Assembly: GCF_002934625.1 (NCBI RefSeq)
Contig: NZ_PTJD01000012.1
Coordinates: forward strand, 62,001-126,000
DNA: 64,000 nucleotides
Direction: 5' to 3'
Origin: Kineococcus xinjiangensis
GTDB lineage: Bacteria > Actinomycetota > Actinomycetes > Actinomycetales > Kineococcaceae
The translations under genes and the position numbers were made by a program. A model generated the notes under the pieces. It had not been told where the DNA came from and made no database searches. It saw only the letters and a program-made list of their open reading frames with translations. Position 1 is the first letter of the stretch, and each line of letters opens with the position of its first letter. Positions 1 through 64,000 of the stretch are shown piece after piece.

Positions 1-340
1 CGGCGGTGCTCGCCGCGGTGGTCGCGGGACCCGTGCGCAGCAGCAGCGGCAGGGCCGCCACCGCGGTCAGCTGCGCGCCGGAGGTCGCCGCGAGCGCGGC
101 CGGCCCGGCGCCGGCCAGCGCCACCGCCGTGTTGCCCGCGGCGACCAGGGCGACGAGCGCGACCACGAGCACCCACACCCCGCGGTGCCCGGGGCGGTGG
201 CGGCGCATCCCGGCGACGACCAGGGCGACGGACAGCCAGTTCGTCGCCAGCAGCAGGGGGGTGCGCAGGGCGGGCACGGCCAGTGCGGTCAGCACCAGCG
301 CGGCCACGACGGCGAGCTGGACGCCCAGGCGGACGGTCAT
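1..340 (-). CDS. Partial multi-pass membrane protein (N-terminal 113 residues)
   Basis: The gene reads leftward and leaves the window, so only its N-terminus is visible. The ATG at 340 is preceded by a strong ribosome site (GGGAGGAG, five bases upstream), which supports a real start. The visible 113 residues are mostly hydrophobic, with likely membrane segments near residues 8-25, 27-44, 52-70 and 81-103 and a short basic loop (MRRHRPGHRG) after the second. Such N-termini precede many signalling domains in actinobacteria, but no catalytic part is visible and I assign no function. It is divergent from the phosphatase gene that follows. Confidence 0.6.
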   Translation of the reverse strand, partial: MTVRLGVQLAVVAALVLTALAVPALRTPLLLATNWLSVALVVAGMRRHRPGHRGVWVLVVALVALVAAGNTAVALAGAGPAALAATSGAQLTAVAALPLLLRTGPATTAASTA

Positions 341-466
341 GCGCGCTCCTCCCGGTGGCTCGCGGTGCCGGCCCGCGGTGCTCGTGTGCGGTGCTCGGGT
401 GCGGTGGCCCGCAGCCCCCTTCCATCGGGCCGGTGCCCCACCGCCTTGAGACCCGCGGCCCGGCAT

Positions 467-530
467 GACCGGTTCGGGGCAGTCGGCCGGTCCTGTCGCT
501 CGGGCGGTTCGGGCGGTCGACCGGTTCGGG
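467..530. repeat. Two 12-bp direct repeats in a divergent intergenic region
   Basis: GACCGGTTCGGG occurs at 467-478 and again at 519-530, with a partial copy (GCGGTTCGGG) near 504. They lie between the leftward membrane gene and the rightward phosphatase gene, upstream of a TATCCT -10-like box at 576-581. They could be binding sites for a regulator; this is inference from position. Confidence 0.3.
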
Positions 531-593
531 TGAGCGGGGCGGCCCGCTGCGGCCCTCCCGGACCACGGGGCGACCTATCCTGGGCGCGCTGAC

Positions 594-3317
594 GTGCCCG
601 ACGGGCCGCAGCAGAGGTCCCCGACGGCGAGCGCCCGGGCCGGGGTGTCTGCGGATCGGGAGTGCGGAGTGAGTGCTGCGGTGCCGCCCAGGGGCGACGA
701 CGAAGCGGTGCGAACCAAGACAGGGGACGCGCAGCCGGGGGAGCTGACGACCCGGCGGCTGGCGACGGTGCGCAGCCATCCGGCCCTGACGCGGCTCGCG
801 GAGCTGGCGGCGCGGCTGACGGGGGCGCCGTGGGCGCAGGTGTCGCTGGGGGCGGACTCGCAGGCCGTGGCCGCCGCGGCGGGTTCGGACGTCAGCGTGA
901 CGGGTGCGGAGGTCCCCCTCGCGGCGGCGCTGTGCGCGGCGGCCGCGACGAGCGCGGGGCCGCTGGTGGTGGCGGACGCCGCGGCGGACGAGCGCGTCGC
1001 GTCGCTGCCGCCGGTGCGCTCCGGCCCCGTCCGCTCCTGCCTCGGGGTTCCGCTGCGCGGCCAGGACGGCACCGTCCTCGGCGCGCTGTGCGTCTTCGGC
1101 CCCGAACCCCGCACGTGGCGCGCGTCGGACGTGGCGCTGCTGGACGACCTCGCCGTCGCCGCCGTCACCGAGCTGGAGCTGTCCGCGCTGGCGGTGCAGT
1201 ACGAGGCGAGCCGCCTGCGCTGGCAACTGTCCATCGAGGCCGCCGGCATCGGCAGCTACGACTGGGACCTGCTCACCGGTGAGCTGGAGTGGGACGACCG
1301 GCTGCTGGAGATGTTCGGCTACGACCGGGCCGGCTTCGGCGGCCGCATCGAGGCGTTCTACGAGCGCGTCCACCCCGAGGACCTGCCCCGGGTCACCCGG
1401 GCGCTGGAGGCGGCGATCGCCGCGTGCGGGGAGTTCGAGGCCGAGTACCGCGTGGAGCTGCCCGGCGTGGGGACGCGCTGGATCTTCGCCCGCGGCCGGG
1501 CGCTGGGCGACGAGAGCGGCAGGGCGGTGCGGCTGCTCGGCGCCGCCTACGACACGACGGCGCGCAAGGACACCGACACCCGCCTGGCCCGGGTGCTGGA
1601 GACGATGTCGGTGGGGTACGCCTCCTACGACCGGCAGTGGCTGATCACCTACGTCAACGCCGAGGCGGAGCGGCTGATCGGGATGTCGCGGGAGGACGTT
1701 CTCGGCCGGAACGTGTGGGAGCTGTTCCCCGCCGCCGTGGGCTCCCCGATCGAGGAGCACTACCGCGAGGCGGTGGCGACGGGGCAGCCGGTGTCGTTCG
1801 ACGCGCACTACCCGGATCCGCTGAACGCCTGGTACGAGATCCGGGCCACCCCGACGCCGGAGGGCCTCTCGGTCTACTTCCTCGACGTCACCGCCCGCCG
1901 CGTCGCCCAGGAGGAGGCCGAGGACGCCCGCCGCGCCGCGGAGGACGCCCGCGGGGAGGCGGAGGCCGCCCGGGAGGGGGCGGAGCGCACCGCGCAGCGG
2001 ATGCAGCTGCTGTCCGGCGTCAACGAGGCGCTCGCCGCCACCGTGGGCCTGGAGGAGGCCGTGGGCCGGCTGGCCCGGCTGGTGGTGCCGGGGCTGGCGC
2101 AGTGGTGCATCGTCAGCGCCGTCGACGACCGGGCCGGCGAGGACTCGGGACGCGGCATGCGCGACCTGGGCTGGTGGCACGAGGACCCGGCGCTGCGCGA
2201 GGTGCTGGAGCGGTACGCGTCGCTGCGGCTGCCCGCGCTCGCCGAGGACGCACCCGCACGGCGCGCCCTCCGCAGCGGACAGCCGGTGCTGGTGCGCGAG
2301 GCAGCCGTGCAGGCGATCGGGAGCGCCCTGCACTCGGCGGAGGCGCGGGCGCTGCTGGCGGAGCTGGCGCCGCGCTCGGTGCTCTTCCTCCCGCTGCACG
2401 CCGGGGGACGGGTCCTCGGGCTGCTGAGCCTCTTCAGCTCCGACCCGGAGCGGCACGCCACGGACGCGGTGGTGGGCACGGGCCTGGACGTGGCCGCCCG
2501 CGCGGGGCTGGCGCTGGACAACGCCCGCCTCTACACCCAGCAGCAGCGCCTCGCGGAGGGGCTGCAGCGCAGCATGCTGACGTCGCCGCCGGAGCCGGAC
2601 CACCTCCAGATCGTGGTCCGCTACCGCCCGGCCGCCCGGGCCGCGCAGGTCGGCGGGGACTGGTACGACGCGTTCCTGCAACCGGACGGCGGCACCGTCC
2701 TCGTCATCGGCGACGTCATGGGCCACGACGTCGACGCCGCCGCGGCGATGGGCCAGATCCGCTCCCTGCTGCGCGGCATCGGCTACTCCAGCGGGGGAAC
2801 GCCCGCGGCGGTCCTGAGCAGCCTGGACGCCACGATGCAGGGGCTCGGGGTGGAGACGACCGCGACGGCGCTCGTCGCCCGCGTCGAGCAGACCGCGGCG
2901 GAGGAGCGAGAGGGGCTGACCCGCCTGCGCTGGTCGAACGCGGGGCACCCGCCGCCGGTCCTCGTCTCCCCCGAGGGCACCGTCACCGTCCTCGACGGCC
3001 GGCACCCGGGGCTGCTGCTGGGGGTGGCGCCGGAGTTCCCGCGCGCCGACTCGGAGCTGGCCGTCGAGCGGGGCAGCACGGTGCTGCTCTACACCGACGG
3101 CCTCATCGAGCGGCGGGGGCAGTCCCTCGACGAGGGCCTGGAGCGGCTCGTGGGGGTGCTCGCCGACCTGGCGGGGGCGGACCTCGACGGGCTCTGCGAC
3201 GGCATCCTCGAGCGGATGCTGCCGGCCTCCCTGGACGACGACGTCGCGCTGGTCGCGGTGCGTCTGCACCCGCAGGACCGGCCCCGCCCGCCCGAGGCGG
3301 GTCCGGCCACCCACTAG
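594..3317 (+). CDS. GAF-PAS-PAS-GAF PP2C (SpoIIE-type) serine phosphatase
   Basis: A cytosolic multi-sensor phosphatase of the RsbU/SpoIIE kind, expected to dephosphorylate an anti-sigma factor antagonist. Domain order along 907 residues: GAF (about 55-200), PAS (about 215-315), PAS (about 330-425), a short charged helix (430-470), GAF (475-640) and the PPM/SpoIIE domain (650-895). The phosphatase motifs are visible: GGDWYD near 687, GDVMGHD near 706, NAGHPPP near 782, YTDGLIE near 833 and a C-terminal DDDVAL, so the metal-binding Asp residues are kept. No membrane segment is seen. The start is uncertain: GTG 594 follows a TATCCT box at 576-581, while in-frame GTG 669 also lies ahead of the first domain. 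The substrate is unknown; a bldG antagonist lies 59 kb away in this window, but pairing them would be speculation. Confidence 0.88.
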   Translation: MPDGPQQRSPTASARAGVSADRECGVSAAVPPRGDDEAVRTKTGDAQPGELTTRRLATVRSHPALTRLAELAARLTGAPWAQVSLGADSQAVAAAAGSDVSVTGAEVPLAAALCAAAATSAGPLVVADAAADERVASLPPVRSGPVRSCLGVPLRGQDGTVLGALCVFGPEPRTWRASDVALLDDLAVAAVTELELSALAVQYEASRLRWQLSIEAAGIGSYDWDLLTGELEWDDRLLEMFGYDRAGFGGRIEAFYERVHPEDLPRVTRALEAAIAACGEFEAEYRVELPGVGTRWIFARGRALGDESGRAVRLLGAAYDTTARKDTDTRLARVLETMSVGYASYDRQWLITYVNAEAERLIGMSREDVLGRNVWELFPAAVGSPIEEHYREAVATGQPVSFDAHYPDPLNAWYEIRATPTPEGLSVYFLDVTARRVAQEEAEDARRAAEDARGEAEAAREGAERTAQRMQLLSGVNEALAATVGLEEAVGRLARLVVPGLAQWCIVSAVDDRAGEDSGRGMRDLGWWHEDPALREVLERYASLRLPALAEDAPARRALRSGQPVLVREAAVQAIGSALHSAEARALLAELAPRSVLFLPLHAGGRVLGLLSLFSSDPERHATDAVVGTGLDVAARAGLALDNARLYTQQQRLAEGLQRSMLTSPPEPDHLQIVVRYRPAARAAQVGGDWYDAFLQPDGGTVLVIGDVMGHDVDAAAAMGQIRSLLRGIGYSSGGTPAAVLSSLDATMQGLGVETTATALVARVEQTAAEEREGLTRLRWSNAGHPPPVLVSPEGTVTVLDGRHPGLLLGVAPEFPRADSELAVERGSTVLLYTDGLIERRGQSLDEGLERLVGVLADLAGADLDGLCDGILERMLPASLDDDVALVAVRLHPQDRPRPPEAGPATH

Positions 3318-3371
3318 CCGAGCCGTCGTCCAGCCCCGCCCCCGCTCCCGCCCCGCCCCGCCGGACCCTCG

Positions 3372-3407
3372 CCCCGGCAACGGAAAGGACCCTTTCCGTT
3401 GCCGGGG
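3372..3407. terminator. Perfect 17-bp hairpin after the phosphatase gene
   Basis: Arms 3372-3388 and 3391-3407 are exact inverted repeats around a 2-base loop (core GGAAAGG/CCTTTCC). There is no U tract, as is common in high-GC actinobacteria. It follows the phosphatase stop by about 55 bases. Confidence 0.65.
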
Positions 3408-3413
3408 AGGCCT

Positions 3414-3447
3414 CCCCACCCCGGAAAGGGTCCTCTCCGGGGTGGGG
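3414..3447. terminator. Second hairpin in tandem
   Basis: Arms 3414-3425 (CCCCACCCCGGA) and 3436-3447 are exact inverted repeats. The loop side carries GAAAGGG/TCCTCTC, resembling the core of the hairpin just upstream. The two together look like a double terminator separating the phosphatase and cyclase genes. Confidence 0.55.
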
Positions 3448-3534
3448 TCGGGCGCACGAGCCGGCCACGGAGCGTGGCGGATCCGGCGGACGGGGGACCT
3501 CAGGCGGCGGCGCGGGCGTGCCGATCACCGGAGT

Positions 3535-5406
3535 GTGAGACTCCTCCGCGTCGTCGGCCCCGGAGCGGGCGCCCCTCCGGGCTCCCGCGGGTCCAGCCTG
3601 CTCGGAGCCGTGCGCGGCACCGTGCGCAGCCTCCTGGCGGCCGTCGTGGGGGCCGTGCTCCTCATGCTGACCGTGACGACCTACGTGCTGGGCGTCACCC
3701 AGCCGCGCGTGCAGGACTACACCGCGATCACCCGTGAGCTGCGCGTGAGCCACGAGGCGATGCTCGACCAGGAGACGGGCCTGCGGGCGTGGCTGGCCAC
3801 CGGTGACCGCAGGTTCCTGCAGCCCTACGAGTCCGGCCGCGACGCGGCGGCGGGGGCGCAGGCCCGGCTGCGCGGGCACCTGCACGCGGACGACGAGCTG
3901 GCCTCGCGGCTGGTGGACCTCGCGCTGGCGCAGCAGTCGTGGCAGCAGCAGTGGGCGAAGCCTGCGCTTCAGCGGCCCGTGGGTGCGCCCGTCGCGGACA
4001 CCGCGCGGTTCCTGGTGCAGGGCAAGGAGAGCTTCGACGTCTACCGGCGGGTCTCCGCCGACGCGGTGGCGGTGTCTGCGGCGGGCCGCGATGCGGCGAT
4101 GCGCGTGCAGCAGCGCGCGCTGCAGGGCCTCGCGCTGTCCCAGGTGATCCTGGGGGCGCTGGCCGTGGCGGTGCTGCTGCGCCGCACCCGCCGGCTGGTG
4201 GAGCTGCTGGAGGCGCCGGTGCAGCTGGTGGAGGGCGCCATCGCCCGCATCCACCGCGGCGAGGTGCTGGGTGACCTGCCCGCCTCCGGCGCGGGGGAGC
4301 TGGACGACGTGGTCGCGGCCCTGGTCCAGCTGTCGCAGGACCTGGACCGCGAGCGCGCCACCTCCCAGGCGCAGCAGGCGGACGTGCGCCGTTCCCGCGA
4401 GCAGCTGGAGGCGGTGCTGGCCGCGGGCCGTGCGATGGCCGCCTGCACCTCCTCGGCCGCGCTGGCGGGCCTCGTGGTGCGCAGCAGCGCCGAGCTGACG
4501 GGTGGGCTGGGGTCGCTGTGGGTGCGCACCGAGCAGGGGCCGCACGGCTGCGTGGCGTGGTCGGACCCGTTGCAGGCGTGCACCGACGAGCACGCGGAGG
4601 TGGTGGCGGCCGCGGCCACCGACGGCCGCCGGCGCGAGGGGCCGGACCACGTCGCCCTGCCCCTCATCGGGTCCGGGCAGGTGCTCGCCGTCCTGCACGT
4701 CGCCTTCCCCGACGCCCTGGCGGACGGGGCGGGGACGCCTGCGGGCTGCACCGCGCTGGAGACCCTGACCGTCAGCGCGGCGGCGCACTGGGAGGCGGTG
4801 CAGTTGCACGAGGCCACCCGCGAGCGCGCCGCGAAGGACCAGCTCACCGGCCTCGGGAACCGCCACACCATGCAGGAGGAGATGTCGGTGGAGTGGGCCC
4901 GCAGCACCCGGCACGGGCGCCCGCTGAGCCTCGGCATGATCGACCTGGACCACTTCAAGAAGATCAACGACACCGGTGGGCACCTGGCCGGCGACGCCTG
5001 GCTGAAGCTCGTCGCCGAGGTGGTCGGTGCGCAGCTGCGCTCCTCCGACCGCGTGTACCGCTACGGCGGCGAGGAGATCGCCGTGATGCTGCCGGAGACC
5101 GCGGAGGACGACGCCGCGGTCCTGTTCGAGCGCATCCGCGCCGCCATCGAGGGCGTCCGGGGCCCGGACGCGGCGCCGTCGGCCACCGCGAGCATCGGCG
5201 TGGCGGAGCTGCGCCCGGGGATGCTGGAGCCGGAGGACCTCATCGGCAGCGCCGACCGCGCCCTCTACGCGGCGAAGCGGGCGGGGCGCAACCTCGTCGT
5301 GCGCGCCGGGGTGCTGGAGCCGGGGCGGCAGGACCCGCAGCCGACGGGAGCCGGCGCCGAGCGCGTGGGCGCGGAGCGGGTGGCGGACGGCGCCGAGGGG
5401 CGCTGA
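3535..5406 (+). CDS. Membrane-anchored GGDEF diguanylate cyclase with CHASE3-like, HAMP and GAF regions
   Basis: Predicted to make cyclic di-GMP from two GTP at the membrane. From GTG 3535: membrane segment about residues 29-52, an extracytoplasmic helical region with the CHASE3-like pattern LDQETGLRAWLATGDRRFL, a second membrane segment about 199-215, a HAMP-like linker to about 270, a GAF-like domain (about 300-430) and a GGDEF domain from about 436 to the end. The active-site signature is GGEEI near residue 511, with substrate residues in DLDHFKKIND. The inhibitory I-site RxxD is present as RSSD about six residues upstream, so product feedback is likely. The long open frame reaches back to 3442, inside the terminator hairpin, so a later start (GTG 3535, or GTG 3610 after GGAG) is more credible. 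Confidence 0.85.
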   Translation: MRLLRVVGPGAGAPPGSRGSSLLGAVRGTVRSLLAAVVGAVLLMLTVTTYVLGVTQPRVQDYTAITRELRVSHEAMLDQETGLRAWLATGDRRFLQPYESGRDAAAGAQARLRGHLHADDELASRLVDLALAQQSWQQQWAKPALQRPVGAPVADTARFLVQGKESFDVYRRVSADAVAVSAAGRDAAMRVQQRALQGLALSQVILGALAVAVLLRRTRRLVELLEAPVQLVEGAIARIHRGEVLGDLPASGAGELDDVVAALVQLSQDLDRERATSQAQQADVRRSREQLEAVLAAGRAMAACTSSAALAGLVVRSSAELTGGLGSLWVRTEQGPHGCVAWSDPLQACTDEHAEVVAAAATDGRRREGPDHVALPLIGSGQVLAVLHVAFPDALADGAGTPAGCTALETLTVSAAAHWEAVQLHEATRERAAKDQLTGLGNRHTMQEEMSVEWARSTRHGRPLSLGMIDLDHFKKINDTGGHLAGDAWLKLVAEVVGAQLRSSDRVYRYGGEEIAVMLPETAEDDAAVLFERIRAAIEGVRGPDAAPSATASIGVAELRPGMLEPEDLIGSADRALYAAKRAGRNLVVRAGVLEPGRQDPQPTGAGAERVGAERVADGAEGR

Positions 5407-5455
5407 GCCGACGTCCCCGGACCCCGGGAGCACGGGGTCGCGCCGGGTGGGTCGC

Positions 5456-5461
5456 TACCCT
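5456..5461 (+). promoter_or_regulatory. -10 box TACCCT for the VOC gene
   Basis: Six bases separate TACCCT from GTG 5468, and no Shine-Dalgarno is present, so the transcript probably begins at the start codon. Confidence 0.5.
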
Positions 5462-5467
5462 CGCCGG

Positions 5468-5848
5468 GTGCACCGCAGCCGCGTCTCGACGCTCCTGATC
5501 GACGTACCGCGCGAGGACGCTCCGTCCGCTGCGGCCTTCTGGTCGTCGGCGCTGGGGGTGCCGGCGCTGCCGGTCCCCGGCGAGGAGCAGTTCACCTCCC
5601 TGCCCGGAGCGGTTCCGAACGTCGTGACATCGGTCCAGGCGGTCGACGACCAGCCCCGCTACCACCTCGACATCGAGACCGACGACGTCGAGGCCGAGAC
5701 CGCACGGCTGGTGCGCCTCGGGGCGGTGGAGGTCCAGCGGTGGCTCGACTGCCGGACGCTGCGGGCGCCCGGGGGCCACCTCCTCTGCGTCATACCGCTG
5801 CACAGCGACCGGGAGAGCTTTGAGGCGAACTCCCGCGCCTGGGGGTGA
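5468..5848 (+). CDS. VOC-fold (glyoxalase/bleomycin-resistance-like) protein
   Basis: A 126-residue single-domain protein of the vicinal oxygen chelate superfamily. The pattern is visible in the N-terminal strand (VSTLLIDVP), the helix before FWSSALGV, the middle YHLDIETDDVEAET strand and the closing LRAPGGHLLCVIP strand. Members bind metal or small ligands and include lyases, dioxygenases and drug-binding proteins; the substrate cannot be deduced here. GTG 5468 is preferred over the upstream in-frame start because of the -10 box just ahead of it. It stands between a cyclase and a dehydrogenase gene without clear functional linkage. Confidence 0.7.
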   Translation: MHRSRVSTLLIDVPREDAPSAAAFWSSALGVPALPVPGEEQFTSLPGAVPNVVTSVQAVDDQPRYHLDIETDDVEAETARLVRLGAVEVQRWLDCRTLRAPGGHLLCVIPLHSDRESFEANSRAWG

Positions 5849-5952
5849 GCGGGGAGACGACCGCCGCTGTCCTCCGTCCGGACCGGGCGCGTCCCACCGC
5901 CGACCTGATCCCGATCCACCGCTCGAACTCCCGCTCGAAGGAGCACCAGACC

Positions 5953-7473
5953 ATGACCGCTTCCGTGGACGTCGCAGGGCAGCAGTTCATCGGGGGACGC
6001 CGGCGCCGGGGCACGTCCGCCGAGGAGCTCGTGGTGGTCAACCCCTCCAACGGCGAGCGGCTCGCCGAGGACGTGCACGCCTCGCCCGCGGACGTCGACG
6101 AGGCGGTGGCGGCCGCCCGTGCGGCGTTCCGGAGCTGGTCGCGCACCACCCCGGCGCGGCGCTCGGAACTGCTGCACGCGCTGGCCGCGGAACTGCAGGG
6201 CATGTCCGCGGAACTGGCTGCGCTGGAGAGCGCGCAGGGCGGCAAGCCCATCAAGCTCGCCGCCGGGTTCGACGTCCCCGGGACCATCGACAACGTCTCG
6301 TTCTTCGCAGGGGCCGCCCGCAACCTCGACGGCAAGGCGTCGGCGGAGTACTCCGGCCAGCACACCTCCAGCATCCGCCGCGAGCCCATCGGGGTGATCG
6401 GCTCCATCTCCCCGTGGAACTACCCCTTCCAGATGGCGGGCTGGAAGATCCTGCCCGCCGTCGCAGCCGGCAACACGATCGTGCTGAAGCCGTCCGAGCT
6501 CACCCCGATCACGTCCGTCCTCTTCGCGGAGGCCGCCCAGCGCGTGGGCATCCCCGACGGCGTCATCAACGTCGTGACCGGCCACGGTTCCACCGTCGGC
6601 TCCGCGCTGGTGGCCCACGCGGACGTCGACATGGTCTCCTTCACGGGTTCCACCGCCGTGGGCCGGCAGGTGGCCGCCACCGCCGCCGGTGCGATCAAGC
6701 GGGTCCACCTCGAACTCGGGGGGAAGGCGCCCTTCCTCGTCTTCGACGACGCCGACCTGGAGGCCGCCGCCCGCGGCGCCGTCGCCGGTTCGCTGATCAA
6801 CGCCGGGCAGGACTGCACCGCCGCCACCCGCGCCTACGTCCAGCGCCGCCACTACGACGCCTTCGTCGAGCGCGTCGCCGAACTGATGGCGGGCGTGGTG
6901 GTGGGCGCCGTGGACGACCCCGCCACCGACCTCGGCTCCCTCATCAGCACCGCCCACCGCGACCGCGTCGCGGCGATGGTCGACCGCGCCCGCGACGCCG
7001 GGGCGGAGGTCGTCACCGGCGGTGCGCCCGGAACCGGGGAACTCGCCCGCGGCGCCTACTACCAGCCGACCCTGCTCGTCGGCGCCGCGCAGGACTCCGA
7101 GATCGTGCGCGACGAGGTGTTCGGGCCGGTCCTGGTGGCGCTGCCCTTCGACGGCGACGACGAGGGCCTGGCGCTGGCCAACGACACCCGCTACGGCCTG
7201 GCCGCCTCCGCCTGGACCGGCAGCGTCTTCCGCGCCCAGCGCGCCGCCGCGGAGATCCAGGCCGGCTGCGTGTGGATCAACGACCACATCCCCATCATCA
7301 GCGAGATGCCGCACGGCGGGTACAAGGCCTCCGGCTCGGCCAAGGACATGAGCACCTACAGCCTGGAGGAGTACACGCAGCTCAAGCACGTGATGTCCGC
7401 CTCGGCCCCGGAACCGCACAAGGACTGGCACGACCTCGTCGTCACGGTGGCCGGGGACGGGCCGCCCAGGTGA
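5953..7473 (+). CDS. patD: Gamma-aminobutyraldehyde dehydrogenase-type aldehyde dehydrogenase
   Basis: A 506-residue NAD(P)+-dependent aldehyde dehydrogenase, most like the PatD/Prr group that oxidises 4-aminobutanal from putrescine to GABA in the cytosol. Visible signatures: SPWNYPF and the cofactor-binding run NTIVLKPSELTPITS, FTGSTAVG, the general-base region LELGGKAP, and the catalytic cysteine in NAGQDCTAATR. The Asp before the cysteine (QDC) is typical of the aminobutyraldehyde subgroup. ATG 5953 has a good ribosome site (GAAGGAG), so the longer open frame from 5845 is not used. No putrescine oxidase, aminotransferase or GABA gene lies next to it, so the substrate is inferred from family resemblance only. 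Confidence 0.8.
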   Translation: MTASVDVAGQQFIGGRRRRGTSAEELVVVNPSNGERLAEDVHASPADVDEAVAAARAAFRSWSRTTPARRSELLHALAAELQGMSAELAALESAQGGKPIKLAAGFDVPGTIDNVSFFAGAARNLDGKASAEYSGQHTSSIRREPIGVIGSISPWNYPFQMAGWKILPAVAAGNTIVLKPSELTPITSVLFAEAAQRVGIPDGVINVVTGHGSTVGSALVAHADVDMVSFTGSTAVGRQVAATAAGAIKRVHLELGGKAPFLVFDDADLEAAARGAVAGSLINAGQDCTAATRAYVQRRHYDAFVERVAELMAGVVVGAVDDPATDLGSLISTAHRDRVAAMVDRARDAGAEVVTGGAPGTGELARGAYYQPTLLVGAAQDSEIVRDEVFGPVLVALPFDGDDEGLALANDTRYGLAASAWTGSVFRAQRAAAEIQAGCVWINDHIPIISEMPHGGYKASGSAKDMSTYSLEEYTQLKHVMSASAPEPHKDWHDLVVTVAGDGPPR

Positions 7474-7502
7474 CCCCCCGTCCGGGAGGTTCCGCCGCCG
7501 GG

Positions 7503-7508
7503 CATGCT
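7503..7508 (+). promoter_or_regulatory. -10 box CATGCT for the P-loop kinase gene
   Basis: Spaced six bases from ATG 7515. No ribosome site lies between, suggesting a leaderless start independent of the dehydrogenase gene upstream. Confidence 0.5.
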
Positions 7509-7514
7509 GGGTCC

Positions 7515-8189
7515 ATGACGATCACACTGCCCCCCGGTGAGCCGCCCGCCGGTCCGTGGGCCACCGCATCCTTCGGAGAGCTGCTCCGGCTGCTGCACCA
7601 GGCGCCGGTGCCCGCGGGCCGCCCGCGCATCGTGGCCGTCGACGGCCGCAGCGCCGGGGGCAAGTCCACCCTGGCCGACCGCCTGCACGCCGCCGTCCCG
7701 GCCTCGGCCGTCGTCCACATCGACGACATCTCCTGGCACGAGTCGTACTTCGGGTGGGCGCCGCTGTTGGTGCAGAGGGTGCTGGAGCCGCTGCGACGGG
7801 GCGAGGCGGTGCGCTACCGCCCCTCCGCCTGGGAGGCCCGCGGACGCGACGGCGCGATCGAGGTGCCCGCCGGGCTCGACCTCGTGATCGTCGAGGGGGT
7901 GGGTTCGAGTCAACGCGCCGTGTCCGGGCTGCTCGACGCGTCGGTGTGGGTGCAGTCCGACTTCCAGGAGGCGGAGCGCCGCGGCATCGCCCGCGACGCC
8001 GCCCTGGGCGTCAACGGCGACGCGGCGGAGACGGTCGCCTTCTGGCACCAGTGGATGGCCGAGGAACTGCCCTTCCTGGAGCAGGACCGCCCCTGGGAGC
8101 GAGCGACGGTGATCGTGTCCGGTACTCCCTCGGGCGCCGTTCCCGACGACGAGGTGCTCCTCGCGCCGGGGCCGCTGCAGACGCCGTAG
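7515..8189 (+). CDS. Uridine kinase-like P-loop kinase
   Basis: A 224-residue P-loop NTPase of the uridine kinase/phosphoribulokinase type. The Walker A motif GRSAGGKST is near residues 43-51, followed by HIDDISWHESYFGW, where kinases of this fold keep the catalytic Asp, and VIVEGVGSS as the third strand (Walker B-like). A lid-like Arg-containing segment (EAERRGIARDAA) lies near 155-168. Homologues are common in actinobacteria and are annotated as uridine kinase-like without tested substrate. The start is fixed by the CATGCT box six bases upstream. Confidence 0.7.
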   Translation: MTITLPPGEPPAGPWATASFGELLRLLHQAPVPAGRPRIVAVDGRSAGGKSTLADRLHAAVPASAVVHIDDISWHESYFGWAPLLVQRVLEPLRRGEAVRYRPSAWEARGRDGAIEVPAGLDLVIVEGVGSSQRAVSGLLDASVWVQSDFQEAERRGIARDAALGVNGDAAETVAFWHQWMAEELPFLEQDRPWERATVIVSGTPSGAVPDDEVLLAPGPLQTP

Positions 8190-8207
8190 GTCATGTCTGA
8201 TGGGTCT

Positions 8208-8640
8208 TCACTTCAGCCAGAGCAGAGGCGAGGCCAGTAGCAGCGCGGCGCGGTTGGCGAGCTGGTCATCGCGTTCCGGGATCGTGACGGCGATCCCGCG
8301 GGAGGCGAGGTAGTGGCGGTTGGTGCGGGAGCTGTAGCCCTCATCGCCGACGACTCGATCGGGGGGACGGGTTCTGGGCCGTCCTGGGCTGCGACGAAGC
8401 ACGCGAATCCGGCTGAGCAGGGTCGGCAGAATGGTGGTGGGGGTACCGCCCGCTTGCGGGGGAGCGTTGATGTTGCCGGCGGTCAGCACGATCGCCGGCG
8501 GGCGGCCGCGCCCGTCGACAGCGAGGTGGGTCTTGGTCGTTCCCCCGCGAGCGGGAGGTGCCCCCTCCGTCACCACACCGCACTCGGCGGGCTACCGCCC
8601 GCCTCCCGCGTCACCAACCTCAGTGGTCAGAACACCTAGT
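8208..8640 (-). pseudogene. Remnant of an IS5-family transposase
   Basis: The minus strand (GTG 8576 to 8208) encodes 122 residues with clear transposase signatures: GGTTKTHLAVDGRGRPPAI, then DRVVGDEGYSSRTNRHYL and SRGIAVTIPERDDQLANR. These are the central DDE region of IS5-type enzymes. The sequence lacks the N-terminal third and stops in a hydrophobic tail (LLLASPLLWLK) where the family continues to the last catalytic Glu, so it cannot be active. I found no terminal inverted repeats. It lies between the kinase gene and the histidine kinase gene and touches neither frame. Confidence 0.75.
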
Positions 8641-9970
8641 TCCGCCCCGGCTGCCGCTGCGGGATCGTGAAGCGGATGACGGTGCCGCCGCTGGCGCCGT
8701 CCTCCGCCCAGATGCGCCCGCCGTGTCGCTCGACGATGCGCTGGCAGGTCGCCAGCCCGATGCCCTGCCCCGTGCGGGCCGCCTGCTCCAGCATCGCGGA
8801 CAGGCTGAAGAGGCGCTCGCGCTCCCCGGGCGGGATGCCCATGCCGTTGTCGGCGACGGAGAACACCCAGCGGTCCTCGCTGAGCTCCGCGCTGACCTTG
8901 ATGCGGCAGGGGTGCTGCGGGGAGCGGTGGTCGAGGGCGTTGCCGATGAGGTGGCGCAGGAGCTGCTGCAGCAGCACGGGGTTGCAGTGCACCTGGGGCA
9001 GGCCGTCGCTGACCACCCGCGCCCCGGTGCCGCGCAGCCGCCCGCGCAGGTCGAGCACGGCCTGGTCGAGGACCTCCCGCACCTCGGTGAGTTCCCGGGG
9101 GTGCTCCGAGGCGCCGGCGTGCGCGTGGGCGAGGAGCGCAGTGATGAGCTCCTGCATCCGCAGGGTGCCGCGCAGGGCCGCGTCGATCCACTCGTTGGCC
9201 CGTTCGTCCAGGGAGTGGCCGTGGACCTCGCCGAGCAGTTCCAGGTACCCGGCGACCGCCCGCAGCGGCGAGCTGAGGTCGTGGCTGGCGACGGCGGCGA
9301 ACTCCTCCAGGTCGGCGTTGGAGCGCGTCAGCTCCCGCACGGTCTCGTCGAGCTCCTCGCCGCGCTCGCTGAGCCGGTCGTGCGCGGCGCGCAGGGCCTC
9401 CTCCCGGGCGCGGTCCACGGTGACGTCGGTGAGCGTCACCGCGGCGCCCAGGACGGTGCCGTCGGGGCCGGTGAGGGCGCGCCCTGAGCAGACGACCGTG
9501 GTGGTGGGGGCGTCGGGGGGAGCGATGACGACCTCCTGGCCGCTGACCTCCCCGTCGTGCAGGGCGCGGTGCAGGGGGGAGCGGCGGGCGCTGAGGCGGG
9601 TGACCCCGTCGACCTCGTACACGTGGCAGCGCTCCGGTGCGGGCACGGCCGCGTCGGGGGCGTCGGCCTCCGTGCCGTGCCAGCGGCGGGCGGTGCGGTT
9701 GACCAGGGCGATCCGCCCGTCGGGACCGGCCACGAGCACCCCGACGTCGAGGGACTCCACGGCGGCCTCCAGCAGCGCCCGCCGCGACTCCGCCGCCGCG
9801 AGCTCGGCGCGGGCCGCGTCGCGCTCGGCGAGGGCCTCGGCGAGGGCCTCGCCCAGCGCCACCTCGAGCGGGCCCGGGCCCTCGACCGCCACCGGCCGCA
9901 CGGCCGCCACCGGTCCCGGGAGGGCAGGCTCGCGCCGGGCTGCCGGCCCCGCCGCCTTCCTCGCGCTCAT
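8636..9970 (-). CDS. PAS-domain sensor histidine kinase, soluble
   Basis: A 444-residue cytosolic histidine kinase. It has a coiled N-terminal helix, a PAS domain (about residues 65-190, with LLEAAVESLDVGVLVAGPDG), a helical linker, a HisKA domain with the phosphoacceptor in ASHDLSSPLRAV (His near 230), and a HATPase domain with the N box HLIGNALDH, DNGMGIP and GQGIGLATC. No membrane segment is present, so the signal is probably internal. The start is ATG 9970 (GGAG five bases upstream); the open frame extends further to 10291 but with weak start signals. No response regulator lies beside it, so it is an orphan kinase. It is divergent from the sugar-binding protein gene at 10222. Confidence 0.85.
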   Translation of the reverse strand: MSARKAAGPAARREPALPGPVAAVRPVAVEGPGPLEVALGEALAEALAERDAARAELAAAESRRALLEAAVESLDVGVLVAGPDGRIALVNRTARRWHGTEADAPDAAVPAPERCHVYEVDGVTRLSARRSPLHRALHDGEVSGQEVVIAPPDAPTTTVVCSGRALTGPDGTVLGAAVTLTDVTVDRAREEALRAAHDRLSERGEELDETVRELTRSNADLEEFAAVASHDLSSPLRAVAGYLELLGEVHGHSLDERANEWIDAALRGTLRMQELITALLAHAHAGASEHPRELTEVREVLDQAVLDLRGRLRGTGARVVSDGLPQVHCNPVLLQQLLRHLIGNALDHRSPQHPCRIKVSAELSEDRWVFSVADNGMGIPPGERERLFSLSAMLEQAARTGQGIGLATCQRIVERHGGRIWAEDGASGGTVIRFTIPQRQPGRN

Positions 9971-10221
9971 GCCGCTCCAGTTCCGCGGCCACCGCCGTCT
10001 CGATGGCGGTGCCGTTGCAGTCACCGGCGACTCCGCCGGGCGGGGTGGCGCAGTCCACCCACCCGTGATCATCGGTCCGGGGCCGGAGCCGCTTGAGTCG
10101 GCCGTCCGGGCGACGTCCGACCGGGGGAGGGAAGGCGCTCCTGGATGCTCAACCAGCTCCGGTGCCCTGCCGATGAGGGGACGGGGGGCGCCGGTCCTCC
10201 ACCGATGACGCTGGAGGACGC

Positions 10222-11337
10222 ATGGGCCGCCCCTACGCACCCCGCCCGCACGCGCTGATGCGCCTGGCCGTGGCCGCCGCCGCGCTGGCACTGGCGGGCA
10301 CCGCCTGCTCCAGCCCGGCCGCCACCGTCGAGCCCGCCGCCGTGACGAGCAAGGGCACGATCGGGATCGCGATGCCCACCAAGCTGTCCCAGCGGTGGAT
10401 CTCCGACGGGGAGAACATCGTCAAGCAGTTCGAGGCGCTCGGTTACGAGACGGACCTGCGCTTCGCCGACGACGACGTCCAGGAGCAGATCGCGCAGATC
10501 GGCGACATGGTCGACAAGAAGGAACGGGCCCTCGTCGTCGGGGCCATCGACGGCTCGCAGCTGAAGGCGGTGCTGCAGAAGGCGGCGGACGCGGACATCC
10601 CCGTCATCTCCTACGACCGGCTCATCCGCGACACCCCGAACATCGACTACTACGCGACCTTCGACAACTTCAAGGTCGGCGTGCAGCAGGCCGGGGCCGT
10701 CGTGCAGGCCCTCGAGGGCGCCGGCCCCGGCCCGTTCAACGTCGAGCTGTTCGCCGGTTCCGCCGACGACAACAACGCCACGTTCTTCTTCAACGGGGCG
10801 ATGAGCGTCCTGCAGCCGCACATCGACTCCGGCCGCTTCGTGGTGCGCAGCGGGCAGACGCAGTTCGCGGACGTCGCCACCCAGCAGTGGAGCGGCGACG
10901 TGGCGAAGGCCCGCATGGAGGGGCTCCTCGCCGGCACCTACTCCTCCGCACGGGTGGACGCCGTGCTCTCCCCGTACGACGGGATCACCCGCGGCATCCT
11001 CGACGCGCTGAAGAGCGCGGGCTACGGCCCCGGCGGCAAGCCGCTGCCGGTCCTCACCGGCCAGGACGCCGAGCTGGACTCCGTGAAGCTCATCGCCGGC
11101 GGCGAGCAGACCCAGACCGTGTACAAGGACACCCGGGAACTGGCCAAGGTCGCGGTGCAGATGACGAACTCGCTGCTCACCGGAGGCACCCCGATGGTGA
11201 ACGACACCGAGCAGTACGACAACGGCGTCAAGAAGGTGAAGACCTTCCTGCTCCAGCCGGTCAACGTCGACGCCACCAACTACGAGCGGATCCTCGTCGA
11301 CGGCGGGTACTACACCGCCGAGCAGGTCAAGGGCTGA
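10222..11337 (+). CDS. ChvE-like sugar-binding lipoprotein (periplasmic binding protein family)
   Basis: A 371-residue exported lipoprotein: basic start, hydrophobic signal segment and lipobox LAGTAC (Cys near residue 28). The rest is a type I periplasmic-binding fold, beginning [20 protein letters not shown], with [30 protein letters not shown] and [15 protein letters not shown]. These match the ChvE/multiple-sugar binding group. The start ATG has GGAGG nine bases upstream. No ABC permease or ATPase gene is near. Only 46 bases and no terminator separate it from a chemoreceptor gene, which suggests a role in taxis to a sugar rather than uptake, as with Agrobacterium ChvE. The ligand is unknown. 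Confidence 0.82.
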
Positions 11338-11383
11338 GGCTCCCGATGACGACCACTCCCCCCGCATCCCAGGAGCCCCGCGC

Positions 11384-12994
11384 ATGAGCACCCCGACCGC
11401 CCCCGCCCGCAGCGGGAACCGCATCGCCGCGGCGTTCACCGACCTGCCGGTGCGCAAGAAGCTCACCGTGCTCGTCGCTGCGTCCCTGCTGGCGCTGTCC
11501 ACCTGTCTCGGCGTGACCACCTACAACGGCCGCATCGCGGACGCCACGGCCACCCAGCTGAAGGACCTCAACCTCGCCGGTGCGACCGTCCTGCAGCTCG
11601 ACCGGGTCGCCAGCGAGCTGAAGGTGAACGGGCTGCAGGCCATCGTCCGCGAGGACCCCTCGGTGCAGGGGGCCCTCCTCCAGGACAAGATCACCGACGC
11701 GGAGGCCCTCCTCGCCGAGCTGAAGGCCGTTCCGCTGCCGGAGGCCGAGTCCGCGGCCGTCGACCGCCTCACCGGCGTCTACGCGGAGTACACCACCACC
11801 ATCAAGGCTTACGTGGCGGGAGCCGCGCAGGACCCCGGCGCGGCTCGGCTGGCGTGGGAGCAGATCGACGTCGACAACTACCTCGTGAGCGCCGTCCTGG
11901 CGAACGAGCGGGCCCTGTTCGCGGACACCATCGCCCGCGCCGAGACCGCGGCGAACGAGAGCCGCACCCGCGCGGAGCAGGTCATGTGGGTCGCCGTCGG
12001 CATCGCCGCCGTCCTGCTGTGCGTGCTCGCCCACGTCGTCGTCACCTCCATCACCCGGCCGCTGCGCCTCGTGCGGAAGTCGCTGCTGGCGATGGCGGAC
12101 GGCGACCTCACGGTGCCCGCGCCGGTGACCTCCCGCGACGAGGTCGGCGTCATGGCCCGCGCCCTGGAGGAGGCCCAGACGGGCGTCCGCTCGGTGGTCG
12201 CGTCGGTGTCGGCGTCCGCGCACTCCGTCGCCGCCGCGGCGGAGGAGCTCGCCTCCACCTCCGACACCATGGCGACCTCCGCCAACCTGGCCGCCTCCCA
12301 GGCGCAGGGCGTCTCGGACGCCGCCGGGCTGGTCTCCGGCAACGTGTCCACGGTCGCCAAGGGCGCGGAGGAGATGGGCATCTCCATCGGGGAGATCGCC
12401 CACAACGCCAACGAGGCCGCCCGGGTGGCCGCCAGCGCCGTGAGCGTCGCGCAGGCGACGACCGCGCAGGTCGGCAAGCTGGGTGACTCCTCCCGCGAGA
12501 TCGCCACGGTCGTCGGCGTCATCACCTCCATCGCGGAGCAGACGAACCTCCTGGCGCTGAACGCGACGATCGAGGCCGCCCGCGCCGGTGACTACGGCAA
12601 GGGGTTCGCGGTCGTCGCCAGCGAGGTGAAGGAGCTGGCGCAGGAGACCGCGCGCGCCACGGAGGACATCTCCGCGCGGGTCCACGCCATCCAGACCGAC
12701 ACCCAGGGCGCGGTCACCGCGATCAGCGAGATCTCCTCGATCATCGCCCAGATCAACGAGTACCAGACCACCATCGCCAGCGCGGTGGAGGAGCAGACCG
12801 CCACGACCGGTGAGATGAACCGCAGCGTCTCCGCGGCGGCCGAGGGCGCGGGCGGCATCGCGGCGAACATCGCCGGCCTCGCCTCGGCCTCCCAGGTGAC
12901 CACCGACGGCGTCCTGCAGTCGCAGCGCGCCGCCACCGAGCTCAGCGCGATGGCGCACGAGCTGCAGTCGCTGGTCTCCCGCTTCCGCTACTGA
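11384..12994 (+). CDS. Methyl-accepting chemotaxis protein
   Basis: A 536-residue transmembrane chemoreceptor. Layout: cytoplasmic tail, membrane segment about 26-48, an extracytoplasmic four-helix-type sensor region (about 50-205), a second membrane segment about 206-228, HAMP (about 229-281) and the long signalling coiled coil. The conserved hairpin tip reads [18 protein letters not shown] and then [18 protein letters not shown], so CheA/CheW contact should be intact. The C-terminus ends FRY without the NWETF-type pentapeptide, so it would rely on other receptors for CheR tethering. ATG 11384 follows AGGAG. Its placement just after a binding-protein gene suggests that the loaded lipoprotein docks on the sensor region. 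Confidence 0.9.
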
Positions 12995-13000
12995 GGTCGC

Positions 13001-13035
13001 GCCCACCGCGTGCCGATCCCCGGCGCGCGGTGGGC
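13001..13035 (+). terminator. Terminator hairpin after the chemoreceptor gene
   Basis: Exact 10-bp arms GCCCACCGCG (13001-13010) and 13026-13035, beginning seven bases after the stop codon. It may serve both this gene and the convergent small gene. Confidence 0.5.
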
Positions 13036-13049
13036 CTCGGCGGTGGGCC

Positions 13050-13271
13050 TCAGCGCCAGAGCCGCCGGCCCGCGCGGTAGCCCCGCGCGAAGGACCCGCC
13101 CCGCCTGCGCCGCCGCTCGCCGCGGCCGCCCCGTCCGACGCCGGCCAGGGACAGCAGGCCGGCGGCCAGGGCCAGGGAGAGCCGCAGCACGAGGGCCGTC
13201 ATCCGCAGCGTCACGACCGCGAGCGCGCCGAGGAGGCGCAGCAGCCCCGTCAGGGCGTCGCCTGCCGTCAC
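13050..13271 (-). CDS. Small membrane protein with arginine-rich tail
   Basis: A 73-residue protein: a hydrophobic stretch about residues 8-46 that could form one long or two short membrane helices, then a very basic tail with RRRRRGG and RAGRRLWR. The GTG start has a clear ribosome site (GGGAGGT, five bases ahead), which favours a true gene despite its length. It converges on the chemoreceptor gene. I do not recognise the family and assign no function. Confidence 0.5.
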   Translation of the reverse strand: MTAGDALTGLLRLLGALAVVTLRMTALVLRLSLALAAGLLSLAGVGRGGRGERRRRRGGSFARGYRAGRRLWR

Positions 13272-13462
13272 GTCCGACCTCCCGCCCGATGCCGTCCACC
13301 CGTCCCCGGCCCACCGGGCCGGGGACCATCCTCACCCGCGGGACCCCGTTCGGGCCAGCCTCAGCCGGTCCCGGTCCCGGTCCCGGTCTCGGCGCGGGGC
13401 AGCGGCGCTGCAAGGTTTCCAGCCCGCCCCGCCCAGCACTGGACGCCGGCTGCCACCCGCTG

Positions 13463-13468
13463 CACGAT
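13463..13468 (+). promoter_or_regulatory. -10 box CACGAT for the PfkB gene
   Basis: Exactly six bases upstream of ATG 13475; no ribosome site in between. It decides the start among several in-frame candidates. Confidence 0.5.
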
Positions 13469-13474
13469 CTGCCG

Positions 13475-14365
13475 ATGCCACGAGTGCACGTCATCGGCCC
13501 GGTGTCCTGGAACCTGCTCGTCCACGTTCCGGAACTGCCCGAGCCGCGCCCCCACACCGTCTTCGCCGAACGGCACCACGAGACGCTGGGCGGGACCTCC
13601 GCAGGCAAGGCGCTGAACCTGCGCCGGCTCGGCGTCGACGTGACGCTCTCCACCCTGCTCGGCGACGACGCCGCGGGGGAGCGGGTCCTGCGAGAACTGC
13701 GCGGCGCCGGCGTCCAGGTCCTCGCCCGCCGCAGCACCGAGGGCACCGAGCGGCACGCCAACCTCATGGACGCGAGGGGGCGCCGCCTGTCGGTGTACCT
13801 CACCCTCCCCGAGGCCGCGCCCGACACGACGGGGGAGTGCCGCGAGCGGCAGCGCGCCGCGATCGCCGCGGCCGACGTGGTCGTGGCGGACCTCGCCGAC
13901 CACACCCGCGCCGCCCTCCCCGCGGCACGGGCGGCCGGCAAGGAGGTCTGGTGCGACCTGCACGACTACGACGGCTCCAGCACGTTCCACGAGGAGTTCC
14001 TCGCCGCCGCGGACGTGGTGTTCCTCAGCGACGAGCGCCTCGCCGACCCGGAGGCCTTCGTGCGGGCGCAGGTGGCGGCGGGCAAGCGACTGGTGGTCTG
14101 CACGCAGGGAGCACGCGGCGCCCTCGCCGCGGAACGGGGCGGGGAACTGCGCCACGTGCCCGCCGCGGAGGTTCCCGAGGTGGTCGACACCAACGGCGCC
14201 GGCGACGCCTTCTTCGCGGGTTTCCTCGCCGCGAGCCTGGACGGCGCGGGGCTGGAGGAGTGCCTGCACCGCGCCACCCTCAGCGCCGCCGCCTGCCTGG
14301 CCTCGTGGGAACTGGCAGGGGCGCCGCCGGCGGCGGGGGAGTCGCAGGGCCTCGTCCCGGCGTGA
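13475..14365 (+). CDS. PfkB-family carbohydrate kinase
   Basis: A 296-residue ribokinase-fold sugar or nucleoside kinase. The N-terminal PfkB pattern is seen in LGGTSAGKALNLRRLGVDVTLSTLLGDDAAGERV, here altered by a Ser-Ala in place of the usual Ala-Asn-Val. The C-terminal signature VDTNGAGDAFFAGFLA carries the catalytic Asp and anion hole near residues 240-247. The substrate is not evident. The next gene starts 21 bases downstream with its own -10 box, so the pair may not depend on one transcript. Confidence 0.82.
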   Translation: MPRVHVIGPVSWNLLVHVPELPEPRPHTVFAERHHETLGGTSAGKALNLRRLGVDVTLSTLLGDDAAGERVLRELRGAGVQVLARRSTEGTERHANLMDARGRRLSVYLTLPEAAPDTTGECRERQRAAIAAADVVVADLADHTRAALPAARAAGKEVWCDLHDYDGSSTFHEEFLAAADVVFLSDERLADPEAFVRAQVAAGKRLVVCTQGARGALAAERGGELRHVPAAEVPEVVDTNGAGDAFFAGFLAASLDGAGLEECLHRATLSAAACLASWELAGAPPAAGESQGLVPA

Positions 14366-14374
14366 GGTTCCCGG

Positions 14375-14380
14375 CATGAT
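14375..14380 (+). promoter_or_regulatory. -10 box CATGAT for the M20 peptidase gene
   Basis: Six bases ahead of GTG 14387, within the short gap after the PfkB stop codon. Confidence 0.48.
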
Positions 14381-14386
14381 GGCCGG

Positions 14387-15748
14387 GTGACCCAGGCCGC
14401 GGGGACCGGTGCTGCGGCGGAGCAGGAGGCCGCCGTCGAGCGGTTGCGCGCCCTGCTGCGCTTCCCCACCGTCTCCCGCATCGAGCCGGACGCCACCGAC
14501 TGGGCCGCCTTCGACGCGCTGCTGGAGGCGCTGCCCGGCCTCTACCCGCGGGCGCACGAGGTGCTGGACCGCGAACTCGTCGCGGGCCGGACCGCCCTCT
14601 ACCGGTGGCCGGGTCGCGAGGCGGGGCAACCGGCGGTGCTGCTGGCCCACTACGACGTCGTGCCCGCGGACGGGGAGGGCTGGACCCACCCGCCCTTCGC
14701 GGGGGAGGTCACCGGGGAGGGTACGGACCGCGTCGTCTGGGGCCGCGGCGCCCTCGACATGAAGGGGGTCCTCGCCTCCCTCCTCGGTGCCGTGGAGCGG
14801 CTCGCCGCCCAGGGCTTCCGCCCCCGCCACGACGTCTACCTGCACTTCGGCCACGAGGAGGAGATCGCCGGCCCCGCCGCACCGGCCGTCGTGTCGCTGC
14901 TCCGCTCGCGCGGTGCCCGCCCGCGGCTGGTGCTCGACGAGGGCGGGGCGGTCGTCGAGGGCATCCTGCCCGGGGTGCGGGTCCCCCTGGCTGTGGTGGG
15001 CGTGGCGGAGAAGGGCATCGCCACGGTCGTGCTGCGGGTCTCCGAACCCGGTGGGCACGCCGCGATGCCGCCGCGGGTGACGGCCACCGCGCGCCTGGCG
15101 CGGGCGGTGGCCCGCCTCGACCGCCACCCCCACCCCGCCCGCGTGGACGCGACGATGCGCCGGATGCTCGCCGCCGTCGCCCCGCACGCCGGGCCACCGC
15201 ACCGGTGGGTGTACGAGAACCTCCGGGTCACGGGGCGCCCGCTGGCGGCGCTGCTGGCCCGGGCGGGCGGGGTTCCCGCGGCGTTCGTGCGCACCACCCA
15301 GGCCGTCACGCAGCTGCGGGGCAGCGCCGCCCCGAACGTGCTCGCCGAGGACGCCGCGGCGGCCGTCAACGTGCGGGTGGCGCCCGGCTCCACGGTCGAG
15401 GCCGCCGTCGGCCACATCCGCCGTGCCGTCCGCGACGCGGGGGTGGCGGTGGAGGTGGTGCAGGCGACGGAACCCTCCGCGGTGTCGCCGGCCGAGGGGG
15501 AGGTGTGGAACCTGCTGAGCGCCACCGTGGCCGAGGTGTTCCCCGAGGCGGTCGTCGTGCCCTACGTGATGCTGCAGGCCAGCGACAGCCGCCACTACTG
15601 CGCGATCAGCGACGGCGTGTACCGGTTCCAGCCGTTCGACCTCACCGCGGAGGAGCGGGCCACCCTGCACGCCCGCGACGAGCGGATCCGGGTGCCCACC
15701 TACCTGCGGGCGCTCGACTTCCACGCCGCCCTGCTCCGGAGGCTGTGA
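14387..15748 (+). CDS. M20-family metallopeptidase (PM20D1/Gly-X carboxypeptidase-like)
   Basis: A 453-residue dinuclear zinc hydrolase of the M20 family, probably a cytosolic dipeptidase, carboxypeptidase or N-acyl amino acid hydrolase. Metal ligands and catalytic residues are visible: His and Asp in LLAHYDVVP (near residue 88), the bridging Asp in GRGALDMKG (near 124), the Glu pair in FGHEEEIAG (near 160), an Asp in LVLDEGG, and a C-terminal His in SDSRHYCAISDGVYRF. The dimerisation domain (about 200-330) is present, with PGGHAAMPP. The overall order and length fit the eukaryotic-like PM20D1 subgroup. No signal peptide is seen. Confidence 0.83.
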   Translation: MTQAAGTGAAAEQEAAVERLRALLRFPTVSRIEPDATDWAAFDALLEALPGLYPRAHEVLDRELVAGRTALYRWPGREAGQPAVLLAHYDVVPADGEGWTHPPFAGEVTGEGTDRVVWGRGALDMKGVLASLLGAVERLAAQGFRPRHDVYLHFGHEEEIAGPAAPAVVSLLRSRGARPRLVLDEGGAVVEGILPGVRVPLAVVGVAEKGIATVVLRVSEPGGHAAMPPRVTATARLARAVARLDRHPHPARVDATMRRMLAAVAPHAGPPHRWVYENLRVTGRPLAALLARAGGVPAAFVRTTQAVTQLRGSAAPNVLAEDAAAAVNVRVAPGSTVEAAVGHIRRAVRDAGVAVEVVQATEPSAVSPAEGEVWNLLSATVAEVFPEAVVVPYVMLQASDSRHYCAISDGVYRFQPFDLTAEERATLHARDERIRVPTYLRALDFHAALLRRL

Positions 15749-15799
15749 GCGCCCCGCCGGGGCTGCCCGCGGACGCGACGCGTGGTGCGGAGTGGTGGT

Positions 15800-15862
15800 G
15801 CCCGGCGGGGACGTTCGGCCGCGACACGCCGGCGCGTCGCCTGCGCAACGTCCCCGCCGGGC
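15800..15862. repeat. Palindromic intergenic repeat, copy A
   Basis: The outer arms GCCCGGCGGGGACGTT (15800-15815) and AACGTCCCCGCCGGGC (15847-15862) are a perfect 16-bp inverted repeat. Inside lies a second near-palindrome, GCGACACGCCGGCGCGTCGC. The element fills the gap between the M20 peptidase and DUF2071 genes. Three related copies occur at 18.7, 18.8 and 23.5 kb. Confidence 0.85.
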
Positions 15863-15909
15863 ACTCCGCCCCGGCTGCACGACCGCGGGTGCTCGGGGAG
15901 GATCCGCAC

Positions 15910-16689
15910 GTGGAAACCCCCCTCCCGGTCGAGGCCCCGCCGCTGCGCGGGCCCGTGATGATGCGCCAGCACTGGTGCGACGTGGCCTTCCTGCACTGGG
16001 CCGTCGATCCCGGCGCGGTGGCGCCCCACCTGCCCCCGGGCACGGTCCCCGACGAGCACGGCGGCCGCAGCTGGGTCGGCCTCATCCCCTTCCGCCTCGT
16101 CGGGCTCGGCCCCGCCCGGGGCCCGGCCGTGCCGTGGCTGGGGACGTTCTGGGAGACGAACGTCCGCATGTACTCCCGCGACGCGGCGGGGCGGCGGGGG
16201 GTGGTGTTCGCCAGCCTCGACGCCTCCCGCCTCGGCGCCGTCCTGGGCGCGCGGGCGGCGTTCGGCCTGCCGTACCGGTGGGCGCGGATGCGCGGGGCGG
16301 AACGCACCCGCGCGGGGGCCCGGGAGCTGGTGTGGACGGCCCGCAGCCGCTGGCCCGGCCTGCGCGGCGTCCGCAGCAGGATCGTCGTCCGGGTGGGGGA
16401 GGACCTGCCCGCGGACGCCGCCGACGCCCCGCTCGCGCACTTCCTCACCGCGCGCTTCGGGCTGCACGTCGCCCACGCCGGCCGCACCTGGTGGGTGGCG
16501 AACGAGCACGAGCCGTGGCCGCTGCAGCGGGCTGAGGTGCTCGCCCTCGACGAGGTGGGGGTGCCTCCCGCTCCCGGGGGACTGCTCGCCGCGGCGGGTT
16601 TCCCCGGCCTCGCGGTGCGCCCGCCGGACTCGGTGCTGTTCGCGCACCGGGTGACGACGAGGTTCGCCTTGCCGCGGCCCCTGCCCTGA
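15910..16689 (+). CDS. DUF2071 (YqjF-like) protein
   Basis: A 259-residue protein of the YqjF/DUF2071 family, whose fold resembles acetoacetate decarboxylase and whose function is untested. The hallmark N-terminus is MMRQHWCDVAFLHWAVDP, followed by LPPGTVPDEHGGRSWVGLIPF, FWETNVRMYSRD and a closing strand with FAHRVTTRFALP. GTG 15910 has a ribosome site (GGGGAGGA) eight bases upstream, so the long frame running through the preceding repeat is not coding. It stands alone between two peptidase genes. Confidence 0.8.
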   Translation: METPLPVEAPPLRGPVMMRQHWCDVAFLHWAVDPGAVAPHLPPGTVPDEHGGRSWVGLIPFRLVGLGPARGPAVPWLGTFWETNVRMYSRDAAGRRGVVFASLDASRLGAVLGARAAFGLPYRWARMRGAERTRAGARELVWTARSRWPGLRGVRSRIVVRVGEDLPADAADAPLAHFLTARFGLHVAHAGRTWWVANEHEPWPLQRAEVLALDEVGVPPAPGGLLAAAGFPGLAVRPPDSVLFAHRVTTRFALPRPLP

Positions 16690-16751
16690 CGCCCGGTCGG
16701 GGACGGCTCCGGAGCGCCGCAAGCCGGGGGAGCGCGCCGGGCAGGCCGTGA

Positions 16752-16757
16752 CAGGAT
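16752..16757 (+). promoter_or_regulatory. -10 box CAGGAT for the S9 peptidase gene
   Basis: Six bases before GTG 16764, no Shine-Dalgarno between; supports this GTG as the first codon. Confidence 0.52.
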
Positions 16758-16763
16758 CGGACC

Positions 16764-18647
16764 GTGAGTGACGTCGCTGACCGGGAGCCCGCGCACCTCG
16801 CCGCCGACCCGGCCGTGCCCCTCGGGTCGAGCCCCGCGTCGGACGCCCCCGCGGAGCCCGGCCAGGAGGTCCCGCGCTGGGAGCAGCGCTTCCGCGCCGG
16901 GCGGATCGGCCTGCCGGAGTGGGCGGAGCTCGCACCGCAGCGCACGGTCGTCGAGGCCACCGTCGGCGGCGTGCTGGAGGCGCACTGCTGGGACGCCGCG
17001 ACGGGTGAGCTGACGCAGGCGACGTCCCGGCCGGAGGGCACCTCCCACGTCACGATCGACCCCGCCGGCGAGTGGGTCTGGTGGTTCGACGACACCGCCG
17101 GCGACGAGCACGGCGTCTGGCGGCGGCAGCCGTGGGGCACCGGCCCCCAGATCCCCACCGAGGACCCCCTCGGCCTCCTGCCCGCGTACTCCGCGGGCCT
17201 GGCGCTCGGCCGCACCGGGGTGGTGGTCGTGGGGCGCAACGACGACGAGTACGGCACCCGCATCGAGGTGCTCGTCCCCGGCGGGTCCCCGGGGCTGCTC
17301 TACGAGCACCGGGAGGACGCCTGGGTGGCGGACCTGTCCGCCGACGACGCCCTCGTGGCGATCGCCCACAGCGAGCACGGCGACTCCCGCCACCACGCCC
17401 TGCGGGTGCTGCGCGTCGAGGGCGCCGGGACCGTCGCGGAGAAGTGGGACGGCCCCGGGAAGGGCCTGAACCCGCTGGCCTTCGCCCCGGCCCGTCCCGA
17501 CGGCTCGGCCGACCCGCGCCTGCTGGTGCTGCACGAGCGGCGCGGCAGGGGGGAGCTGCTCGTGTGGGACGTCCTCGCCGACACCGAGCAGGAGGTCCGG
17601 CTGGAGGTGCCGGGGGAGGTCGCGGCGGCGGAGTGGACGCACGACGGCCGCGGCCTCGTCGTCCTCGTCGACCACGACGCCCGCACCCTCCTGCACCGGG
17701 TGGACGTCGGGACCGGTGCCGCCGAGCCGATCGGCCCGACCGAGGGCAGCGTGTGGGCGGCGACGGCCCGTCCCGACGGCGACGTGTGGCTGGCGTGGTC
17801 GTCGGCCGCGCAGCCCACCGCGGTCCGCAACCTCGCCGGGGAGGTGCTGCTGCGGCCCACCGGTGCCGTCGCGCCGCCCTCGGTGCCCGTGGAGGACGTG
17901 TGGGTGGACGGCGAGGGCGGGCGCATCCACGCGCTGCTGCGCCGGCCCGAGGGCGCCGTGGGGCCGCTGCCGCTGGTCGTGGAGGCCCACGGCGGGCCCA
18001 CCCACCACGACACGGACTCCTTCCGCGCCTACGCGGCGGCGTGGGTGGACGCGGGGTGCGCGGTGGTGCAGGTCAACTACCGCGGCTCCACCGGCTACGG
18101 CTCGGCGTGGCGCGACGCCCTGGAGCAGCGGGTCGGGCACACGGAGCTGGCCGACATCGCCGCGGTCGCCGACCACCTCGTCGCCACCGGCGTCGCGGAC
18201 CCGGAGCGGCTGGTGCTGGCCGGCGCCTCCTGGGGCGGCTACCTGACCCTGCTGGGGCTGGGCACGCAGCCGGAGCGGTGGGCGCTCGGCCTGGCCGGGG
18301 TCCCCGTGGCGGACTACGTCGCCGCCTACGAGGACGAGATGGAGGGGCTGAAGTCCTTCGACCGCTCCCTCTTCGGCGGCTCCCCGGCGGACGTACCGGA
18401 GAAGTACCGGGACTCCTCGCCGCTGACGTACGTGGGCGCGGTGCGGGCGCCGGTGCTGGTCCTGGCGGGGGAGAACGACCCGCGCTGCCCGATCCGGCAG
18501 ATCGAGAACTACCTGGAGGCGCTGCGGGCCCGCGGCGCCGCGCACGAGGTGTACCGCTACGACGCGGGGCACGGCTCCCTCGTGGACGACGAGCGGGTGC
18601 GGCAGATGCGCGTCGAGCTGGACTTCGTGCGCCGCCACCTGCCCTGA
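16764..18647 (+). CDS. S9-family (prolyl oligopeptidase-type) serine peptidase
   Basis: A 627-residue cytosolic peptidase with an N-terminal beta-propeller-like part (about residues 60-370) and a C-terminal alpha/beta hydrolase (about 380-627). The catalytic Ser is in GASWGGY near residue 489, the Asp in ENDPRCP near 572 and the His in AGHGSLVDD near 602. The oxyanion region HGGPTHH and QVNYRGSTGYG are typical of acylaminoacyl peptidases and dipeptidyl aminopeptidases. It probably cleaves short peptides or acyl peptides. Together with the M20 gene upstream it forms a small peptidase neighbourhood, but each gene seems to have its own promoter. Confidence 0.87.
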   Translation: MSDVADREPAHLAADPAVPLGSSPASDAPAEPGQEVPRWEQRFRAGRIGLPEWAELAPQRTVVEATVGGVLEAHCWDAATGELTQATSRPEGTSHVTIDPAGEWVWWFDDTAGDEHGVWRRQPWGTGPQIPTEDPLGLLPAYSAGLALGRTGVVVVGRNDDEYGTRIEVLVPGGSPGLLYEHREDAWVADLSADDALVAIAHSEHGDSRHHALRVLRVEGAGTVAEKWDGPGKGLNPLAFAPARPDGSADPRLLVLHERRGRGELLVWDVLADTEQEVRLEVPGEVAAAEWTHDGRGLVVLVDHDARTLLHRVDVGTGAAEPIGPTEGSVWAATARPDGDVWLAWSSAAQPTAVRNLAGEVLLRPTGAVAPPSVPVEDVWVDGEGGRIHALLRRPEGAVGPLPLVVEAHGGPTHHDTDSFRAYAAAWVDAGCAVVQVNYRGSTGYGSAWRDALEQRVGHTELADIAAVADHLVATGVADPERLVLAGASWGGYLTLLGLGTQPERWALGLAGVPVADYVAAYEDEMEGLKSFDRSLFGGSPADVPEKYRDSSPLTYVGAVRAPVLVLAGENDPRCPIRQIENYLEALRARGAAHEVYRYDAGHGSLVDDERVRQMRVELDFVRRHLP

Positions 18648-18686
18648 CGCCGCCCCGGGTGACTGCCGCCCCTGGGTGGGGTGCCA

Positions 18687-18753
18687 CCCCGGGGCGGGGA
18701 CGTTGTGCGGGCGACGCGCCGGTGTCGCCCGGCCGAACGTCCCCGCCTCGGGG
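18687..18753. repeat. Palindromic intergenic repeat, copy B
   Basis: Core ends GCGGGGACGTT (18694-18704) and AACGTCCCCGC (18736-18746); the arms extend outward to 18-bp with one mismatch. The inner part contains GGCGACGCGCCGGTGTCGCC, the same motif as in the other copies. It lies 40 bases after the S9 peptidase stop. Confidence 0.82.
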
Positions 18754-18766
18754 GAGTGAGCGCGGG

Positions 18767-18819
18767 GCGGGGACGTTGCGCAGGCGACGCGCCGCGTGTC
18801 GTCGCCCGAACGTCCCCGC
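18767..18819. repeat. Palindromic intergenic repeat, copy C
   Basis: Ends GCGGGGACGTT (18767-18777) and AACGTCCCCGC (18809-18819), 20 bases after copy B in the same orientation. The inner motif is GGCGACGCGCCGCGTGTCG. The tandem pair occupies nearly the whole gap before the lipoprotein gene. Confidence 0.82.
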
Positions 18820-18861
18820 AAGCCGGGGAACGCCCGTGCCCGTCGCTGCGTCGGAGGTCCC

Positions 18862-19839
18862 ATGAGAGCCCGCACCGGCCCCGGCGTCCTGCTCGCCTGC
18901 CTGCTGCTCGCCGCGTGCGGGCAGGAGCCCAGCGGCCCGGGGCGCGCCGCCGTGCAGGCGCCCGCCCCGCCCGAGCCCGCCCCGCCCGCCTCGACCGGCC
19001 CCGCCCCGGCCGAGCCGGCCCCCTCCCCGCACCTGGTGCCGGACGGCTACGACGGGCCGCTGGGGGCCGTGGGCCTAGTGCTGGAGGACTCCTCGCACGA
19101 CCCGCAGCTGTGCACGGGCGCCGTCGCCGCCTCCGACCCGCCGCAGTGCCGGGGGCTGGAGCTGGCCGGGTGGGACTGGTCGGCGCTGGAGCCGGGGTCG
19201 TACGAGTCGAAGGCGGGCAGCCGCTACGGCGACTACTTCGTCGTCGGCACCGTCGAGGGCGACACCCTCACCCTGACACAGCCGCCACGCCCGCCCGCGG
19301 CGGCCGGGGGCGTCCTGGCGTCCGAGGAGCCGCGCGAGCACGACTTCGGCAGCCCCTGCCCCACCCCGCCCGGTGGCTGGAAGCCCGTCGATCCCGCCCG
19401 GGCCACGGACGAGGCCTTCTCAGCGGGGGCGGCCCGCGCCGAGGCCGTCGAGGGCTACGCCGGGTCGTGGATGGACCAGAACCTGCCCGCGGGAGCGCCT
19501 GGGACGGACATCCCCGAGGAGCTCGCCAACGACCCGCAGCGCGTCGTCCTCAACGTCCGGACCGTCGGCGACCGGGAGGCGATGAAGGCGGCGGTCCGCG
19601 AGGTGTGGGGCGGCGCCCTCTGCATCAGCCCTGCTCAGCGCACCGAGGCGGAGGTGCAGCGCATCGCCGATGAGGTCTTCGCACGGTACGAGGGCTCCTG
19701 GGGCTCGGTCGACGTCCTCACCGGGACGGTGGAGGTGGGGGTGCCCGTGGCCCGGGTCTCCGAGCAGCGAGAGCTCGACGAGCGCTACGGCCCCGGTGTC
19801 GTCCGCCTGCGCGGAGCCCTCCAGCCGGTCCCGCGGTAG
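18862..19839 (+). CDS. Secreted lipoprotein of unknown function
   Basis: A 325-residue lipoprotein: signal segment with lipobox LLAAC (Cys at about residue 19), then a Pro/Ala-rich linker (about 20-55) that probably crosses the wall, then a folded region with several cysteines (LCTGAV, QCRGLEL, SPCPTPP, LCISPAQ). ATG 18862 has CGGAGG six bases upstream. I do not recognise the domain. The text GDYFVVGTVEGDTLTLT suggests a beta-rich part. It sits just after two copies of the palindromic repeat, which could carry its promoter or transcript control. Confidence 0.7.
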   Translation: MRARTGPGVLLACLLLAACGQEPSGPGRAAVQAPAPPEPAPPASTGPAPAEPAPSPHLVPDGYDGPLGAVGLVLEDSSHDPQLCTGAVAASDPPQCRGLELAGWDWSALEPGSYESKAGSRYGDYFVVGTVEGDTLTLTQPPRPPAAAGGVLASEEPREHDFGSPCPTPPGGWKPVDPARATDEAFSAGAARAEAVEGYAGSWMDQNLPAGAPGTDIPEELANDPQRVVLNVRTVGDREAMKAAVREVWGGALCISPAQRTEAEVQRIADEVFARYEGSWGSVDVLTGTVEVGVPVARVSEQRELDERYGPGVVRLRGALQPVPR

Positions 19840-20016
19840 AGGTCCGAAAACTTCTGCATCTTTGGCCATCCGCTGTCACTCCTGCTACGAAGTGGGTACG
19901 GCTCCAGCTCGAACGGGGGGAGTCGTCACGTCGTTGCGGGCCCTCGGGGTGCGTGACGGCCCGATCGGCCACGACTGCAGCGCTGCGGTACGGGCCGGGA
20001 GAATCGAGGATGGTCC

Positions 20017-20952
20017 ATGTTCCGCAAGTCGCTCGTCATCGACATGATCAACCGCAGTGCCGAGAACGCCACTGACCGCAGGAACTTCCTGCGCTCCGCC
20101 GGCCTGCTCAGCGCCGGCGCGGTGGGCGCCGGGCTCGCCGGTGCCGGGGCCGCTTCCGCCGCCTCCGCCGCGACCGCCGCTCCCAGCGCTGGGGCCGTGC
20201 TGAACTTCGCGCTCAACCTGGAGTACCTGGAGGCGGAGTTCTACTCCTTCGCCGCCTTCGGCCACGGCATCGCCGACAGCCTCACCAACGGCACCGGCAC
20301 CAAGGGTCCGGTGACCGGCGGGCACCGCGTGCCGTTCAAGAGCCGGAAGATGCGCTACATCGCGGAGGAGATCGCCGCCGACGAGATCGCGCACGTGAAG
20401 TTCCTGCGCACCGGTCTCGGCGCCGCCGCCGTCTCCCGTCCCGCCATCAACCTCCAGGAGAGCTTCTCCGGGGCTGCGCAGGCCGCGGGCCTGATCCCGG
20501 CGGGCGCCACGTTCGACCCGTTCGCCAGCGAGGAGGCCTTCCTGGCCGGGGCGTTCCTCTTCGAGGACGTCGGCGTGACGGCGTACAAGGGCGCGGCCCC
20601 CCTCATCGGCAACACCGAGTTCATCGGTGCCGCGGCGGGCATCCTCGCCGTCGAGGCGTACCACGCGGGCATCATCCGCACCCAGATGTACGACCGGGGC
20701 ATGGTCGCCGCAGCCGGCGCCATCTCCGACGCCCGCGACTCCCTCGACGGTCCCGAGGACCTCGACCAGGGCATCGTCACCGGAAACCCGAAGGCCATGC
20801 GCGCCAACCTCGTCCCCACCGACGACAACGGCATCGCCTTCTCCCGCACTCCGTCGCAGGTCATGAACATCGTCTACCTCACGCCCGGCGCCGGGGTCAG
20901 CCAGGGCGGGTTCTACCCGGCCGGCCTCAACGGCGAGATCAAGACCACCTGA
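20017..20952 (+). CDS. Tat-exported ferritin-like domain protein (desiccation-related family)
   Basis: A 311-residue protein with a twin-arginine signal: DRRNFLRSAG followed by an Ala/Gly-rich hydrophobic stretch ending near ASA (about residue 50). The mature part is a ferritin-like four-helix domain (PF13668 type): LNFALNLEYLEAEFYSFAAF in the first helix, EEIAADEIAHVKFLR in the second, and LFEDVGVTAYKGA and GILAVEAYHAGIIRTQMY later. The Glu and His residues of ExxH-like metal ligands are present in three helices. Plant and bacterial relatives are known as desiccation-related proteins; enzymatic activity is untested. Export by Tat implies folding, perhaps with metal, before secretion. A wall-binding protein gene starts 31 bases downstream. 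Confidence 0.85.
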   Translation: MFRKSLVIDMINRSAENATDRRNFLRSAGLLSAGAVGAGLAGAGAASAASAATAAPSAGAVLNFALNLEYLEAEFYSFAAFGHGIADSLTNGTGTKGPVTGGHRVPFKSRKMRYIAEEIAADEIAHVKFLRTGLGAAAVSRPAINLQESFSGAAQAAGLIPAGATFDPFASEEAFLAGAFLFEDVGVTAYKGAAPLIGNTEFIGAAAGILAVEAYHAGIIRTQMYDRGMVAAAGAISDARDSLDGPEDLDQGIVTGNPKAMRANLVPTDDNGIAFSRTPSQVMNIVYLTPGAGVSQGGFYPAGLNGEIKTT

Positions 20953-20983
20953 GCCCCGGCCGCACACACCCTTGGAGACGATC

Positions 20984-22027
20984 ATGACCACGACCCGCAC
21001 CCAGCCCCGAAACCGCCGCCTGCGCACGGCGGCCGTCGCCCTCGCCGGGGCAGCAGGCCTCGTCCTGTCCATCACCCCGGCGAGCGCCGCTCCCGGCTTC
21101 GACTTCAGCACCCGCATCTCCGGGCCGGACCGCTACGAGACCGCCGTGGCCGCCTCGAAGCTGCTCTACCCCAACGCCGGGTCCGCCACCGACGTCGTCA
21201 TCGTCAACGGCACGGCGACCGTCGACGGCCTCACCGCCTCGTACCTGTCGGGGCTGAAGGCCGCGCCGATCCTCTACACCACCACCAACAACCTGCCCGC
21301 GGTCAGCCAGGCGGAGCTGCAGCGCCTGGGCGCCAAGCAGATCTGGGTCGTTGGCGGCGAGAACGTGGTCTCCGCCCGCCAGGTGCAGGCCTGGAGGGAC
21401 GCGGGGATGACGGTCAACCGCCTCGCCGGCCCCGACCGGTACGCGACCGCCGCCGCCGTGGCGCTCGTGGAGGACCAGTTCGCGCCGGAGCGGGTGTTCA
21501 TCGCCTCGGGGACGTCCACCGCGGACGCCCTCACCGTCGGCCCGATCGCGTGGGCGAAGAACTACCCGATCCTCCTGACCGAGGCCGGTTCGGTTCCCGC
21601 GGCCACGCAGGCTGCGCTCGACAAGCTGCAGTCCACCAACCGCACGGTGGTCGGCGGCACCGGTCGGGTCTCCGACGCCACCTACGCGTCGCTGAAGGCC
21701 ACCCAGCGCATCGCCGGCAACTCGCGGCAGGAGACCGCGGCCCTCGTCGCCGAGGAGGCGGTCGCCAAGGAGAACTTCGACCCGAACAGCATCGCGCTGG
21801 TCGGCGGGAGCGACGGCGCCGCCATCGACGCGCTCTCGGCAGCGCCGATCTCCGGCTCGAAGGGCGTGCCGCTGCTGTTCACGGCGGATGAGGCGACCCT
21901 CGGCACCGTGACCACGCAGTACCTCCAGGCCCAGGCTCCCCGGCTCAGCGGCAAGGGCTGGGTCTTCGGCGGTCCGAACGCCGTGGCACCGGCCGCGGTC
22001 GACGCCGCCAAGGCTGCCGCGCAGTAA
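20984..22027 (+). CDS. Secreted cell-wall-binding repeat 2 protein
   Basis: A 347-residue protein with a Sec-type signal (basic start, hydrophobic core, cleavage likely near ASA, residue 35). The mature protein is three cell wall-binding repeat 2 units (PF04122), at about residues 44-130, 140-225 and 232-340, each opening with a motif like RISGPDRYETAVA, RLAGPDRYATAAA or RIAGNSRQETAAL and closing with VVGG or VFGG. In clostridia such repeats anchor proteins to wall polymers. No catalytic domain is attached, so the protein is all binding module. ATG 20984 has GGAG eight bases ahead. With the ferritin-like gene it forms an apparent two-gene exported unit. Confidence 0.85.
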   Translation: MTTTRTQPRNRRLRTAAVALAGAAGLVLSITPASAAPGFDFSTRISGPDRYETAVAASKLLYPNAGSATDVVIVNGTATVDGLTASYLSGLKAAPILYTTTNNLPAVSQAELQRLGAKQIWVVGGENVVSARQVQAWRDAGMTVNRLAGPDRYATAAAVALVEDQFAPERVFIASGTSTADALTVGPIAWAKNYPILLTEAGSVPAATQAALDKLQSTNRTVVGGTGRVSDATYASLKATQRIAGNSRQETAALVAEEAVAKENFDPNSIALVGGSDGAAIDALSAAPISGSKGVPLLFTADEATLGTVTTQYLQAQAPRLSGKGWVFGGPNAVAPAAVDAAKAAAQ

Positions 22028-22033
22028 CCGACG

Positions 22034-22087
22034 CGACGACGGGGACGGCGGGACGGGGGCGACCCCGCCCCGCCGTCCCCGTCGTCG
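22034..22087. terminator. Long hairpin between convergent genes
   Basis: Arms 22034-22057 and 22064-22087 pair over 24 bases with one mismatch around a 6-base loop. It lies six bases after the wall-binding protein stop and can end both that transcript and the convergent MFS transcript. Confidence 0.75.
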
Positions 22088-22162
22088 TCCCTGCGCCGTG
22101 AGCGTCCGGGCCGGTGTTGCGCTGCCGTCCCGCTGGGGCGTCGCGCGGCCTGACGCGCGATC

Positions 22163-23401
22163 TCAGCCGGTCGTGGCGGCGGGTTCCCCCGGTCGAGCCG
22201 GCGCCGGCTCCAGGGGGGCGCGCCCGCTGCGGTCGAGCCACCCCGCGAGCGCCGCCACCGCCAGTCCGGTCAGGGTGAGGCCGGCCGCGACCACCATCGG
22301 GGAGCGGTACCCCAGGCCCGCGTCGAGCACGAGCCCGCCGAGGAAGGCCCCCATCGCGTTGCCGATGTTGAACCCCGCCTGCTGCGCCGCCGCGACCATG
22401 CTCGCCCCGCCCCCGGCGGCGACGATGGCGCGGGTCTGGATCGCCGTGGACATCGAGAACCCGGCGAAGCCGAACGCGAACACCGCGGCCGCCGCCACGA
22501 CGGGACGTCCGCCCGCCACGGCGAACACGGCGAAGACGCCGGTCTGCGCGCACAGCCCCAGCAGCAGCGTGCGCGGCACGGACCAGTCCGCCAGCCGGCC
22601 CCCGAGCAGGTTGCCCGCGGTGGCGCCCACCCCGAACAGCACGAGCAGCCACGAGACGCTGCCGGGGGAGTAGCCGGCGAGGTCGGTGAGGATCGGGGCG
22701 ATGTAGCTCAGGACGGTGAAGAGGCCGCTGAACCCGATGACGGTGATCAGCATGGTCAGCCACACCTGGGCGCGGGAGAACGCGGACAGTTCCGCGCGCA
22801 GCCCCGCGGAGGGCGTGCGGACGTCGGGCACGAGCAGCGCCAGCGCGGCGATGGTGAGCAGGCCGATGCCGGCGACGACCGCGTACGTCAGCCGCCAGCC
22901 GTACTGCTGGCCCAGCGCCGTGCCGAGCGGGACGCCGACGATGTTGGCGACGGTGAGCCCGGTGATGGCCAGCGCCATCGCCTGTCCCTGCTTCCCGGGC
23001 GGGGCGAGGTGGCGGGCGACGACGGCGCTCGCGCCGAAGAACGCCCCGTGGGACAGGGCGCTCACGGCGCGGGCGGCGACGAGCAGGCCGAACGTCGGCG
23101 CCAGAGCGGTGGCGACGTGGCCGAGGGTGAAGAGCACCATGAGCCCGATGAGGACGTGCTTGCGCGAGTACCGGTGCGCCAGGGCGGTGAGGGTCGGTGC
23201 GCCGACGACGACCCCGAGGGCGTAGGCCGTGATGATCCAGCCGGCGGTCGGGATGGACACGCCGAACGTGGCGGCCATCTCCGGCAGCAGGCCCATGGCG
23301 ACGAACTCGGTGGTGCCGATGGCGAAGCCGCCGACGGCGAGGGCGAGGAGTGCGAGGGGCACGAGAGGGGCTCCGCGGGAAGTGCTGGTCGTGGACTGCA
23401 C
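22163..23401 (-). CDS. MFS transporter, AraJ/YdhP-like (DHA1 family)
   Basis: A 412-residue major facilitator with about twelve membrane segments. The family pattern is clear: FAIGTTEFVAMGLLPEMAATF in the first helix, AYALGVVVGAPTLTALAHRYSRK (motif A region) in helices 2-3, then SHGAFFGASAVVAR and GVPLGTALGQQYGWR in helices 4-6. These mark the AraJ/PbuE/YdhP branch of proton-coupled drug, sugar or purine exporters. The substrate cannot be told. The start is GTG 23401. The palindromic repeat copy D lies directly upstream, between this gene and the symporter gene, and would be in or near its promoter. Confidence 0.82.
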   Translation of the reverse strand: MQSTTSTSRGAPLVPLALLALAVGGFAIGTTEFVAMGLLPEMAATFGVSIPTAGWIITAYALGVVVGAPTLTALAHRYSRKHVLIGLMVLFTLGHVATALAPTFGLLVAARAVSALSHGAFFGASAVVARHLAPPGKQGQAMALAITGLTVANIVGVPLGTALGQQYGWRLTYAVVAGIGLLTIAALALLVPDVRTPSAGLRAELSAFSRAQVWLTMLITVIGFSGLFTVLSYIAPILTDLAGYSPGSVSWLLVLFGVGATAGNLLGGRLADWSVPRTLLLGLCAQTGVFAVFAVAGGRPVVAAAAVFAFGFAGFSMSTAIQTRAIVAAGGGASMVAAAQQAGFNIGNAMGAFLGGLVLDAGLGYRSPMVVAAGLTLTGLAVAALAGWLDRSGRAPLEPAPARPGEPAATTG

Positions 23402-23486
23402 GACCGCGTCGTTGCGGTGCCTGCGCTGACCACGCTCTCACGCGCTGCGGGGACCGGTCCAACCGGGACGCCCCCGGGCACGCGAA

Positions 23487-23545
23487 CGGGCGGGGACGTT
23501 CGGCAGGCGACACGCCGGTGTGTCGCCGCGGAACGTCCCCGCCCG
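23487..23545. repeat. Palindromic intergenic repeat, copy D
   Basis: Outer arms CGGGCGGGGACGTT (23487-23500) and AACGTCCCCGCCCG (23532-23545) are an exact 14-bp inverted repeat. The inner hairpin GGCGACAC/GTGTCGCC is also exact. It lies between two leftward transporter genes, 21 bases after the symporter stop, where it could also act as a terminator. Confidence 0.85.
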
Positions 23546-23566
23546 TGAGGTGGGGGTGCGGGTCGG

Positions 23567-25120
23567 TCAGGTGAGCGGCGCGGTGTCCTCCTTGGTGATG
23601 TGACCCTTGCGCCGGTGCTCCATGTAGTCGCGCAGTTCCCTCTTCACGACGGGCATCAGCAGGTAGAGACCCGCGATGTTCACGAGTGCGCAGACGAAGA
23701 GCATGGCATCGGCGAGGTTGAGGACCTCGCTGAAGGTCAGCACCGTCCCGACGATCGTGAACAGCAGGTACACGACCTTGAAGATGAGCTCGCTCGTCTT
23801 GGTGCGGCCGAAGAGGTTCGTCCAGGCCTTCTGGGTGTAGTAGCTCCAGGTGATCAGCGTGGAGAAGGCGAACAGCGCCACGGCGATCGCGAGCAGGACC
23901 GGGAACCAGGAGATGACCTCGGCGAAGGCGTCGGAGGTGAGGACGACGCCGTCCTCGCTCATGCTGCCCGTCGCGGCCACCTCGGCGCGGGCGTCCACCC
24001 AGCGCGTCGGGCTCGCGATGATGATCGTCAGCGCGGTCATGGTGCAGATGACGACGGTGTCGATGAACGGCTCGAGCAGGGCGACGAAGCCCTCGGAGAC
24101 GGGGTGGCGGGTCTTCACCGCGGCGTGCGCGATGGGAGCGGAGCCGACGCCGGCCTCGTTGGAGAACGCGGCCCGCTGGAAGCCGATGATGAGCGCGCCG
24201 ACCACGCCGCCGGTGACACCCTCGGGGGAGAAGGCGCCCGCGAAGATGGCGGCGATGGCCGCGGGCACCTGGGTGATGTTGACCAGGATGACCACGAGGC
24301 AGCCGAGCAGGTACAGGATCGCCATGGCCGGGACGAGGCGGGCAGTCACGCGGCCGATGGACTTGATGCCACCGATGATGACCGCACCGACGAGCAGCGC
24401 GAGGACGATGCCGAAGATCAGGGCAGCCACGTCGCTGCCGAGGGGGCCGTCCTCGCCGCCGGTGACGTTGCGCATCTGCGCGTAGGTCTGGTTGGCCTGG
24501 AACATGTTGCCGCCGGCCACGCCGAAGAAGAACAGCCCGATGGCGAAGATGCCGGTGAGCACCTTGCCGACGGCGGGCGGGCCGAACTTCTTGAAGGCCA
24601 CGGGCAGGTAGCGGAAGGGGCCGCCGGTGACGGTGCCGTCCTCGTGGACCTCGCGGTACTTCACGCCCAGGGTGCACTCGACGAACTTGGTGCACATGCC
24701 GAGCAGACCCGCGACGATCATCCAGAAGGTCGCGCCGGGGCCTCCGAGGGTCACGGCGACGGCGACACCGGCGATGTTGCCGAGGCCGACGGTGCCGGAG
24801 ACGGCGCTGGTCAGGGCCTGGAAGTGGGTGACCTCGCCAGGGGCGTCGGCCTCGGAGAAGCGGCCGCGCGCCAGGTCGACGCCGTGCTTGAAGCCGCGGA
24901 CCTGGATGCCCTTGAAGTAGATCGTGAAGATGATGCCCGCGAGGACGAGCCAGCCCACGATGAGCGGGAACGTCGCTCCACCGATGGTGACGGTGTAGAA
25001 GATCACCGAGCTGATGGCCTTGGTGACAGGCGCGAAGACGCTGTCGATCGCATTCTCGATGTTCGCGAGAGCGCCCGTGTCGGGGGCTGCCGCGAGGAGG
25101 AGGGCGCCGGGTAGGGACAT
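23567..25120 (-). CDS. AGCS-family alanine/glycine:sodium symporter
   Basis: A 517-residue membrane protein with about eleven helices, of the alanine or glycine:cation symporter family. Diagnostic runs are FQALTSAVSGTVGLGNIAGVA, GGPGATFWMIVAGLLGM, KFVECTLGVKYRE, GGPFRYLP and the highly conserved GFQRAAFSNEAGVGSAPIAHA. It takes up small neutral amino acids with Na+. ATG 25120 follows a purine-rich stretch (GAGAGAAGG on the + strand's complement is weak), so translation signals are modest. The gap upstream contains an inverted repeat at 25179-25192 that might be an operator. The gene is probably transcribed alone. Confidence 0.9.
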   Translation of the reverse strand: MSLPGALLLAAAPDTGALANIENAIDSVFAPVTKAISSVIFYTVTIGGATFPLIVGWLVLAGIIFTIYFKGIQVRGFKHGVDLARGRFSEADAPGEVTHFQALTSAVSGTVGLGNIAGVAVAVTLGGPGATFWMIVAGLLGMCTKFVECTLGVKYREVHEDGTVTGGPFRYLPVAFKKFGPPAVGKVLTGIFAIGLFFFGVAGGNMFQANQTYAQMRNVTGGEDGPLGSDVAALIFGIVLALLVGAVIIGGIKSIGRVTARLVPAMAILYLLGCLVVILVNITQVPAAIAAIFAGAFSPEGVTGGVVGALIIGFQRAAFSNEAGVGSAPIAHAAVKTRHPVSEGFVALLEPFIDTVVICTMTALTIIIASPTRWVDARAEVAATGSMSEDGVVLTSDAFAEVISWFPVLLAIAVALFAFSTLITWSYYTQKAWTNLFGRTKTSELIFKVVYLLFTIVGTVLTFSEVLNLADAMLFVCALVNIAGLYLLMPVVKRELRDYMEHRRKGHITKEDTAPLT

Positions 25121-25178
25121 GGTGGAAGAGAGAAGGGGACGTGGACGTTCACGTCAAGCTTGTGGCGATCACCGGGCG

Positions 25179-25192
25179 CGTGTCGTGACACG
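25179..25192. promoter_or_regulatory. Small inverted repeat upstream of the symporter gene
   Basis: CGTGTC and GACACG flank a GT spacer (25179-25192), about 60 bases upstream of the symporter start. It could be a regulator site; position is the only support. Confidence 0.25.
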
Positions 25193-25227
25193 TCCGCCAC
25201 GAACGGTCACGAGTGGTTAGAAGGCGA

Positions 25228-26865
25228 TCACTCTTCGTGCACCGTTCCGCCTGTCACGCGCCAGCGGCGGGTCGTCGTCACCGCGTCCAGCATCCGCCGG
25301 TCGTGGGTCACCAGCAGCAGCGTTCCAGGGTAGGACTCCAGGGCCTGCTCGAGCTGCTCGATCGCCGGCAGGTCCAGGTGGTTCGTGGGCTCGTCCAGCA
25401 CCAGCAGGTTCACCCCCCGCCCCTGCAGCAGCGCCAGCGCCGCGCGGGTGCGCTCACCCGGCGACAGCTCCGCGGCCGGCCGCAGGACGTGCGCCGCGCC
25501 CAGCCCGAACTTCGCCAGCAGCGTCCGCACCTCCGCCGTCGCCATCTCCGGCACCGCGTCCGCGAACGCCCGCACCAGGGGGTCCGGTCCCAGGAACAGA
25601 CCCCGCGCCTGGTCGACCTCCCCCACGACGACCCCCGCTCCCAGCGACGCCGAACCCGAGTCCGGCGCGAGCCGGCCCAGCAGCGTCGCCAGCAGCGTCG
25701 ACTTCCCCGAGCCGTTCGGCCCCGTCACGGCGATGCGGTCCGCCCAGTCCACCTGCAGGTCCACCGGACCCAGCGCGAAGCCCCCACGCCGGACCACCAC
25801 CTGCCGCAGCGTCGCCACCACCGCCCCGGCCCGCGGCGCGGCGGCGATGCTCATCTGCAGCTGCCACTCCTTGCGGGGCTCCTCGACGACCTCCAGCCGC
25901 TCGATCCGCCGCTCCGTCTGGCGGGCCTTCGCCGCCTGCTTCTCCGTGGCCTCGCTGCGGAACTTGCGGCCGATCTTGTCGTTGTCCTTCACCTTGCGCC
26001 GAGCGTTCTTCACGCCCTTCTCCATCCACGCCCGCTGCGCGTGCGCCCGCGACTCCAGCCCCGTCCGGGTGTCGGCGTACTCCTCGAACTCCTCGCGGGC
26101 GTGGCGGCGCTGGACCTCCCGCTCCTCCAGGTACGCCTCGTAGCCGCCGCCGACCACCCGGACGAGCTGCTGCGCGAGGTCCAGCTCGACCACCCGGTCC
26201 ACCGTCCGGGCCAGGAACTCCCGGTCGTGGCTGACCAGCACGGTGCCCGCCCGCAGCTGCTGCACGAACCGCTCCAGGCGGGCGAGGCCGTCCAGGTCCA
26301 GGTCGTTGGTGGGCTCGTCCAGCAGGAAGACGTCGAACCGGCTCAGCAGCAGCGACGCCAGACCCGCCCGTGCCGCCTGCCCCCCGGACAGCGCCGTCAT
26401 CGGCAGCTCCAGGGAGACGTCGAGGCCGAGGTCGGCGGCCACCTCCGCGCTGCGCTCGTCGAGGTCGGCGCCGCCGAGGCCGAGCCAGCGCTCCAGCGCC
26501 TCGGAGTAGGAGTCGTCCGAGCCCGGCGCGCCCTCGGCCAGCCGCTGCGCCGCGGCGTCCATCGCGTCCTGGGCAGCGGTCACGCCCGTGCGCCGCGCGA
26601 GGAACTGCGCGACCGTCTCGCCCGGCCGGCGCTCGGGCTCCTGCGGCAGGTAGCCGACCGCGGCCGTGGGCGGGCTGAGCGAGATCGAGCCCGCCGCGGG
26701 CGCGTCCAACCCCGCCATCAGGCGCAGCAGCGTGGACTTGCCCGCTCCGTTGGCGCCCACGAGGCCCACGACGTCACCGGGGGCGACGACCAGGTCGAGG
26801 CCGGAGAAGAGGATCCGCTCCCCGTGGCCGGCGGCGAGGTCCTTGGCGACGAGGGTGGCGCTCAC
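25228..26865 (-). CDS. ABC-F family ATPase (ribosome-associated type)
   Basis: A 545-residue protein with two ABC ATPase domains and no membrane part. First domain: Walker A GANGAGKST (near residue 39), signature LSGGQAARAG and Walker B FLLDEPTNDLDL. Second domain: Walker A GPNGSGKST, the weaker signature LSPGERTRAA and LLVLDEPTNHLDL. Between them is a charged helical linker (about 265-330) rich in Arg and Lys (ARRKVKDNDKIGRKFRSEA), the part that reaches into the ribosome in ABC-F factors. Members either tune translation or protect ribosomes from antibiotics; this sequence alone does not decide. GTG 26865 is chosen for its upstream -10 box; the frame extends to 26982 across a terminator. Confidence 0.86.
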   Translation of the reverse strand: MSATLVAKDLAAGHGERILFSGLDLVVAPGDVVGLVGANGAGKSTLLRLMAGLDAPAAGSISLSPPTAAVGYLPQEPERRPGETVAQFLARRTGVTAAQDAMDAAAQRLAEGAPGSDDSYSEALERWLGLGGADLDERSAEVAADLGLDVSLELPMTALSGGQAARAGLASLLLSRFDVFLLDEPTNDLDLDGLARLERFVQQLRAGTVLVSHDREFLARTVDRVVELDLAQQLVRVVGGGYEAYLEEREVQRRHAREEFEEYADTRTGLESRAHAQRAWMEKGVKNARRKVKDNDKIGRKFRSEATEKQAAKARQTERRIERLEVVEEPRKEWQLQMSIAAAPRAGAVVATLRQVVVRRGGFALGPVDLQVDWADRIAVTGPNGSGKSTLLATLLGRLAPDSGSASLGAGVVVGEVDQARGLFLGPDPLVRAFADAVPEMATAEVRTLLAKFGLGAAHVLRPAAELSPGERTRAALALLQGRGVNLLVLDEPTNHLDLPAIEQLEQALESYPGTLLLVTHDRRMLDAVTTTRRWRVTGGTVHEE

Positions 26866-26871
26866 GGCCCC

Positions 26872-26877
26872 ATCGTC
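26872..26877 (-). promoter_or_regulatory. -10 box GACGAT for the ABC-F gene
   Basis: On the minus strand, six bases before GTG 26865. It fixes the start downstream of the hairpin at 26928-26971. Confidence 0.45.
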
Positions 26878-26927
26878 GCAGCCCGCCCGGGCGGTTCCCG
26901 CCGCGAGCCGCTCCGCACGATCCTGAC

Positions 26928-26971
26928 GGGATCCACGGGTGCGACACCTCGGTGTCGCACCCGTGGATCCC
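26928..26971. terminator. Perfect 21-bp hairpin
   Basis: Arms 26928-26948 and 26951-26971 are exact inverted repeats around a 2-base loop (TC). It starts seven bases beyond the stop of the leftward small gene and ends 62 bases before the ABC-F start codon, so it should isolate the two. Confidence 0.8.
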
Positions 26972-26978
26972 GCGGGGA

Positions 26979-27098
26979 TCAAGCGTCCTCGGCCGTCTCC
27001 TCCGGCTCGAAGGTGCTCGGCTCGTCGCTCGCGCCGATGCCCACCCCCGTCTCCGGGTTCGGGATGCCGTTCTTCTCGTCGTCCTCGCGTCCGCTCAT
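26979..27098 (-). CDS. Small acidic protein, 39 residues
   Basis: A short gene, ATG 27098 to TGA 26979. The protein is acidic, with the string NPETGVGIG followed by EPSTFEPEE near the end. I recall similar short proteins with an ETGVG...TFEPEE pattern in other actinobacteria, but cannot verify it here. Support for a real gene: a CAGGCT -10 box exactly six bases upstream of ATG and a perfect terminator seven bases downstream. Function unknown. It has no signal peptide or membrane segment. Confidence 0.62.
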   Translation of the reverse strand: MSGREDDEKNGIPNPETGVGIGASDEPSTFEPEETAEDA

Positions 27099-27104
27099 GG
27101 ATCC

Positions 27105-27110
27105 AGCCTG
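27105..27110 (-). promoter_or_regulatory. -10 box CAGGCT for the small acidic protein gene
   Basis: On the minus strand, six bases before ATG 27098, without a ribosome site. Confidence 0.45.
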
Positions 27111-27142
27111 CCCGCGGCCCGGACCGCCCACCACCCGGCGGA

Positions 27143-27835
27143 TCACCGGTCGGCGGCGCCCGCGCGTCGCAGCACCTGCTCGATCTCGCCCGCGTGCGCC
27201 CCGCGCCAGTACACCCGCCCGCACCCGGTGCACTCGCGGAACTCCTCGTAGCTGCGCCAGGTGCCCGGCGGCACCCGGTGCGCCACCTCCGCCTTCGCCA
27301 CGTCCTGCAGCACCCCGTTGCAGGCGGGGCAGCGCGACAGCGGCGCCAGGGCGGGGGCGAAGCGGTCGAGGACGTCGTCGAGCTGCGCGGCCGGGGCGCT
27401 CCCGCGCACCAGCGCCCCGCGCGGCAGGGCCCGGCGCATGAGCAGCCCGCGGTCCTGGGTGAGCAGCACCCGGTTCTCCGCCACGGCCTGCTCGACCAGT
27501 TCCGGGTCGGTGGCGTCGTTGCGGTAGGCGGCGTCCAGCCCCAGCAGCCGCAACCGGCGGGCCAGCGTGCCGTGGTGGACGTCGAGGAGGAAGCCGCCCG
27601 CCGGCACCGCCTCCGGCCGGGACACCGGCTCGACCTCCAGTCGCGACCCCGCCGGGACCGGGGTGCCGGGGCCGGCGGGTGCCCCGTCCAGCAGGATCCG
27701 GCCCACCTCGGTCAGCGGGACCCCGGCCGACTGCACGAGGTGCCCGGCGCTCGCCCCGGCCTCGGCGCTGCGCACCGCACCCGTCGTGCGGGCGGGACGG
27801 GGCAGCAGGAAGCGCAGCGGCCCGGCGAGCAGCAC
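27143..27835 (-). CDS. Ubiquitin-like plus Mut7-C RNase-domain protein
   Basis: A 230-residue protein with an N-terminal ubiquitin/ThiS-like fold (about residues 1-75: LRFLLP, then GVPLTEVGRILLDG and PVPAGSRLEVEPV) joined to a Mut7-C domain (about 80-225). The latter shows the PIN-like start FLLDVHHGTLARRLRLLGLDAAYRND with Asp residues, then LLTQDRGLLMRR, and a C-terminal zinc ribbon with CPACNG and CTGCGRVYW. Mut7-C proteins are predicted RNases; the biological target is not known. The GTG start has no strong ribosome site, so an earlier start is possible. It lies 55 bases after asd in the same direction. Confidence 0.8.
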   Translation of the reverse strand: MLLAGPLRFLLPRPARTTGAVRSAEAGASAGHLVQSAGVPLTEVGRILLDGAPAGPGTPVPAGSRLEVEPVSRPEAVPAGGFLLDVHHGTLARRLRLLGLDAAYRNDATDPELVEQAVAENRVLLTQDRGLLMRRALPRGALVRGSAPAAQLDDVLDRFAPALAPLSRCPACNGVLQDVAKAEVAHRVPPGTWRSYEEFRECTGCGRVYWRGAHAGEIEQVLRRAGAADR

Positions 27836-27890
27836 CTCGATGCCGCTCGCCGGGCCGCCGGCGCGCTGGGGGGAACTCAGGTCGCGGACC

Positions 27891-29009
27891 TCAGGCGGTG
27901 AACTCGGCCGCGAGGAGCTCCGCGATCTGCGCGGTGTTCAGCGCCGCCCCCTTGCGGAGGTTGTCGCCGCACACGAACAGGTCGAGGGTGTTGGGGAAGT
28001 CCAGCGCCTGGCGCAGCCGGCCCACCACCGTGGGGTCACCGCCGACGGTGCCGGCGGGCGTCGGGAAGACCCCGGCGGCGAGGTCGTCGAGGACCTCCAC
28101 GCTGGGGGCGGCCTCCAGCGCGGCGCGCGCCTCCTCGACGGTGATCTCCTCCGCGAAGGTGGCGTGCACGGCGAGGGAGTGGGTGGTCTGCACGGGCACC
28201 CGCACGCAGGTGGCGGAGACCCTCAGGTCCGGGATGCCGAGGATCTTGCGGGACTCGTTGCGGACCTTCAGCTCCTCGCTGGTCCAGCCGCCGTCCTTCA
28301 CGGACCCGGCGACGGGGACCACGTTGAGGGCCAGCGGAGCAGGGAAGGGGGACGGCCCGTCGCCGAGCTTGGCGGCGACGGCCTCCGCGACGTCCCCGGC
28401 CCGCTGCCCGAGGCCGCGGTTCCCGGCGACGACCTCCAGCTCGTCGTAGAGGCGGTCCACGCCGGGCTGCCCCGCGCCGGAGGCGGCCTGGTAGGAGGCG
28501 ACGACGAGCTCGGTGAGCCGCCAGCGGGCGTGCAGGGCGCCGAGGGCGTCCATCATCGTCAGGGTCGTGCAGTTGGGGTTGGAGATGATCCCCTTGGGCC
28601 GGTTGCGGGCCTGCTCGCCGTTGACCTCCGGCACCACGAGCGGCACGTCGGGGTCCATGCGGAAGGCGCCGGAGTTGTCCACGGCCACCGCGCCGCGCTC
28701 CACCGCGATCGGCGCCCACTCGGCGGAGACCTCGTCAGGCACGTCGAACATCGCGACGTCCACGCCGTCGAAGACCTCGGGGGTCAGGGCCTGCACGACG
28801 ACGTCCTCGCCGCGCACGCGCAGCACCTTGCCGGCGGAGCGGGCGGAGGCGACGAGGCGGATCTCGCCCCACACGTCCTCGCGCTCGGTGAGGATCCCGA
28901 GCATCACCGAGCCGACGGCGCCCGTGGCCCCGACGACGGCGAGGGTGGGCTTGCCGTTCCTGCGGCCGGTGCCGTTCTGGTCGCTCACGGTGCTCTCCTG
29001 GGTGCTCAT
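27891..29009 (-). CDS. asd: Aspartate-semialdehyde dehydrogenase
   Basis: Converts L-aspartyl-4-phosphate to aspartate semialdehyde with NADPH, the second step to lysine, diaminopimelate, threonine and methionine. The 372-residue protein has the nucleotide-binding start [15 protein letters not shown], the catalytic Cys in ISNPNCTTL (near residue 150), [10 protein letters not shown] with the catalytic Gln, and a His-containing [11 protein letters not shown]. An extra 20-residue N-terminal leader precedes the usual start; ATG 29009 overlaps the lysC stop as ATGA, while in-frame GTG 28988 is an alternative. Translational coupling to lysC is expected. Confidence 0.93.
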
Positions 29010-29524
29010 CGTCCGGTCCCTCCGTACACCGTGGCCTCGGCCTCGCCGTCCAGCTCGAACGCGCTGTGGACGGCGCGCACGGCGTCGTCCAGCTCGTCCG
29101 CGCGCGTCACGACGGAGATGCGGATCTCCGACGTGCTGATCATCTCCATGTTGATCTTCCGCTCGCCCAGCGCCTTGAAGAACTTCGCGGAGACGCCGGG
29201 GTGCGAGCGCATCCCCACCCCGATGAGCGAGACCTTGCCGATCTGGTCGTCGTACTCCAGGCGCTCGAACCCGATCGCGGCCTTGACCCGGTCCAGGGCG
29301 GCCACGGCCGTCTGCCCCTCGGCCTTCGGCAGGGTGAACGAGACGTCGGTGCGGCCGGAGGCGGCCACCGACACGTTCTGCACGATCATGTCGATGTTGA
29401 TCTCCGCCTCGGCGACGGCCTCGAAGATCTGCGCGGCGGTGCCGGGGGTGTCCGGCACCCCCACCACGGTGATCTTCGCCTCGCTGCGGTCGTGCGCGAC
29501 CCCGGCGATGATCGGCTGCTCCAC
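29006..29524 (-). CDS. lysC: Aspartate kinase beta subunit (in-frame internal start of lysC)
   Basis: An in-frame GTG at 29524 is preceded by AGGAGGG five bases upstream, a far better ribosome site than the main start has. Translation gives 172 residues covering the two ACT domains (start [19 protein letters not shown]). In Corynebacterium glutamicum and Bacillus, lysC makes the beta subunit in this way, and the C. glutamicum beta subunit is about the same length. The product would form an alpha2-beta2 regulatory complex. The internal ribosome site is seen; use of the start is inferred from the family. Confidence 0.7.
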
Positions 29525-30307
29525 GGTGCCCTCCTGGCTGGACTGGGGGTTCGACGTCAGGTGCGCGGGGACCGGGCCGTCGGTCACCCAGGTGCCCTCG
29601 TGGTGGCTGAAGGAGGAGCGCACGTGGATGGGCAGGTCGTAGTTCCGGGCGTACTCGACGCACCGCAGCATGAGGATCTTCGCGCCGTTGGCCGCCATCT
29701 CCAGCATCTCCTCGCTGGTGATGCGGTCGATCTTGCGGGCGGTCGGCACGATGCGCGGGTCGGCGGTGTAGACGCCGTCCACGTCGGTGTAGATCTCGCA
29801 GACGTCCGCCTTGAGCGCGGCGGCCAGCGCCACGGCGGTGGTGTCGGAGCCGCCCCGGCCGAGCGTGGTGATGTCCTTGGTGTCCTGGCTGACGCCCTGG
29901 AACCCGGCGACGATCGCGATCGCGTCCTCGTCGAGGGCGGTGCGGATGCGCCCCGGCGTCACGTCGATGATCCGCGCCTTGCCGTGCGCGGAGTCGGTGA
30001 TGACGCCCGCCTGGCTGCCGGTGAAGGAGCGCGCCTCCAGGCCGAGGTTGTTGATGGCCATGGCCAGCACCGCCATCGAGATGCGCTCACCGGAGGTGAG
30101 GAGCATGTCGAGCTCGCGGGCCGGCGGCATCGGCGTGACCTGCTGCGCGAGGTCGATCAGCTCGTCCGTCGTGTCGCCCATCGCGGAGACGACCACGACC
30201 ACGTCGTGACCGGCCCGCTTCGTCTCGGCGATGCGCCGGGCGACGCGCTTGACCCCCTCGGCGTCTGCGACCGAGGAACCGCCGTACTTCTGCACCACGA
30301 GAGCCAC
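29006..30307 (-). CDS. lysC: Aspartate kinase, alpha subunit
   Basis: Phosphorylates aspartate with ATP at the head of the aspartate pathway. The 433-residue protein begins [15 protein letters not shown], the kinase signature, with the substrate-binding [15 protein letters not shown], and ends in two ACT domains (from about residue 265) that bind lysine or threonine as feedback effectors. GTG 30307 is preceded on the minus strand by TAGGAT eight bases upstream. The last 172 codons can also be translated separately as a beta subunit (see the entry at 29006-29524). Followed by asd with a 4-base overlap. Confidence 0.94.
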
Positions 30308-30315
30308 GAGGCACC

Positions 30316-30321
30316 ATCCTA
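30316..30321 (-). promoter_or_regulatory. -10 box TAGGAT for lysC
   Basis: On the minus strand, eight bases before GTG 30307. No ribosome site is seen for that GTG. Confidence 0.4.
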
Positions 30322-30416
30322 CTGAGCCGCAGAAGTACTTCCGACCAGTTTTCAGTGCAGCGGGCCGAACAGGGGAGAAGGCCGGAAAGTTTCCGGTCCC
30401 ACGGGGTTCCGGGCGC

Positions 30417-30983
30417 TCAGAGCGAGTGCAGGGCGTCGAACTCCGCACCCGCGGCGACCTCGGCGTCCACGTCCAGGCGCAGGTGGGCCAGCAGCGACTG
30501 CAGCGTCCGCAGCGCGGCCGTGCCCCGCAGCCCCCACGAGGACAGGTACGAGAACTGCCACCACCACAGCGCCTCCTCGACCCGGCCCGCCTGGTGGTGG
30601 CGCAGCCCGTGGACGAGGTCGGCGGCGACGCTGGCGAGGTCGTCGGACAGCGACCCCGGCACCAGCCGCGCATCGGTCAGCGGGTCCGCCACGTCGGCGT
30701 ACTCGTCGAGGCCCTCCAGGACGTTGGCCAGGCCGACGCGCACGGGGTCGATGTCCGGGTCGGGACCGGAGTCGGGCTCGAACCGCTCCACCGGCACGAA
30801 GTCGCCGATCGCGCCCAGGCGCGCACCCGTGAGCAGCACCTGGCTGACGGCCAGGAGCAGCACCGAGATCGCGGTGTCGTTCATGCGGCCCGTCGCGACC
30901 TCGGTGACGGCGTCCAGGTACCCCTGGGCCTCCAGCGCGGTGGTGCCCGCGACGGCCAGCAGTTCCAGGTCCTGCTCAGGCAT
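30417..30983 (-). CDS. DUF5063 protein
   Basis: A 188-residue acidic, helix-rich protein of the actinobacterial DUF5063 family, with the hallmark [29 protein letters not shown] near the C-terminus. ATG 30983 lies inside the end of recR (8-base overlap) and has GGAGG upstream, so it is co-translated with recR. Function unknown; persistent pairing with recR and dnaX hints at a link to that cluster but proves nothing. The gap of about 110 bases before lysC holds no obvious terminator. Confidence 0.8.
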
Positions 30984-31575
30984 CAAGTGACCTCCTGCCA
31001 GCGAATGCTCTGCCGAGCGTAACTTCATCGGCGTACTCGAGGTCACCGCCCACCGGCAGCCCGGACGCCAGCCGCGTCACCCGCAGACCCATCGGGCGCA
31101 GCAGGCGGGCGAGGTACGTCGCGGTGGCCTCGCCCTCCAGGTTCGGGTCCGTGGCGAGGATGACCTCCTGCACCTCGCCGTCGGACAGCCTGCTCAGCAG
31201 TTCCCGCATGCGCAGGTCGTCCGGGCCCACGCCCTCCATGGGGCTGATGGCGCCGCCCAGGACGTGGTACCTGCCGCGGAACTCCCGCGTGCGCTCGATG
31301 GCGACGACGTCCTTGGACTCCTCCACCACGCAGATGACCGAGACGTCGCGGCGGGGGTCGCGGCACACCCGGCAGCGCGCCTCCTCCGCCACGTTCCCGC
31401 AGACCTCGCAGAAGCGGACCCGCGTCTTCACCTCGGTGAGGACGTGGGCGAGCCGCTGCACGTCCGCGGGGTCCGCCTGCAGCAGGTGGAAGGCGATCCG
31501 CTGCGCGCTCTTGGGACCCACTCCGGGGAGCCGGCCCAGCTCGTCGATGAGGTCCTGGACCACTCCCTCGTACAC
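30976..31575 (-). CDS. recR: Recombination mediator protein RecR
   Basis: Helps load RecA on gapped DNA, together with RecO and RecF. The 199-residue protein shows, in order, the helix-hairpin-helix [20 protein letters not shown], the four-cysteine zinc finger [16 protein letters not shown] (near residues 56-71) and the Toprim domain with [33 protein letters not shown] and [18 protein letters not shown] 31575 has a TAGGCT -10 box seven bases upstream. It is downstream of dnaX in the same direction, the common bacterial order. Confidence 0.95.
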
Positions 31576-31582
31576 GGACCGC

Positions 31583-31588
31583 AGCCTA
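31583..31588 (-). promoter_or_regulatory. -10 box TAGGCT for recR
   Basis: On the minus strand, seven bases before GTG 31575; suggests recR can be expressed apart from dnaX. Confidence 0.42.
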
Positions 31589-31662
31589 CGTCCTGGGGCG
31601 GACAGCGCAGCCCGGCCGGGAGCCGCCCGGGCGGGCTGCGTCCGGGGCGGTGACGGCCGCAG

Positions 31663-34101
31663 CTACTCGTCGGTGGAGATGACCCGCCCGCCGAGGATCT
31701 GCTCGACGACCGCCGGCCCCATCAGCGGGGAGTCCTCGGCGTCGACGTCGTCGCGGCTCGGCTCGTCGTCCGCCGGGGCCGCCGGGGCCGCCGGGGCCGC
31801 CGCGGGCGGCGAGGAAGGTGCGACGGGGCGCTGACGCGGGCCCGGACCCGACGGTGCGGGGCGCGCCGCGGGACGCCCGGTGGGGACCTGGGCGGGGGTG
31901 GCCTGGGCGGGGGCGGGCTGCTCGGGGGTGGGCTGCTCGGGGCGGCTGCGGCGGGGGGCGCTGAGCTGCTCCTCCCCGGGGTCGTCGATCGGCGCGTCGG
32001 GCCACGGGATGTCGTCGTCCGGCCCGGGCACGACCGCGGCCGGGGGCTCGGGCGCGGGCCCGGCCTGGCGTGCGGGCTGCTCGGGGCGGCCCGGCTGCGA
32101 CGGGGCGGCGGTGGGAGGTCCGCCCGCTGGGGGGCCGGCCGGGGTGCGCTGCGGCTGGGCGGGCTGTGGCGGAGTCTGCTGCGGCTGGGTGGGCTGCGGC
32201 TGGGTGGTGCGCGGGGCGGCGCTGCGGGGGGCGGGACGGGCGGGACCGCGCCGCCCGCCCTGCGGCCCGCCGGCGGACTGCCCGTCGGCCGAGACCGCCT
32301 CCACGCGGCAGTCGAGGCCGGTGGCGTCCAGCAGCGCCTCGCGCAGGTAGTCCGCGTACGTCCCGCGGGAGAACGTCGCGGCGAGCCCGGAGGTCTTGAA
32401 CTGCAGGGTGAGGACGCCGCCGCGGCAGCCCGCGACGGTCGCGCTCTCCGAGACCAGGGTCCAGGCCCCCCGCTTCAGCCGGAAGAGCCGGTCCAGCACG
32501 TCCGTCCAGAGGCGGCGGACCACCTCGACCTCCTCGCCGCCACCGGTGGGCGGGGCGGGCGCCGCGGCGGGCACCTCGGCGGCACCGTCGGCCGGGGCCG
32601 GGGTCTGCCCCGGCGCTGCCCCGCTGCCGGGGAGGCGCGTCGTCGGCCAGCCGTCGGCGGTGCCGGCCTGCGCGGGCGCCGGATCGGCAGCCGGTGCCTG
32701 GGCCGCCGGTGCCGGAGCCTGGGTCGCCGGTGCCTGGGGAGGAGTCGGAGCTGCAGCCGGGGCCGCCGCGGGTGCAGCCACCTCGGGCGCCTCGGCCTCG
32801 GGTGCCTCGGCCTCGGGGGTGGCGGCCTCGGGTGCCTCGGCCTCGGGGGTGGCGGGCGCGGGGGCCGGAGCGGCGCTCGGTGCGGCACCGGCAGGCGGCC
32901 CGACCCGGGGTGCGGGCGCGAGAGGAGCGGTAGCGGCCGGCGCCCCGGCGGCCAGGCGGCGCTCCAGCCGGTCGACCCGAGCACCCAGACCGTCGGCCCC
33001 GTCGGCGGCGGGCAGCAGCAGCCGCGCGCAGAGCAGCTCCAGCTGCAGCCGCGGCGAGGTGGCGCCGGTCATCTCCGCCAGCCCGGCGTTGACCACGTCG
33101 GCGGCCCGGGACAGCTCCGCGCGCCCGAAGTGGGCCGCCTGCGCGCGCAGCCGGTCCACCTGGTCCTCGGGCACGCCCAGCACCGCCGCCGCGTCGTCGG
33201 GCACCGCGGCGGTGATGACGAGGTCCCGCAGTCGCTGGAGGAGGTCGTCGGCGAAGCGCCGGGGCTCCTGCCCGGAGTCCACCACGCGCTCCACCACCCG
33301 GAAGACGGTGGCGGCGTCCTGAGCGGCGAGCCCCTCGACGACGTCGTCCAGCAGCGAGGCGTGGGTGTAGCCGAGCAGGGCGACCGCCCGGTCGTAGGTC
33401 AGGCCGTCCTGCCCCGCACCGGCGATGAGCTGGTCGAGCACCGACAGGGAGTCGCGGACCGAGCCCGCGCCCGCGCGGACCACCAGGGGCAGGACGCCCT
33501 TGCCGACGGGGACGTCCTCGCGCGTGCACAGCTCCTCCAGGTAGGCGGACAGCTGCGACGGCGGCACGAGGCGGAAGGGGTAGTGGTGGGTGCGGGAGCG
33601 GATGGTGGTGAGGACCTTGTCCGGCTCCGTGGTGGCGAAGACGAACTTCACGTGCGGCGGCGGTTCCTCCACGGTCTTCAGCAGGGCGTTGAAGCCGTGC
33701 GGGGTGACCATGTGGGCCTCGTCGAGGATGTAGATCTTGAAGCGGTCCCTCGCCGGGGCGAAGGTGGCGCGCTCGCGCAGGTCGCGGGCGTCGTCCACCC
33801 CGCCGTGGCTGGCGGCGTCGATCTCGACGACGTCGATGCTGCCCGGCCCGCCGCGCGCCAGCTCGCGGCAGGAGTCGCAGACCCCGCACGGGGTGGGGGT
33901 GGGGCCCTGGGCGCAGTTGAGGCAGCGGGCGAGGATGCGGGCGCTGGTCGTCTTGCCGCAGCCGCGGGGGCCGGAGAAGAGGTAGGCGTGGGTGATGCGG
34001 CCCTTGCCCAGGGCCTGCATCAGCGGGCCCGTCACGTGCTCCTGACCGATGACCTCGGCGAAGGACTCCGGGCGGTACCGGCGGTACAGGGCGGTGGACA
34101 C
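31663..34101 (-). CDS. dnaX: DNA polymerase III subunits gamma/tau
   Basis: The clamp-loader ATPase and fork organiser. Of 812 residues, the first 370 or so are the AAA+ core: RYRPESFAEVIGQEHV, Walker A GPRGCGKTTSA, a zinc module with C-C-C-C spread over LARCLNCAQG and CGVCDSC, DEAH in ILDEAHMVTP, and the sensor region FATTEPDKVLTTIRSRT. An Ala/Pro/Glu-rich linker of about 120 residues follows (repeats of PEAEA), then a folded tau-like region (EVVRRLWTDVLDRLFRLKRG) and a second Pro/Gln-rich stretch before the conserved tail SPLMGPAVVEQILGGRVI. No slippery frameshift site is seen. The low-complexity parts make it longer than most homologues. Confidence 0.93.
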   Translation of the reverse strand: MSTALYRRYRPESFAEVIGQEHVTGPLMQALGKGRITHAYLFSGPRGCGKTTSARILARCLNCAQGPTPTPCGVCDSCRELARGGPGSIDVVEIDAASHGGVDDARDLRERATFAPARDRFKIYILDEAHMVTPHGFNALLKTVEEPPPHVKFVFATTEPDKVLTTIRSRTHHYPFRLVPPSQLSAYLEELCTREDVPVGKGVLPLVVRAGAGSVRDSLSVLDQLIAGAGQDGLTYDRAVALLGYTHASLLDDVVEGLAAQDAATVFRVVERVVDSGQEPRRFADDLLQRLRDLVITAAVPDDAAAVLGVPEDQVDRLRAQAAHFGRAELSRAADVVNAGLAEMTGATSPRLQLELLCARLLLPAADGADGLGARVDRLERRLAAGAPAATAPLAPAPRVGPPAGAAPSAAPAPAPATPEAEAPEAATPEAEAPEAEAPEVAAPAAAPAAAPTPPQAPATQAPAPAAQAPAADPAPAQAGTADGWPTTRLPGSGAAPGQTPAPADGAAEVPAAAPAPPTGGGEEVEVVRRLWTDVLDRLFRLKRGAWTLVSESATVAGCRGGVLTLQFKTSGLAATFSRGTYADYLREALLDATGLDCRVEAVSADGQSAGGPQGGRRGPARPAPRSAAPRTTQPQPTQPQQTPPQPAQPQRTPAGPPAGGPPTAAPSQPGRPEQPARQAGPAPEPPAAVVPGPDDDIPWPDAPIDDPGEEQLSAPRRSRPEQPTPEQPAPAQATPAQVPTGRPAARPAPSGPGPRQRPVAPSSPPAAAPAAPAAPADDEPSRDDVDAEDSPLMGPAVVEQILGGRVISTDE

Positions 34102-34107
34102 CCGCAG

Positions 34108-34113
34108 AGGCTA
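34108..34113 (-). promoter_or_regulatory. -10 box TAGCCT for dnaX
   Basis: On the minus strand, exactly six bases before GTG 34101, with no ribosome site. Confidence 0.5.
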
Positions 34114-34169
34114 GCTCTGCCGGACGACAGCCGGGGCCGCCCGTCGTCCGCACGGATGCGGACGTGCAG

Positions 34170-34258
34170 GACCCCCCGCGCACCTACCAGAGCCTCCCTA
34201 CCCTTGCTGCCTTCCGGCCCTGGGGGGGTTCAGCAGGATGGCACCACGCGGGGGGCCG
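34170..34258 (-). ncRNA. ffs: Small signal recognition particle RNA (4.5S type)
   Basis: On the minus strand the conserved domain IV reads GGCCGGAAGGCAGCAAGG with the asymmetric loop that binds Ffh, and the flanking strands pair into one long hairpin (GGCCCCCCGCG near 34258 with CGCGGGGGGTCC near 34170). The Alu domain is absent, as in other short bacterial SRP RNAs. Location just upstream of dnaX is common in actinobacteria. The ends are approximate. Confidence 0.9.
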
Positions 34259-34388
34259 CGCCCACTGTAGACCGCGCCGCGGGGCCGCGGCCAACCGCTC
34301 CCACCGCTCCCGGGTGCCGGTGCGTGCGCTGCGACGGCCCGCAGGCCCGGGGAGCACGCACCCCGACAGTCGCGGTAGGCTCCTCCAC

Positions 34389-34473
34389 GGAGGATTCGCC
34401 TAGTGGCCTATGGCGCACGCTTGGAAAGCGTGTTGGGTTAACGCCCTCAGGGGTTCAAATCCCCTATCCTCCG
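34389..34473 (+). tRNA. tRNA-Ser (anticodon GGA)
   Basis: An 85-base class II tRNA: acceptor GGAGGAT/ATCCTCC, anticodon loop TTGGAAA, a long variable arm and T loop GGTTCAAATCC. It reads UCC and UCU. CCA is not encoded. Confidence 0.95.
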
Positions 34474-34478
34474 CCCCC

Positions 34479-34510
34479 GAGGGGCCCGCACCGGCAGGTG
34501 CGGGCCCCTC
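34479..34510 (+). terminator. Terminator after tRNA-Ser(GGA)
   Basis: Exact 14-bp arms GAGGGGCCCGCACC (34479-34492) and 34497-34510 with a GGCA loop, six bases after the tRNA. Confidence 0.8.
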
Positions 34511-34598
34511 TGCCGTTCCCCGGCCCCACCGCGCGCGGCCCGTCGCCGACACGACGCGCGGTCGGGCCGAACGCCGCCTGCGTCCACCGCATCGCTCC

Positions 34599-34604
34599 TA
34601 GACT
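34599..34604 (+). promoter_or_regulatory. -10 box TAGACT for the small gene at 34611
   Basis: Six bases before GTG 34611, one of the closest matches to TANNNT in the window. Confidence 0.55.
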
Positions 34605-34610
34605 GAGCAG

Positions 34611-34910
34611 GTGATCTTCAAGGCCGTGGGGGAGGGGCGCCCCTATCCCGACCACGGGTACGTGCGGGTCGGGCAGTGGGCGGACATCGCCCCTCGCCAG
34701 GTGCGCCTGGACGAACTGGTGACCACCAAGCGCACGCTCGACCTCGACGCCCTCCTCGCCGACGACTCCACGTTCTTCGGCGACCTGTTCGCCCACGTGG
34801 TGCAGTGGCGGGGCGTGCTGTACCTGGAGGACGGCCTGCACCGGGCGGTGCGCTCGGCGCTGCACCAGCGGGCGGTGCTGCACGCGCGCGTGCTGGTGCT
34901 GCCGGACTGA
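34611..34910 (+). CDS. Small conserved actinobacterial protein (often labelled VapB-type)
   Basis: A 99-residue soluble protein with the conserved blocks HGYVRVGQWADIAPRQVRLDEL, TTKRTLDL and FFGDLFAHVVQWRGVLYLED followed by GLHRAVRSALHQRAVLHARVL. I recall close relatives in Streptomyces labelled VapB-family antitoxin, but no VapC toxin gene is next to it and the label may be misleading. A ParB/Srx-like fold is another possibility given the ExxLHR-like ending. The gene is leaderless by its promoter and lies upstream of a LytR_C protein gene in the same direction, an arrangement I believe recurs in actinobacteria. Confidence 0.72.
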   Translation: MIFKAVGEGRPYPDHGYVRVGQWADIAPRQVRLDELVTTKRTLDLDALLADDSTFFGDLFAHVVQWRGVLYLEDGLHRAVRSALHQRAVLHARVLVLPD

Positions 34911-35037
34911 CGCGTCTGCTCCCGGACCGGCGGGTCCTGGCCCACACTGCTGCTGGGCCGGGGTCGCGACCGGGGTTCGGGGACCCGCGCCGCCGGACGG
35001 GGTGGACCGGCGGGCTGGAACGAGGGAAGGGGTGCAC

Positions 35038-35784
35038 GTGCCGGACGGCGGAGTGCGCGGCGGAGGCGGCCGCGGAGCCCCGGGGGGCGCCCGGGACGAC
35101 GGGGATCCGGAGGCGACGCGCCCGAACGAGGCCCTGTCCGACGAACCACCCGACGGCGAGAGCTGGGACGCCGAGGGCGAGGACTGGGACGGCGAGAGCT
35201 GGGACGCCGCCGACGAGGCCGAGTGGGAGCAGCGCCAGGAGTTCGCCCGCCGCAAGCGCCTGCGCCGCATCCGGCGCCAGCGCATCGTCTTCCTGCTCGT
35301 CGTGCTCCTCGTCCTGGCCGTCGGCGCGGGGGCGGCCATGGTCGTCACCGGGCGCTGGCAGCTGGACCTGGACCCGGGGAAGGTGGCCGCGCCCGCGAAG
35401 CCCTCGTGCAGCGTCCCGGTCCAGCCCGTCGCGGCACCCGCGGACGTCCGGGTGCGGGTGCTCAACTCCACGGACCGGCGGGGGCTGGCCGGGAACGTCG
35501 CCGAGGAACTGCGCCGCCGCGGCTTCCTCGTGACGAACGTCGCCAACAGCGGCGGGGAACCCGTCGTGGAGAGCGCCCACATCGTCTTCCCGCCTGCCGC
35601 GGCGCCCGCGGCCCACGCCCTCGCGGTCCGCGTTCCCGGTGCGCTGCTGCGGGAGGACCCGGCGGCTGCGGACGTGGCGCTCGTGCTCGGGCAGGGTTAC
35701 GAGCAGCTCGCCCCGGAGGAGGCGCTCCTCCCGGCACCCGCTCCGCCGCTGCCCGAAGGGTGCCCGCCCGCCCCGGCGCCCTAG
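35038..35784 (+). CDS. Membrane-anchored LytR_C-domain protein
   Basis: A 248-residue single-pass protein. Residues 1-70 form an acidic, Gly-rich cytoplasmic tail with a repeated ESWDAEGEDWDGESWDA; then a basic cluster (RRKRLRRIRRQR), a membrane helix (about residues 82-104) and an external LytR_C domain (about 130-225) with VRVRVLNSTDRRGLAGNVAEEL and VTNVANS. LytR_C domains are known as the tail of LytR-CpsA-Psr wall ligases, but the catalytic LCP domain is missing, so a wall-binding or regulatory role is more likely. GTG 35038 follows GAGGGAAGG. A terminator ends the unit 20 bases after the stop. Confidence 0.76.
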   Translation: MPDGGVRGGGGRGAPGGARDDGDPEATRPNEALSDEPPDGESWDAEGEDWDGESWDAADEAEWEQRQEFARRKRLRRIRRQRIVFLLVVLLVLAVGAGAAMVVTGRWQLDLDPGKVAAPAKPSCSVPVQPVAAPADVRVRVLNSTDRRGLAGNVAEELRRRGFLVTNVANSGGEPVVESAHIVFPPAAAPAAHALAVRVPGALLREDPAAADVALVLGQGYEQLAPEEALLPAPAPPLPEGCPPAPAP

Positions 35785-35803
35785 GGCCGGAACGCCGCGG
35801 ACG

Positions 35804-35841
35804 ACCGAGGGCCCCGCACCATCCGGTGCGGGGCCCTCGGT
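35804..35841. terminator. Bidirectional terminator
   Basis: Exact 17-bp arms (35804-35820, 35825-35841) with loop ATCC, between the rightward LytR_C gene and the leftward tRNA-Ser, serving both. Confidence 0.85.
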
Positions 35842-35847
35842 CACGAG

Positions 35848-35934
35848 CGGTGGCGGTGGGATTTGAACCCACGGAGGAGTTGCCCCCTCACACGCTTTCG
35901 AGGCGTGCTCCTTAGGCCGCTCGGACACGCCACC
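35848..35934 (-). tRNA. tRNA-Ser (anticodon CGA)
   Basis: An 87-base class II tRNA on the minus strand: acceptor GGTGGCG/CGCCACC, anticodon loop CTCGAAA, long variable arm, T loop GGTTCAAATCC. It reads UCG. Confidence 0.95.
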
Positions 35935-35995
35935 GCGGGAAACGATACACGGCGAGGGGCGGCGGCAGTGGTGAGGTGCGCGTGGTGCGGGCGCC

Positions 35996-36433
35996 TCAGC
36001 GCCGGTGCTCGGTGAAGAACTCCCGGAGCAACTGCGCGCACTCCCCGGCCAGCACGTCGCCCACGACCTCGACGCGGTGGTTCAGGCGGCGGTCGCGCAC
36101 CACGTCGCGCAGGGAGCCCGCCGCCCCCGCCGCGGGGTCCCAGGCGCCGAGCACGAGGCGGTCGACGCGGGCCAGCACGAGGGCGCCCGCGCACATCGTG
36201 CAGGGCTCCAGCGTCACCACGAGGCTGCAGCCGGCCAGCCGCCACTCGCCCCGGCCGGCGCCGGCCGCCCGCAGCGCGAGGACCTCGGCGTGCGCCGTCG
36301 GATCGGCGTCGGCCTCCCGGGCGTTGCGGCCGCTGCCCAGCACCGCGCCCGTGGCGTCGTCGACCACCACCGCGCCGACCGGGACGTCGCCGGTGCGCAG
36401 GCAGCCCCGCGCCTCCTCCAGCGCCAGCCGCAT
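35996..36433 (-). CDS. tadA: tRNA adenosine(34) deaminase
   Basis: Deaminates A34 to inosine in tRNA-Arg(ACG), allowing it to read CGU, CGC and CGA. The 145-residue protein has the zinc-binding cytidine-deaminase fold with HAE in DPTAHAEVLALR (His and catalytic Glu near residue 58) and PCTMC in LEPCTMCAGALV (two Cys ligands), plus LRDVVRDRRLNHRVEV in the C-terminal half. ATG 36433 follows GAGGAG. It lies 35 bases after its associated-protein gene. Its expected substrate tRNA is encoded at 49.4 kb in this window. Confidence 0.9.
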   Translation of the reverse strand: MRLALEEARGCLRTGDVPVGAVVVDDATGAVLGSGRNAREADADPTAHAEVLALRAAGAGRGEWRLAGCSLVVTLEPCTMCAGALVLARVDRLVLGAWDPAAGAAGSLRDVVRDRRLNHRVEVVGDVLAGECAQLLREFFTEHRR

Positions 36434-36468
36434 CCACTCCTCGTACTGCGGCGGAACGCGCAGCCCCG

Positions 36469-37014
36469 TCAGCGCAGGGACTCCATCACGTCCGCGCAGC
36501 CGAGGCGCTCCCCGACCTCGACCAGGGCGGCGGCGGGGTCGTCGCCGCGTTCGGCCAGTTCCACGAGGTCGTCCGCCGGGCAGCCGAGGTCCGCCAGGAG
36601 TGCGGGGTCCCCCGCCCATGCCGGCTCGCCGCCGAGTTCGGCGACCGGACGCACGCCGTCCTCCGGGTCGTCACCGTCAGCGTCCTCCGCGTCCTCGTCG
36701 CCGTCCGCGGTGGCGGCCGCGGCGGGGCGGGGGAAGTCGGTCTCCAGCAGTTCCTCGGAGAACAGCGGGCCGTAGCTGCCCGAGGAGGCCGCGGGGGCGT
36801 CGGAGACGAAGAAGCGGACGTCGCCGCCCTCGTCGGCCCGCACGAGTGCGAACCACTCGTCCTCGCTCTCGATGGCGGCGAGGACGGGGCTGTCCCCCGC
36901 GGCGGCCGCGCGCAGCACGTCGGCCAGTTCCTCGAGGGAACCCGCGGGGACGTCGACGTCGCGGGCGCGCCACCCGGAGGAGTCGGAGGCCAGGACGGCG
37001 GTGAAGTAGGGCAC
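36469..37014 (-). CDS. tRNA adenosine deaminase-associated protein
   Basis: A 181-residue acidic protein of the actinobacterial family found beside tadA. The N-terminus [20 protein letters not shown] and [18 protein letters not shown] are its typical blocks; a low-complexity [14 protein letters not shown] linker divides it from a helical C-terminal part. The role is unknown, and the name rests on gene adjacency. GTG 37014 has a CACGAT -10 box six bases upstream. It is divergent from upp across 116 bases. Confidence 0.82.
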
Positions 37015-37020
37015 GGAAGC

Positions 37021-37026
37021 ATCGTG
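37021..37026 (-). promoter_or_regulatory. -10 box CACGAT for the deaminase-associated gene
   Basis: On the minus strand, six bases before GTG 37014; probably drives tadA as well. Confidence 0.5.
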
Positions 37027-37117
37027 GCACCCCCCGCCACGCCGGTCGAGGCAAGCGCGCGACGGCGGACTCGCGCGGTCCCGGACCGGGAGAGCCCGGC
37101 GCGGGGGCCCGTCCGGG

Positions 37118-37123
37118 TAGGTT
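37118..37123 (+). promoter_or_regulatory. -10 box TAGGTT for upp
   Basis: Seven bases before ATG 37131, without a ribosome site. Confidence 0.5.
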
Positions 37124-37130
37124 CTCCGCC

Positions 37131-37766
37131 ATGCGCCTGCACGTCGTCGACCATCCCCTCGTCGCGCACAAGCTCACCGCGCTGCGGGACGAGCGCACGG
37201 ACTCGCCGACGTTCCGCCGCCTCGCGGACGAACTGGTGACCCTGCTCGCCTACGAGGCGACGAGGGAGGTGCGCGTCGAGCCGTTCCCCATCCACACGCC
37301 GGTGGCGCAGACGACGGGCGTCCGCCTGAGCGCGCCCAAGCCGCTGGTGGTGCCCATCCTGCGCGCCGGTCTGGGCATGCTCGACGGCATGGTGCGCCTG
37401 CTGCCGACGGCGGAGGTCGGCTTCCTGGGGATGATCCGGGACGAGGAGACGCTGCAGGCCACCACCTACGCCACCCGTCTGCCGGAGGACCTCTCCGGCA
37501 GGCAGTGCTTCGCGCTGGACCCGATGCTGGCCACCGGCGGAACCCTCGTGGCGGCCATCGGGTTCCTCCTGGAGCGCGGTGCCGTCGACGTGACGGCGCT
37601 GTGCCTGCTGGCCGCCCCCGAGGGCGTCGAGGTCGTGCGCTCCGCGTTCGAGGGGGAGGCGCGCGTCACCGTCGTCACGGCCGCGGTCGACGAGCGCCTC
37701 GACGAGAACGGCTACATCGTCCCGGGGCTCGGGGACGCGGGGGACCGCCTCTACGGCATCGTCTGA
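37131..37766 (+). CDS. upp: Uracil phosphoribosyltransferase
   Basis: Salvages uracil to UMP with PRPP in the cytosol. The 211-residue protein carries [16 protein letters not shown] at the start, [13 protein letters not shown], the PRPP loop in [14 protein letters not shown] (near residues 126-139) and the uracil-binding C-terminal region [18 protein letters not shown]. The length is normal. The proximity of tadA and divergent upp is common in actinobacteria. Confidence 0.96.
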
Positions 37767-37877
37767 GGCCTCCTGGACCGGTCCCTCCACCGTCGCCGTC
37801 CCGTCGGGGCGGGAATCCACCGACGTGACGGCACGAGAACGGCCCGGACACTCGGCGTGACGATGAAGATCAGGCAT

Positions 37878-37926
37878 GCTGACCCTGCGTGCACATCAGG
37901 GTCCAGGGTGAGCACGCAGGGTCAGC
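37878..37926. promoter_or_regulatory. 15-bp inverted repeat upstream of the small membrane protein gene
   Basis: GCTGACCCTGCGTGC (37878-37892) and its exact complement (37912-37926) are separated by 19 bases, 36 bases upstream of ATG 37962. The middle holds a further AGGGTC/AGGGTG repetition. It could be a paired operator or an RNA hairpin in the leader. It is about 110 bases after the upp stop, too far for a simple terminator. Confidence 0.45.
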
Positions 37927-37961
37927 ACCATCCAGGCACGTCAATCGGGGAGGCATGAAGG

Positions 37962-38132
37962 ATGAAGATCAACTGGCGCAAGATCCTGTGGTGGACGGTG
38001 GTGATCTTCGCGCTGTACGCGGTCTACAAGTCGCCGGAGCAGGCCGCGAGCGCGGTGCGCAGCGTGGGTGACTGGATCAGCACGGCGATCAGCAGCATCT
38101 TCAACTTCTTCGACCGGATCCTGCAGAGCTGA
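37962..38132 (+). CDS. Small single-pass membrane protein, 56 residues
   Basis: ATG 37962 to TGA 38132, preceded by GAGGCATGAAGG. The protein has a basic start (MKINWRKILWW), one hydrophobic segment (about residues 8-22, TVVIFALYAVYKSPEQ) and an amphipathic C-terminal half with ISTAISSIFNFFDRIL. The start matches small actinobacterial proteins that I recall upstream of PH-domain genes. It is followed after 8 bases by a bacterial PH-domain gene in the same direction. An overlapping frame (ATG 37955) is also open, but codon use and the coupling favour this one. Confidence 0.68.
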   Translation: MKINWRKILWWTVVIFALYAVYKSPEQAASAVRSVGDWISTAISSIFNFFDRILQS

Positions 38133-38140
38133 GGCGCGTC

Positions 38141-38863
38141 GTGCCAGCACACAGGGCGCCCGAGCCGGGGTTCGGCGGGCAGGAGGGCGTGCCCCGTCAC
38201 GAGCCGGTGAACGGCGACGAGCGCGCCACCGGGGCCATCGACATCGGCGCTGCCAACATCGGCGCCGTCGAGGTCGGAGCCATCGAGACGGGTGGCGCCG
38301 GCACGGTGCTGCCGGTGGACGTCGTCGGCCCGCTGTCGCGCTACCTGCTGCCCAGCGAGCGGGTCGTCGTCGCCGTGCGGCGGCACCCCGCGCAGCTCGC
38401 CGAGCCGGTGGCGAGCGTGGTCGCCGGCTTCGCCCTGGTGCTGTGGCTGGACGTGGTGGCGCCGGTGATCCCCTACCTGCGGGACGTGCTCTGGCTGGCG
38501 TGGTTCGCGCTCCTGCTGCGCACGTTGTGGCGCTTCCTGGAGTGGCGGGCCGACTGGTTCATCGCCACGGACCGCCGGTTGCTGCTGCGCTACGGCGTGC
38601 TCAACCGCAGGGTGGCGATGATGCCGGTCATCAAGGTGACCGACATGAGCTACAACCAGTCGCTGCTGGGGCGCCTGCTGCACTACGGCGAGTTCGTGAT
38701 GGAGTCCGCGGGGCAGGACCAGGCCCTGCGGGTCGTGAAGTGGCTGCCGGTCCCGGACCGGCTCTACCTCAGCATCTGCGCCGAGATCTTCGGGGCGGAG
38801 CGCGTTCCGCCGGTGCTGCCGGTGCCGGGCCGGCGACGGCGTGCGCGCCGCGTGCAGCGCTGA
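38141..38863 (+). CDS. Membrane protein with bacterial PH-like domain (bPH_2)
   Basis: A 240-residue protein: a Gly/Ala-rich tail (about residues 1-60), two membrane helices (about 88-106 and 114-130), and a DUF304/bPH_2 domain (about 135-220) with WFIATDRRLLLRYGVLNRRV, then MMPVIKVTDMSYNQSLLGRLL and YGEFVMESAGQDQALR. These domains are thought to sense or organise the membrane. The C-terminus is very basic (RRRRARRVQR). GTG 38141 starts eight bases after the preceding stop, so the two are probably co-translated. Confidence 0.8.
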   Translation: MPAHRAPEPGFGGQEGVPRHEPVNGDERATGAIDIGAANIGAVEVGAIETGGAGTVLPVDVVGPLSRYLLPSERVVVAVRRHPAQLAEPVASVVAGFALVLWLDVVAPVIPYLRDVLWLAWFALLLRTLWRFLEWRADWFIATDRRLLLRYGVLNRRVAMMPVIKVTDMSYNQSLLGRLLHYGEFVMESAGQDQALRVVKWLPVPDRLYLSICAEIFGAERVPPVLPVPGRRRRARRVQR

Positions 38864-38899
38864 GGGCCGATCGCCCGGGGCGCCGCAGGCGGGACGCCG

Positions 38900-38951
38900 A
38901 ACGCACGACGGGGGCGCCGGTCCGATCGGACCGGCGCCCCCGTCGTGCGTT
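38900..38951. terminator. Perfect 26-bp palindrome, bidirectional terminator
   Basis: 52 bases of uninterrupted dyad symmetry centred at 38925/38926 and followed by TTT, between convergent genes (PH-domain gene and Lsr2-like gene). Confidence 0.88.
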
Positions 38952-39004
38952 TCAGGTGCCCGTGCGTCCGGGCGCCCCGCCAGGGGGCACCCGCGCCGGC
39001 CCGC

Positions 39005-39673
39005 TCAGCGGGTGGCGGCCTGGAACTGCTCGATGATGCTGGTGGAGATGGGGCCGCGGGACGCGACCGTGATGCCGTTCTCCGCGGCCCACTCGCGCAC
39101 CGCGCGGGCGTCGACGGTGGCGGCCGCGGACTTCGCCGGAGCCGACTTGGCCGGAGCGGACTTGGCCGGAGCCGACTTCTTGGCCGCCGACTTCGCGGGG
39201 GCCTTGGCGGCGGTCTTCGCGGCCGGGGTCTCCTCGGCCGCGGGGGCGACGTCGGCCTTGGCCGGCTTCTGCGCACCGCGCTTGGCGGTGGACCGCGAGG
39301 CCTGCTTCTTCGCCGGGGCGGCGGGCACCTCCTCCGCGGCGGGCGCGGGCGCCTCCTCGACGACCGGCGCCGGGACGGACTTGGCGGCCGACCTCGAGGC
39401 CTGCTTCTTCGCCGGGGCGGACTTCGCCGCACGCCCGCCGGACTTCGCCGCGGGGGCCTCCCCACCGGAAGCGGCAGCGGTCAGGGCGTCCTGCAGGTCG
39501 TCCCAGGAGACGCCGACCGGCGGACGGCTCGTGGAGGGGTTCCACTGCAGACCGTTGCTGCTGATGGTGAGGACGCCGTAACGACGGCCGTTCTTCTTGA
39601 CCGGCACCTCGAGGTCGGTGCTGCCGACGGAGAGTTCGGATGCGACCTTGAGAGCGACGTCGTGTGTGGCCAT
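39005..39673 (-). CDS. Chimeric Lsr2-like nucleoid protein with histone H1-like repeats
   Basis: A 222-residue DNA-binding protein in three parts. Residues 1-85 form an unusual globular domain (VALKVASELSVGSTDLEVPV, then KNGRRYGVLTISSNGLQWNP and GVSWDDLQDAL). A long Ala/Lys/Pro linker follows (about 95-185), with KSAPA and AKKQASRS repeats as in eukaryotic-type H1 tails. The C-terminus ARAVREWAAENGITVASRGPI is the Lsr2 DNA-binding domain, including the RG hook that inserts into AT-rich minor grooves. The normal Lsr2 oligomerisation domain is replaced. ATG 39673 follows CGGAG. A 12-bp palindrome lies upstream at 39781. Confidence 0.82.
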   Translation of the reverse strand: MATHDVALKVASELSVGSTDLEVPVKKNGRRYGVLTISSNGLQWNPSTSRPPVGVSWDDLQDALTAAASGGEAPAAKSGGRAAKSAPAKKQASRSAAKSVPAPVVEEAPAPAAEEVPAAPAKKQASRSTAKRGAQKPAKADVAPAAEETPAAKTAAKAPAKSAAKKSAPAKSAPAKSAPAKSAAATVDARAVREWAAENGITVASRGPISTSIIEQFQAATR

Positions 39674-39984
39674 TCTGCACTCCGGATTGGGGGGAAGCGG
39701 GTTCAGCGGTCGGTGTGAGCGTCCCGGTTCAGGGCGGTCCGCCGGGCTGTTCCGCCGGGCGTTCTCCCTGCATAACCGAGGGTTCGCGAACCATGCTAAC
39801 GGCAGCGCGGGAAAAACGTGAATCGGTGTTCCAATTCCAACTCCAGTGCCCAACTCCGGGGAAGTCGCCGTTTGTGCGGCGGCTCCTTCTCCGGCCGTCG
39901 CGCGCAGGGAGATGAGGCGCCGCGGGCGGCGACGGGCGGCGGCGTAGTCTGCGTGCGTCCCACAGGACGTCGAGAGGACCGACG
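39674..39984. other. 311-base divergent intergenic region
   Basis: No gene is seen. It is the least GC-rich stretch of this part of the window and carries a palindrome (39781-39792), an A-run (GGGAAAAACG near 39811) and repeated CCAATTCCAACTCC-like text near 39830-39855. The prpD promoter lies at the right end: TAGTCT near 39946, then a leader with GAGAGGA before ATG 39985. It presumably holds the promoters of the Lsr2-like gene and the prp operon. Confidence 0.5.
39781..39792. promoter_or_regulatory. 12-bp perfect palindrome GGTTCGCGAACC
   Basis: Exact dyad in the region shared by the divergent Lsr2-like and prp genes, next to a TAGCAT hexamer on the minus strand (39793-39798 region). It could be a repressor site controlling one or both. 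Confidence 0.4.
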
Positions 39985-41493
39985 ATGGAGTCGCACACCG
40001 TCCGCCCACACCGATCCGCTGACGGTCCGGCGAAGGAACAGCAACTCGCCTGGCGCCTGGCGCTCGTGGCCACCGACCCGGTCGAGGTCGAGGACGAGGT
40101 CGTGGAGATGCTGGGCAACCGCATCATCGACAACGCCGCCGTCGCCGCGGCCTCGGTTGCGCGCCGCCCCGTGGTCTCCGCGCGCGCCCAGGCGCTCGCC
40201 CACCCGATGCAGCCGGGAGCCACCGTGTTCGGGCTGCCCCCGGACCGGCGCAGCTCCCCGGAGTGGGCGGCGTGGGCGAACGGCGTGGCCGTGCGCGAAC
40301 TGGACTTCCACGACACGTTCCTGGCAGCCGACTACTCCCACCCCGGCGACAACATCCCGCCGGTGCTCGCCGTGGCCCAGCACACCGGACGCAGCGGGCG
40401 CGACCTCGTCCGCGGCCTGGCGACCGCCTACGAGGTGCAGATCGACCTGGTGCGCGGGATCTGCCTCCACGAGCACAAGATCGACCACATCGCCCACCTG
40501 GGCCCCGCCGCCGCGGCCGGCATCGGAACCCTGCTCGGCCTGGAGGCGGACACCGTCCACCAGGCCATCGGGCAGGCGCTGCACACCACCACGACCACCC
40601 GGCAGTCGCGCAAGGGGGAGATCTCCTCCTGGAAGGCGTACGCCCCGGCCTTCGCGGGCAAGATGGCGGTGGAGGCCGTGGACCGGGCGATGCGCGGGGA
40701 GACCTCCCCGGCCCCGATCTACGAGGGCGAGGACGGGTTCATCGCCTGGCTGCTGTCCGGGCCGGGGCACGTCTACACGGTGCCGCTGCCCGCAGCCGGG
40801 GAGCCGAAGCGGGGAATCCTCGACTCCTACACCAAGGAGCACTCCGCGGAGTACCAGTCGCAGGCCCTCATCGACCTCGCCCGCCGGATGCGCGAGCGGG
40901 TGCCGGACACCTCCCGGGTCGAGAGCGTCGTCATCCGCACGAGCCACCACACGCACCACGTCATCGGCACGGGGTCGGGCGACCCGCAGAAGATGGACCC
41001 GCACGCCAGCAGGGAGACCCTCGACCACTCCATCCCGTACATCTTCGCCGTCGCCCTGCAGGACGGCCGCTGGCACCACGTCGACTCCTACCTCCCCGAG
41101 CGGGCGCAGCGTCCCGACACTGTCCAGCTGTGGCACCGCATCCGGACCGAGGAGGACCCGGAGTGGACGCGCCGCTACCACTCCCACGACCCCGCGGAGA
41201 AGGCCTTCGGCGGGCACGTCACCATCACCCTCGACGACGGCACGGTCCTGGAGGACGAGCTCGCCGTGGCCGACGCGCACCCGCTCGGGGCGCGTCCCTT
41301 CTCCCGCCCGCAGTACGTGGAGAAGTTCCGCACCCTCGCCGAGGGCGTCCTCGAGCCGCAGGAGCAGGACCGCTTCCTCGCCGCGGTGGAGGAACTGCCC
41401 GACCTGGGAGCCGGCGACCTGGACCGCCTCACGTTCGAGGTGCCCGCGGACCGGCTCGGCGACACCCCCGGGACGAGCAGGGGGATCTTCTGA
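39985..41493 (+). CDS. prpD: 2-Methylcitrate dehydratase (MmgE/PrpD family)
   Basis: Dehydrates 2-methylcitrate to 2-methyl-cis-aconitate in propionate breakdown. The 502-residue protein shows the PrpD blocks [91 protein letters not shown] and [22 protein letters not shown] 39985 has GAGAGGA upstream. It is the first gene of prpDBC; the stop overlaps the prpB start (TGATG). Confidence 0.93.
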
Positions 41494-42491
41494 TGCTGGG
41501 TTCCACCACCTCCGCCACCGACAAGCGCGCCGCCTTCCGCGCGGGGCTGGCCTCCGGGCGGCTGCTGCGGATGCCGGGCGCGTTCTCCCCCCTCGTCGCC
41601 CGGCTCATCGAGGAGATCGGCTTCGACGGCGTCTACGTCTCCGGTGCGGTCCTCTCCGCGGACCTCGCCCTGCCGGACATCGGGCTGACCACGCTCACCG
41701 AGGTCACCTCCCGCGGCGGCGCCATCGCCGGCGCGACGGGCCTGCCCTCGCTGCTGGACACCGACACCGGCTTCGGGGAACCACTGAACGCGGCCCGCAC
41801 GGTGCGCGCAGCCGAGGACGCCGGGTTGTCGGGCATGCACCTGGAGGACCAGGTGAACCCCAAGCGCTGCGGCCACCTCGACGGCAAGGCCGTCGTGGAC
41901 GTGCAGACGATGCTCGGCCGGATCCGGGCGGCCGTGTCCGCGCGGCGGGACCCGGACTTCGTCCTCTGCGCCCGCACGGACGCCCGCGGTGTGGAGGGGC
42001 TGACCCCGGCGATCGACCGGGCGAAGGCCTACGCCGACGCCGGAGCGGACATGATCTTCGCGGAGGCGCTCGCCGACGAGTCCGAGTTCGAGGCGTTCCG
42101 CGCCGCGGTCGACGTGCCGCTGCTGGCCAACATGACGGAGTTCGGCAAGTCGAAGCTGCTCAGCGCCGCCACCCTGGAGTCGCTGGGGTTCAACGTCGTC
42201 ATCTACCCGGTGACCACGCTGCGCATCGCCATGGGCGCGGTGGAGGCGGGGCTGCGGACCATGGCGGCGGAGGGCACCCAGGAGAGCCTGGTCCCGCAGA
42301 TGCAGACCCGGGGCCGGCTGTACGAGCTGCTGGACTACTCCGCGTACGCCCAGTTCGACACGGCCATCTACGACTTCAGCCTGACCGCCGCCCAGGGCGG
42401 CTCCAGTGCGACCGCCGCCCAGGGCGGCTCCAGCGGGACAGCCGCCGGCGACGACGCCGGGGGCCGGGACGAGGAAGGGGCGCAGCGATGA
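41493..42491 (+). CDS. prpB: Methylisocitrate lyase
   Basis: Cleaves 2-methylisocitrate to pyruvate and succinate. The 332-residue protein has the ICL/PEPM superfamily pattern FDGVYVSGAVLSADLALPD, SLLDTDTGFGEPLN, the Mg-binding HLEDQVNPKRCGHLDGK with the catalytic Cys in KRCGH, ARTDARGVEGL and LLANMTEFGKS. The last 30 residues are a variable Gly/Ser/Ala tail containing two 9-residue repeats (TAAQGGSSA/G) encoded by 27-bp tandem copies at 42384-42437, absent from typical enzymes. Stop and prpC start overlap (ATGA). Confidence 0.93.
   Translation: MLGSTTSATDKRAAFRAGLASGRLLRMPGAFSPLVARLIEEIGFDGVYVSGAVLSADLALPDIGLTTLTEVTSRGGAIAGATGLPSLLDTDTGFGEPLNAARTVRAAEDAGLSGMHLEDQVNPKRCGHLDGKAVVDVQTMLGRIRAAVSARRDPDFVLCARTDARGVEGLTPAIDRAKAYADAGADMIFAEALADESEFEAFRAAVDVPLLANMTEFGKSKLLSAATLESLGFNVVIYPVTTLRIAMGAVEAGLRTMAAEGTQESLVPQMQTRGRLYELLDYSAYAQFDTAIYDFSLTAAQGGSSATAAQGGSSGTAAGDDAGGRDEEGAQR
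42384..42437 (+). repeat. Two 27-bp tandem repeats at the 3' end of prpB
   Basis: Copies 42384-42410 and 42411-42437 differ only in the last few bases and add repeats of AAQGGSS to the PrpB tail. Confidence 0.8.
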
Positions 42492-43651
42492 CGGCAGCGA
42501 CGGACGGCACGGCGGCAGGCGCGGGGTCCGGTGCGGAGGAGCCGCAGATCCGCAAGGGCCTCGCGGGGGTCGTCGTGGACACCACCGCCGTCTCCAAGGT
42601 GGTTCCCGAGACCAACTCGCTGACCTACCGGGGCTACCCGGTCCAGGAGCTGGCGCAGTCGTGCAGCATGGAGGAGGTCGCGCACCTGCTCTGGCACGGG
42701 GAACTGCCCACCGCCGCCGAGCTGGCGGCCCAGCAGCAGGAGGAGCGCTCCCAGCGGGCGCTGGACCCGGTGCTGCGCGGTGTGCTGGACGCCCTGCCCA
42801 CCACCTGCCACCCGATGGACGTCCTGCGCACCGCGGTGAGCGTCCTGGGCGCGCGCGACCCCCGGGCCGCGCGCGACGACCGCGAGACCAACCTCGCCAA
42901 GTCGCTGACCCTGTTCGCCCAGCTGCCCGCGGTCGTCGCCCACGACATGCGCCGCCGCCGCGGGCTGGAGCCGGTCGAACCCGACGCGGAGCTCGGCTAC
43001 TCCGAGAACTTCCTGCGGATGTGCTTCGGGGAAGTCCCCGACGAGGTGTCCGTGCGCGCCTTCGAGGTCTCCCTCGTGCTCTACGCGGAGCACTCCTTCA
43101 ACGCCTCCACGTTCGCCGCGCGCGTCGTCACCTCCACGCTGTCGGACCTGCACAGCGCCGTGACGGCCGCCATCGGGGCGCTGAAGGGACCGCTGCACGG
43201 CGGGGCCAACGAGGCCGTCATGCACGCCATGCTCGAGATCGGCGACCCCGAGCGGGCCGCGGACTGGCTGCGCGGCGAGATCGCAGCCAAGCGGAAGATC
43301 ATGGGTTTCGGCCACCGCGTCTACCGCAACGGCGACTCCCGCGTCCCCACGATGGAGGCGGCGTTCCGCGAGCTGGCGGCCGCCCGCGGCGGGGAGAAGT
43401 GGGTGCGCATGTACGAGGAGCTGCAGCGCACCATGGCGGAGGAGAAGGGCATCCACCCCAACCTCGACTTCCCGACCGGGCCCGCCTACCACCTGCTCGG
43501 CTTCGACATCGAGGTGTTCACGCCCCTCTTCGTCATGAGCCGGGTCACGGGGTGGACGGCGCACATCGTCGAGCAGCTCGAGGCGAACGCCCTCATCCGG
43601 CCGCTGAGCCACTACGTCGGACAGCCGCAGCGCAGCGTCCCCGTCCGCTGA
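42488..43651 (+). CDS. prpC: 2-Methylcitrate synthase
   Basis: Condenses propionyl-CoA with oxaloacetate. The 387-residue citrate synthase-family protein has LAGVVVDTTAVSKVVPETNSLTYRGYPVQEL, the active-site His in LKGPLHGGANEAVM, the second His in KIMGFGHRVYR and Asp in NLDFPTGPAYHLLGFDIEVFTPLFVMSRVTGW. VVVDTT(A/S)xS and FTPLFV mark methylcitrate synthase rather than GltA. It closes the prpDBC operon and is followed by a terminator. No prpR regulator lies beside it. Confidence 0.92.
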   Translation: MTAATDGTAAGAGSGAEEPQIRKGLAGVVVDTTAVSKVVPETNSLTYRGYPVQELAQSCSMEEVAHLLWHGELPTAAELAAQQQEERSQRALDPVLRGVLDALPTTCHPMDVLRTAVSVLGARDPRAARDDRETNLAKSLTLFAQLPAVVAHDMRRRRGLEPVEPDAELGYSENFLRMCFGEVPDEVSVRAFEVSLVLYAEHSFNASTFAARVVTSTLSDLHSAVTAAIGALKGPLHGGANEAVMHAMLEIGDPERAADWLRGEIAAKRKIMGFGHRVYRNGDSRVPTMEAAFRELAAARGGEKWVRMYEELQRTMAEEKGIHPNLDFPTGPAYHLLGFDIEVFTPLFVMSRVTGWTAHIVEQLEANALIRPLSHYVGQPQRSVPVR

Positions 43652-43679
43652 GCGGGCGCCCCTCGCGGGATCGTCACAC

Positions 43680-43709
43680 GGAGCCCCCGGCCACCCGGCC
43701 GGGGGCTCC
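43680..43709 (+). terminator. Terminator of the prpDBC operon
   Basis: Exact 13-bp arms GGAGCCCCCGGCC (43680-43692) and 43697-43709, loop ACCC, 28 bases after the prpC stop. Confidence 0.82.
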
Positions 43710-43933
43710 GCCCGTTCCGGCGGCGCAGGAGGGGCCGCCGCCCGCGCCTGCACGCACCCCCCGCCACGTCCACCGTCATCTGCGCGTCACGAACCCGGCC
43801 GCCCGGATGACACCTGTGTGACGTTCGCGCCTGCGGGTCGGATCCGGCTGGTGGGCCCCCGCGGCCGGGGGCACGGTCGATGTGGCGCACGAACGAGCCG
43901 TCGAGAACGAGCCACCCAGAACGAGGAGGAGCT

Positions 43934-44530
43934 ATGACGATCACATTCCGCACGCGTCACCGCGCAGGGGTCGCCGCCGCCGGCGTCCTCGTGGCCTCGA
44001 CCCTGGGCCTGTCCGCCTGCGGGGACACCGCGGGCCCCGAGCGCGGCACGACCGTCGAGGACGTGCAGGAGAACGTCGCCGAGGACATCGAGGTCGGCGA
44101 GGAGACCGAGGCCGGCCTCGGCGAGGGCGAGGTCAGCGGGGACATCGGGGTCGACGACTCCAACGCCGTCGTGGGCACCTACGAGGGCGCCTACGACCCC
44201 GAGTTCTACAACGACATCAAGAGCTTCTACGACAAGCCGGTCACGGTCTCCGCCGAGGTCAGCGAGGTCATCTCGCCCACCGCGTTCGTCATCGCCGGAA
44301 CCGCCGGCACGACCGTGGACCCGCTGCTCATCGTGAGCGCCACCGAGGTCGCCGGCGTGGAGGAGGGCCAGGTCGTCGAGGTCACCGGCACCGTCCACGA
44401 GACCTTCGACCTCCCGCAGGTCGAGGAGAGCATGGGCATCGACCTCGGCGACGACATCGGCGAGGAGTGGGGCGAGAAGCCCTACATCGCCGCCACCAGC
44501 GTCGACACCGAGGTCGCACCCGCCCAGTGA
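43934..44530 (+). CDS. Lipoprotein of unknown function, paralog 1
   Basis: A 198-residue lipoprotein with lipobox LSAC (Cys near residue 29), an acidic stretch (about 30-75) and a beta-rich domain (about 85-190) with YDKPVTVSAEVSEVISPTAF, DPLLIVSATE and VEEGQVVEVTGTVHETFDLP, an OB-fold-like pattern. ATG 43934 follows GAGGAGGAG. The next gene encodes a paralog with the same order of strands, so the pair arose by duplication. The domain name is not known to me. Confidence 0.78.
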   Translation: MTITFRTRHRAGVAAAGVLVASTLGLSACGDTAGPERGTTVEDVQENVAEDIEVGEETEAGLGEGEVSGDIGVDDSNAVVGTYEGAYDPEFYNDIKSFYDKPVTVSAEVSEVISPTAFVIAGTAGTTVDPLLIVSATEVAGVEEGQVVEVTGTVHETFDLPQVEESMGIDLGDDIGEEWGEKPYIAATSVDTEVAPAQ

Positions 44531-44537
44531 CCGCCCC

Positions 44538-44562
44538 ACCGGTGACCTCCCCGGTCACCGGT
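44538..44562. terminator. Hairpin after lipoprotein gene 1
   Basis: Exact 10-bp arms ACCGGTGACC (44538-44547) and 44553-44562, nine bases after the stop. Confidence 0.5.
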
Positions 44563-44573
44563 GGCCCCGGACG

Positions 44574-44612
44574 CCGTCCCCGCCCGTCCCCCGCCGAGGC
44601 GGGCGGGGACGG
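44574..44612. terminator. Second hairpin between the lipoprotein genes
   Basis: Exact 13-bp arms CCGTCCCCGCCCG (44574-44586) and 44600-44612 with a 13-base loop. With the preceding hairpin it may dampen read-through into lipoprotein gene 2. Confidence 0.5.
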
Positions 44613-44643
44613 TCATCACCACCGCAGCAGGAGGAGAACCCCC

Positions 44644-45189
44644 ATGGTCATCGGACGACGACCCCGGACCCCCGCGGCGGCGACGGCCGCTCTGGCCGTG
44701 GCCCTGCTCGGCCTCACCGGTTGCGCCGCCTACGACGAGGACGAGGGCCAGCTGGTGGCGTCGGAGGCCCGCGAGGGCGCCGGCGCGCCGCACAACTACC
44801 CGCCCCCCGGCGAGGAGCCCGGCCCGGCGATCCAGGGCGGCCCGCCCCAGGTCTACGACCTCGAGTTCGCGCAGAACATCGGCGATCAGGTCGACGGGGA
44901 GGCGACCATCCTCGGGGACGTCGTCAGCGTCCACCCCCCGGCCGCCTTCGTGCTCGGCAGCACCGAGGGAGACGGCGCGAACCCGCTCCTCATCGTCGCC
45001 CCCAGCGGCGTCGAGGGCATCGCGGAGGGGGAGACCGTCCAGGTCACCGGGACCGTCCGCGAGATCGACGACCTCGAGGAGGTCATCGCCGGCCTCGACG
45101 TGGACATCGACCCCGGCCTGGGCCAGAACGACGACAGGGCCTTCGTCGTCGCGGAGGAGGTCGACGCCTCCGTCCCGCCCAGCCAGTGA
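44644..45189 (+). CDS. Lipoprotein of unknown function, paralog 2
   Basis: A 181-residue lipoprotein: lipobox LTGC (Cys near 27), a Pro/Gly/Glu-rich spacer, then the same beta-rich domain as its neighbour (GEATILGDVVSVHPPAAFVLGS, NPLLIVAPSGVEGIAEGETVQVTGTVREIDDL). ATG 44644 follows AGGAGGAG. It lies 66 bases upstream of a response regulator gene in the same direction, so it may be the ligand-sensing or target lipoprotein of that two-component system; this is inference from position. Confidence 0.78.
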   Translation: MVIGRRPRTPAAATAALAVALLGLTGCAAYDEDEGQLVASEAREGAGAPHNYPPPGEEPGPAIQGGPPQVYDLEFAQNIGDQVDGEATILGDVVSVHPPAAFVLGSTEGDGANPLLIVAPSGVEGIAEGETVQVTGTVREIDDLEEVIAGLDVDIDPGLGQNDDRAFVVAEEVDASVPPSQ

Positions 45190-45255
45190 GCGGCCGGCGG
45201 TTCCCGCCCGGTTCCGCGTGGCGGGAACCGCGGGGCTCGGGGAGGATCAGCGACC

Positions 45256-45933
45256 GTGACCCGATCCGTGCTCGTCGTCGAGGACGACGCGCGCATCCGC
45301 CGGGTGGTCCAGCTCACCCTGGCCGGGGAGGGCTTCGAGGTCGTCGAGGCGGGCTCCGGGGAGGAGGCGCTGGACGCCCTGCGGCACCACCAGCCCGACG
45401 TCGTCCTGCTCGACCTGGTCCTGCCGGGGATCGACGGTTTCGAGGTCTGCCGCCGGATCCGCCGCGGCAGCGACGTGCCGATCATCATGGTGACGGCCCG
45501 GGCGGACAGCCACGACGTCGTCGCCGGGCTGGAGGCGGGTGCCGACGACTACGTCTCCAAGCCCTTCGTGCCGAAGGAGCTGTCCGCGCGGGTGCGAGCC
45601 GCCCTGCGCCGCGCCAACGGTGCCAGCGCCCCGCACACCATCACCGTGGGGCCGCTGGAGATCTCACCCGAGGACGCGGTGGTCCTGCGCGACGGCACGC
45701 GCCTGGACCTGACCCGGACGGAGTTCCGGCTCCTGTGCGAACTCGCCTCCTCCCCGGGCCGGGTGTTCTCCCGCGAGGAGCTGCTGGAGCGGGTGTGGGG
45801 GTACGGCTACTTCGGCGACAACCGGCTGGTCGACGTCCACGTCCACCGGCTGCGCGGCAAGGTGGAGGACGACCCCAGCCGGCCCGCGCACATCGTGACG
45901 GTGCGCGGCATGGGGTACCGGATCCAGCCGTGA
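45256..45933 (+). CDS. OmpR/PhoB-family response regulator
   Basis: A 225-residue DNA-binding regulator: receiver domain (about 1-118) with the acidic pair EDDAR, phosphoacceptor Asp in VLLDLVLPG (near residue 52), MVTAR and SKPFVPKEL, then a winged-helix domain (about 128-225) with RLDLTRTEFRLLCELAS, RVWGYGYFGDNRLVDVHVHRLR and VRGMGYRI. It resembles the actinobacterial CseB/MtrA class. GTG 45256 has both a GAGGAT hexamer and an AGGA ribosome-like site nearby. The stop overlaps the kinase start (GTGA), so regulator and kinase are translationally coupled. Confidence 0.92.
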   Translation: MTRSVLVVEDDARIRRVVQLTLAGEGFEVVEAGSGEEALDALRHHQPDVVLLDLVLPGIDGFEVCRRIRRGSDVPIIMVTARADSHDVVAGLEAGADDYVSKPFVPKELSARVRAALRRANGASAPHTITVGPLEISPEDAVVLRDGTRLDLTRTEFRLLCELASSPGRVFSREELLERVWGYGYFGDNRLVDVHVHRLRGKVEDDPSRPAHIVTVRGMGYRIQP

Positions 45934-47360
45934 CCGCGCCTCCTGGCGATGCGACCGGCAGCGGACGCCGCCACGGAGCGGGGCGCCTCCGCAGGTGGCG
46001 CAGCCTGCGTGGACGCGCCGCGCTCGCCTTCACCGCACTGGCCGCCCTGCTCACCGCGGTCACGTCGACGGGGGTCTGGCTGACCGTCTCCCAGTACCTG
46101 CTCCTGCAGCGGGAACGCGTCACGACCGCCCAGAGCCTCGCCAACGCCGACCGGCTGCAGCGGGGACTGCGGACGGAGGGGCTCTCCGCCCCCCAGCTGC
46201 TCGCCCAGCTGCCCCGCGAGACGGGCTCCACGTCGCTGCTGGTCGACGGCGGGCAGTGGTTCACCACGTCCCTGCGCGTCGGGCGCGACGATCTCCCCCT
46301 CCCGCTGCGCCGGGCCGCGCTGCGCGGGGAGGCGTCCCACCAGCGCATCCAGCTGGGGGGGCACACCGTTCTCGCCGTCGGCGTGCCCCTGCAGGGGGAG
46401 GGGCGCGCCTACTTCGAGGTGTTCCCCCTCGACGAGCTCGACGAGACGTACCGCACGCTCGGCACGGTGCTCCTGGTCGCCGGCGCGGTCGTGCCCGTCC
46501 TGGCGCTCGGCCTCGGCTGGTGGCTGACCCGGCCGGCGCTGCGGCCCATCGACCGGGTGGGAGCCGCAGCCGCCGCGATCGCCTCGGGCCAGCTCGACGC
46601 GCGCATCGACCACCACGGCGACCCCGACCTCGTGCCGCTCGCGACGTCCTTCAACCGCACCGCCGCCGCCCTGGAGCGGCGGGTGCGGGCCGACGCCCGG
46701 TTCGCCTCCGACGTGGCGCACGAGCTGCGCACCCCGCTCACGGCCATGCTCGGCGCGCTCTCCCTCGTCGAGCAGCACCGCGAGCGCCTGCCCGGAACGG
46801 GGCGGGAGGCCCTGGACCTGCTGCAGGAGGAGGTGGACCGCTTCTCCCGCCTGGTGCAGGACCTGCTGGAGATCTCCCGCAGCGACGCGGGCAGCCACGA
46901 CCTGGTGCTGGAGGAGGTGGACCTCGCCGACTTCGTGTGCCAGGCGCTGCCCGAGCACGCCCACCCCCTGGTGACCCGCGGGCCGGATGGCGACGGCCTC
47001 GTCGTCCGCACGGACAAGCGCCGCCTCCGGCAGGTCGTCGCCAACCTCGTCGACAACGCCGACAAGCACGGCGGCGGCCTGACCCGCGTGACGGTCGCCC
47101 GGGTGGGCCGCAACGCCGAGGTGCTCGTCGACGACGCCGGACCGGGCGTGGACCCCGCCGAGCGCGAGCGCATCTTCGAGCGCTTCGCCCGCGCGCGCGG
47201 CTCGGCGAGCAGCAGCAGCGAAGGGGCGGGGCTCGGGCTGTCGCTGGTCGAGCGGCACCTGCAGCTCCTGGGCGGCTCCGTCACGGTGGTGGACAGCCCC
47301 GAGGGCGGTGCGCGGTTCCGGGTGCTCCTGCCGCTGGAGGTGGCACCGTGGCGACGCTGA
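45930..47360 (+). CDS. Two-component sensor histidine kinase
   Basis: The partner kinase of the upstream regulator. In 476 residues: two membrane segments (about 31-52 and 180-203) around an external sensor of about 125 residues, HAMP (about 205-255), HisKA with the phosphoacceptor in FASDVAHELRTPLTAML (His near 268), and HATPase with NLVDNADKHGGG, DDAGPGVDP and GAGLGLSLVERH. The architecture fits extracytoplasmic stress sensing. The GerMN lipoprotein gene overlaps its end by 13 bases. Confidence 0.92.
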   Translation: MTAPPGDATGSGRRHGAGRLRRWRSLRGRAALAFTALAALLTAVTSTGVWLTVSQYLLLQRERVTTAQSLANADRLQRGLRTEGLSAPQLLAQLPRETGSTSLLVDGGQWFTTSLRVGRDDLPLPLRRAALRGEASHQRIQLGGHTVLAVGVPLQGEGRAYFEVFPLDELDETYRTLGTVLLVAGAVVPVLALGLGWWLTRPALRPIDRVGAAAAAIASGQLDARIDHHGDPDLVPLATSFNRTAAALERRVRADARFASDVAHELRTPLTAMLGALSLVEQHRERLPGTGREALDLLQEEVDRFSRLVQDLLEISRSDAGSHDLVLEEVDLADFVCQALPEHAHPLVTRGPDGDGLVVRTDKRRLRQVVANLVDNADKHGGGLTRVTVARVGRNAEVLVDDAGPGVDPAERERIFERFARARGSASSSSEGAGLGLSLVERHLQLLGGSVTVVDSPEGGARFRVLLPLEVAPWRR

Positions 47361-48238
47361 GCGTCCGCCGGGCGCGCGTGCTGCCCGCGGTCGGCCTGTG
47401 CACGCTCCTGCTGACCACGGCCACGACGTGCGGCATCCCCCCGCAGGAGCGTCCGGTGCCGCTGCCCCGGCAGTCCGCCCCCGACCTGCCGACCGTGGGG
47501 GAGCCCCGGCGCGGGGCCATGGTCATGTCCGCGTACTTCGTCCGGGACGGCCGCCTGGTCCCCGTCCGCCGCGAGCTGGCCGAGGCGACGCCCCAGGCCG
47601 CCCTGGAGGCCCTGGTCGCCGGGCCCACGGGCGCCGAGGCCGCGTCGGGCATCCGCACGGCCCTGGCACCGCAGCGGCTCGAGGTCCTCGCCCGCGACGG
47701 GGTGTCCCCGGAGACGGTGGTCGTCCAGGCGGACGGGGAGCTGGCGAGCGTCTCCGGCGGCGACCAGCTGCTGGCGGTCGCCCAGCTGGTGTGGACGGCC
47801 ACGGAACTGCCCGCCACGCGCAGGGTCCGCGTCGTGGTGGACGGGGCCGCGGTGGAGGTGCCCACCGATGCCGGCCTCGCGCGCACCGCGGTCGGCAGGG
47901 AGGACTACGACACCGTGGCACCACCGCCGAAGACGTCGGCGCCGTCGAAGCCGCCGAAGCCGCCGAAGCCGTCGGAGCCCGCGCCGTCGGAGCCCGCGCC
48001 GCTGGAACCCGCGCCGCTGGAACCGGCCCCGCTGGAACCCGCGCCGCTGGAACCCGCGCCGCTGGAACCCGCGCCGCTGGAACCCGCGCCGCTGGAACCC
48101 GCGCCGCTGGAACCCGCGCCGCTGGAACCTGTGCCGGCGGAGCCCGTCCCCTCGGACGCCGATGCGGGCCCGGCCGCACCGGTCGTCGTCCCCCTGCCCG
48201 CCGGGCGCGACGCCGGAGGCGACGATGGAGAAGGCTGA
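47348..48238 (+). CDS. GerMN-domain lipoprotein with PLEPA repeat tail
   Basis: A 296-residue exported protein: signal segment with a lipobox-like TTATTCG (Cys near residue 28), a GerMN domain (about 45-185) with AYFVRDGRLVPVRRELAE, ALEALVAGPTGAEAASGI and the later LVWTATELPATRRVRVVVDG, then a Pro-rich tail. The tail has two PSEPA and nine PLEPA/V units encoded by 15-bp tandem repeats (47999-48133). GerMN domains occur in spore germination proteins and in LpqB, which lies beside MtrAB; LpqB's propeller is absent here. The gene overlaps both neighbours, so expression is linked to the kinase. Confidence 0.82.
   Translation: MATLSVRRARVLPAVGLCTLLLTTATTCGIPPQERPVPLPRQSAPDLPTVGEPRRGAMVMSAYFVRDGRLVPVRRELAEATPQAALEALVAGPTGAEAASGIRTALAPQRLEVLARDGVSPETVVVQADGELASVSGGDQLLAVAQLVWTATELPATRRVRVVVDGAAVEVPTDAGLARTAVGREDYDTVAPPPKTSAPSKPPKPPKPSEPAPSEPAPLEPAPLEPAPLEPAPLEPAPLEPAPLEPAPLEPAPLEPAPLEPVPAEPVPSDADAGPAAPVVVPLPAGRDAGGDDGEG
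47999..48133 (+). repeat. Nine tandem 15-bp repeats in the GerMN gene
   Basis: Unit CCGCTGGAACCCGCG, nine copies, almost identical at DNA level (one copy has GGCCC in place of CGCG text, the last ends CTGTG). Each codes for PLEPA. Such exact copies can expand or contract by slippage in frame. Confidence 0.9.
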
Positions 48239-49361
48239 TCCGGTCCTCGGGCAACCGGAGGGCCGGCGTTCCGAGGACGCCGCCGAGCAGCAGCCCGCTG
48301 GCCCCGCCGGGGAGCGCCCCGAGCGGTACCCCGGGAGGCGGGTCCCGGCCTGGACCGTGCGGACCCTCGCCTACTCCGGTGCCGTGCTGGCCGTCGCGGC
48401 GGTCTGCTGGCTCGTCGGCACGGTGGTGCTCCGCCTCTGGCTGGTCAGCGCCACGATCGCGGTGGCCCTGCTGTTCACCGCGCTGCTCGCCCCGCTCACC
48501 CTCCGGATGCGCCGCGGTGGCCTGCCCGCGGTCCTCGCCGCCCTGCTGTCGCTGATCCTCCTCGTCGGCATCCCGGCCGCGGTCGCCGCCCTCGTGTGGT
48601 CCCGCGTCAGCGAGCAGGTGGAGGACCTCACCCCGGTCGTGACGCAGGGCATCGACGACATCCGGAACTGGCTGACGACCGGGCCGCTGCAACTCGACCC
48701 GGCCCGCGTCGCCGAACTGCGCAACCAGATGGTCAGCGCCGTCAGCAGCGCGGTCCCCACCCCGGTGGGCGGGGCGCGCACCCTGCTGCAACTGCTCACC
48801 GCCGTGGCGCTGGGCCTCTTCGCGGTCTTCTTCTTCCTCAAGGAGGGAGAGGAGATGTGGCGCTGGCTCGTCCGCCGCGTGACGCCCCGGCACCGGGCGA
48901 CGGTGGACCGCGCCGGACGGGCGGCGTGGGGCACGCTCACCGGCTACGTGGTCGGCCTGACGCTGGTGGCCCTGGCCGACGCCGTGCTCATCGGCACGGG
49001 GCTCTTCTTCGTCGGAGTCCCGCTGTGGCTCTCGCTGGCGCTGCTGACCTTCGTCGGCGCCTACGTGCCCATCCTGGGAGCGACGGTGGCCGGGGCCGTG
49101 GCCGTCCTCGTCACGATGGTCACCAACGGCCCGCAGGACGCCCTCATCGTGCTCGGGATCGTGCTGCTCGTGCAGCAGGTGGAGGGCAACCTGCTGCAAC
49201 CCCTCGTCGTGGGCCGGGCGGTGCAGCTGCACCCGGTGGTCGCCCTCGTGGCCGTCACCGCCGGCACGCTCCTGCTCGGCATCACCGGCGCCCTCCTGGC
49301 GGTTCCCCTCACGGCCGTGGTCTACCGCGTCCTGGCGGCGGTCAACGCCGACCGGAGCTGA
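48225..49361 (+). CDS. AI-2E family (PerM-type) membrane transporter
   Basis: A 378-residue membrane protein of the AI-2 exporter/PerM superfamily, with about eight membrane helices. Typical blocks are LLFTALLAPLTLRMRRGGLP early, LLQLLTAVALGLFAVFFFLKEGEEM, the GYVVGLTLVALADAVLIGTGLFFVGVPL pair, LTFVGAYVPILGATVAG and VQQVEGNLLQPLVVGRAVQLHP. The superfamily includes Na+/H+ antiporters and proposed autoinducer exporters; the substrate is not known. The start at ATG 48225 overlaps the GerMN gene by 14 bases, completing a four-gene coupled unit with the regulator and kinase. Confidence 0.85.
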   Translation: MEKADPVLGQPEGRRSEDAAEQQPAGPAGERPERYPGRRVPAWTVRTLAYSGAVLAVAAVCWLVGTVVLRLWLVSATIAVALLFTALLAPLTLRMRRGGLPAVLAALLSLILLVGIPAAVAALVWSRVSEQVEDLTPVVTQGIDDIRNWLTTGPLQLDPARVAELRNQMVSAVSSAVPTPVGGARTLLQLLTAVALGLFAVFFFLKEGEEMWRWLVRRVTPRHRATVDRAGRAAWGTLTGYVVGLTLVALADAVLIGTGLFFVGVPLWLSLALLTFVGAYVPILGATVAGAVAVLVTMVTNGPQDALIVLGIVLLVQQVEGNLLQPLVVGRAVQLHPVVALVAVTAGTLLLGITGALLAVPLTAVVYRVLAAVNADRS

Positions 49362-49386
49362 CCGGGCGCCCGCGAGCGCACACGCA

Positions 49387-49416
49387 AGAGGCCCCCGAGC
49401 ATGCTCGGGGGCCTCT
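49387..49416. terminator. Perfect palindromic terminator
   Basis: 15-bp arms AGAGGCCCCCGAGCA (49387-49401) and 49402-49416, between the rightward permease gene and the leftward tRNA-Arg; serves both. Confidence 0.85.
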
Positions 49417-49436
49417 CACGTCGCTGTCTCAACGAG

Positions 49437-49509
49437 TGCGCCCGAAGGGATTCGAACCCCTAACCTTCTGATCCGTAGTCAGATGCTCTATCCGTTGAGC
49501 TACGGGCGC
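49437..49509 (-). tRNA. tRNA-Arg (anticodon ACG)
   Basis: 73 bases on the minus strand: acceptor GCGCCCG/CGGGCGC, anticodon loop CTACGGA, T loop GGTTCGAATCC. A34 is the TadA substrate and is expected to be inosine in the mature tRNA. Confidence 0.95.
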
Positions 49510-49683
49510 AGGCGCCGCATCCCGTGTCGGGGCGCAGCGGCCGGGGTCAACCATAGCGGCCCGTCCCGTCAGCGCCTAATCGCCCCCCGTCCGGTGGACG
49601 AGCCGCGCTGGGCGCGGCGGGGAGGCCGCAGGCGGGTCCCGGACGGCTCCCGCGGCCACCATCGGGAACGTCCGCGAGACGAC

Positions 49684-49719
49684 GAAAGCCCCGCCCCGGC
49701 GAACCGGGACGGGGCTTTC
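49684..49719. terminator. Terminator hairpin for tRNA-Ser(GCT)
   Basis: Arms 49684-49699 (GAAAGCCCCGCCCCGG) and 49704-49719 pair with one mismatch around CGAA; on the minus strand it ends in a short T-rich GGCTTTC arm. Confidence 0.72.
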
Positions 49720-49724
49720 CACTG

Positions 49725-49815
49725 CGGAGGTGGCGGGATTTGAACCCGCGAGGGGGTTGTAGCCCCCAACCCGCTTAGCAGGCGGGCGCCATAGACCGGA
49801 CTAGGCGACACCTCC
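49725..49815 (-). tRNA. tRNA-Ser (anticodon GCT)
   Basis: A 91-base class II tRNA on the minus strand: acceptor GGAGGTG/CACCTCC, anticodon loop CTGCTAA, long variable arm, T loop GGTTCAAATCC. It reads AGC and AGU. Confidence 0.95.
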
Positions 49816-49870
49816 GCTCAAAAGGCTAGCAGTCGCCCTCGGGCGGAGCCGCCACCGGGGAGGCCCGTGC

Positions 49871-49876
49871 CAGGAT
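49871..49876 (+). promoter_or_regulatory. -10 box CAGGAT for the penicillin-binding protein gene
   Basis: Six bases before GTG 49883; CAGGAT with C-rich spacer repeats the pattern at the S9 peptidase gene. Confidence 0.5.
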
Positions 49877-49882
49877 CGGGGC

Positions 49883-51892
49883 GTGAGCGAGCCCGCGGCG
49901 CCCCACCCGCCGACCCGTCCCGGACGCACCGCCGACGGCGCGGGGGGCGGCTCGGGGACCCGGCCGGGCGGGGGAGTCAGGCGCAGGACGGCGCTCATCG
50001 CCGGCGCCGCGGGTGCCGTCGTCGCCGCCGGGGCCGGAGCCGCCGTGGTGCTCACCCGCCGGCCCGATCCCGAACCCGCCCGCCGAGCGGCGGAAGCCGT
50101 CGCGGCCGCCTGGAACGAGAGCCGGTGGGACGCGGTCACCTGGGACGGGCCGGTCACGCCCGCCGCGGTGACGGACCGGTACGCCGCCGCGACGCAGGGG
50201 CTCGCCGCGGGAGGGGTCACCGGACCCGAGGTCGCGCTCGCCGGGGTCGACAGCACCCGGCTCGCCGAGGGCCGCGCCCGCGCCACCTACGACGTGTCGT
50301 GGCAGGCCGGCCCCCAGCGGTGGACCTACCGCAGCACCGCCGACCTCGTCCGCCCCCCGGAGGGCGAGCCCGACACCTGGCGGGTGCGGTGGGCGCCCTC
50401 CCTGATCCACCCCGAGCTCACCGAGGGGGCCACCCTGACCGCCGTCCGGGAGCAGCCGCCCCGCGCCGAGGTCCTCGGCCGCGACGGCACCCCCGTCGTG
50501 ACCGACACGCAGGTCGTCGACGTGGGCGTCCACCCCGCCCGCACCGGCGACCCCGCAGCCACCGCCGCAGCGGTCGCCGAGGTCCTCGACGTCGACGCCG
50601 CCAAGCTCACCGAGCGCATCCGAACAGCGGAACCCGACGCCTTCGTGCCCGTCCTCACCCTGCGCCGCACCGACTTCGACGCGCAGCAGGAACGGCTCCG
50701 GCCCGTCCCGGGCGTGGTCTTCCGCGCCGGCGTGCTGCCCCTCGCCCCCACCCGCGCCTTCGCCCGGTCCCTGCTCGGCGGGGTCGGGGAGGTGACGGCC
50801 GAGCTGGTCGAGGAGTCCGGCGGCCGCCACGTCCCCGGCGACCGGGTGGGGCTGTCCGGGCTGCAGCGCCGCTACGACGAGCGCCTCGGCGGCGCACCCG
50901 GCGTCCTCGTCCAGCTCACCGGGGGGACCGGCGCAGCCGCGCGGACCCTCTTCGAGGTCCCCGCCAGCCCCGGCGAGGCCGTCGGCACCACCCTCGACGA
51001 GCGCGTGCAGAACGCCGCCGACGAGGTGCTCGCCACCGTCGGCCCGCAGTCCGCGATCGTGGCGGTCGACGTCCCCACCGGAGACGTCCTCGCCGTCGCC
51101 AACGGCCCCGCCACCGGTGGCGACCGCGCCCTCACCGGCCGGTTCCCACCCGGCTCCACCTTCAAGGTGGTGAGCACCCTCGCGCTGCTGGAGAAGGGCC
51201 TCACGGCGGACGAGCCGGTGCCCTGCCCCCCGACGTTCACCGTCGACGGGCGCAGCTTCCGCAACTTCGAGGGCGAGGCCCTCGGGGAGACGACCTTCCG
51301 CACCGACTTCGCGATGTCCTGCAACACCGCCTTCGCCGACCTGAGCTCCCGCCTCGACGACGGGGACCTGGCCGCCGCCGCGGCCCGGCTCGGAATCGGC
51401 ACTGGCTGGGACGTCGGGGTGGACGCCTTCGACGGCGACGTGCCCGTCACCGAGTCCGCCGTCGACCGGGCCGCGGCCGCGTTCGGGCAGGGCCGCACCC
51501 TCGTCAGCCCCCTCGCCCTCGCCGTCGCCGCCGCCTCCGTCGCCCGCGGCGCCACCGTCGAGCCGCGCCTCGTCGTCGACCCCGCCCCCGAGGGCGCGGC
51601 CGCACCGCCCGTCGACCTGCCGGCCGCGTCGGTGGCCACCCTGCACGAGCTCATGCGCGCCGTCGTCACCGACGGCACGGCCCCCGTGCTGCGCGACTGC
51701 CCCGGCGGGGAGGTCTTCGCCAAGACCGGCACGGCCGAGCACGGGCAGCAGGTCCCTCCCGAGACCCACGCCTGGCTCGTCGGCTGGCAGGGCAGCACGG
51801 CCTTCGCCGTGTTCGTCGCCGAGGGGCGCAGCGGGGGCAGCACCGCCGCTCCCGTCGCCCGTGCCTTCCTCGAGCGGCTCGCGCTAGGGTGA
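49883..51892 (+). CDS. Class B penicillin-binding protein (PBP2A/MecA-like architecture)
   Basis: A peptidoglycan DD-transpeptidase acting outside the membrane. The 669-residue protein has a basic cytoplasmic start, one membrane anchor (about residues 36-58), a MecA N-terminal NTF2-like domain (about 65-170), a dimerisation-like linker with VLGRDGTPVV, and the transpeptidase domain (about 370-665). Active-site motifs are intact: SxxK in PGSTFK (Ser near 425), SCN near 479 and KTGTAE near 614. The domain order fits actinobacterial PbpA/PBP2A-type enzymes rather than the FtsI division enzyme. It stands alone after two tRNA genes. Confidence 0.9.
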   Translation: MSEPAAPHPPTRPGRTADGAGGGSGTRPGGGVRRRTALIAGAAGAVVAAGAGAAVVLTRRPDPEPARRAAEAVAAAWNESRWDAVTWDGPVTPAAVTDRYAAATQGLAAGGVTGPEVALAGVDSTRLAEGRARATYDVSWQAGPQRWTYRSTADLVRPPEGEPDTWRVRWAPSLIHPELTEGATLTAVREQPPRAEVLGRDGTPVVTDTQVVDVGVHPARTGDPAATAAAVAEVLDVDAAKLTERIRTAEPDAFVPVLTLRRTDFDAQQERLRPVPGVVFRAGVLPLAPTRAFARSLLGGVGEVTAELVEESGGRHVPGDRVGLSGLQRRYDERLGGAPGVLVQLTGGTGAAARTLFEVPASPGEAVGTTLDERVQNAADEVLATVGPQSAIVAVDVPTGDVLAVANGPATGGDRALTGRFPPGSTFKVVSTLALLEKGLTADEPVPCPPTFTVDGRSFRNFEGEALGETTFRTDFAMSCNTAFADLSSRLDDGDLAAAAARLGIGTGWDVGVDAFDGDVPVTESAVDRAAAAFGQGRTLVSPLALAVAAASVARGATVEPRLVVDPAPEGAAAPPVDLPAASVATLHELMRAVVTDGTAPVLRDCPGGEVFAKTGTAEHGQQVPPETHAWLVGWQGSTAFAVFVAEGRSGGSTAAPVARAFLERLALG

Positions 51893-52044
51893 GCGCCCTC
51901 CTCGTGCAGCGCGCACCCACGGGCACCCGTCGGCGGGGTGCGAGAGCACTTCCCGGGCGACACGCAACTCGGCATGCCCCAGGAATTGCCATCGCTGCCC
52001 CATTGGGGTGAAGATGCTTGCTGTAGGCCCTCTGGGCTACACAC
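51893..52044 (+). other. Leader region upstream of 6C RNA
   Basis: No gene. It has a small CCCCATTGGGG hairpin near 52000 and promoter-like hexamers ahead of the 6C RNA (TTGCTG at 52018-52023, TACACA near 52038-52043, with a spacer of only 14 bases). I compared it with the ydaO (c-di-AMP) riboswitch pattern and found no convincing match. Confidence 0.35.
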
Positions 52045-52112
52045 CGGACCCGGCTCATCCCCCCCGAGCCGGACCGTAGACGGCCCCCGCTCCCCCCCAG
52101 CGGGGGCCGTTC
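52045..52112 (+). ncRNA. 6C RNA
   Basis: Two consecutive hairpins whose loops carry runs of cytosine, the hallmark of the actinobacterial 6C RNA. Hairpin 1: CGGCTC (52051-52056) with GAGCCG (52066-52071), loop of AT plus seven C. Hairpin 2: an exact 12-bp stem (52080-52091 with 52099-52110) and a loop of seven C. The linker is GGACCGTAG. The second stem doubles as a terminator. The 6C RNA of mycobacteria (B11) regulates replication and secretion genes by C-loop pairing; the transcript ends here are approximate. Confidence 0.85.
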
Positions 52113-52287
52113 CACGTCCGGCGCCGGATGCGCGGTCGCCGCCCCGGCCTCCCGGCGCGAGGACCCGCGCCCGGTCCACAACCGGCCCCTCCGGGCCGCG
52201 CGTCCACAGCTGCGCCGCTCCCGACCGTCCCCGCCTCCTCGGCGCACCACGGTGGTCCCCCGCCCACCGCACCGAGGAGGACCCGCC

Positions 52288-53415
52288 GTGGCCGCCCCGA
52301 CCCGCCACCCGAGCCCGCACCCCGGCGACGCCGCCGTGCTCTGCACCGCAGACGAGGAGCTGGCCGCCGCGGTCCAGCGCATCGCCGCCGCCGCCGGCTG
52401 CGCGTCCCTGCCGCACCGCCGGACGCCCGATCCGGGCCCGGCCCCCACCGGCACGCGGGCGCGCCTGCTGCTCGTGGGCGCCGACGTCCTGACCGGCAGC
52501 CGCGCCGGCCGGCGCCTCCCGTCCGGCACGGAGGTCGTCGTCCTGAGCCTCGCACCCGCCCCGGAGGACCTGTGGCAGCGCGCCGCAGACGCCGGCGCCT
52601 GCCACGTCGCCGTCCTGCCCGAGGCCGAGGCGTGGCTGCTGGAGCGCCTCGCCGACCTCGCCGACCACCTCGCCGACCAGCTCACCGACACGGGCCAGGT
52701 GGTCGGCGTCGTCGGCGGCTGCGGCGGCGCCGGCGCCAGCGTCCTGGCGAGCGCCCTGGCCGGCACCGCCGCCGCCCGCGGCAGCGCCACCCTCCTCGTC
52801 GACGGCGACCCCCTCGGCGGCGGGCTCGACCTCCTCCTCGGCGCCGAGGACCTCCCCGGCCTGCGCTGGGCGGACCTGCTGCGGGTGCGCGGGAGGCTGC
52901 GCGCCGACGTGCTGCACGCCGTGGTGGCCCCCGAACCCGGGTTGCACCTGCTGTCCTGGGGACGCGAGGCCAGCCACGAGCTGCCCACCGACGCCGTGGA
53001 GTCCGTGCTCTCCGCCGCCCGGCGCTCCCACGAGCTCACCGTCTGGGACCTGCCCGCCCGCCCCCGCGGCGCCGGCCTCGACGCCCTCGCCGCCTGCGAC
53101 GAGGTCCTCCTCGTGGTCCCCGCCCGGGTGCGCGCCGCCGCCGCGGCACGCCGGGTCGCCGAGCTCCTCGCGCCCCGCACCAGCCGGCTCCGGCTCGTCG
53201 TGCGCGGCCCCGCACCCACCGGCCTCGACGCCGACGCCCTCGTCGAGGCCGTCGGCGTCCCGCTGGCCGGGGACCTCGCCGCCGAGAAGGACCTCGACGT
53301 CGCCGTGGACCGCGGGGAGGGTGTTCCGCAGCGCCGGCGCAGCCCGCTGCGCGCCTGGTGCGAGGAGTGGCACGAGGAGTTCCTGGCCGCCCGCGCGCTC
53401 GCGGGTGCACTGTGA
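52288..53415 (+). CDS. ssd: Ssd/CpaE-like septum-site-determining protein
   Basis: A 375-residue MinD/CpaE-superfamily protein, the first gene of the actinobacterial Tad cluster. A receiver-like N-terminal half (about 10-125) precedes the ATPase-like half (about 138-345), whose P-loop reads VVGGCGGAGASVLASAL: the lysines of the deviant Walker A motif are missing, as in other Ssd-type proteins. TLLVDGDPLGGGLDLLLG (Walker A') is kept. In Mycobacterium the homologue affects septum formation and dormancy genes. GTG 52288 follows GAGGAGG. The stop overlaps the next start (GTGA). Confidence 0.85.
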   Translation: MAAPTRHPSPHPGDAAVLCTADEELAAAVQRIAAAAGCASLPHRRTPDPGPAPTGTRARLLLVGADVLTGSRAGRRLPSGTEVVVLSLAPAPEDLWQRAADAGACHVAVLPEAEAWLLERLADLADHLADQLTDTGQVVGVVGGCGGAGASVLASALAGTAAARGSATLLVDGDPLGGGLDLLLGAEDLPGLRWADLLRVRGRLRADVLHAVVAPEPGLHLLSWGREASHELPTDAVESVLSAARRSHELTVWDLPARPRGAGLDALAACDEVLLVVPARVRAAAAARRVAELLAPRTSRLRLVVRGPAPTGLDADALVEAVGVPLAGDLAAEKDLDVAVDRGEGVPQRRRSPLRAWCEEWHEEFLAARALAGAL

Positions 53416-54626
53416 TCGGCACCCCGGCCGGTGACCGCGAGGCCCTCCCCGGCCTGACCGCCCGGGTGCGGGCGCGCCTGGCCCGGCACGGCGGGGAGCT
53501 CACCCCGCAGGAGGTGGCCGCCGCGGTGCGCGCGGAGGGAGTGGTGCTCGGCGCGGCGTCGCTGCTGGAGCTCGTCGACGCCCTGCGGGCCGAGCTCGTG
53601 GGCCTCGGCCCCCTCGAAGCGGTGCTGCGCACGCCCGGAACGACCGACGTCCTCGTCAACGGCGGCGGCGCCGTCTGGTGCGACCGCGGCGAGGGCCTCG
53701 TCCGGGTCGCCGTGGACCTCGGAGGGGAGGCGGGGGCCCGGGCGCTCGCCGTGCGGCTGGCCGCCGGAGCCGGGCGACGGCTCGACGACGCCAGCCCCTG
53801 CGTCGACGGGCGCCTCCCCGACGGCACCCGCCTGCACGCGGTCCTGCCGCCGGTGTCCCCCGAGGGCACCCACCTGTCCCTGCGGGTGCCCGCCGCGACC
53901 CGGTTCGGCCTGGACGACCTCGTGGCCGCCGGCGCGATCCCCGACGGCTGGGCGCCGGTGCTGCGGGCCGTCGTGGAGCAGCGGCTGTCCTTCCTCGTCT
54001 CCGGGGGCACCGGGGCCGGCAAGACCACCGTCCTGGAGGCCCTGCTGGGCCAGGTCGGCCCCGGCGAGCGGATCGTGCTCGTCGAGGACGCCGGGGAGCT
54101 GCGCCCCGCGCACCCGCACGTCGTCCGGCTGGAGGCCCGGCGGCCCAACGTCGAGGGCCGCGGCGAGGTGCCCCTGGAGGTCCTGGTGCGGCAGGCGCTG
54201 CGGATGCGGCCGGACCGGCTCGTCGTCGGGGAGTGCCGCGGTCCGGAGGTGCGCGACCTCCTCGCGGCGCTGAACACCGGGCACGCGGGCGCCGGGACCG
54301 TGCACGCCAACACCTCCGCCCACGTCGTGGCCCGCCTGCAGGCGCTCGGCGCCCTCGCCGGGATGGCCCCCGCCGCCGTGGACGCGCAGTTCACCGCCGC
54401 CGTGGACGTCGTCCTGCACGTGCAGCGCGACCGGCGGGGGCGGCGGCTGCGGGAGGTCGCGGTCGTCGGCGGTGACGGCGGTGCGCCGCTCGTGCAGCCG
54501 GCGCTGCTCGACGGGCCGTCGGAGCGCACCACCGCCCACGGCTGGCAGGCGCTGGCGCGACGGCTGGGCCTCGACCCGGGCCGACCTCCGGGAGCGCGTG
54601 CGGGCGTGGGGAGCCGGCAGTGCTGA
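53412..54626 (+). CDS. cpaF: TadA/CpaF-type secretion ATPase
   Basis: The hexameric motor ATPase of a Tad/Flp pilus. The 404-residue protein has the N-terminal domain with ELVGLGPLEAVLRTPGTTDVLVNG, Walker A GGTGAGKTT (near residue 200), the Asp box LVEDAGELRP, Walker B MRPDRLVVGECRG and the His box LNTGHAGAGTVHAN. All catalytic boxes are intact. The homologue is the Rv3659c class in Mycobacterium. The end overlaps the start of the following tadB-like gene by 7 bases. Confidence 0.92.
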   Translation: MIGTPAGDREALPGLTARVRARLARHGGELTPQEVAAAVRAEGVVLGAASLLELVDALRAELVGLGPLEAVLRTPGTTDVLVNGGGAVWCDRGEGLVRVAVDLGGEAGARALAVRLAAGAGRRLDDASPCVDGRLPDGTRLHAVLPPVSPEGTHLSLRVPAATRFGLDDLVAAGAIPDGWAPVLRAVVEQRLSFLVSGGTGAGKTTVLEALLGQVGPGERIVLVEDAGELRPAHPHVVRLEARRPNVEGRGEVPLEVLVRQALRMRPDRLVVGECRGPEVRDLLAALNTGHAGAGTVHANTSAHVVARLQALGALAGMAPAAVDAQFTAAVDVVLHVQRDRRGRRLREVAVVGGDGGAPLVQPALLDGPSERTTAHGWQALARRLGLDPGRPPGARAGVGSRQC

Positions 54627-55369
54627 CGGCGGTCGCGGTCGCCAGCGCCTGCGCCTGCGCAGGGGCGGTGCTGCTGACACCCGGCCCCGACGCCGCGCGA
54701 CGCCTGCGCCGGCCCGGGCCCCGCCCAGCGGTCGCGGAGGCCGCGGTCCACCGTGGTCTGCGCGCCCGGCTCGGCGCCCGCACCGGCGCCCCGCGCACCG
54801 GCGAGGAGGAGCAGCTGCTGCGCTCGGCCGTCCTCGCGGAGCGGCTGGCGGCGCTGCTGAGCGCCGGGACCGACCCGGCCACGGCGTGGTTCCGGGCCGG
54901 TGCCTCCAGCGGGCTGGGCGACGAGGTCGCCGCGGCGCTGGGCCGTGCCGGGGCCGGCGGGGAGGACGTCGAGCCCCTCCTGCGCTCCGCCGGCCTGACC
55001 GCCGCCGGGCCGGTCGCCGCCTCGTGGCGGCTGTCGCAGCGGTGCGGAGCGGCGGCCGGGGACGTCCTCGCCAGGTGCGCAGCGGGGCTGCGCGAGTCCG
55101 CCGACGCGCGCGCGGCGGTGCGCTCGGCGCTGGCGGGTCCCCGCGCGAGCGCCCGGGTCGTGTCGGTGCTGCCCCTGCTCGGCCTGCTCCTCGGAGCCCT
55201 CCTGGGGGCCTCGCCGCTGCAGGTCCTGCTCGGCACCTGGCCTGGTCGCGGCTGCGCCGCCGTCGCCCTCGTGCTCGCACTGCTGGGCCGGGCCTGGACC
55301 CGGGCGCTCGTCCACCGCGCCGAGGCGGCCGGGGGGCGGGCCGCGTCCCCGCGGGGCGGACGGCGGTGA
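54620..55369 (+). CDS. TadB-type pilus assembly membrane protein
   Basis: A 249-residue protein of the type II/IV secretion F domain. The middle part has LAERLAALLSAGTDPATAWFRAG and SWRLSQRCGAAAGDVLARCAAGLRES, the F-domain helical core, followed by two close hydrophobic helices (about 182-205 and 212-228). It is shorter than proteobacterial TadB, as usual in actinobacteria. It is expected to form the inner-membrane platform with the next gene's product. Start and stop overlap both neighbours. Confidence 0.82.
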   Translation: MLTAVAVASACACAGAVLLTPGPDAARRLRRPGPRPAVAEAAVHRGLRARLGARTGAPRTGEEEQLLRSAVLAERLAALLSAGTDPATAWFRAGASSGLGDEVAAALGRAGAGGEDVEPLLRSAGLTAAGPVAASWRLSQRCGAAAGDVLARCAAGLRESADARAAVRSALAGPRASARVVSVLPLLGLLLGALLGASPLQVLLGTWPGRGCAAVALVLALLGRAWTRALVHRAEAAGGRAASPRGGRR

Positions 55370-56001
55370 GCGGGACCGGCCTGCTGGTGGGGCTGCTCGC
55401 CGCGGCGGTCGTCCTCCTGCTCCCCGCCCGGGCCGGGGAGCAGCGGCTGGGCCCGCCGCCGCGCCCGCCGGGGCAGGGCGCGGCAGGACCCGGCCGGAGG
55501 GTGGGGCGCTCGCTCCTCACCCGCGGTGCCCGCACCGCGCGGCGGGGCGCCGGCGGGGACCCGGACCCGGAGCCGGACCTGCCGCTGCTGCTGGACCTGG
55601 TCGCCGCCGCCACCCGCTCCGGCTGCCCGCCCGGGGCCGCTCTCGACGCGGTCCTCGACGTGCTGCCCGCCGCCTGCACCGCCGACCTCCGGCGCGTCCG
55701 GGCCCAGCTCTCCCTCGGCGCGCCGCCGGAGAGCGCCTGGGCGGACGTGCCGGCCCCGCTGCACCGCCTGCGCGACCCCCTGCTGCTGTCCGCGGCCACG
55801 GGTGCCCCGGCCGCCGCGCTGCTCGAGGCGGCCGCCACCGAGGCGCGGCGGGACGGGCGGCGGGCGGCGGAGGTGGCGGCGGCCCGGCTCGGAGCGCTCC
55901 TCGTCCTGCCGCTGGGGGCGTGCACGCTGCCCGCCTTCGTCCTGCTGGGCGTCGTGCCCGTGCTGCTGTCGCTGTCCGCGGACGTGCTGACCGGCCCCTG
56001 A
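55366..56001 (+). CDS. TadC-type pilus assembly membrane protein
   Basis: A 211-residue second platform protein: N-terminal membrane helix (about 5-22), the F-domain core LPLLLDLVAAATRSGCPPGAALDAV and RRVRAQLSLGAPPESAW, and a C-terminal hydrophobic pair (about 178-205, with LLVLPLGACTLPAFVLLGVVPVLL). GTG 55366 overlaps the previous stop (GTGA). The structural pilin genes resume only at 58 kb, after an insertion of two unrelated genes. Confidence 0.82.
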   Translation: MSGTGLLVGLLAAAVVLLLPARAGEQRLGPPPRPPGQGAAGPGRRVGRSLLTRGARTARRGAGGDPDPEPDLPLLLDLVAAATRSGCPPGAALDAVLDVLPAACTADLRRVRAQLSLGAPPESAWADVPAPLHRLRDPLLLSAATGAPAAALLEAAATEARRDGRRAAEVAAARLGALLVLPLGACTLPAFVLLGVVPVLLSLSADVLTGP

Positions 56002-56087
56002 GCGCAGGCGCTCCCGTGGACGTCCGGGCGCCCGCGCTCCGGTGACCAACCTGGGCGGATGCGCTCCCGGCGGCCCGGACCGGCTGG

Positions 56088-56093
56088 CAGACT
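56088..56093 (+). promoter_or_regulatory. -10 box CAGACT for the MOSC gene
   Basis: Seven bases before GTG 56101. It favours that GTG over the upstream ATG 56059. Confidence 0.48.
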
Positions 56094-56100
56094 CCCCGCC

Positions 56101-56670
56101 GTGGTCGCCCCCGAGCCCGCCGCCCCCCACGTCCCCGCGGTCGTCGCCGTCAGCCGCGACGGGGCGCACCGCTTCTCGAAGCCGACCACCGAGGAGGTCC
56201 GGCTCCTCGAGGGGCTCGGCGTCGACGGCGACGCCCACGCTGGCGTCACCGTCCAGCACCGCTCCCGCGTGGCCCGCGACCCCAGCCGGCCGAACCTGCG
56301 GCAGGTGCACCTCGTCCACTCCGAGCTGCACGACGAGCTGCGCGCCCAGGGCCTCCCCGTCGGCCCCGGGGAGCTGGGGGAGAACGTCACCACGCGCGGC
56401 GTGGACCTCCTCGGCCTGCCCCGCGGGACCGTGCTCCGGCTCGGACCCGAGGCCGAGGTGGAGGTCACCGGGCTGCGCAACCCCTGCCGGCAGATCGACG
56501 ACTTCCGGCCCGGCGCGCTGCGGGCCGTGCTCGACCGCGACGCCGCGGGCCGCCTCGTGCGCAAGGCCGGCGTCATGGCGGTGGTCCGCCGCGGAGGGCG
56601 GGTCGCACCGGGCGACGCCGTGGTGGTCGTGCTCCCCGACGGCGCGCACGAGCCCCTGCAACCCGTGTGA
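56101..56670 (+). CDS. MOSC-domain protein
   Basis: A 189-residue protein with a MOSC domain, the fold that carries sulfur in molybdenum cofactor sulfurases and YiiM-like proteins. Visible blocks: HRFSKPTTEEVRLLEGLGVDGDAHAG, RQVHLVHSELHDEL, GELGENVTTRGVDLL, LPRGTVLRLG and the conserved Cys in VTGLRNPCRQID. A single-domain MOSC protein of this length may transfer sulfur to molybdoenzymes or reduce N-hydroxylated compounds; no partner is near. It splits the Tad cluster. Confidence 0.86.
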   Translation: MVAPEPAAPHVPAVVAVSRDGAHRFSKPTTEEVRLLEGLGVDGDAHAGVTVQHRSRVARDPSRPNLRQVHLVHSELHDELRAQGLPVGPGELGENVTTRGVDLLGLPRGTVLRLGPEAEVEVTGLRNPCRQIDDFRPGALRAVLDRDAAGRLVRKAGVMAVVRRGGRVAPGDAVVVVLPDGAHEPLQPV

Positions 56671-56780
56671 GCGGCTCCGCGGCCACGGGCGCACCGCCAC
56701 CGGTGCCCGCAGGGGGCCTCGGCGTTGGGCCGTTCGGGGGGACCGGTGCCGCTCCGGCCCGGGCGGTGACCGGTCGTGGG

Positions 56781-56786
56781 GAGGAT
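56781..56786 (+). promoter_or_regulatory. -10 box GAGGAT for the second GGDEF gene
   Basis: Six bases before GTG 56793, which supports the shorter reading of that gene. Confidence 0.42.
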
Positions 56787-56792
56787 CGGGCG

Positions 56793-57845
56793 GTGCCGCC
56801 CGCCCCCGAGCCCCGCTTCGTCCGGTGGCTGTGCGGGAACGGCCAGGACCGCGCCCGCTACGCCGACATGTACTCGCGGTTCGCGAGGGTCTACCTCTTC
56901 GGCGCCCTCGTCGGCACCGCCGTCCTGCTCGCGGCCGTCTGGTTCGGCTGGGTCCTGCTCGTCCTGCACCTGCTCGCCATGGTCACGATCGCGGGCTCCG
57001 CCAGCCTGCGCCCGCGCGCCCGGTACCCCGAGGTGGTGGGCGCCTGCGGGTTCGTGCTCCTCGAGCTGAACCTGGCGGCCTCGGTGGCGGTGACCGGTGG
57101 CGTCAGCAGCCCGCTGCTGCCGCTGGTGGCCGTGCCGGTGCTGGGGCAGGCGGTCTGCTTCCGGCCCCGGGCGATCCTCGTCGGGGCCGCGCTGGGGGCC
57201 GCGCTCACCGTGCTGGGCTGCGGAGCGGCGACCGCCCTGCCCCCGCCGCCCCCGGCGCCGGACGTCCTGCTGCTCGTCTCCAGCCTGATGGTCCTCGCCT
57301 GCGTCGTCCTCCTCGCCCACCTGCTCGTCTCCTCAGACCTGCTCTCCCGCGGCGAGGCGATGCTCGACCCGCTCACCGGCCTGCACAACCGCAGGCTCCT
57401 CGAGTCGCACCTGGAGGAGGCGTGCCGGCAGGCGTGGCTGACGGGGCGGCCGGTCTCGGTGGTGGTGTGCGACCTCGACCACTTCAAGGGCGTCAACGAC
57501 GGGCACGGGCACGGCCGCGGTGACGCCGTGCTGCGGGGGTTCGCCGCGCTCCTGCGCGAGGCCGTCGGCGAGGAGGGCCTCGTGCACCGCATGGGCGGTG
57601 AGGAGTTCCTCGTGCTGCTGCCGGGCTGCGGGGCGGGGCGGGCCGTGCGGCTCGCCGAGCTCGTCCGGGCCCGGACCGACGAGGGGCGGGTGGCGGGCCT
57701 GCACGTCACGGCCTCGCTCGGCGTGGCGACGGCGGGTCCCGGGCACACCGACGCGACCCGGCTGGTGCACGAGGCCGACACGGCGCTCTACGAGGCGAAG
57801 CGCTCCGGCCGCAACCGCGTCGTCTGCGCCACGCGGACGCCCTGA
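56793..57845 (+). CDS. Membrane GGDEF diguanylate cyclase
   Basis: Predicted cyclic di-GMP synthase of 350 residues from GTG 56793. The N-terminal half (about 30-180) has five or six membrane helices without a named sensor domain; the GGDEF domain follows (about 185-350), starting DPLTGLHNRRLLESHL, with VCDLDHFKGVNDGHGHGRGD and the active-site GGEEF. The inhibitory RxxD motif is absent: the matching position is VGEE, so feedback is likely weak. A longer start at GTG 56667, overlapping the MOSC stop, is possible but would add a Gly/Ala-rich tail. Being inside the Tad region, it may help control pilus or surface behaviour. Confidence 0.83.
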   Translation: MPPAPEPRFVRWLCGNGQDRARYADMYSRFARVYLFGALVGTAVLLAAVWFGWVLLVLHLLAMVTIAGSASLRPRARYPEVVGACGFVLLELNLAASVAVTGGVSSPLLPLVAVPVLGQAVCFRPRAILVGAALGAALTVLGCGAATALPPPPPAPDVLLLVSSLMVLACVVLLAHLLVSSDLLSRGEAMLDPLTGLHNRRLLESHLEEACRQAWLTGRPVSVVVCDLDHFKGVNDGHGHGRGDAVLRGFAALLREAVGEEGLVHRMGGEEFLVLLPGCGAGRAVRLAELVRARTDEGRVAGLHVTASLGVATAGPGHTDATRLVHEADTALYEAKRSGRNRVVCATRTP

Positions 57846-57985
57846 GCCGTCCACAGCCACCCGCACCGGGTCCTGCGTCCCCAGGAGCGGCCGGCCGGGC
57901 GGTCCGGGGCGCTCGTGCGGGGGAGGGTCGCAGCGGGTCGCGAGGGCGGTCCGCGCACCGGCCGCGACGCCGGCGGAGGAGTGAC

Positions 57986-58282
57986 GTGGAAGGTCTCGGA
58001 GCGCATCGGGAGGACCGGGCAGGGGCGGGACGGGCACGGGGTGTCCGGGCAGGGGCGGGACGGGGCGGGCGGCGACCGGGTCACGGTCCGGCGGGTGCAG
58101 GCGCCGTCCCCGCCGGGCAGGGGGAGGCACGGACGGGCGACGAGGGGATGGCCACCGCGGAGTACGCCATCGCCACCCTCGCCGCCTGCGGCTTCGCGGG
58201 CCTGCTGGTGGCGCTCCTGCGCAGCGACGAGGTGCGGGGCCTCCTCCTGGGGATCGTCCGCTCGGCGCTGACGCTGGGATGA
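57986..58282 (+). CDS. DUF4244 Flp-like pilin
   Basis: A 98-residue protein whose last 45 residues are the DUF4244 pattern: DEGMATAEYAIATLAACGFAG, then LLVALLRSDEVRG, as in Flp-type prepilins, where the peptidase cuts at the G/M or G-A-T-AEY site and leaves the hydrophobic helix. It is probably the main pilin of the Tad system. The N-terminal half is long and Gly/Arg-rich for a pilin leader, so the start is doubtful; GTG 57986 has GGAGGAG upstream and is the best candidate. The end overlaps the TadE gene (ATGA). Confidence 0.78.
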   Translation: MEGLGAHREDRAGAGRARGVRAGAGRGGRRPGHGPAGAGAVPAGQGEARTGDEGMATAEYAIATLAACGFAGLLVALLRSDEVRGLLLGIVRSALTLG

Positions 58283-58719
58283 GCGGCAGGCGCGCCCGGC
58301 GGGGCGGTGCGGTCGGGGCGAGTGCGGCCGGGGCCCGCGGGGACCGGGGGAGCGTCACGGCCGAGCTGGCGCTCGCCCTGCCCGCGGTGGTGCTCGTGCT
58401 GTGCGCCGTGCTCGCGACCGGGGAGGTGGCGATCGCGCAGGTGCGCTGCACCGACGCCGCCCGCGCCGCCGCCCGCAGCGCGGCCCGGGGGGAGCCCGCG
58501 CACGTGGTGCGGGCCGCCGCGGAGACCCTCGCCCCCGCCGGGGCGAGGGTCGAGGTGGGCCCGGGCGGGCTGGGCGTGCAGGTGAGCGTGGAGGTGGCCG
58601 TCGACCTCGGCGGCCGCCTCGGAGGCCGCCTGCCCGTGCGCGGCCACGCCACCGCGGCCCTGGAGCACGCGGGGGCGGGTCAGGTGGGCGCGGGGCACAT
58701 GGGGGCGGGGTCGCCGTGA
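58279..58719 (+). CDS. TadE-like minor pilin
   Basis: A 146-residue pseudopilin of the TadE type: a basic leader and the helix DRGSVTAELALALPAVVLVL with the TadE signature Glu five residues after the cleavage region (T-A-E), then a variable outside part with VRCTDAARAAARSAARGE. It is expected to be processed by the prepilin peptidase and to sit at the pilus base or tip. ATG 58279 overlaps the previous stop, and its stop overlaps the next start. Confidence 0.84.
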   Translation: MSGRRARRGGAVGASAAGARGDRGSVTAELALALPAVVLVLCAVLATGEVAIAQVRCTDAARAAARSAARGEPAHVVRAAAETLAPAGARVEVGPGGLGVQVSVEVAVDLGGRLGGRLPVRGHATAALEHAGAGQVGAGHMGAGSP

Positions 58720-59099
58720 GCCGCGCACTGCCCCGGCGACGGCCCCGGGGTCCGGCGGAGGAGGGCAGCGCCGCCGTCCTCGTCCTGGCGGTGGCGCTGA
58801 CCGCGGTGGTCCTCGCCGTCGCGGTCGCCGCGCTCGGCGCCGCGGCGGGGGCCCGGCACCGTGCGGAGGCCGCCGCGGACCTCGCCGCCCTGGCCGCGGC
58901 GGACGTCCTGCTGGGGCGCGCCGGTGGGGACGCGTGCGGCCGGGCCGCGGAGGTGGTGGCCGCCCACGCCGCCGCGCTCACCGCCTGCAGCCCCGGCCCC
59001 GACGGCAGCGTCACGGTGGAGGTGCGCTGCGCACCGCGCGGTGCGGGCCGGCTGCTGGGCCCGGCGACGGCCCGGGCCAGGGCGGGCAGGGGTGCGTGA
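58716..59099 (+). CDS. Rv3654c-like TadE/TadG-type helicase-adjacent pilus protein
   Basis: A 127-residue membrane protein with EEGSAAVLVLAVALTAVVLAVAVAAL near the start, a prepilin-like helix with an EEG cleavage site, then HRAEAAADLAALAAADVL and two Cys (DACGRA, LTACSPG) that may form a disulfide, ending in an alternating basic tail. It matches the Rv3654c type that follows TadE in actinobacteria. It closes the Tad cluster; a convergent helicase gene follows 33 bases away. Confidence 0.8.
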   Translation: MSRALPRRRPRGPAEEGSAAVLVLAVALTAVVLAVAVAALGAAAGARHRAEAAADLAALAAADVLLGRAGGDACGRAAEVVAAHAAALTACSPGPDGSVTVEVRCAPRGAGRLLGPATARARAGRGA

Positions 59100-59132
59100 G
59101 CCCGCGGCGGAACCGCGTCCGCGAGCCGCTCG

Positions 59133-61784
59133 TCAGCCGCCCGGCCCCGTCCCCGCCGCCGGGTCCTGCTCCGCCTCCGGCAGCACCCCCGCCAGCGCCG
59201 CGGCCAGCGCACCCAGCAGCGCCAGCGCGCCCTCCTTGTCGAGCGGCTCGTTGCCGTTGCCGCACTTGGGCGACTGCACGCACGACGGGCAGCCGACGGC
59301 GCACTCGCAGGAGCCGACCGCGTCCCGCGTCGCGCCGATCCACCGTGCGGCGCGGGCGCGGCCGCGGTCGCTGAAGCCCGCCCCGCCGGGCACCGCGTCG
59401 TGGACGAACACCGTGGGTAGGCCGGTGTCGGGGTGCGCGGCCGTGGACAGCCCGCCGAGGTCCCAGCGGTCGCACGTCGCCAGCAGCGGCAGCATCCCGA
59501 TCGCGGCGTGCTCCGCGGCGTGCAGGGCGCCGGGCACCCGCAGCTGCGCCGCCGCCCGCGCCGCCTCCCCGCCGCCGTCGGCCGCCGCGAGCAGGTCCAG
59601 CGCGACCTCCGGGTCGACGGTCCACCAGACCGCCCGGGTGCGCAGCCGCCGCTCCGGCAGGTCCAGCGGCACCTCGCCCAGGACCTGCCCCGTCCGCAGC
59701 CGACGCCGCAGGAACCCCACGACCTGCGAGGCCACCTCCACGACCCCCCAGTGCAGGGCGAAGGCGCCGGCGCGCTCGCTGCCGTCGGTGGCGAGGACCC
59801 GCACGTCGGCGAGCTCGCGCGCGTGGGTGGTGTAGTCGGGTTCCTCCCGGTGGACGACGGCGACCGACTCCTCCAGGTCCAGGTCGTCCACGAGGTGGGT
59901 CACGCCCTGGTGCACGTACACGGCACCGGGGAAGACCGCGTGGTGGGAGGCGGAGGCGTCGACCGTGCCGAGCACCCGGCCGGTGCCGCGCTCCACGACC
60001 CGGACGGGCTCCCCACCGCCGCCGCGCAGGTCGGTGAGGTCCGCGGCGCGCTCCCGCCGCGTCCAGTACCAGCCGGTGGGGCGCCTGCGCAGCATGCCCC
60101 GCTGCACCAGGAGCTCGCACACGTCGGCGGCGGTGGGGCCGAACAGCTCCAGGTCGGCGTCGGAGAGGGGGATCTCCGCGGCCGCCGCGCACAGGTGCGG
60201 GGCGAGCACGTAGGGGTTGCCGGGGTCGAACACCGCGGCCTCCACGGCGGGGCCGAGCAGCGCCTCGGGGTGGTTGACGAGGTAGGTGTCCAGCGGGTCG
60301 TCGCGGGCGATGAGCACCCCGAGGGCGTGCCCGCCGCGGCGGCCGGCGCGGCCCACCTGCTGCCACCAGGAGGCGCGCGTGCCGGGCCAGCCGGCGACGA
60401 GGACGGCGTCGAGGCCGGAGACGTCGACCCCGAGCTCCAGGGCGCTGGTGGTGCTCAGCCCGAGCAGCCTGCCCTCGCGCAGGTCGGCCTCCAGGGCGCG
60501 GCGCTCCTCGGGGAGGAAGCCGCCCCGGTAGGCGGCGACCCGCTCGCGCGCGCTCGGGCGGATCTCGGCGAGGACGCGGCGGGCGGTCGTGGCGACGGCC
60601 TCGGCGGCGTGCCGGGAGCGGACGAAGACGAGGGTGCGGACCTGCTCGGAGACGAGGTCGGCGAGCAGGTCGGCGGCCTCGGCGGTGGCGCTGCGGCGCA
60701 GGGGACCGGTGCCGTCGGCGGCGGGCGGGTGACCGGTGGCGCGTGCGGTGGCGCGGCGGCTCTCGCGGTCGTCGAGGCCGGCGGGGTCCTCGGGACCGGC
60801 GGGCGCGGTGTCCTCGGGCGCGCCGAGGGCGTCGTCCAGCCGCGCGAGCGCCTCCGCCACGTCCGCGCCGTCGCCGGTCTCCAGCGCCGGTCCGCCGCCC
60901 CGGCTGCTCGCCCGGTCCACCAGCAGCGGCGGCTCCCACAGCGCGAGGGACACCGGTCCCCGCGTCGAGGTGTCCTCCACGACGGCCTCGACGTCCAGGC
61001 CGACGAGGCGGCGGGCGGTGGCGGCGGGATCGGCGACGGTGGCGGAGGCGAGGACGAAGACCGGCCGGGCCCCGTAGCGGGCGGCGATCCGGCGCAGCCG
61101 CCGCAGGACGGCGGCGGTGTGGGCGCCGAAGACCCCGCGGTAGGAGTGGCACTCGTCGACGACCACGTAGCGCAGCCGCCGCAGGAACGAGCTCCACCGC
61201 TCGTGGCCGGGCAGCAGGGAGCGGTGCAGCATGTCGGCGTTGGTGAGGACGTAGCCGGCGTGCTCCCGCACCCAGCGGCGCTCCTCCGGCGGGGTGTCCC
61301 CGTCGTAGGTGGCGGCGCGCACCCCGGGGACTCCGAGGGCCCGCAGTCCGTCGAGCTGGTCGGCGGCGAGCGCCTTCGTGGGGGAGAGGTACAGGGCGGT
61401 CGCGTCGCGTCCCGTCGGTCCCCGGCTGCCGGCGCGCAGGTCGCTGAGCACCGGCAGCAGGTACGCCAGCGACTTGCCGGAGGCGGTGCCGGCGCTGAGC
61501 ACGGTGGAGCGCCCGGCGTGGACGGCCTCTGCGGTGCGCACCTGGTGCAGCCAGGGGCGCTGCACCCCGCGGCGGGTGAAGGCCGCGACGACCTCCGGGT
61601 CGGCCCAGGCGGGCCACTCGCCGGTCCGGCCGGCCCGGGCGGGCAGCCGCTCCAGGTGGCGCAGCCTGCCGACGCCACGCCGGCGCAGGAGCGCCTCGAG
61701 GCGCTCGGCGTCGCCCTGCCCGGCGGCGGCGCCCGCGCGCCCGGGCGCACGGGCCGGCTCGGGGGCGGGCGACGGGCCGGTCAC
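59133..61784 (-). CDS. DEAD/DEAH-box helicase with C-terminal DUF1998 (MrfA/Rv3649 type)
   Basis: An 883-residue superfamily 2 DNA helicase. Motifs in order: I AGTASGKS (near residue 98), Ia YLSPTKAL, II VVDECHSY (DECH), III LASATVAD, IV-V LVFVRSRH and STTSALELGVDVSGLDAVL, VI QQVGRAGRRG. The C-terminal DUF1998 carries the four-cysteine set in CECAVGCPSCVQSPKCGNG, thought to bind zinc or an Fe-S cluster. Relatives include MrfA of Bacillus, which repairs mitomycin C adducts with MrfB; the partner nuclease is not in the window. Rv3649 holds the same place next to the Mycobacterium Tad cluster. GTG 61784 has a CACACT -10 box. Confidence 0.9.
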   Translation of the reverse strand: MTGPSPAPEPARAPGRAGAAAGQGDAERLEALLRRRGVGRLRHLERLPARAGRTGEWPAWADPEVVAAFTRRGVQRPWLHQVRTAEAVHAGRSTVLSAGTASGKSLAYLLPVLSDLRAGSRGPTGRDATALYLSPTKALAADQLDGLRALGVPGVRAATYDGDTPPEERRWVREHAGYVLTNADMLHRSLLPGHERWSSFLRRLRYVVVDECHSYRGVFGAHTAAVLRRLRRIAARYGARPVFVLASATVADPAATARRLVGLDVEAVVEDTSTRGPVSLALWEPPLLVDRASSRGGGPALETGDGADVAEALARLDDALGAPEDTAPAGPEDPAGLDDRESRRATARATGHPPAADGTGPLRRSATAEAADLLADLVSEQVRTLVFVRSRHAAEAVATTARRVLAEIRPSARERVAAYRGGFLPEERRALEADLREGRLLGLSTTSALELGVDVSGLDAVLVAGWPGTRASWWQQVGRAGRRGGHALGVLIARDDPLDTYLVNHPEALLGPAVEAAVFDPGNPYVLAPHLCAAAAEIPLSDADLELFGPTAADVCELLVQRGMLRRRPTGWYWTRRERAADLTDLRGGGGEPVRVVERGTGRVLGTVDASASHHAVFPGAVYVHQGVTHLVDDLDLEESVAVVHREEPDYTTHARELADVRVLATDGSERAGAFALHWGVVEVASQVVGFLRRRLRTGQVLGEVPLDLPERRLRTRAVWWTVDPEVALDLLAAADGGGEAARAAAQLRVPGALHAAEHAAIGMLPLLATCDRWDLGGLSTAAHPDTGLPTVFVHDAVPGGAGFSDRGRARAARWIGATRDAVGSCECAVGCPSCVQSPKCGNGNEPLDKEGALALLGALAAALAGVLPEAEQDPAAGTGPGG

Positions 61785-61790
61785 GGGAAG

Positions 61791-61796
61791 AGTGTG
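61791..61796 (-). promoter_or_regulatory. -10 box CACACT for the helicase gene
   Basis: On the minus strand, six bases before GTG 61784, no ribosome site. Confidence 0.5.
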
Positions 61797-61917
61797 GTCC
61801 CGCGGCGGCGATCCCGCCGGGCCGGGGTGACCTGGGCGCGCCCCTCACGCAGTGCGATGGTTCAATGCCTGTCAGGCCCATCGAGCGGTGGGCCCGTGTC
61901 TGCAGCGAGGAGGGGTC

Positions 61918-62286
61918 GTGGATCTGTCGGTGACCAGCCGTGAAGAGGGCGGACGCACCGTCGTCGAGGTGTCCGGCGAGATCGACGTCTACACCGCACC
62001 CACCCTGCGCGAGCGGCTCAACGAGCTGGTCGGGGCCGGGCACCACCACCTCGTGGTGGACATGGAGGGCGTGGAGTTCCTCGACTCCACCGGGCTCGGC
62101 GTGCTCGTGGGCGGCCTGAAGCGGGTCCGCTCCCACGACGGCTCGCTGCACCTGGTGTGCCAGCGCGAGAAGATCCTGAAGGTCTTCCGCATCACGGGTC
62201 TGACGAAGGTCTTCCCGATCCACGACTCGGTGGCCGACGCGATCGCCGCATCCAGCGCTGCGGACACCTCCGGCGCAGCTTCCTGA
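61918..62286 (+). CDS. bldG: STAS-domain anti-sigma factor antagonist
   Basis: A 122-residue SpoIIAA/BldG-type switch protein. Unphosphorylated, it binds an anti-sigma factor and frees sigma. The STAS core is clear: [41 protein letters not shown] with the phosphorylated Ser57 (same number as in Streptomyces BldG), and [19 protein letters not shown] 61918 follows AGGAGG. It is followed after 23 bases by its ATPase-like partner, the normal actinobacterial order. Confidence 0.93.
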
Positions 62287-62309
62287 CGACTGCCGGGACC
62301 GGCGCACCC

Positions 62310-62726
62310 GTGCCCACCGTCGCCCTGAGGTTCAGCCCGCTGGCCGAGCACGTGCGCACGGCGCGCCTGGTCGCGGTCGCGGTCGCGCGCCGTGCGGGCT
62401 TCGAGGAGACCCAGCTCGACGAGATCCGCATCGCCATCGGTGAGGCGTGCGCCCGCGCGGTGCTGCGCACCCGCGGCGACGCCCTCGTGACCATGGACCT
62501 CACCGACGACGACGACCGCCTCGACGTGGTCGTGCGCGACGCCGCGGCCGTCGGTGGGGTGCCGCACGCCGACGACGAGGACCCGCTCGCCCTCGCACTG
62601 ATGGCCGGCATGGCCGAGGACGTCAGCGTGGACGACTCCGACTCCTCCGCCGGTGCGGTCCGGATGTCGTGGTCCCGACAGCAACCGTCCGCGTCGATCG
62701 GTGACTCGGAGCCAGCAGGACCGTAG
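62310..62726 (+). CDS. Anti-sigma factor-like ATPase-fold protein downstream of bldG
   Basis: A 138-residue protein with the GHKL/HATPase fold of anti-sigma kinases (RsbW type): FSPLAEHVRTARLVAVAVARRAGF, then DEIRIAIGEACARAV and DRLDVVVRDAAAVGG. The N-box Asn that holds Mg-ATP is replaced by Arg (EACARAV instead of EACANAV), and the G1 box DxGxG is missing, so kinase activity is doubtful. It may bind BldG or a sigma factor without phosphorylating it. GTG 62310 has no strong ribosome site. Whether it meets the PP2C phosphatase at 594-3317 is unknown. Confidence 0.8.
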   Translation: MPTVALRFSPLAEHVRTARLVAVAVARRAGFEETQLDEIRIAIGEACARAVLRTRGDALVTMDLTDDDDRLDVVVRDAAAVGGVPHADDEDPLALALMAGMAEDVSVDDSDSSAGAVRMSWSRQQPSASIGDSEPAGP

Positions 62727-62828
62727 ACTCACGCGTCCGCGATCATGACTCGCTGAGCGGACCGCGCCCTTGCGGTCGGGTGCCCACGATGCCGTGGGAC
62801 CCGGACTGCGACACGCCGAGGAGGACGG

Positions 62829-64000
62829 ATGCCCGCGCTCACCCACGCCATCTCAGCATCGACCACCGGGGCCGCCACCGAAGCCCTGAGCGGCTCCAGC
62901 CAGATCATCGTGATCGGCGTCGGGGTCGTGGCGGTGGTCTCCCTGCTCATCGCCGTCGTCTTCCGCCGGCAGGTGCTCGCCGCCGGCGAGGGCACCGAGT
63001 CGATGCAACTCATCGCCCGAGCCATCCAGGAAGGCGCCAGCGCCTACCTGCGGCGGCAGTTCAAGACCCTCGTCTGGTTCGCGGTGGCCGTCTTCGGGGT
63101 GCTGTTCCTGCTCCCCGCCGGCGACACCACGGAGCGGATCGGCCGCAGCGTGGCGTTCCTCGCGGGCGCCGGCTTCTCCGCTGCCATCGGCTACCTCGGC
63201 ATGTCGCTGGCGGTGAAGGCGAACGTGCGCGTCGCCGCCGCGGCCCGCGAGGGCGCCGGCGGGCGGGAGGAGGGCATGCGCATCGCCTTCCGCACCGGTG
63301 GTGTCGTCGGCATGGCGACGGTGGGCCTCGGCCTGCTGGGCGCCGCGGTCGTCGTCCTCGTCTTCCACCACTCCGCCCCGACGGTCCTGGAGGGCTTCGG
63401 CTTCGGCGCGGCCCTGCTGGCGATGTTCATGCGCGTCGGCGGTGGCATCTTCACGAAGGCCGCGGACGTCGGCGCCGACCTCGTCGGCAAGATCGAGCAG
63501 GGCATCCCGGAGGACGACCCCCGCAACCCGGCCACCATCGCGGACAACGTCGGCGACAACGTCGGCGACTGCGCGGGCATGGCCGCGGACCTGTTCGAGT
63601 CCTACGCGGTGACGCTGGTCGCGGCGCTCATCCTCGGCCGTGCGGCGTTCGGCGAGCAGGGCCTGGTCCTGCCGCTGATCATCCCGGCGATCGGTGCGCT
63701 CACCGCCATGCTGGGCGTGGTGCTGGTGCGGGCCCGCCCGGGGGTCAACGGCCTGGTCTCCATCAACCGCGGCTTCTACGCCACGGCCGCCATCGCCGTC
63801 CTGGGCACCGCGATCGCCTGCTGGCTGTACCTGCCGGGCACGTTCGCCGGCTTCGAGGGCGCGCCGCAGGACGTCTCGACGCTGCAGGGCAACCCGAAGA
63901 TCGTGGTGCTCGCCGCCGTGGCGCTGGGCATCTTCCTGGCGCTGATGATCCTGTGGCTGACCGGCTACTACACCGGCACGGACGCCCCGCCCACGGAGGA
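62829..64000 (+). CDS. hppA: Membrane-bound proton-translocating pyrophosphatase (partial, N-terminal half)
   Basis: Couples pyrophosphate hydrolysis to proton (or Na+) pumping. The gene leaves the window, and the first 390 residues are seen. There are about eight membrane helices, and the first catalytic loop is complete: TKAADVGADLVGKIEQGIPE, DDPRNPATIADNVGDNVGDC and AGMAADLFESYAVTLVAAL, with the Asp and Lys residues that bind Mg-pyrophosphate. The Ala/Lys site that sets potassium dependence lies beyond the edge. ATG 62829 follows GAGGAGG. Confidence 0.95.
   Translation, partial: MPALTHAISASTTGAATEALSGSSQIIVIGVGVVAVVSLLIAVVFRRQVLAAGEGTESMQLIARAIQEGASAYLRRQFKTLVWFAVAVFGVLFLLPAGDTTERIGRSVAFLAGAGFSAAIGYLGMSLAVKANVRVAAAAREGAGGREEGMRIAFRTGGVVGMATVGLGLLGAAVVVLVFHHSAPTVLEGFGFGAALLAMFMRVGGGIFTKAADVGADLVGKIEQGIPEDDPRNPATIADNVGDNVGDCAGMAADLFESYAVTLVAALILGRAAFGEQGLVLPLIIPAIGALTAMLGVVLVRARPGVNGLVSINRGFYATAAIAVLGTAIACWLYLPGTFAGFEGAPQDVSTLQGNPKIVVLAAVALGIFLALMILWLTGYYTGTDAPPTE

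Follow-up and report, generated by a model that had tools for sequence, protein, structure and literature searches.

A ChvE-type binding lipoprotein gene paired with a chemoreceptor gene in Kineococcus and other actinobacteria: a putative module for indirect sugar taxis

The best-known cases of sugar taxis mediated by binding proteins come from Gram-negative bacteria that borrow importer proteins. The chemoreceptors Tar and Trg use importer binding proteins that are free in the periplasm, with Trg pairing with the ribose- and galactose-binding proteins, and Agrobacterium ChvE serves GguA-GguB. The genes for BasB-BasT and CosB-CosT adjoin without an importer, and we know of no importer that XylFII has of its own.

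Chemoreceptors and kinases that sense ligands indirectly, by way of binding proteins, are established in archaea and in Gram-negative and Gram-positive bacteria (PMC9602780, PMC6321045). In Escherichia coli, maltose-binding protein mediates sugar taxis by docking on Tar, a four-helix-bundle chemoreceptor (PMC9602780, PMC6321045). Since chemoreceptors of Bacillus subtilis have been proposed to be stimulated by binding proteins (PMC6321045), binding-protein input to a Gram-positive chemoreceptor is not a new idea, and CuaD, a clostridial cellobiose-binding protein beside a two-component system, provides a Gram-positive case with a kinase (PMC10384115). In XylFII-LytS of the Gram-positive Clostridium beijerinckii, the binding protein presents sugar to a four-helix-bundle sensor domain (PMC9769921, PMC6321045). 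GlnH of Corynebacterium glutamicum, an actinobacterial lipoprotein, signals via GlnX, a membrane protein with four-helix bundles (PMC9769921), and in Halobacterium salinarum the binding proteins BasB and CosB copurify with the chemotaxis transducers BasT and CosT (PMC3579733).

Here we analyze a stretch of 64,000 nucleotides (the window) from a 4.6-Mb draft genome of Kineococcus xinjiangensis, in which a gene for a ChvE-family sugar-binding lipoprotein is followed by a chemoreceptor gene. Although a preliminary description likened this pair to maltose-type sensing, the importer-less systems XylFII-LytS, GlnH-GlnX and BasB-BasT are closer to it. Each nevertheless differs. The output of XylFII-LytS is a histidine kinase, whereas the receptor here is a methyl-accepting chemotaxis protein, and XylFII is absent from the sequence matches of the window's ChvE (E 0.001). 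GlnH-GlnX recognizes an amino acid and controls the protein kinase PknG rather than chemotaxis (PMC9769921). BasB-BasT and CosB-CosT are archaeal and, as described, respond to amino acids and osmoprotectants. The B. subtilis receptors have a dCACHE sensor domain (PMC6321045) and do not form a ChvE pair. Unlike in the Tar and Trg systems, the genes here form a pair without an importer and the binding protein is a predicted lipoprotein. Finally, Agrobacterium ChvE (PDB 3urm) belongs to the same protein family as the window's ChvE, but in the window's genome the GguA-GguB operon has a separate ChvE copy. In the literature searched, which lies outside most subscription journals, we found no published report of a ChvE-chemoreceptor pairing in Actinobacteria. 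What appears new here is a ChvE copy turned into the dedicated partner of a chemoreceptor; indirect sensing itself was already known.

The gene pair and its surroundings

The product of the first gene passes the NCBIfam model for the ChvE equivalog, NF040907 (497.5 bits; cut-off 460), contains a Pfam Peripla_BP_4 domain and matches the solved ChvE structure 3urm over residues 43-370. Coordinates, strand and the NCBIfam and Pfam domains (Table 1) agree with the preliminary description of a ChvE-like lipoprotein gene with a complete chemoreceptor gene 46 bases on. That description also held that no terminator separates the two genes, and a consensus scan of 9900-13700 detected neither a terminator-like site nor a sigma-70-type promoter. 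The two genes are probably made from one transcript. Lipoboxes were scored with a permissive Prosite-type pattern and a stricter G+LPP pattern. Six of the eight paired ChvE proteins described below satisfy both patterns, and two (those of the window and of G226b) satisfy the permissive pattern alone. The lipobox of the window's ChvE is non-canonical, and its status as a lipoprotein is a prediction.

Table 1. Features of the ChvE-chemoreceptor locus, in window coordinates
Feature	Position	Strand	Remark
ChvE-family sugar-binding lipoprotein gene, receptor-linked type	10222..11337	+	371 aa
Predicted signal peptide and lipobox, Cys29	10222..10308	+	permissive lipoprotein pattern fits, stricter G+LPP pattern fails
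ChvE segment aa 212-256, with all seven receptor-linked losses	10855..10989	+	conservation in 89 versus 8 rows
Intergenic gap, 46 bases, without terminator-like site	11338..11383	+	consensus scan
Methyl-accepting chemotaxis receptor gene	11384..12994	+	536 aa; HAMP and MCPsignal
Receptor first membrane helix, aa about 24-45	11453..11518	+	by eye: alignment, AlphaFold2 helix 23-88
Receptor extracytoplasmic sensor domain, aa about 46-200	11519..11983	+	predicted four-helix bundle
Receptor second membrane helix, aa about 201-222	11984..12049	+	by eye: alignment, AlphaFold2 model
Receptor HAMP domain, aa 220-267	12041..12184	+	PF00672 over cut-off
Receptor MCP signalling domain, aa 340-500	12401..12883	+	PF00015 over cut-off

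The reported absence of ABC transporter genes near the pair holds for the importer types searched. When two ATPases and two permeases of CUT2-type importers were compared with the whole window by tblastn (E 1e-4), a single ORF matched, at 24-32% identity: it encodes a two-ABC-domain protein and lies more than 12 kb from the pair (25228-26982, minus strand). Neither GguA nor GguB is encoded directly beside the window's ChvE gene. The nearest identified transporter genes downstream of the pair, at 22163-25120 on the minus strand, encode an MFS permease with a weak Sugar_tr match and a sodium:alanine symporter. Signalling genes cluster upstream, where a SpoIIE phosphatase with GAF and PAS domains is followed by a CHASE3-GGDEF protein (594-5406).

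The preliminary description also drew attention to a histidine kinase gene divergent from the pair. This gene is present (8636-10291, minus strand; PAS, HisKA and HATPase domains), with a start that is uncertain because the longest ORF runs over the start of the ChvE gene, but it is not conserved with the pair. Since no such gene was annotated upstream of seven of the eight pairs (L031, L032 and L244-L248), we rejected the kinase as a component, and it is probably unrelated.

Conservation of the pair and the whereabouts of importers

From the ChvE side, we surveyed the best 80 of at least 585 ChvE loci. ABC matches occur in 78 of these 80, and in 77 a GguA-like ATPase that is at least 58% identical lies just downstream of ChvE; in L087, the contig ends right after ChvE and the locus has only a distant ABC pair, upstream. 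The two loci without ABC matches among this best 80 are the two best matches, L031 of Actinoplanes liguriensis and L032 of Amorphoplanes auranticolor, and both have a receptor directly downstream of ChvE. In both, the signalling part of the receptor shows 73% identity, over 315 residues in L032 and over 143 in L031, whose receptor gene is interrupted by an assembly gap. Two other loci among the best 80 (L061 and L090) keep an intact importer and have weak receptor matches next to it.

From the receptor side, we searched 394 genomes of the class with the sensor domain alone (window 11471-11998), taking about 1.5 kb on each side of a match, or less at contig ends. Matches were found at 25 places in 20 genomes. 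Six, in five genomes and including the window, are strong (E < 1e-38), and ChvE lies directly upstream of all six, whereas none of the 19 weak matches (E 1.7e-19 or weaker) has a ChvE match in its locus, the best of them (G401) having been read over 15 kb. Together with L031 and L032, the six strong places give eight ChvE-then-receptor pairs in seven actinobacterial genomes, spanning three families (f1, f25 and f37) plus Actinoplanes. In all eight, the binding protein gene comes first on the same strand, with gaps of -35 to 237 bases that depend on uncertain gene starts. Co-occurrence of the two genes in related genomes, which the preliminary description had proposed as a check, is thus borne out by these eight pairs and by the split between strong and weak matches. 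We rejected a chance neighbourhood, since the two best of the 80 ChvE loci carry a receptor and every strong sensor-domain match adjoins ChvE. Dedicated coupling of lipoprotein to receptor is well supported by these comparisons; this part of the proposal that the two proteins form a signalling unit stands, backed by the conserved pairing and by the separate grouping of the paired ChvE proteins described below.

The module is rare. Strong sensor-domain matches occur in five of the 394 genomes of the class, in G226 alone among 297 genomes drawn from its family, three times among five genomes of another family and, in a draw of 396 genomes from the phylum, only at the window's own locus; the class, family and phylum draws overlap, and their counts are not additive. 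A sequence search of plasmids with the sensor domain gave no match. In 20-kb stretches around five pairs (L244-L248), no close relatives of GguA or GguB were called. The ABC ATPase matches found there do not adjoin the pairs, and their identity is 25-33%, except for a match at the extreme edge of L248 with 41% over 63 residues.

If the paired ChvE has no importer beside it, could it serve one encoded elsewhere? The preliminary description had named such a transporter as a finding that would tell against it, and here the evidence is divided. The window's genome encodes a second ChvE, 60% identical to the paired one. Downstream of this second ChvE come GguA and GguB, both scoring above their respective NCBIfam cut-offs, and upstream lies a gene that, by eye, encodes a LacI-type regulator. 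Thus, an importer for a ChvE-type protein exists in the window's cell, with a binding protein of its own. Moreover, six of the seven genomes with a pair have a GguB over the cut-off, so that double use is possible: the paired ChvE could still feed a GguAB importer encoded elsewhere while also serving the receptor, in the way that maltose-binding protein serves Tar. We regard this as unlikely, since the importer owns a separate ChvE gene and the receptor-linked ChvE proteins form a group apart, with losses at transporter-conserved residues (see below). In addition, G057, a genome given as 100% complete, has a pair whose ChvE is its only one and no GguB over the cut-off. Its best permease match to GguB scored 156.8 bits (cut-off 450), and so other permeases exist in G057 and could serve.

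Ten genomes, seven with a pair and three without, contain 21 ChvE matches at E 1e-60. For 20 of these, the neighbour is a receptor in 8 cases, an importer gene in 10 and neither in 2. In a quick tree, one of the latter two groups with the transporter-linked type. The other, a lone ChvE in G104 (L279:1495-2547, minus strand), is 79% identical to the receptor-linked ChvE of the same genome and groups with the receptor-linked type.

In G226, the pair is duplicated (L247:8976-11945 and L248:8297-11100), and one of the two copies lies about 23 kb from GguB and the ChvE that belongs to the importer. Between the two copies, protein identity is 98.7% for the receptors and 75.1% for the binding proteins, and DNA identity is 98.9% and 85.5%, respectively. 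Either the receptor was kept constant while ChvE diversified, or gene conversion homogenised the receptors alone. Both readings are compatible with a receptor that reads a docking surface and a ligand chosen by the binding protein, which is a fit and not proof.

Divergence of the receptor-linked ChvE proteins

In a maximum-likelihood tree of 106 binding proteins, a branch with support 72/96, present in 77% of bootstrap trees, separates the eight receptor-linked ChvE proteins from the transporter-linked ones (78 + 11, including the second ChvE of the window's genome and counting L087 as transporter-linked). As the tree tool marks six of the eight receptor-linked rows as long branches, the separate grouping is moderate evidence.

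Residues were compared over 98 rows, consisting of the 8 receptor-linked and 89 transporter-linked proteins and one ChvE kept apart (Kin_G011a); the 8 rows from receptor-first pairs, described below, were left out. At 74 positions the receptor-linked and transporter-linked groups are identical, and these include the YDR, DNN and QD motifs, which we take to be sugar-pocket motifs. Ninety positions are conserved in at least 98% of the transporter-linked rows, and at seven of them (Q212, L221, R222, Q229, Y240, Y252 and S256) half or more of the receptor-linked rows have lost the residue. The number of losses is unremarkable for the divergence, because a control set of ten transporter-linked rows of Kineococcus type, about as divergent, loses 10 of 101 positions, scattered from 94 to 346; seven other, less divergent ChvE groups lose 0 to 2. 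Since the control rows lose as many positions, only the clustering of the losses counts: the seven span 45 residues, and in a test run on the receptor-linked group alone, 7 of 100,000 random draws were equally tight. Six of the eight receptor-linked proteins score over the NF040907 cut-off of 460, and the other two reach 453.1 and 458.2. From these sequence comparisons, we infer that the paired ChvE was recruited from transport to signalling, presumably with loss of transport.

The neighbour of the ChvE kept apart in these counts is a histidine kinase gene whose product has a NIT sensor domain (L187:1-3393, minus strand), and this ChvE gene has no importer. The protein has lost eight conserved positions, among them N184 and, shared with the receptor-linked proteins, L221 and Q229.

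The receptor sensor domain and a putative route from sugar to flagella

No Pfam sensor-domain family (4HB_MCP_1, TarH) was detected in the receptors of the window (E 0.001), L032 or L244, and in L248 the 4HB_MCP_1 match falls under the cut-off (E 0.024). With a lax limit, hmmscan gave only chance matches to the window-type sensor domain, and a sequence search of solved structures with the sensor-domain alignment found nothing better than a transcription factor at E 0.019. An AlphaFold2 model, made from nine sequences (the eight pairs and G401), is a helical bundle with four long helices (mean pLDDT 81.3, pTM 0.63), and we predict that the sensor domain is a four-helix bundle. The model matches the folds of kinase and chemoreceptor sensor domains (4k0d, Vc1313, PcaY_PP, MCP2201, Tar, Tsr and LytSN), with Z 14-16 for the chemoreceptor domains and, for LytSN of the XylFII-LytSN complex (PDB 5xsj), Z 14.6 and rmsd 2.2 over 120 residues. 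Because four-helix bundles resemble many helical proteins, and designed bundles also reach about Z 15, these matches speak to the fold alone and not to kinship.

Across the eight pairs, mean conservation is 0.79 in the membrane-far half of helix 1 and 0.83 in that of helix 4, compared with 0.53-0.60 in the other parts of the domain; the first membrane helix averages 0.77. Docking, dimerization or direct ligand binding could each equally explain the patch on helices 1 and 4. Maltose-binding protein contacts Tar near the membrane-far end. XylFII contacts helices 3 and 4 of LytS (PMC9769921). Sensor-domain identity correlates with binding-protein identity (0.66), but shared descent and the duplicated pair of G226 confound this value, and we give it no weight. 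A distant likeness to the window's sensor domain was also seen in one (3330-4937) of three chemoreceptor genes in a row at L249:1-4937 on the minus strand.

Many four-helix-bundle receptors bind ligands themselves, and the nearest solved folds include receptors that sense small ligands directly (Tsr, PcaY_PP, MCP2201 and Vc1313). The receptor might therefore sense a ligand such as an amino acid or an organic acid on its own, and ChvE would be a neighbour with a separate task, perhaps as a co-regulated surface protein. We give this explanation little chance given the strict coupling of the strong sensor-domain matches to ChvE across the three families and Actinoplanes.

The best reading of the locus, and one that we hold to be probable, is a two-gene module for indirect sugar taxis in which the ChvE lipoprotein docks on the receptor. 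The lipoprotein would be anchored at the outer surface of the cell membrane, where it would bind a monosaccharide; the sugar-loaded protein would dock on the chemoreceptor encoded next to it, at the predicted four-helix-bundle sensor domain, and the docked receptor would alter CheA activity to steer the flagella. We infer the sugar ligand, docking, taxis and the sign of the signal, the first three from what is known of these protein families.

Kineococcus species form zoospores that are motile under some conditions (PMC2587704), and sugars have been reported as attractants of Actinoplanes zoospores (PMC3569393). Some zoospore-forming actinobacteria have chemosensory classes that go beyond flagellar motility (PMC10746217), and one can envision a sugar sensor that works through another type of chemosensory array and has an output other than swimming. 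Such an output is highly improbable here, as the signalling domain is an ordinary Pfam MCPsignal domain and the window's genome has two flagellin matches, one at a contig end, and 15 matches to the paired receptor, some of them incomplete.

As a module for sugar taxis, the conserved importer-free pair would offer a clean two-gene Gram-positive system for studying signal transfer from a membrane-tethered binding protein to a chemoreceptor and would allow one to ask how a transport protein becomes a sensor. It also bears on which receptor serves the reported sugar taxis of Actinoplanes zoospores.

A second arrangement occurs in the window's own family, where 8 of the 11 other genomes (G001, G002, G005, G006, G007, G009, G010 and G011) contain receptor-first pairs, in which a receptor gene is followed by a gene for a XylF-like binding protein (L198 and L200-L206; e.g., L198:7486-10282). 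The match in G003 is on a 3.2-kb contig, too short to judge pairing, and G004 and G008 lack a XylF-like protein of this kind. These binding proteins form their own clade in the tree of 106 (100/100), and the four that were scanned (L198, L200, L204 and L206) are related to XylF and ChvE but fall far below both cut-offs. A simple gene caller, which overlooked some genes, called no importer genes in 18-kb stretches around the pairs. In all three receptors scanned, the sensor domain is Pfam 4HB_MCP_1, which bears a remote likeness to the window's domain (hhalign probability 95.5). Thus, importer-less sugar-binding proteins have been joined to chemoreceptors at least twice here.

A broader view, which we put forward tentatively and with the balance slightly against it, is that ChvE acts as a pure sensory adaptor in some actinobacteria, including the zoospore former Actinoplanes, with one receptor offering a fixed docking surface to interchangeable, diverging ChvE lipoproteins, and that the pairing of orphan sugar-binding proteins with chemoreceptors arose more than once. 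The idea of interchangeable ChvE proteins comes from the near-identical receptors with 75%-identical binding proteins in G226 and from the lone extra copy in G104; that of repeated origin comes from the receptor-first XylF-like pairs.

Another pair was seen in G001, on a 175-kb contig, where a receptor gene is followed by a gene for an RbsB-like binding protein (109.8 bits; cut-off 337) at L199:6422-9170 on the minus strand, with a permease-like ORF about 6 kb off.
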